From contig JAUXIQ010000167.1 in assembly GCA_030620925.1 (NCBI GenBank), positions 1 through 5,334 of the forward strand: a stretch of DNA of 5,334 nucleotides, written 5' to 3'. Source of the DNA: JAUXIQ01 sp030620925 [NCBI: Nitrospinota bacterium]. Lineage in GTDB: Bacteria; JAUXIQ01. The position numbers and the translations under genes are program-made. The notes under the pieces were generated by a model. That model did no database searches, was not told the DNA's origin, and saw only the letters and a list, made by a program, of their open reading frames with translations. Below are positions 1 to 5,334 of the stretch, piece after piece. How positions within the stretch are numbered: position 1 is the first letter of the stretch; each line of letters opens with the position of its first letter.

Positions 1-251
1 CGGGGGTGTTCGATGAAGCCGGAGGGGAGGGGCCTGTTTTTGGTGCGGGCCATGATACCGTCGACGTCGCGGTCTAAAAAATGATTGATCGCGCACGAAC
101 CGGAAGAAGCCAGGAAAGAAGCGATTCCCAGCATCAACAGGGTGCTCAGGGGCAGGTTCCCGCCGCCGGTGGCGAAGGCGGTGGCAACTGCGCTGAAAAC
201 TATGGAGGCCGTCAGGCCCGGTTTGAGCAAGGAGATATACTGATTCAGCAT
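1..251 (-). CDS. ctaB: Protoheme IX farnesyltransferase (heme O synthase), N-terminal part, cut by window edge
   Basis: Membrane UbiA-family prenyltransferase that adds a farnesyl group to heme B, giving heme O, the precursor of heme A for heme-copper oxidases. Only the first 83 codons are present; the 3' end lies beyond base 1. The N-terminus (MLNQYISLLKPGLTASIVFS) is typical of CtaB/CyoE. The diphosphate/Mg-binding motif N-x3-D-x3-D is intact at N56, D60 and D64, followed by the family hallmark RTKNRPLPSG at 69-78. Two hydrophobic stretches (about 14-30 and 36-56) are the first membrane helices. The ATG at 249-251 fits the family N-terminus; an in-frame stop lies upstream with no ATG, GTG or TTG between. 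The ribosome site is weak (GGTGGGAAAAGG close to the ATG). It is last visible in the operon, 110 nt after the subunit IIa-like peptide, and implies that the neighbouring enzyme uses heme O or A. Confidence 0.93.
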   Translation of the reverse strand, partial: MLNQYISLLKPGLTASIVFSAVATAFATGGGNLPLSTLLMLGIASFLASSGSCAINHFLDRDVDGIMARTKNRPLPSGFIEHP

Positions 252-361
252 GGCCTTTTCCCACCGATAAGTCGTGCGGAGAAAGGAGGGGGGAGGCAGC
301 CCGGAACATCAAAAAGGTGTGCCATCGGAGTGGTGCTTCTTCCGAGCCGCCTCACGACATA

Positions 362-496
362 CTATCCGATGCTCCACAACCTGGAGAGCACAGACCAGTT
401 TAAAAAGTAGAGCGCTGCGAACCAGGCCAGGAATATGAAAACCAGCACAAGCGTGCCCGGGGCTTTCATTTTTCCGCTTTTCTTTTCCTCGTCCAT
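362..496 (-). CDS. Small single-helix peptide resembling b(o/a)3-type oxidase subunit IIa
   Basis: A 44-residue peptide: a charged N-terminus (MDEEKKSGKMK), then PGTLVLVFIFLAWFAALYF as one membrane helix (about 13-32), then a short tail ending LSRLWSIG. The pattern of basic residues, P-x-GTL, helix, and a C-terminal LW-x-x-G resembles the cytochrome c oxidase subunit 2A family. In Thermus ba3 oxidase that subunit supplies the helix that subunit II lacks and packs against subunits I and II. A good ribosome site (AAAGGAGT, about 8-9 nt before ATG) supports real translation. It lies 75 nt after the subunit I gene and 110 nt before ctaB, all in the same direction. I see this as the third structural subunit; the family call rests on motif resemblance and context, not on an alignment. 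Confidence 0.8.
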   Translation of the reverse strand: MDEEKKSGKMKAPGTLVLVFIFLAWFAALYFLNWSVLSRLWSIG

Positions 497-571
497 CACC
501 CGTTACTCCTTTAATTTGCTTTCTATCATAAACTGAGTCGAAGTTTAGTCTGCGGTCCTTTTGTCCACGCC

Positions 572-2086
572 TCAGGCGATCTTTTCCCCCTTTAACAGAG
601 AACCCACTGCAAGGAGGATAAAGATAAGTGCGCCCACAAAGGCTATGATGCCGCCTATGCCTACCATCCCCAAGGCGCCGTATATCCTTTCGCCCAGGCT
701 CACGGGCAGGTTGGCGTCGGCGAAAGTGACGTCCCAATGCCGTCTGGGCACGCCCATGGAGCCGGCGGAGAGCATCCCCACCGCCATGATTACCACACCT
801 ATACTGAATATGTAGGGCTGGAATTTAGCCAGCTTCTCCCAGATGAGCTTCCGCTGGCCGACCAGCTGAATAATGTAGTAGGCTATGCCCATGAAGGCCA
901 GGGTCGTGCCCGCCACCACCGTGGTATGGAAATGGCCCGGTATCCTCAGGGTGTTGTGCGCCAGCATGTTTAATTGTTCGCTCCCCTGGATGACGCCGGT
1001 AGTCCCTCCGATAAACCCGAAAATAACGAAAGAGAGGGCCAACGACGAGAAACCGGGCGTTCCCCAGGGCGCCTTTCTCAGCCACTGGAACAGCCCCGTG
1101 GTGAAACCTTTCGCCCTCTGGGCGATCTCCACCCCCGCCGGAATGGAAAAAGCGTGTATCATGCTGCCCACCACGGCCAGGTACATGGCGTAACTGGTGT
1201 TGAAGATCCTGAAGGGCGAGTGGAGCCCGGGGTCCACCAGGAGGTGATGTATGGCTCCCAGGTTTATGAATGGCAGATAGAGGAAGAAGGCGATTCTGCT
1301 CAGCTTCTGGCTGGGGACCTTGGACCCCACGGTCAGCGTGCCCAGCAGATACCAGATGGCTATCATGGCGACCAGGTTTATCTGCTGGGCGCCGTGTCCG
1401 ATGCCCCAGTAGGTCAGCCTGTACATTGCCGGGTCGATGTTTTTCATCAAACCAACTGACCATAAAAGTGCGGGCACGTAGGTCAGCGCGCCGTGGGCCA
1501 GCGACCAGACAGCGATGATGGCGGCGCAGGCCAGACCGAAAGTCACCAGCGGTAACGCCCCATCGTACTTACCTTCCTGCTTGGCCAGGACCAAGGTTGC
1601 GAAGAACAACAGGCAGGCGAGCAAGGCTCCCACGGCGAATATCAATATGCCCAGATAATAGAGGGGATGGGCTTGAAGCGGCGGATAAGAGGTGAACATC
1701 ACATCCGCGTTGCCGGTGAAAACCATGATATCCGCTAAAGCCGCCCCGAGCAGCATGAGCACGAAGCAGGCCCAGGCCACTCTGGGCTTTGCCAGCCTGG
1801 CGTTCAACAGGATGGTAGCGCCGAAATATAGACCGGCTATCTCGAAGAAAATGATCCAGAAGATGAGCATGTTTAATCCGTGTGCCGTCACGAACCGGTA
1901 GAAGAACTCCTGGTTGAGCAGATGAACTGCAGGCCAGCGGGTGAGGGCTATAAGGATAGCCATGACGGTTCCTATAAGCAGGAACACTACTGCGGTCACG
2001 GCGTTGGTCATTATGAGTTTTTGTGCCGGAAGATGCACCTGTAACCCCGTGACGGAGCATGTTCTTAATTTTGCTTCTGCAGCCAT
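572..2086 (-). CDS. Heme-copper oxidoreductase subunit I, b(o/a)3-like, lacking the active-site tyrosine (possible CuA-type nitric oxide reductase)
   Basis: Integral membrane catalytic subunit, 504 residues with about 12 hydrophobic helices (roughly 30-50, 66-94, 103-125, 140-168, 178-205, 226-250, 263-283, 297-316, 346-366, 385-408, 424-446, 468-495). The ligand set is complete: H69 in helix II (TAHG) and H387 for the low-spin heme, H385 for the high-spin heme (GHFHTT), and H231, H280 and H281 for CuB. The helix VI motif reads HGAQQ (231-235), so Gln235 sits where B-family oxygen reductases have the Tyr of HPxVY. Ile274, six residues before the HH pair where I recall the C-type (cbb3) tyrosine, gives no replacement. 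Subunit II next door is clearly ba3-like, placing this in or near the B family. Reaction is therefore uncertain: NO reduction is my preferred inference, O2 reduction the alternative. The ATG follows the subunit II stop by 6 nt, with its AAGGAGT ribosome site overlapping that stop, so the two are translationally coupled. Confidence 0.93.
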   Translation of the reverse strand: MAAEAKLRTCSVTGLQVHLPAQKLIMTNAVTAVVFLLIGTVMAILIALTRWPAVHLLNQEFFYRFVTAHGLNMLIFWIIFFEIAGLYFGATILLNARLAKPRVAWACFVLMLLGAALADIMVFTGNADVMFTSYPPLQAHPLYYLGILIFAVGALLACLLFFATLVLAKQEGKYDGALPLVTFGLACAAIIAVWSLAHGALTYVPALLWSVGLMKNIDPAMYRLTYWGIGHGAQQINLVAMIAIWYLLGTLTVGSKVPSQKLSRIAFFLYLPFINLGAIHHLLVDPGLHSPFRIFNTSYAMYLAVVGSMIHAFSIPAGVEIAQRAKGFTTGLFQWLRKAPWGTPGFSSLALSFVIFGFIGGTTGVIQGSEQLNMLAHNTLRIPGHFHTTVVAGTTLAFMGIAYYIIQLVGQRKLIWEKLAKFQPYIFSIGVVIMAVGMLSAGSMGVPRRHWDVTFADANLPVSLGERIYGALGMVGIGGIIAFVGALIFILLAVGSLLKGEKIA

Positions 2087-2092
2087 ATTGAA

Positions 2093-2620
2093 TTACTCCT
2101 TCACAATTATTTTTCCCACCATCTTGTGATGGCCGATTCCGCAGTACTCATTGCATATCAGGCTGAACTCCCCTGCCTCCGTGGGAGTTATGTTGACCAC
2201 GAAATCGTAACCTGGAAGAATCTGAAGATTGAGGTTCATGGGCTGGATCGATAACCCGTGCTGGAGGTCGAGAGAGGATAGATGGAGTCGGTATCTTTCA
2301 CCTTTCTTCAATACCAGTATGGGATCGAAAGACCAGAGGCGCGAGATCAGGTAGGCGTCGCCCCCCGCAGGAGGCGCCACTATGGCCCTGCCCTTATCCT
2401 CGCCGACCTTGTACTTGGCTATAAAATCGTTGGCCTCCTGGGCGAAGACGGCGGGGGTTATCCTATAGGTGGTGGATGGGTTGTTCTGGCGGCCGGCTCC
2501 GTGCCAGGCGATCATGAAGATAAACATGAAAATAGCCCAGCATAGGGCCACGATGACCCAGATTTTCTCTTCCTTGGCGAGCGGTCGCCACCATATTCTT
2601 TCCGGTGCCGAGATACTCAT
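2093..2620 (-). CDS. coxB: Heme-copper oxidoreductase subunit II with CuA centre, ba3-like
   Basis: Electron-entry subunit, 175 residues. One N-terminal membrane helix (about 19-38) anchors a cupredoxin domain outside the membrane. All CuA ligands are visible: H121 (LQHGLS), C156, E158 (backbone ligand), C160, H164 and M167 in the motif CNEYCGIGHHKM, followed by VGKIIVKE. This C-terminus is strikingly like the Thermus ba3 subunit II. W96 (SRLWSFDP) is a plausible aromatic residue on the electron route. The protein is short, as in B-family enzymes, with no fused cytochrome c domain, so a separate cytochrome c or blue copper protein must donate electrons. The start has a strong AGGGGA ribosome site about 5 nt upstream. 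It lies 17 nt after the 54-residue peptide gene and 6 nt before subunit I. CuA shows that, if the enzyme reduces NO, it is not a standard cNOR or classical quinol-type qNOR. Confidence 0.95.
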   Translation of the reverse strand: MSISAPERIWWRPLAKEEKIWVIVALCWAIFMFIFMIAWHGAGRQNNPSTTYRITPAVFAQEANDFIAKYKVGEDKGRAIVAPPAGGDAYLISRLWSFDPILVLKKGERYRLHLSSLDLQHGLSIQPMNLNLQILPGYDFVVNITPTEAGEFSLICNEYCGIGHHKMVGKIIVKE

Positions 2621-2637
2621 ATCGTCCCCTTTCTAAA

Positions 2638-2802
2638 TCACCTGATAAAAATTGGAACGCTGACCAGCTCCATGATGCCCCAGATGGTGTAAAGTATGGT
2701 GGGCACCACCAGACCTATCAGTATCAGCAACGAAGTGTCGTCGATAATCGCTTGCCAGAAAGGGATAGGCTCCTGGCCTGTTCCGTCCGTCTCCTGTTCC
2801 AT
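2638..2802 (-). CDS. Small single-helix membrane protein, first gene of the respiratory operon (unrecognised)
   Basis: A 54-residue reading frame with an excellent ribosome site (GAGGAGGT, about 7 nt before the ATG at 2800-2802). An acidic N-terminus (MEQETDGTGQEPIPFWQ) is followed by one hydrophobic segment (about 24-43, LLILIGLVVPTILYTIWGIM) and the tail ELVSVPIFIR. It ends 17 nt before subunit II and is the promoter-proximal gene, so it is very probably cotranscribed. I do not recognise the family. The conserved-looking VPTILYTIWG with a central proline suggests a specific packing helix. It could be an accessory subunit of the oxidoreductase or an assembly or membrane-insertion factor. The subunit IIa role is better filled by the 44-residue peptide at the other end of the operon. 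Gene call is firm, function unknown. Confidence 0.8.
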   Translation of the reverse strand: MEQETDGTGQEPIPFWQAIIDDTSLLILIGLVVPTILYTIWGIMELVSVPIFIR

Positions 2803-2879
2803 CTACGCTACCTCCTCTTTAAAACTTTTAAAACCTGGCTGACCGGCAGCCGACGAAACTAATACCATACTGGTTAAGT

Positions 2880-2885
2880 ATTATA
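2880..2885 (-). promoter_or_regulatory. Candidate -10 box of the respiratory operon
   Basis: On the minus strand the hexamer is a perfect TATAAT, which would start transcription near 2873 and give a leader of about 70 nt. No good -35 hexamer lies 16-18 nt upstream (AACCAG at the 17-nt spacing), which is typical of promoters that need an activator. The FNR-like palindrome upstream is centred about 50 bp before the inferred start; this is not the classical -41.5 class II position, so the exact start or mechanism remains uncertain. Confidence 0.5.
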
Positions 2886-2900
2886 TTGACTCTAACAATA
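2884..2900. repeat. Short inverted repeat TATTG-N7-CAATA overlapping the -10 box
   Basis: Five-base arms (2884-2888 and 2896-2900) around a 7-nt spacer. The left arm overlaps the left-facing TATAAT box, a position suited to a repressor. The arms are short and AT-rich, so chance occurrence is quite possible. Confidence 0.2.
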
Positions 2901-2916
2901 TTCTGGTTACGGGAAA

Positions 2917-2930
2917 TTGACTTAAGTCAA
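2917..2930. promoter_or_regulatory. FNR/DNR-type palindromic operator TTGACTTAAGTCAA
   Basis: A perfect 14-bp palindrome with half-sites TTGAC and GTCAA separated by TTAA. It matches the TTGAY-N4-RTCAA architecture bound by Crp/Fnr-family regulators, including NO-responsive DNR/NNR proteins; the HcpR boxes of sulfate reducers, as I remember them, carry related TTGAC/GTCAA half-sites. It lies upstream of the respiratory operon and about 240 bp upstream of the divergent FmdE gene. Control of the respiratory operon by low oxygen or NO is inferred from this match; the regulator is not in the window. Confidence 0.6.
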
Positions 2931-3110
2931 CAAAATGTCGATTTATAAATTTAAGTCTCAAAACTTTGCAGAAAGCTGTGGGCTGGAAGTTTCCTCAATG
3001 CCTTTTACGAGTGGAGGGGTTTATAACCGGAATCTAATTGCTGGACATTGAGCAAATCCCGTGATATTTAGAAATTAAGGTAACAAACATCAGGAGGGCG
3101 TTTTTGGGGG

Positions 3111-3139
3111 TTGACCTGATACCCTGATTTTTTTATGCT
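3111..3139 (+). promoter_or_regulatory. Sigma70-type promoter of the FmdE-family/OYE operon
   Basis: TTGACC (3111-3116) and TATGCT (3134-3139) are separated by exactly 17 nt, a good match to the housekeeping consensus. Transcription would begin near 3146, giving a leader of only about 22 nt that contains the GGGAGGTGG ribosome site of the next gene. It looks active without an activator, unlike the promoter facing the other way. Confidence 0.55.
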
Positions 3140-3167
3140 TGCACGGGAATGAACCGGGAGGTGGGGC

Positions 3168-3719
3168 ATGAATGATAGCAACGCCTTAATAGAGCAGAGC
3201 ATAACTTTCCACGGACACCTCTGCCCCGGCCTCAGCCTGGGCATAAAGATGGCCATGCGGGCCATGGAGCTTCTGGGCGTGGAGAGGGCCAGGGATGAGG
3301 AGCTTCTGGCCGTGGTCGAGATGGATAATTGCGCCGTGGACGGCATCCAGTATATCACTGGCTGCACCTTCGGCAAGGGCAACCTGTTCTTCAGGGATTA
3401 CGGCAAGGTGGCGGCCACCTTTTCCCATCGGGGAAAGAACGCCGCGGTGCGCCTCTGCTTCAAGCCGGGTGCCACCGACACAGAAGAGATAAACAGGGTG
3501 CGGGATGAGCCCGGGGGCAAGGAGGAGGTGGCGAAGATCATGTTGAATATGTCGGCGGGGGAGCTGTTCGTCGAAAAGGACGTGCCTCCTCCGGAAATCC
3601 CCACCGCGCAGATTCACAGCTCCATAGTCTGCACCTCTTGCGGGGAGGCGGTAATGGAGACCAGGATAGTGGAAATGGGGGGGAACCCTCATTGCATCCC
3701 TTGCTCGGAAAAGGCTTGA
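3168..3719 (+). CDS. FmdE-family protein with C-terminal zinc-binding module
   Basis: A 183-residue soluble protein of the formylmethanofuran dehydrogenase subunit E family (PF02663). The N-terminal FmdE domain (about 8-130) shows the signature FHGHLCPGLSLG with H15, H17 and C19, then DNCAVDGIQYITGCTFGKGN with C55, D58 and C66, residues lining the metal site and crevice described for this family. The C-terminus carries a second module, C155-x2-C158 and H175/C176-x2-C179, like a short zinc ribbon. No signal peptide or membrane helix is seen. In methanogens the name-giving protein accompanies formylmethanofuran dehydrogenase, but stand-alone bacterial members have no established reaction, and nothing here indicates methanogenesis. 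The ATG has GGGAGGTGG ending a few nt upstream. It is followed after 63 nt by the flavoprotein gene in the same direction, probably on one transcript. Family call is firm, function unknown. Confidence 0.92.
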   Translation: MNDSNALIEQSITFHGHLCPGLSLGIKMAMRAMELLGVERARDEELLAVVEMDNCAVDGIQYITGCTFGKGNLFFRDYGKVAATFSHRGKNAAVRLCFKPGATDTEEINRVRDEPGGKEEVAKIMLNMSAGELFVEKDVPPPEIPTAQIHSSIVCTSCGEAVMETRIVEMGGNPHCIPCSEKA

Positions 3720-3782
3720 TGATGATGGGAGGCGCAGTACAGCTGATTTTAACCGGCAGGAAAGGTAAGCGTGGAGGAGGAT

Positions 3783-4895
3783 ATGACACAGCTCTTTGAA
3801 CCGGGGACCATCAACGGCATGACCGTCCCCAACCGTTTTATGAGGTCTGCCACCGCTGAGCGCATGGCTGACGAGAAAGGGCACTACAGCGAGCTGCATT
3901 TCAAACATTACAGGGAGCTCAGCGAGGGCGAGGTGGGCCTGGTGGTTACCGGCCACGGGTACGTTCAGCAGGGCGGTATGGCGGGCGCAGGCCAAATCTG
4001 TATGGCCGATGATACAGTCATCCCCGGATACCAAAAACTAACCGAAATGGTCCATGGATACGATACCAGGATCGTTATGCAGTTAAACCACGCGGGGAGG
4101 CTGGCGCCCCCCGAGTTCAACCCGGGCATGGAGGTCATCGCGCCGTCGCCGCTCGCCAATGCCTTGAACGGTATCACCCCAAAGGAAATGAACGCTGATG
4201 AGATAGAGCAGCTCATAGAGTCTTACGGCCGTGCCGCCGGGCGGGTAAAGGAATGCGGTTTCGACGGCGTGCAGATTCACGCCGCCCACGGCTACATGGT
4301 CAACCAGTGGCTCTCCCCCTATTCCAACCGTCGAAACGATGATTGGGGAGGGGATCAGGAGCGGCGGACGCGCTTCGCCGTCGAGGTGCTGCGGAGCATG
4401 AGGGCGAACGTGGGCCCTGATTATCCGGTAATGATAAAGATGAACTGCGCGGATTTTTACGAAGGGGGGCTCACTACTACTGAGACCCGCTACATTGCCG
4501 AGAGGCTCTGCGAAGAGGGCATCGACGCCATAGAGATCAGCGGGGGCATTTACGAGGTCTTCGAGAGGATAATACGGCCGGGTCTCTACCCGCCAGAGGA
4601 GGAGCCTTACTACCTCCCCTACGCTGAAGAGATAAGGGACGCCGTCAGTGTGCCGTTTATGTTGGTGGGGGGCATGCGCACGCCGTTGGTCATGGAGGAG
4701 ATACTGGCCGAGGGAATAGCGGATTACATCTCCCTGTGCCGACCCCTCATAAGGGAGCCGGACCTCGTCAAGCAGATCAGGGAGGGGCGAACCACCGCCG
4801 CCGATTGCATCTCCTGCAACCTGTGCCTCATCGCCAGGAAAAAACCTCTTGTCAAGCAAACCCATCCGTTGGTCTGCGAGCAGGTGGAAAACTGA
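3783..4895 (+). CDS. Old Yellow Enzyme family NADH:flavin oxidoreductase (single domain)
   Basis: FMN-dependent TIM-barrel ene-reductase family (PF00724), 370 residues, cytosolic. Visible hallmarks are the N-terminal LFEPGTINGMTVPNRFMRSA, Q100 and H103 in QLNHAGR, and the active-site stretch HAAHGYMVNQWLSPYSNRR (H166 and H169 for substrate anchoring, Y171 as proton donor). FMN phosphate contacts are suggested by GGM (296-298) and by SLCRPLIREPDL near 317-328. It ends with cysteines C342, C345, C348 and C365, resembling but not matching the 4Fe-4S spacing of dienoyl-CoA reductase FadH, and it lacks FadH's C-terminal FAD/NAD domains. I chose the ATG at 3783, preceded by GGAGGAGG, because MTQLFEPG matches the usual family start; a GTG at 3771 would add four residues. 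Substrate (activated alkene, enoate or nitro compound) cannot be read from sequence. Likely cotranscribed with the FmdE-family gene. Confidence 0.92.
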   Translation: MTQLFEPGTINGMTVPNRFMRSATAERMADEKGHYSELHFKHYRELSEGEVGLVVTGHGYVQQGGMAGAGQICMADDTVIPGYQKLTEMVHGYDTRIVMQLNHAGRLAPPEFNPGMEVIAPSPLANALNGITPKEMNADEIEQLIESYGRAAGRVKECGFDGVQIHAAHGYMVNQWLSPYSNRRNDDWGGDQERRTRFAVEVLRSMRANVGPDYPVMIKMNCADFYEGGLTTTETRYIAERLCEEGIDAIEISGGIYEVFERIIRPGLYPPEEEPYYLPYAEEIRDAVSVPFMLVGGMRTPLVMEEILAEGIADYISLCRPLIREPDLVKQIREGRTTAADCISCNLCLIARKKPLVKQTHPLVCEQVEN

Positions 4896-4909
4896 GCGGG
4901 GCGAAACAG

Positions 4910-4932
4910 GAAGGGCCTCATCGAGGCCCTTC
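4910..4932. terminator. Perfect 10-bp hairpin after the OYE gene, possible (bidirectional) terminator
   Basis: GAAGGGCCTC pairs perfectly with GAGGCCCTTC around a 3-nt loop, starting 15 nt after the OYE stop codon. The stem is strong and GC-rich, but no T-run follows immediately on either strand (AATAATC to the right, CTGTTTCG to the left), so it is not a canonical intrinsic terminator. A separate run of eight T lies at 4985-4992, just beyond the convergent gene, with only a 4-bp possible stem before it (AGCC/GGCT). The position between two converging genes supports a terminator or 3'-end stabilising role. Confidence 0.5.
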
Positions 4933-4995
4933 AATAATCTGGCAGGTGAGGGTGAGGTTCAGGAAGCCCTATGAATCGGCTAGCTTTTTTTTCAA

Positions 4996-5334
4996 CTAGT
5001 GGCTCCCTTCGAAGGTGTAATCGTAGTCCAGGTCGGCCCTGATATCTTCCGCGTCGATCCCTCTTTCCTGGAAGTAGCTCTTCCCCGCGGTTTCTGTCCT
5101 CTGGAGGGAATTATCGGGTATGACCTTGGTTACCCACAAATCCCTCATGAGCATGAGCCTGTTGAAGTGCTGCTCGCAGTAGCCCCTCATGTATCTTTCT
5201 TCAGTGCAGTTCAAGACTCTGCATATAGGCCTTTTCTTCAGGGCTATTCCATCGGCGTTCAGCGTTCCCCTGCGCCACCTTTTATAATGTTTGCTGCAAA
5301 AACCCACTGCTTCATGTTTACTCTCGCAGCCGGC
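4996..5334 (-). CDS. Protein with tandem Cys/His zinc modules, 5' end beyond the window
   Basis: The last 112 codons of a reading frame that stays open to the right edge; a GTG at 5305-5307 lies inside the first zinc module, so the true start must be further right. In window numbering the first module has C3-x9-C13-x2-H16 (GFCSKHYKRW) with its leading cysteine probably off the edge, and the second is complete: C38-x4-C43-x9-C53-x2-H56 (GYCEQHFNRL). Identical C-x9-C-x2-H spacing and the G-F/Y-C-x-x-H-F/Y pattern show a tandem repeat. Similar C-x4-C...GxCxxHYxR fingers occur in phage-type HNH and other small DNA-binding proteins, but no HNH core is visible here. The tail after residue 60 is non-repetitive and acidic. 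Nucleic-acid binding is inferred. It converges on the OYE gene with 100 nt between. Confidence 0.72.
   Translation of the reverse strand, partial: AGCESKHEAVGFCSKHYKRWRRGTLNADGIALKKRPICRVLNCTEERYMRGYCEQHFNRLMLMRDLWVTKVIPDNSLQRTETAGKSYFQERGIDAEDIRADLDYDYTFEGSH

Follow-up and report, generated by a model that had tools for sequence, protein, structure and literature searches.

We identify with high confidence an eNOR operon, at positions 362-2802 plus 1-251 of the window (the whole stretch of DNA analysed here, 5,334 nucleotides), for an enzyme of the heme-copper type that would convert NO to N2O. Subunit I very probably belongs to a NO reductase of the CuA type with its origin among B-family oxidases, judging by the residues of its active site and by its place in a phylogenetic tree. 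The protein is a further member of the described eNOR family, and the new details that it brings are modest.

Organization of the operon

2638..2802, minus strand: one-helix membrane protein of 54 aa, first gene of the operon (ORFs compared with relatives)
2093..2620, minus strand: subunit II, a cupredoxin with a CuA site (profile matches and CuA alignment)
2567..2569, minus strand: Glu18 of subunit II, invariant in 83/83 aligned rows, among which the window is counted twice (as WINDOW and as L004)
2120..2155, minus strand: CuA motif CNEYCGIGHHKM of subunit II (ORF translation, subunit II alignment)
572..2086, minus strand: subunit I of the eNOR (504 aa), in a short form that lacks the last helix (translation, profiles, tree, alignment)
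1880..1882, minus strand: H69, heme ligand of helix II (alignment)
1382..1396, minus strand: helix VI motif H231-G-A-Q-Q235, with Gln235 at the position of the cross-linked Tyr of oxygen reductases
1244..1249, minus strand: H280-H281, CuB ligands (alignment)
1154..1156, minus strand: H311, candidate proton-channel residue, invariant in eNORs (Thr in the B family, Lys in the A family)
926..934, minus strand: H385-F-H387, heme ligands of helix X (alignment)
362..496, minus strand: separate 44-aa gene for a C-terminal membrane helix, with an ATG after GGAG (alternative start GTG at 497-499)
1..251, minus strand: start of a heme o synthase gene (CtaB/CyoE), truncated at the contig end (profile matches)
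2917..2930, no strand: palindrome TTGACTTAAGTCAA, a CRP/FNR-type box 831 bp before subunit I
3168-3719, plus strand: FmdE-like gene with a zinc-finger tail (profile matches)
3771-4895, plus strand: NADH:flavin (old-yellow-enzyme-type) oxidoreductase gene (profile matches)

On the minus strand, the order of transcription is 54-aa protein, subunit II, subunit I, 44-aa helix protein and heme o synthase. Small ORFs precede subunit II also in the relatives that we looked at. We see no link between the operon and the FmdE-like and NADH:flavin oxidoreductase genes beyond the divergent upstream region that they share. Further along, a partial ORF (4996-5334) contains two similar Cys/His-containing stretches, GFCSKHYKRW and GYCEQHFNRL, and has no match in Pfam or NCBIfam.

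Active site and metal ligands

A first-pass annotation of the sequence had pointed to HGAQQ at the site of the catalytic Tyr (1382-1396), and in the translation of 572-2086 (minus strand) codons 231-235 fall exactly on 1396..1382. Translation and alignment also bear it out that the CuB ligand H231 is retained, with Gln235 in place of the crosslinked Tyr. This helix VI site is Gln in all 44 other eNORs of the alignment, and Tyr in every B-family (15/15) and A-family (5/5) row.

The six metal-binding histidines that the annotation had counted are all present. H69, H231, H280, H281 and H385 are invariant in the 44 other eNORs, and H387 is kept in 42/44. In two of the 44 rows, the Thermus eNORs L021:9983-11665 and L006, a Lys replaces His as the helix X ligand of the low-spin heme (GHFKGT).

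Subunit II, encoded upstream of subunit I at 2093-2620 (minus strand), has its full CuA site, as had been claimed: H121, C156, E158, C160, H164 and M167. A CuA pattern lies upstream of subunit I in 81 of 86 eNOR loci, the window included; these 86 are the best 80 of at least 364 relatives from a genome scan, plus L004 (the window), L005, L006 and L019-L021. The pattern missed L035, L054, L099, L100 and L104, of which L054 nonetheless has a subunit II-like ORF there.

The same annotation held that the gene is not decaying, and we agree: Q234, Q235 and N237 are found in 44/44 related proteins, as are Y246, Y270, S308, H311, P316, E320, H377 and N378. Conservation of the motif across the family rules out a decaying oxidase.

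We then considered where else a tyrosine could be. The B family is marked by a helix VI Tyr at the fourth residue past its CuB His; here Q235 occupies that place. In cbb3 (C-family) oxygen reductases, a Tyr precedes the HH pair by six residues. Six residues ahead of H280-H281, subunit I has Ile274, in accord with the earlier reading, and thus lacks the C-family mark; the CcoN-like protein of the same genome does carry Tyr at this place. The annotation had also raised the case of a tyrosine from another helix that reaches the CuB ligand in a model. Our check was made by sequence only: the cbb3 place holds no Tyr, and the Y270 of helix VII, which all eNORs in the alignment share, stands ten residues before HH (versus six for the CcoN-like Tyr). 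At that spacing, helix geometry probably keeps Y270 from cross-linking, and we reject a moved tyrosine.

Assignment to the eNOR family

Subunit I matches Pfam COX1 (222 bits), and its matches to four NCBIfam oxidase models stay far under their cut-offs (e.g. 78.6 versus 670.75 for CtaD). Its best sequence matches in the PDB are ba3 enzymes, with E about 1e-45.

The genome scan gave at least 364 confirmed relatives, of which the best 80 were kept. The motif forms part of one of the two scan patterns, so scan-derived proteins alone do not prove that the motif is conserved. Two motif-independent searches agree on Gln. With tblastn against 72,556 plasmid records, 58 records matched: 12 at 49.8-55.1% identity, from Defluviimonas, Thermomicrobium roseum and Thermus thermophilus, and 46 at 33.0% or less. 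Three of the 12 were read and all have H[GS][AS]QQ[IV]N; the five read among the 46 all have Tyr. In 244 genomes from a single class, the second search returned 31 places in 30 genomes at 44-58% identity, then none above 36%; all of the 30 high-identity places that were read have Gln, and the 11 lower-identity loci fetched (L169-L179) all have Tyr. Over all rows compared, the lowest Gln type is at 43.5% identity and the next row, of Tyr type, at 36.0%, below which come Tyr-type oxidases and CuB-less paralogues.

The first-pass annotation had proposed a tree with A-, B- and C-family oxidases and the described NOR families. Ours was run with A-family, B-family and eNOR rows, and places the protein among eNORs. 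It has 74 rows (IQ-TREE, LG+C20): 45 eNORs, 15 B-family and 5 A-family oxidases and 9 CuB-less paralogues, and samples 35 of the 86 eNOR loci and 9 of 30 class-search loci, hand-picked for spread; L171 and L175, both of Tyr type, were fetched but lie outside it. The 45 eNOR rows, including the window protein (P0001) and L147, are on one side of a 99/98 branch. The B-family rows form their own clade (100/99), as do those of the A family (100/100). Within the eNORs, the window protein groups with those of SAR324 (L033) and Spirochaetia (L054) at 99/93, and the next group outward consists of one Chloroflexota and a Thermomicrobium eNOR (95/92).

L147 connects the clade to a characterised enzyme. 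Its source genome (G213) has a 326-residue ActC stretch identical at 326/326 positions to PDB 6f0k_C, from which G214 differs at two. As 6f0k presumably comes from Rhodothermus marinus, we take G213 to be this species and L147 to be its eNOR. The eNOR family paper, by Murali et al. (PNAS, 2024), reportedly deals with the enzyme of R. marinus. PMC12569097 cites it too and states that its set of 67 NOR sequences comes from there. In the excerpt of PMC11388526, which cites Murali et al. 2024, eNOR is biochemically characterised and related to B-family oxidases.

As far as the excerpt of PMC8756737 goes, a conserved Gln at the position of the cross-linked Tyr is the recognition mark of eNOR subunit I. 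Its Table A4, within that excerpt, gives Glu for cNOR and qNOR, Asn for sNOR and CuANOR (bNOR), Asp for gNOR, and Gln only for eNOR. Neither Glu, Asn nor Asp stands at this position in subunit I, which has Gln; it is neither a cNOR nor a qNOR, just as the annotation had concluded.

Two other identities were weighed at this point. That subunit I belongs to another B-family-derived group (bNOR, sNOR, gNOR or nNOR) or to a new NOR subfamily seems to us extremely improbable. The excerpt of PMC11388526 does relate bNOR to B-family oxidases and has sNOR, gNOR and nNOR proposed so, but the residues of Table A4 separate them from eNOR, and the window protein is nested among eNORs in a tree that holds no sNOR, bNOR, gNOR or nNOR sequence. 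The subfamily call comes from the signature together with the R. marinus anchor; signature and tree both say eNOR, and a new subfamily is rejected.

Very improbable, too, is a B-family (ba3-type) oxygen reductase that lost or moved its Tyr and still reduces O2. Such an enzyme would agree with the nearest solved structures, which are B-family oxidases, with the retention of all metal ligands and with the invariant Tyr270 on helix VII. However, all 15 B-family oxygen reductases keep their Tyr and stand apart from the clade that includes the window protein, Y270 is probably out of cross-linking reach, and the Gln form persists across many phyla, which argues that it was selected and is not a loss.

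We therefore read the protein as very probably a CuA-type NO reductase, which the annotation had put forward as a possibility, on account of its signature Gln, its place in the eNOR clade and its CuA subunit II. The subfamily, which it had left open, is eNOR by the Gln signature and by the clade shared with the Rhodothermus enzyme. Its warning about an automatic 'cytochrome c oxidase' label was apt: the labels of plasmid-borne relatives read 'cbb3-type' or 'b(o/a)3-type' cytochrome c oxidase subunit I, and many eNOR homologues are apparently misannotated as cytochrome c oxidase genes according to the excerpt of PMC8756737.

Predicted structure

The AlphaFold model of subunit I, built with an alignment of 50 sequences (input from 49 of the best 80 eNOR loci), has a mean pLDDT of 87.9 and a pTM of 0.89. 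Searched with Foldseek, it returns ba3 entries and 7deg in the first 21 rows, the B family ranking first; VIA-align scores oxidases of the B and A families equally, at Z about 41. There is no NOR structure among the 50 VIA-align rows listed, which is not evidence against a NOR.

Proposed mechanism and proton path

Electrons would enter at CuA of subunit II, continue to the low-spin heme, which H69 and H387 bind in subunit I, and from there reach the active site, made of the high-spin heme (H385) and CuB (H231, H280, H281). At this site two NO, the presumed substrate, would be reduced to N2O and water. The cross-linked Tyr of oxygen reductases supplies an electron and a proton to O2; because there is no O-O bond to break, it would not be needed here, and Gln235 replaces it.

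Protons would probably be drawn from the cytoplasmic side along a modified K-type path, through Glu18 of subunit II and S308, H311 and Y246 of subunit I, the latter three being invariant in the 44 eNORs. At column 311, eNORs have His, the B family has Thr (15/15) and the A family Lys (5/5); we take this Lys to be the K-channel residue of A-family oxidases. Glu18 presumably equals Glu15 of ba3 subunit II, at the mouth of the ba3 K path. The conservation of Glu18 and of column 311 makes the modified K-type path a likely candidate in eNOR, in line with the one proton channel listed for this family in the excerpt of PMC8756737. With protons taken up from the cytoplasm in this way, the reaction of the window eNOR may conserve energy.

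Likely heme type and probable source of NO

The genome of the window is 89.47% complete, in 445 contigs. COX1-family matches in it are the window gene, the CcoN-like protein and a 177-aa frame. The Tyr six positions ahead of HH is retained in the CcoN-like protein, so the organism probably has an oxygen reductase in addition to the eNOR. The short COX1/CcoN-like frame of 177 aa (L003:1501-1902, contig C32) is not a full oxidase; short COX1-like matches occur also in G043.

Heme A synthase (CtaA) was not found in this 89% complete genome, with 7/14 control genomes positive, which makes heme o or b the likely active-site heme. Nor were NirS (2/14 controls positive), the multicopper oxidase domain PF07732 for NirK (8/14) or NrfA (1/14) found in the same 89%. 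The NO is thus probably supplied externally, formed by chemistry or made by the product of a gene within the tenth that the assembly lacks. The search for NosZ was silent in this genome, as in all control genomes.

Among relatives, NirK-like genes are near eNOR in 4 of the 86 loci (best 80 of at least 364, plus six), one of them at 33% identity. In a Thermodesulfovibrionia locus, a copper nitrite reductase gene above the NCBIfam cut-off (L029:1987-3009) directly precedes the eNOR operon. Around one Thermus eNOR copy we find genes for Rrf2, DUF542 and cytochrome P460, with Rrf2 and DUF542 following the copy.

Upstream box

The sequence TTGAC-N4-GTCAA at 2917-2930 is a perfect 14-bp palindrome, the only such site in the window, and occurred 0 times in 200 shuffles. 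Its sequence is that of the core of the published HcpR consensus; the outer flanks depart from the full form. In the excerpt of PMC1274295, this consensus applies to delta-proteobacteria and also stands ahead of norB in a cyanobacterium, and HcpR is described as a regulator of nitrosative-stress genes.

Of 77 other eNOR loci, 37 have the related pattern TTGAY-N4-RTCAA at a distance of 650-1,700 bp ahead of subunit I, versus 0.034 expected per locus, the background being the rest of the same, mutually related loci (33 sites in 1.02 Mb). In 32 of these 37, it lies at 817-943 bp. The 77 result from the 86 loci (best 80 of at least 364, plus six) after omission of nine that have less than 1,700 bp upstream or are the window copy. 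The other 40, including L033, L054 and all tested Nitrospirota, Chloroflexota and Gemmatimonadota, lack the box; most boxed loci are Pseudomonadota by title. The FNR-type box may thus mark the regulation of eNOR operons, above all among Pseudomonadota.

For the CRP family, an Arg at one position is linked in the excerpt of PMC1274295 to sites of TGTGA rather than TTGAC type. A single protein of the genome is clearly a CRP-family regulator, and it has Arg at that specificity position, read by eye; as it fits the TGTGA type, we identified no regulator for the window box in this genome.

An eNOR in a non-respiratory role, for example detoxifying outside NO without energy conservation, or acting mainly on another substrate, is in our view unlikely. 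It would suit a genome in whose sequenced 89% we found no nitrite reductase, and a box that matches the core of the site of HcpR, a nitrosative-stress regulator (excerpt of PMC1274295). Against it, the residues proposed for the proton channel show the conservation that an electrogenic enzyme would call for. This alternative concerns role more than chemistry and overlaps with our assignment of an eNOR operon.

Separate C-terminal helix and CuB-less paralogues

The 44-aa protein matches what is, in most eNORs, the tail end of subunit I itself. The tail is a gene of its own, next to a short subunit I, in 14 of 86 eNOR loci, and is fused in the other 72 (best 80 of at least 364, plus six). The split loci are the window, L027-L030, L032-L034, L046, L054, L061, L070, L101 and L104. 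An automatic test had flagged 17 loci, of which L006, L021 and L037 are fused; L032, L046 and L054 were settled on second inspection, and the call for L020 was taken from the alignment. The 14 do not form one clade, L070, L101 and L104 nesting among fused Gemmatimonadota-type rows (100/100). This scatter in the tree suggests that fusion or fission of the helix probably occurred repeatedly.

Several loci contain a second subunit I-like gene without CuB (L030:2321-3691, L034:5590-7029, L027:9719-11227, L046:9640-11205 and others, with one near the eNOR of L033). These paralogues keep three heme His and one CuB His (G-x-GH-x-x-Q, HYH) and have lost the HH pair. They occur in 16 of 86 eNOR loci (best 80 of at least 364, plus six), with 22 matches over all loci including duplicates; in L118 the paralogue is on a different contig from the eNOR of that genome. 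Nine rows form one clade with long branches, whose place beside eNOR is unsure according to a warning of the tool, and the model of one paralogue folds like an oxidase. It is perhaps an electron-transfer partner. Our limited literature search met no description of CuB-less heme-copper paralogues, which is no proof of their absence in print.

Taken together, these details might describe a split-helix, multi-subunit form of eNOR spread over several phyla, here with heme o or b (not heme a), electrogenic, and respiring or detoxifying the NO of neighbours, with the CuB-less paralogue as a further partner of eNOR in some relatives. As a whole, we offer this reading tentatively and consider it somewhat doubtful.

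Significance

A gene of this kind shifts the reading of a genome from that of an oxygen respirer only to that of an NO reducer. With eNOR genes frequently labelled as cytochrome c oxidases, the metabolism of NO and of N2O, a greenhouse gas, is probably undercounted. The FNR-type box and the invariant H311 and Glu18 offer recognition marks for eNOR operons, the two residues being testable elements of the proton path.

Comparison with known systems

cNOR and qNOR are not known to have CuA. The reaction proposed for the window enzyme, NO to N2O, is theirs as well, but they differ by Glu at the Tyr site (excerpt of PMC8756737) and by their kinship with C-family oxidases (excerpt of PMC11388526).

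The B-family oxidase ba3 of Thermus thermophilus (1ehk, 3s8f) has a similar fold, with a Foldseek TM-score of 0.88 over the model against 3s8f. It shares with subunit I the metal ligands and the positions of S308 and Y246. Its Tyr, cross-linked to a CuB His, is Gln in the window protein, and a Thr of its K path is His311.

Closest in the tree are the eNORs of SAR324 (L033) and Spirochaetia (L054), at 59.8% and 61.0% identity. Both have the separate helix gene, as in the window, and neither has an FNR-type box upstream.

The Rhodothermus marinus eNOR (L147), at 45.6% identity, differs in that its frame of 571 aa is longer, the last helix being a separate gene in the window. The two are alike in the change of Tyr to Gln, in HGxQQ followed by IN, in the CuA subunit II upstream, in the six His and in their clade.
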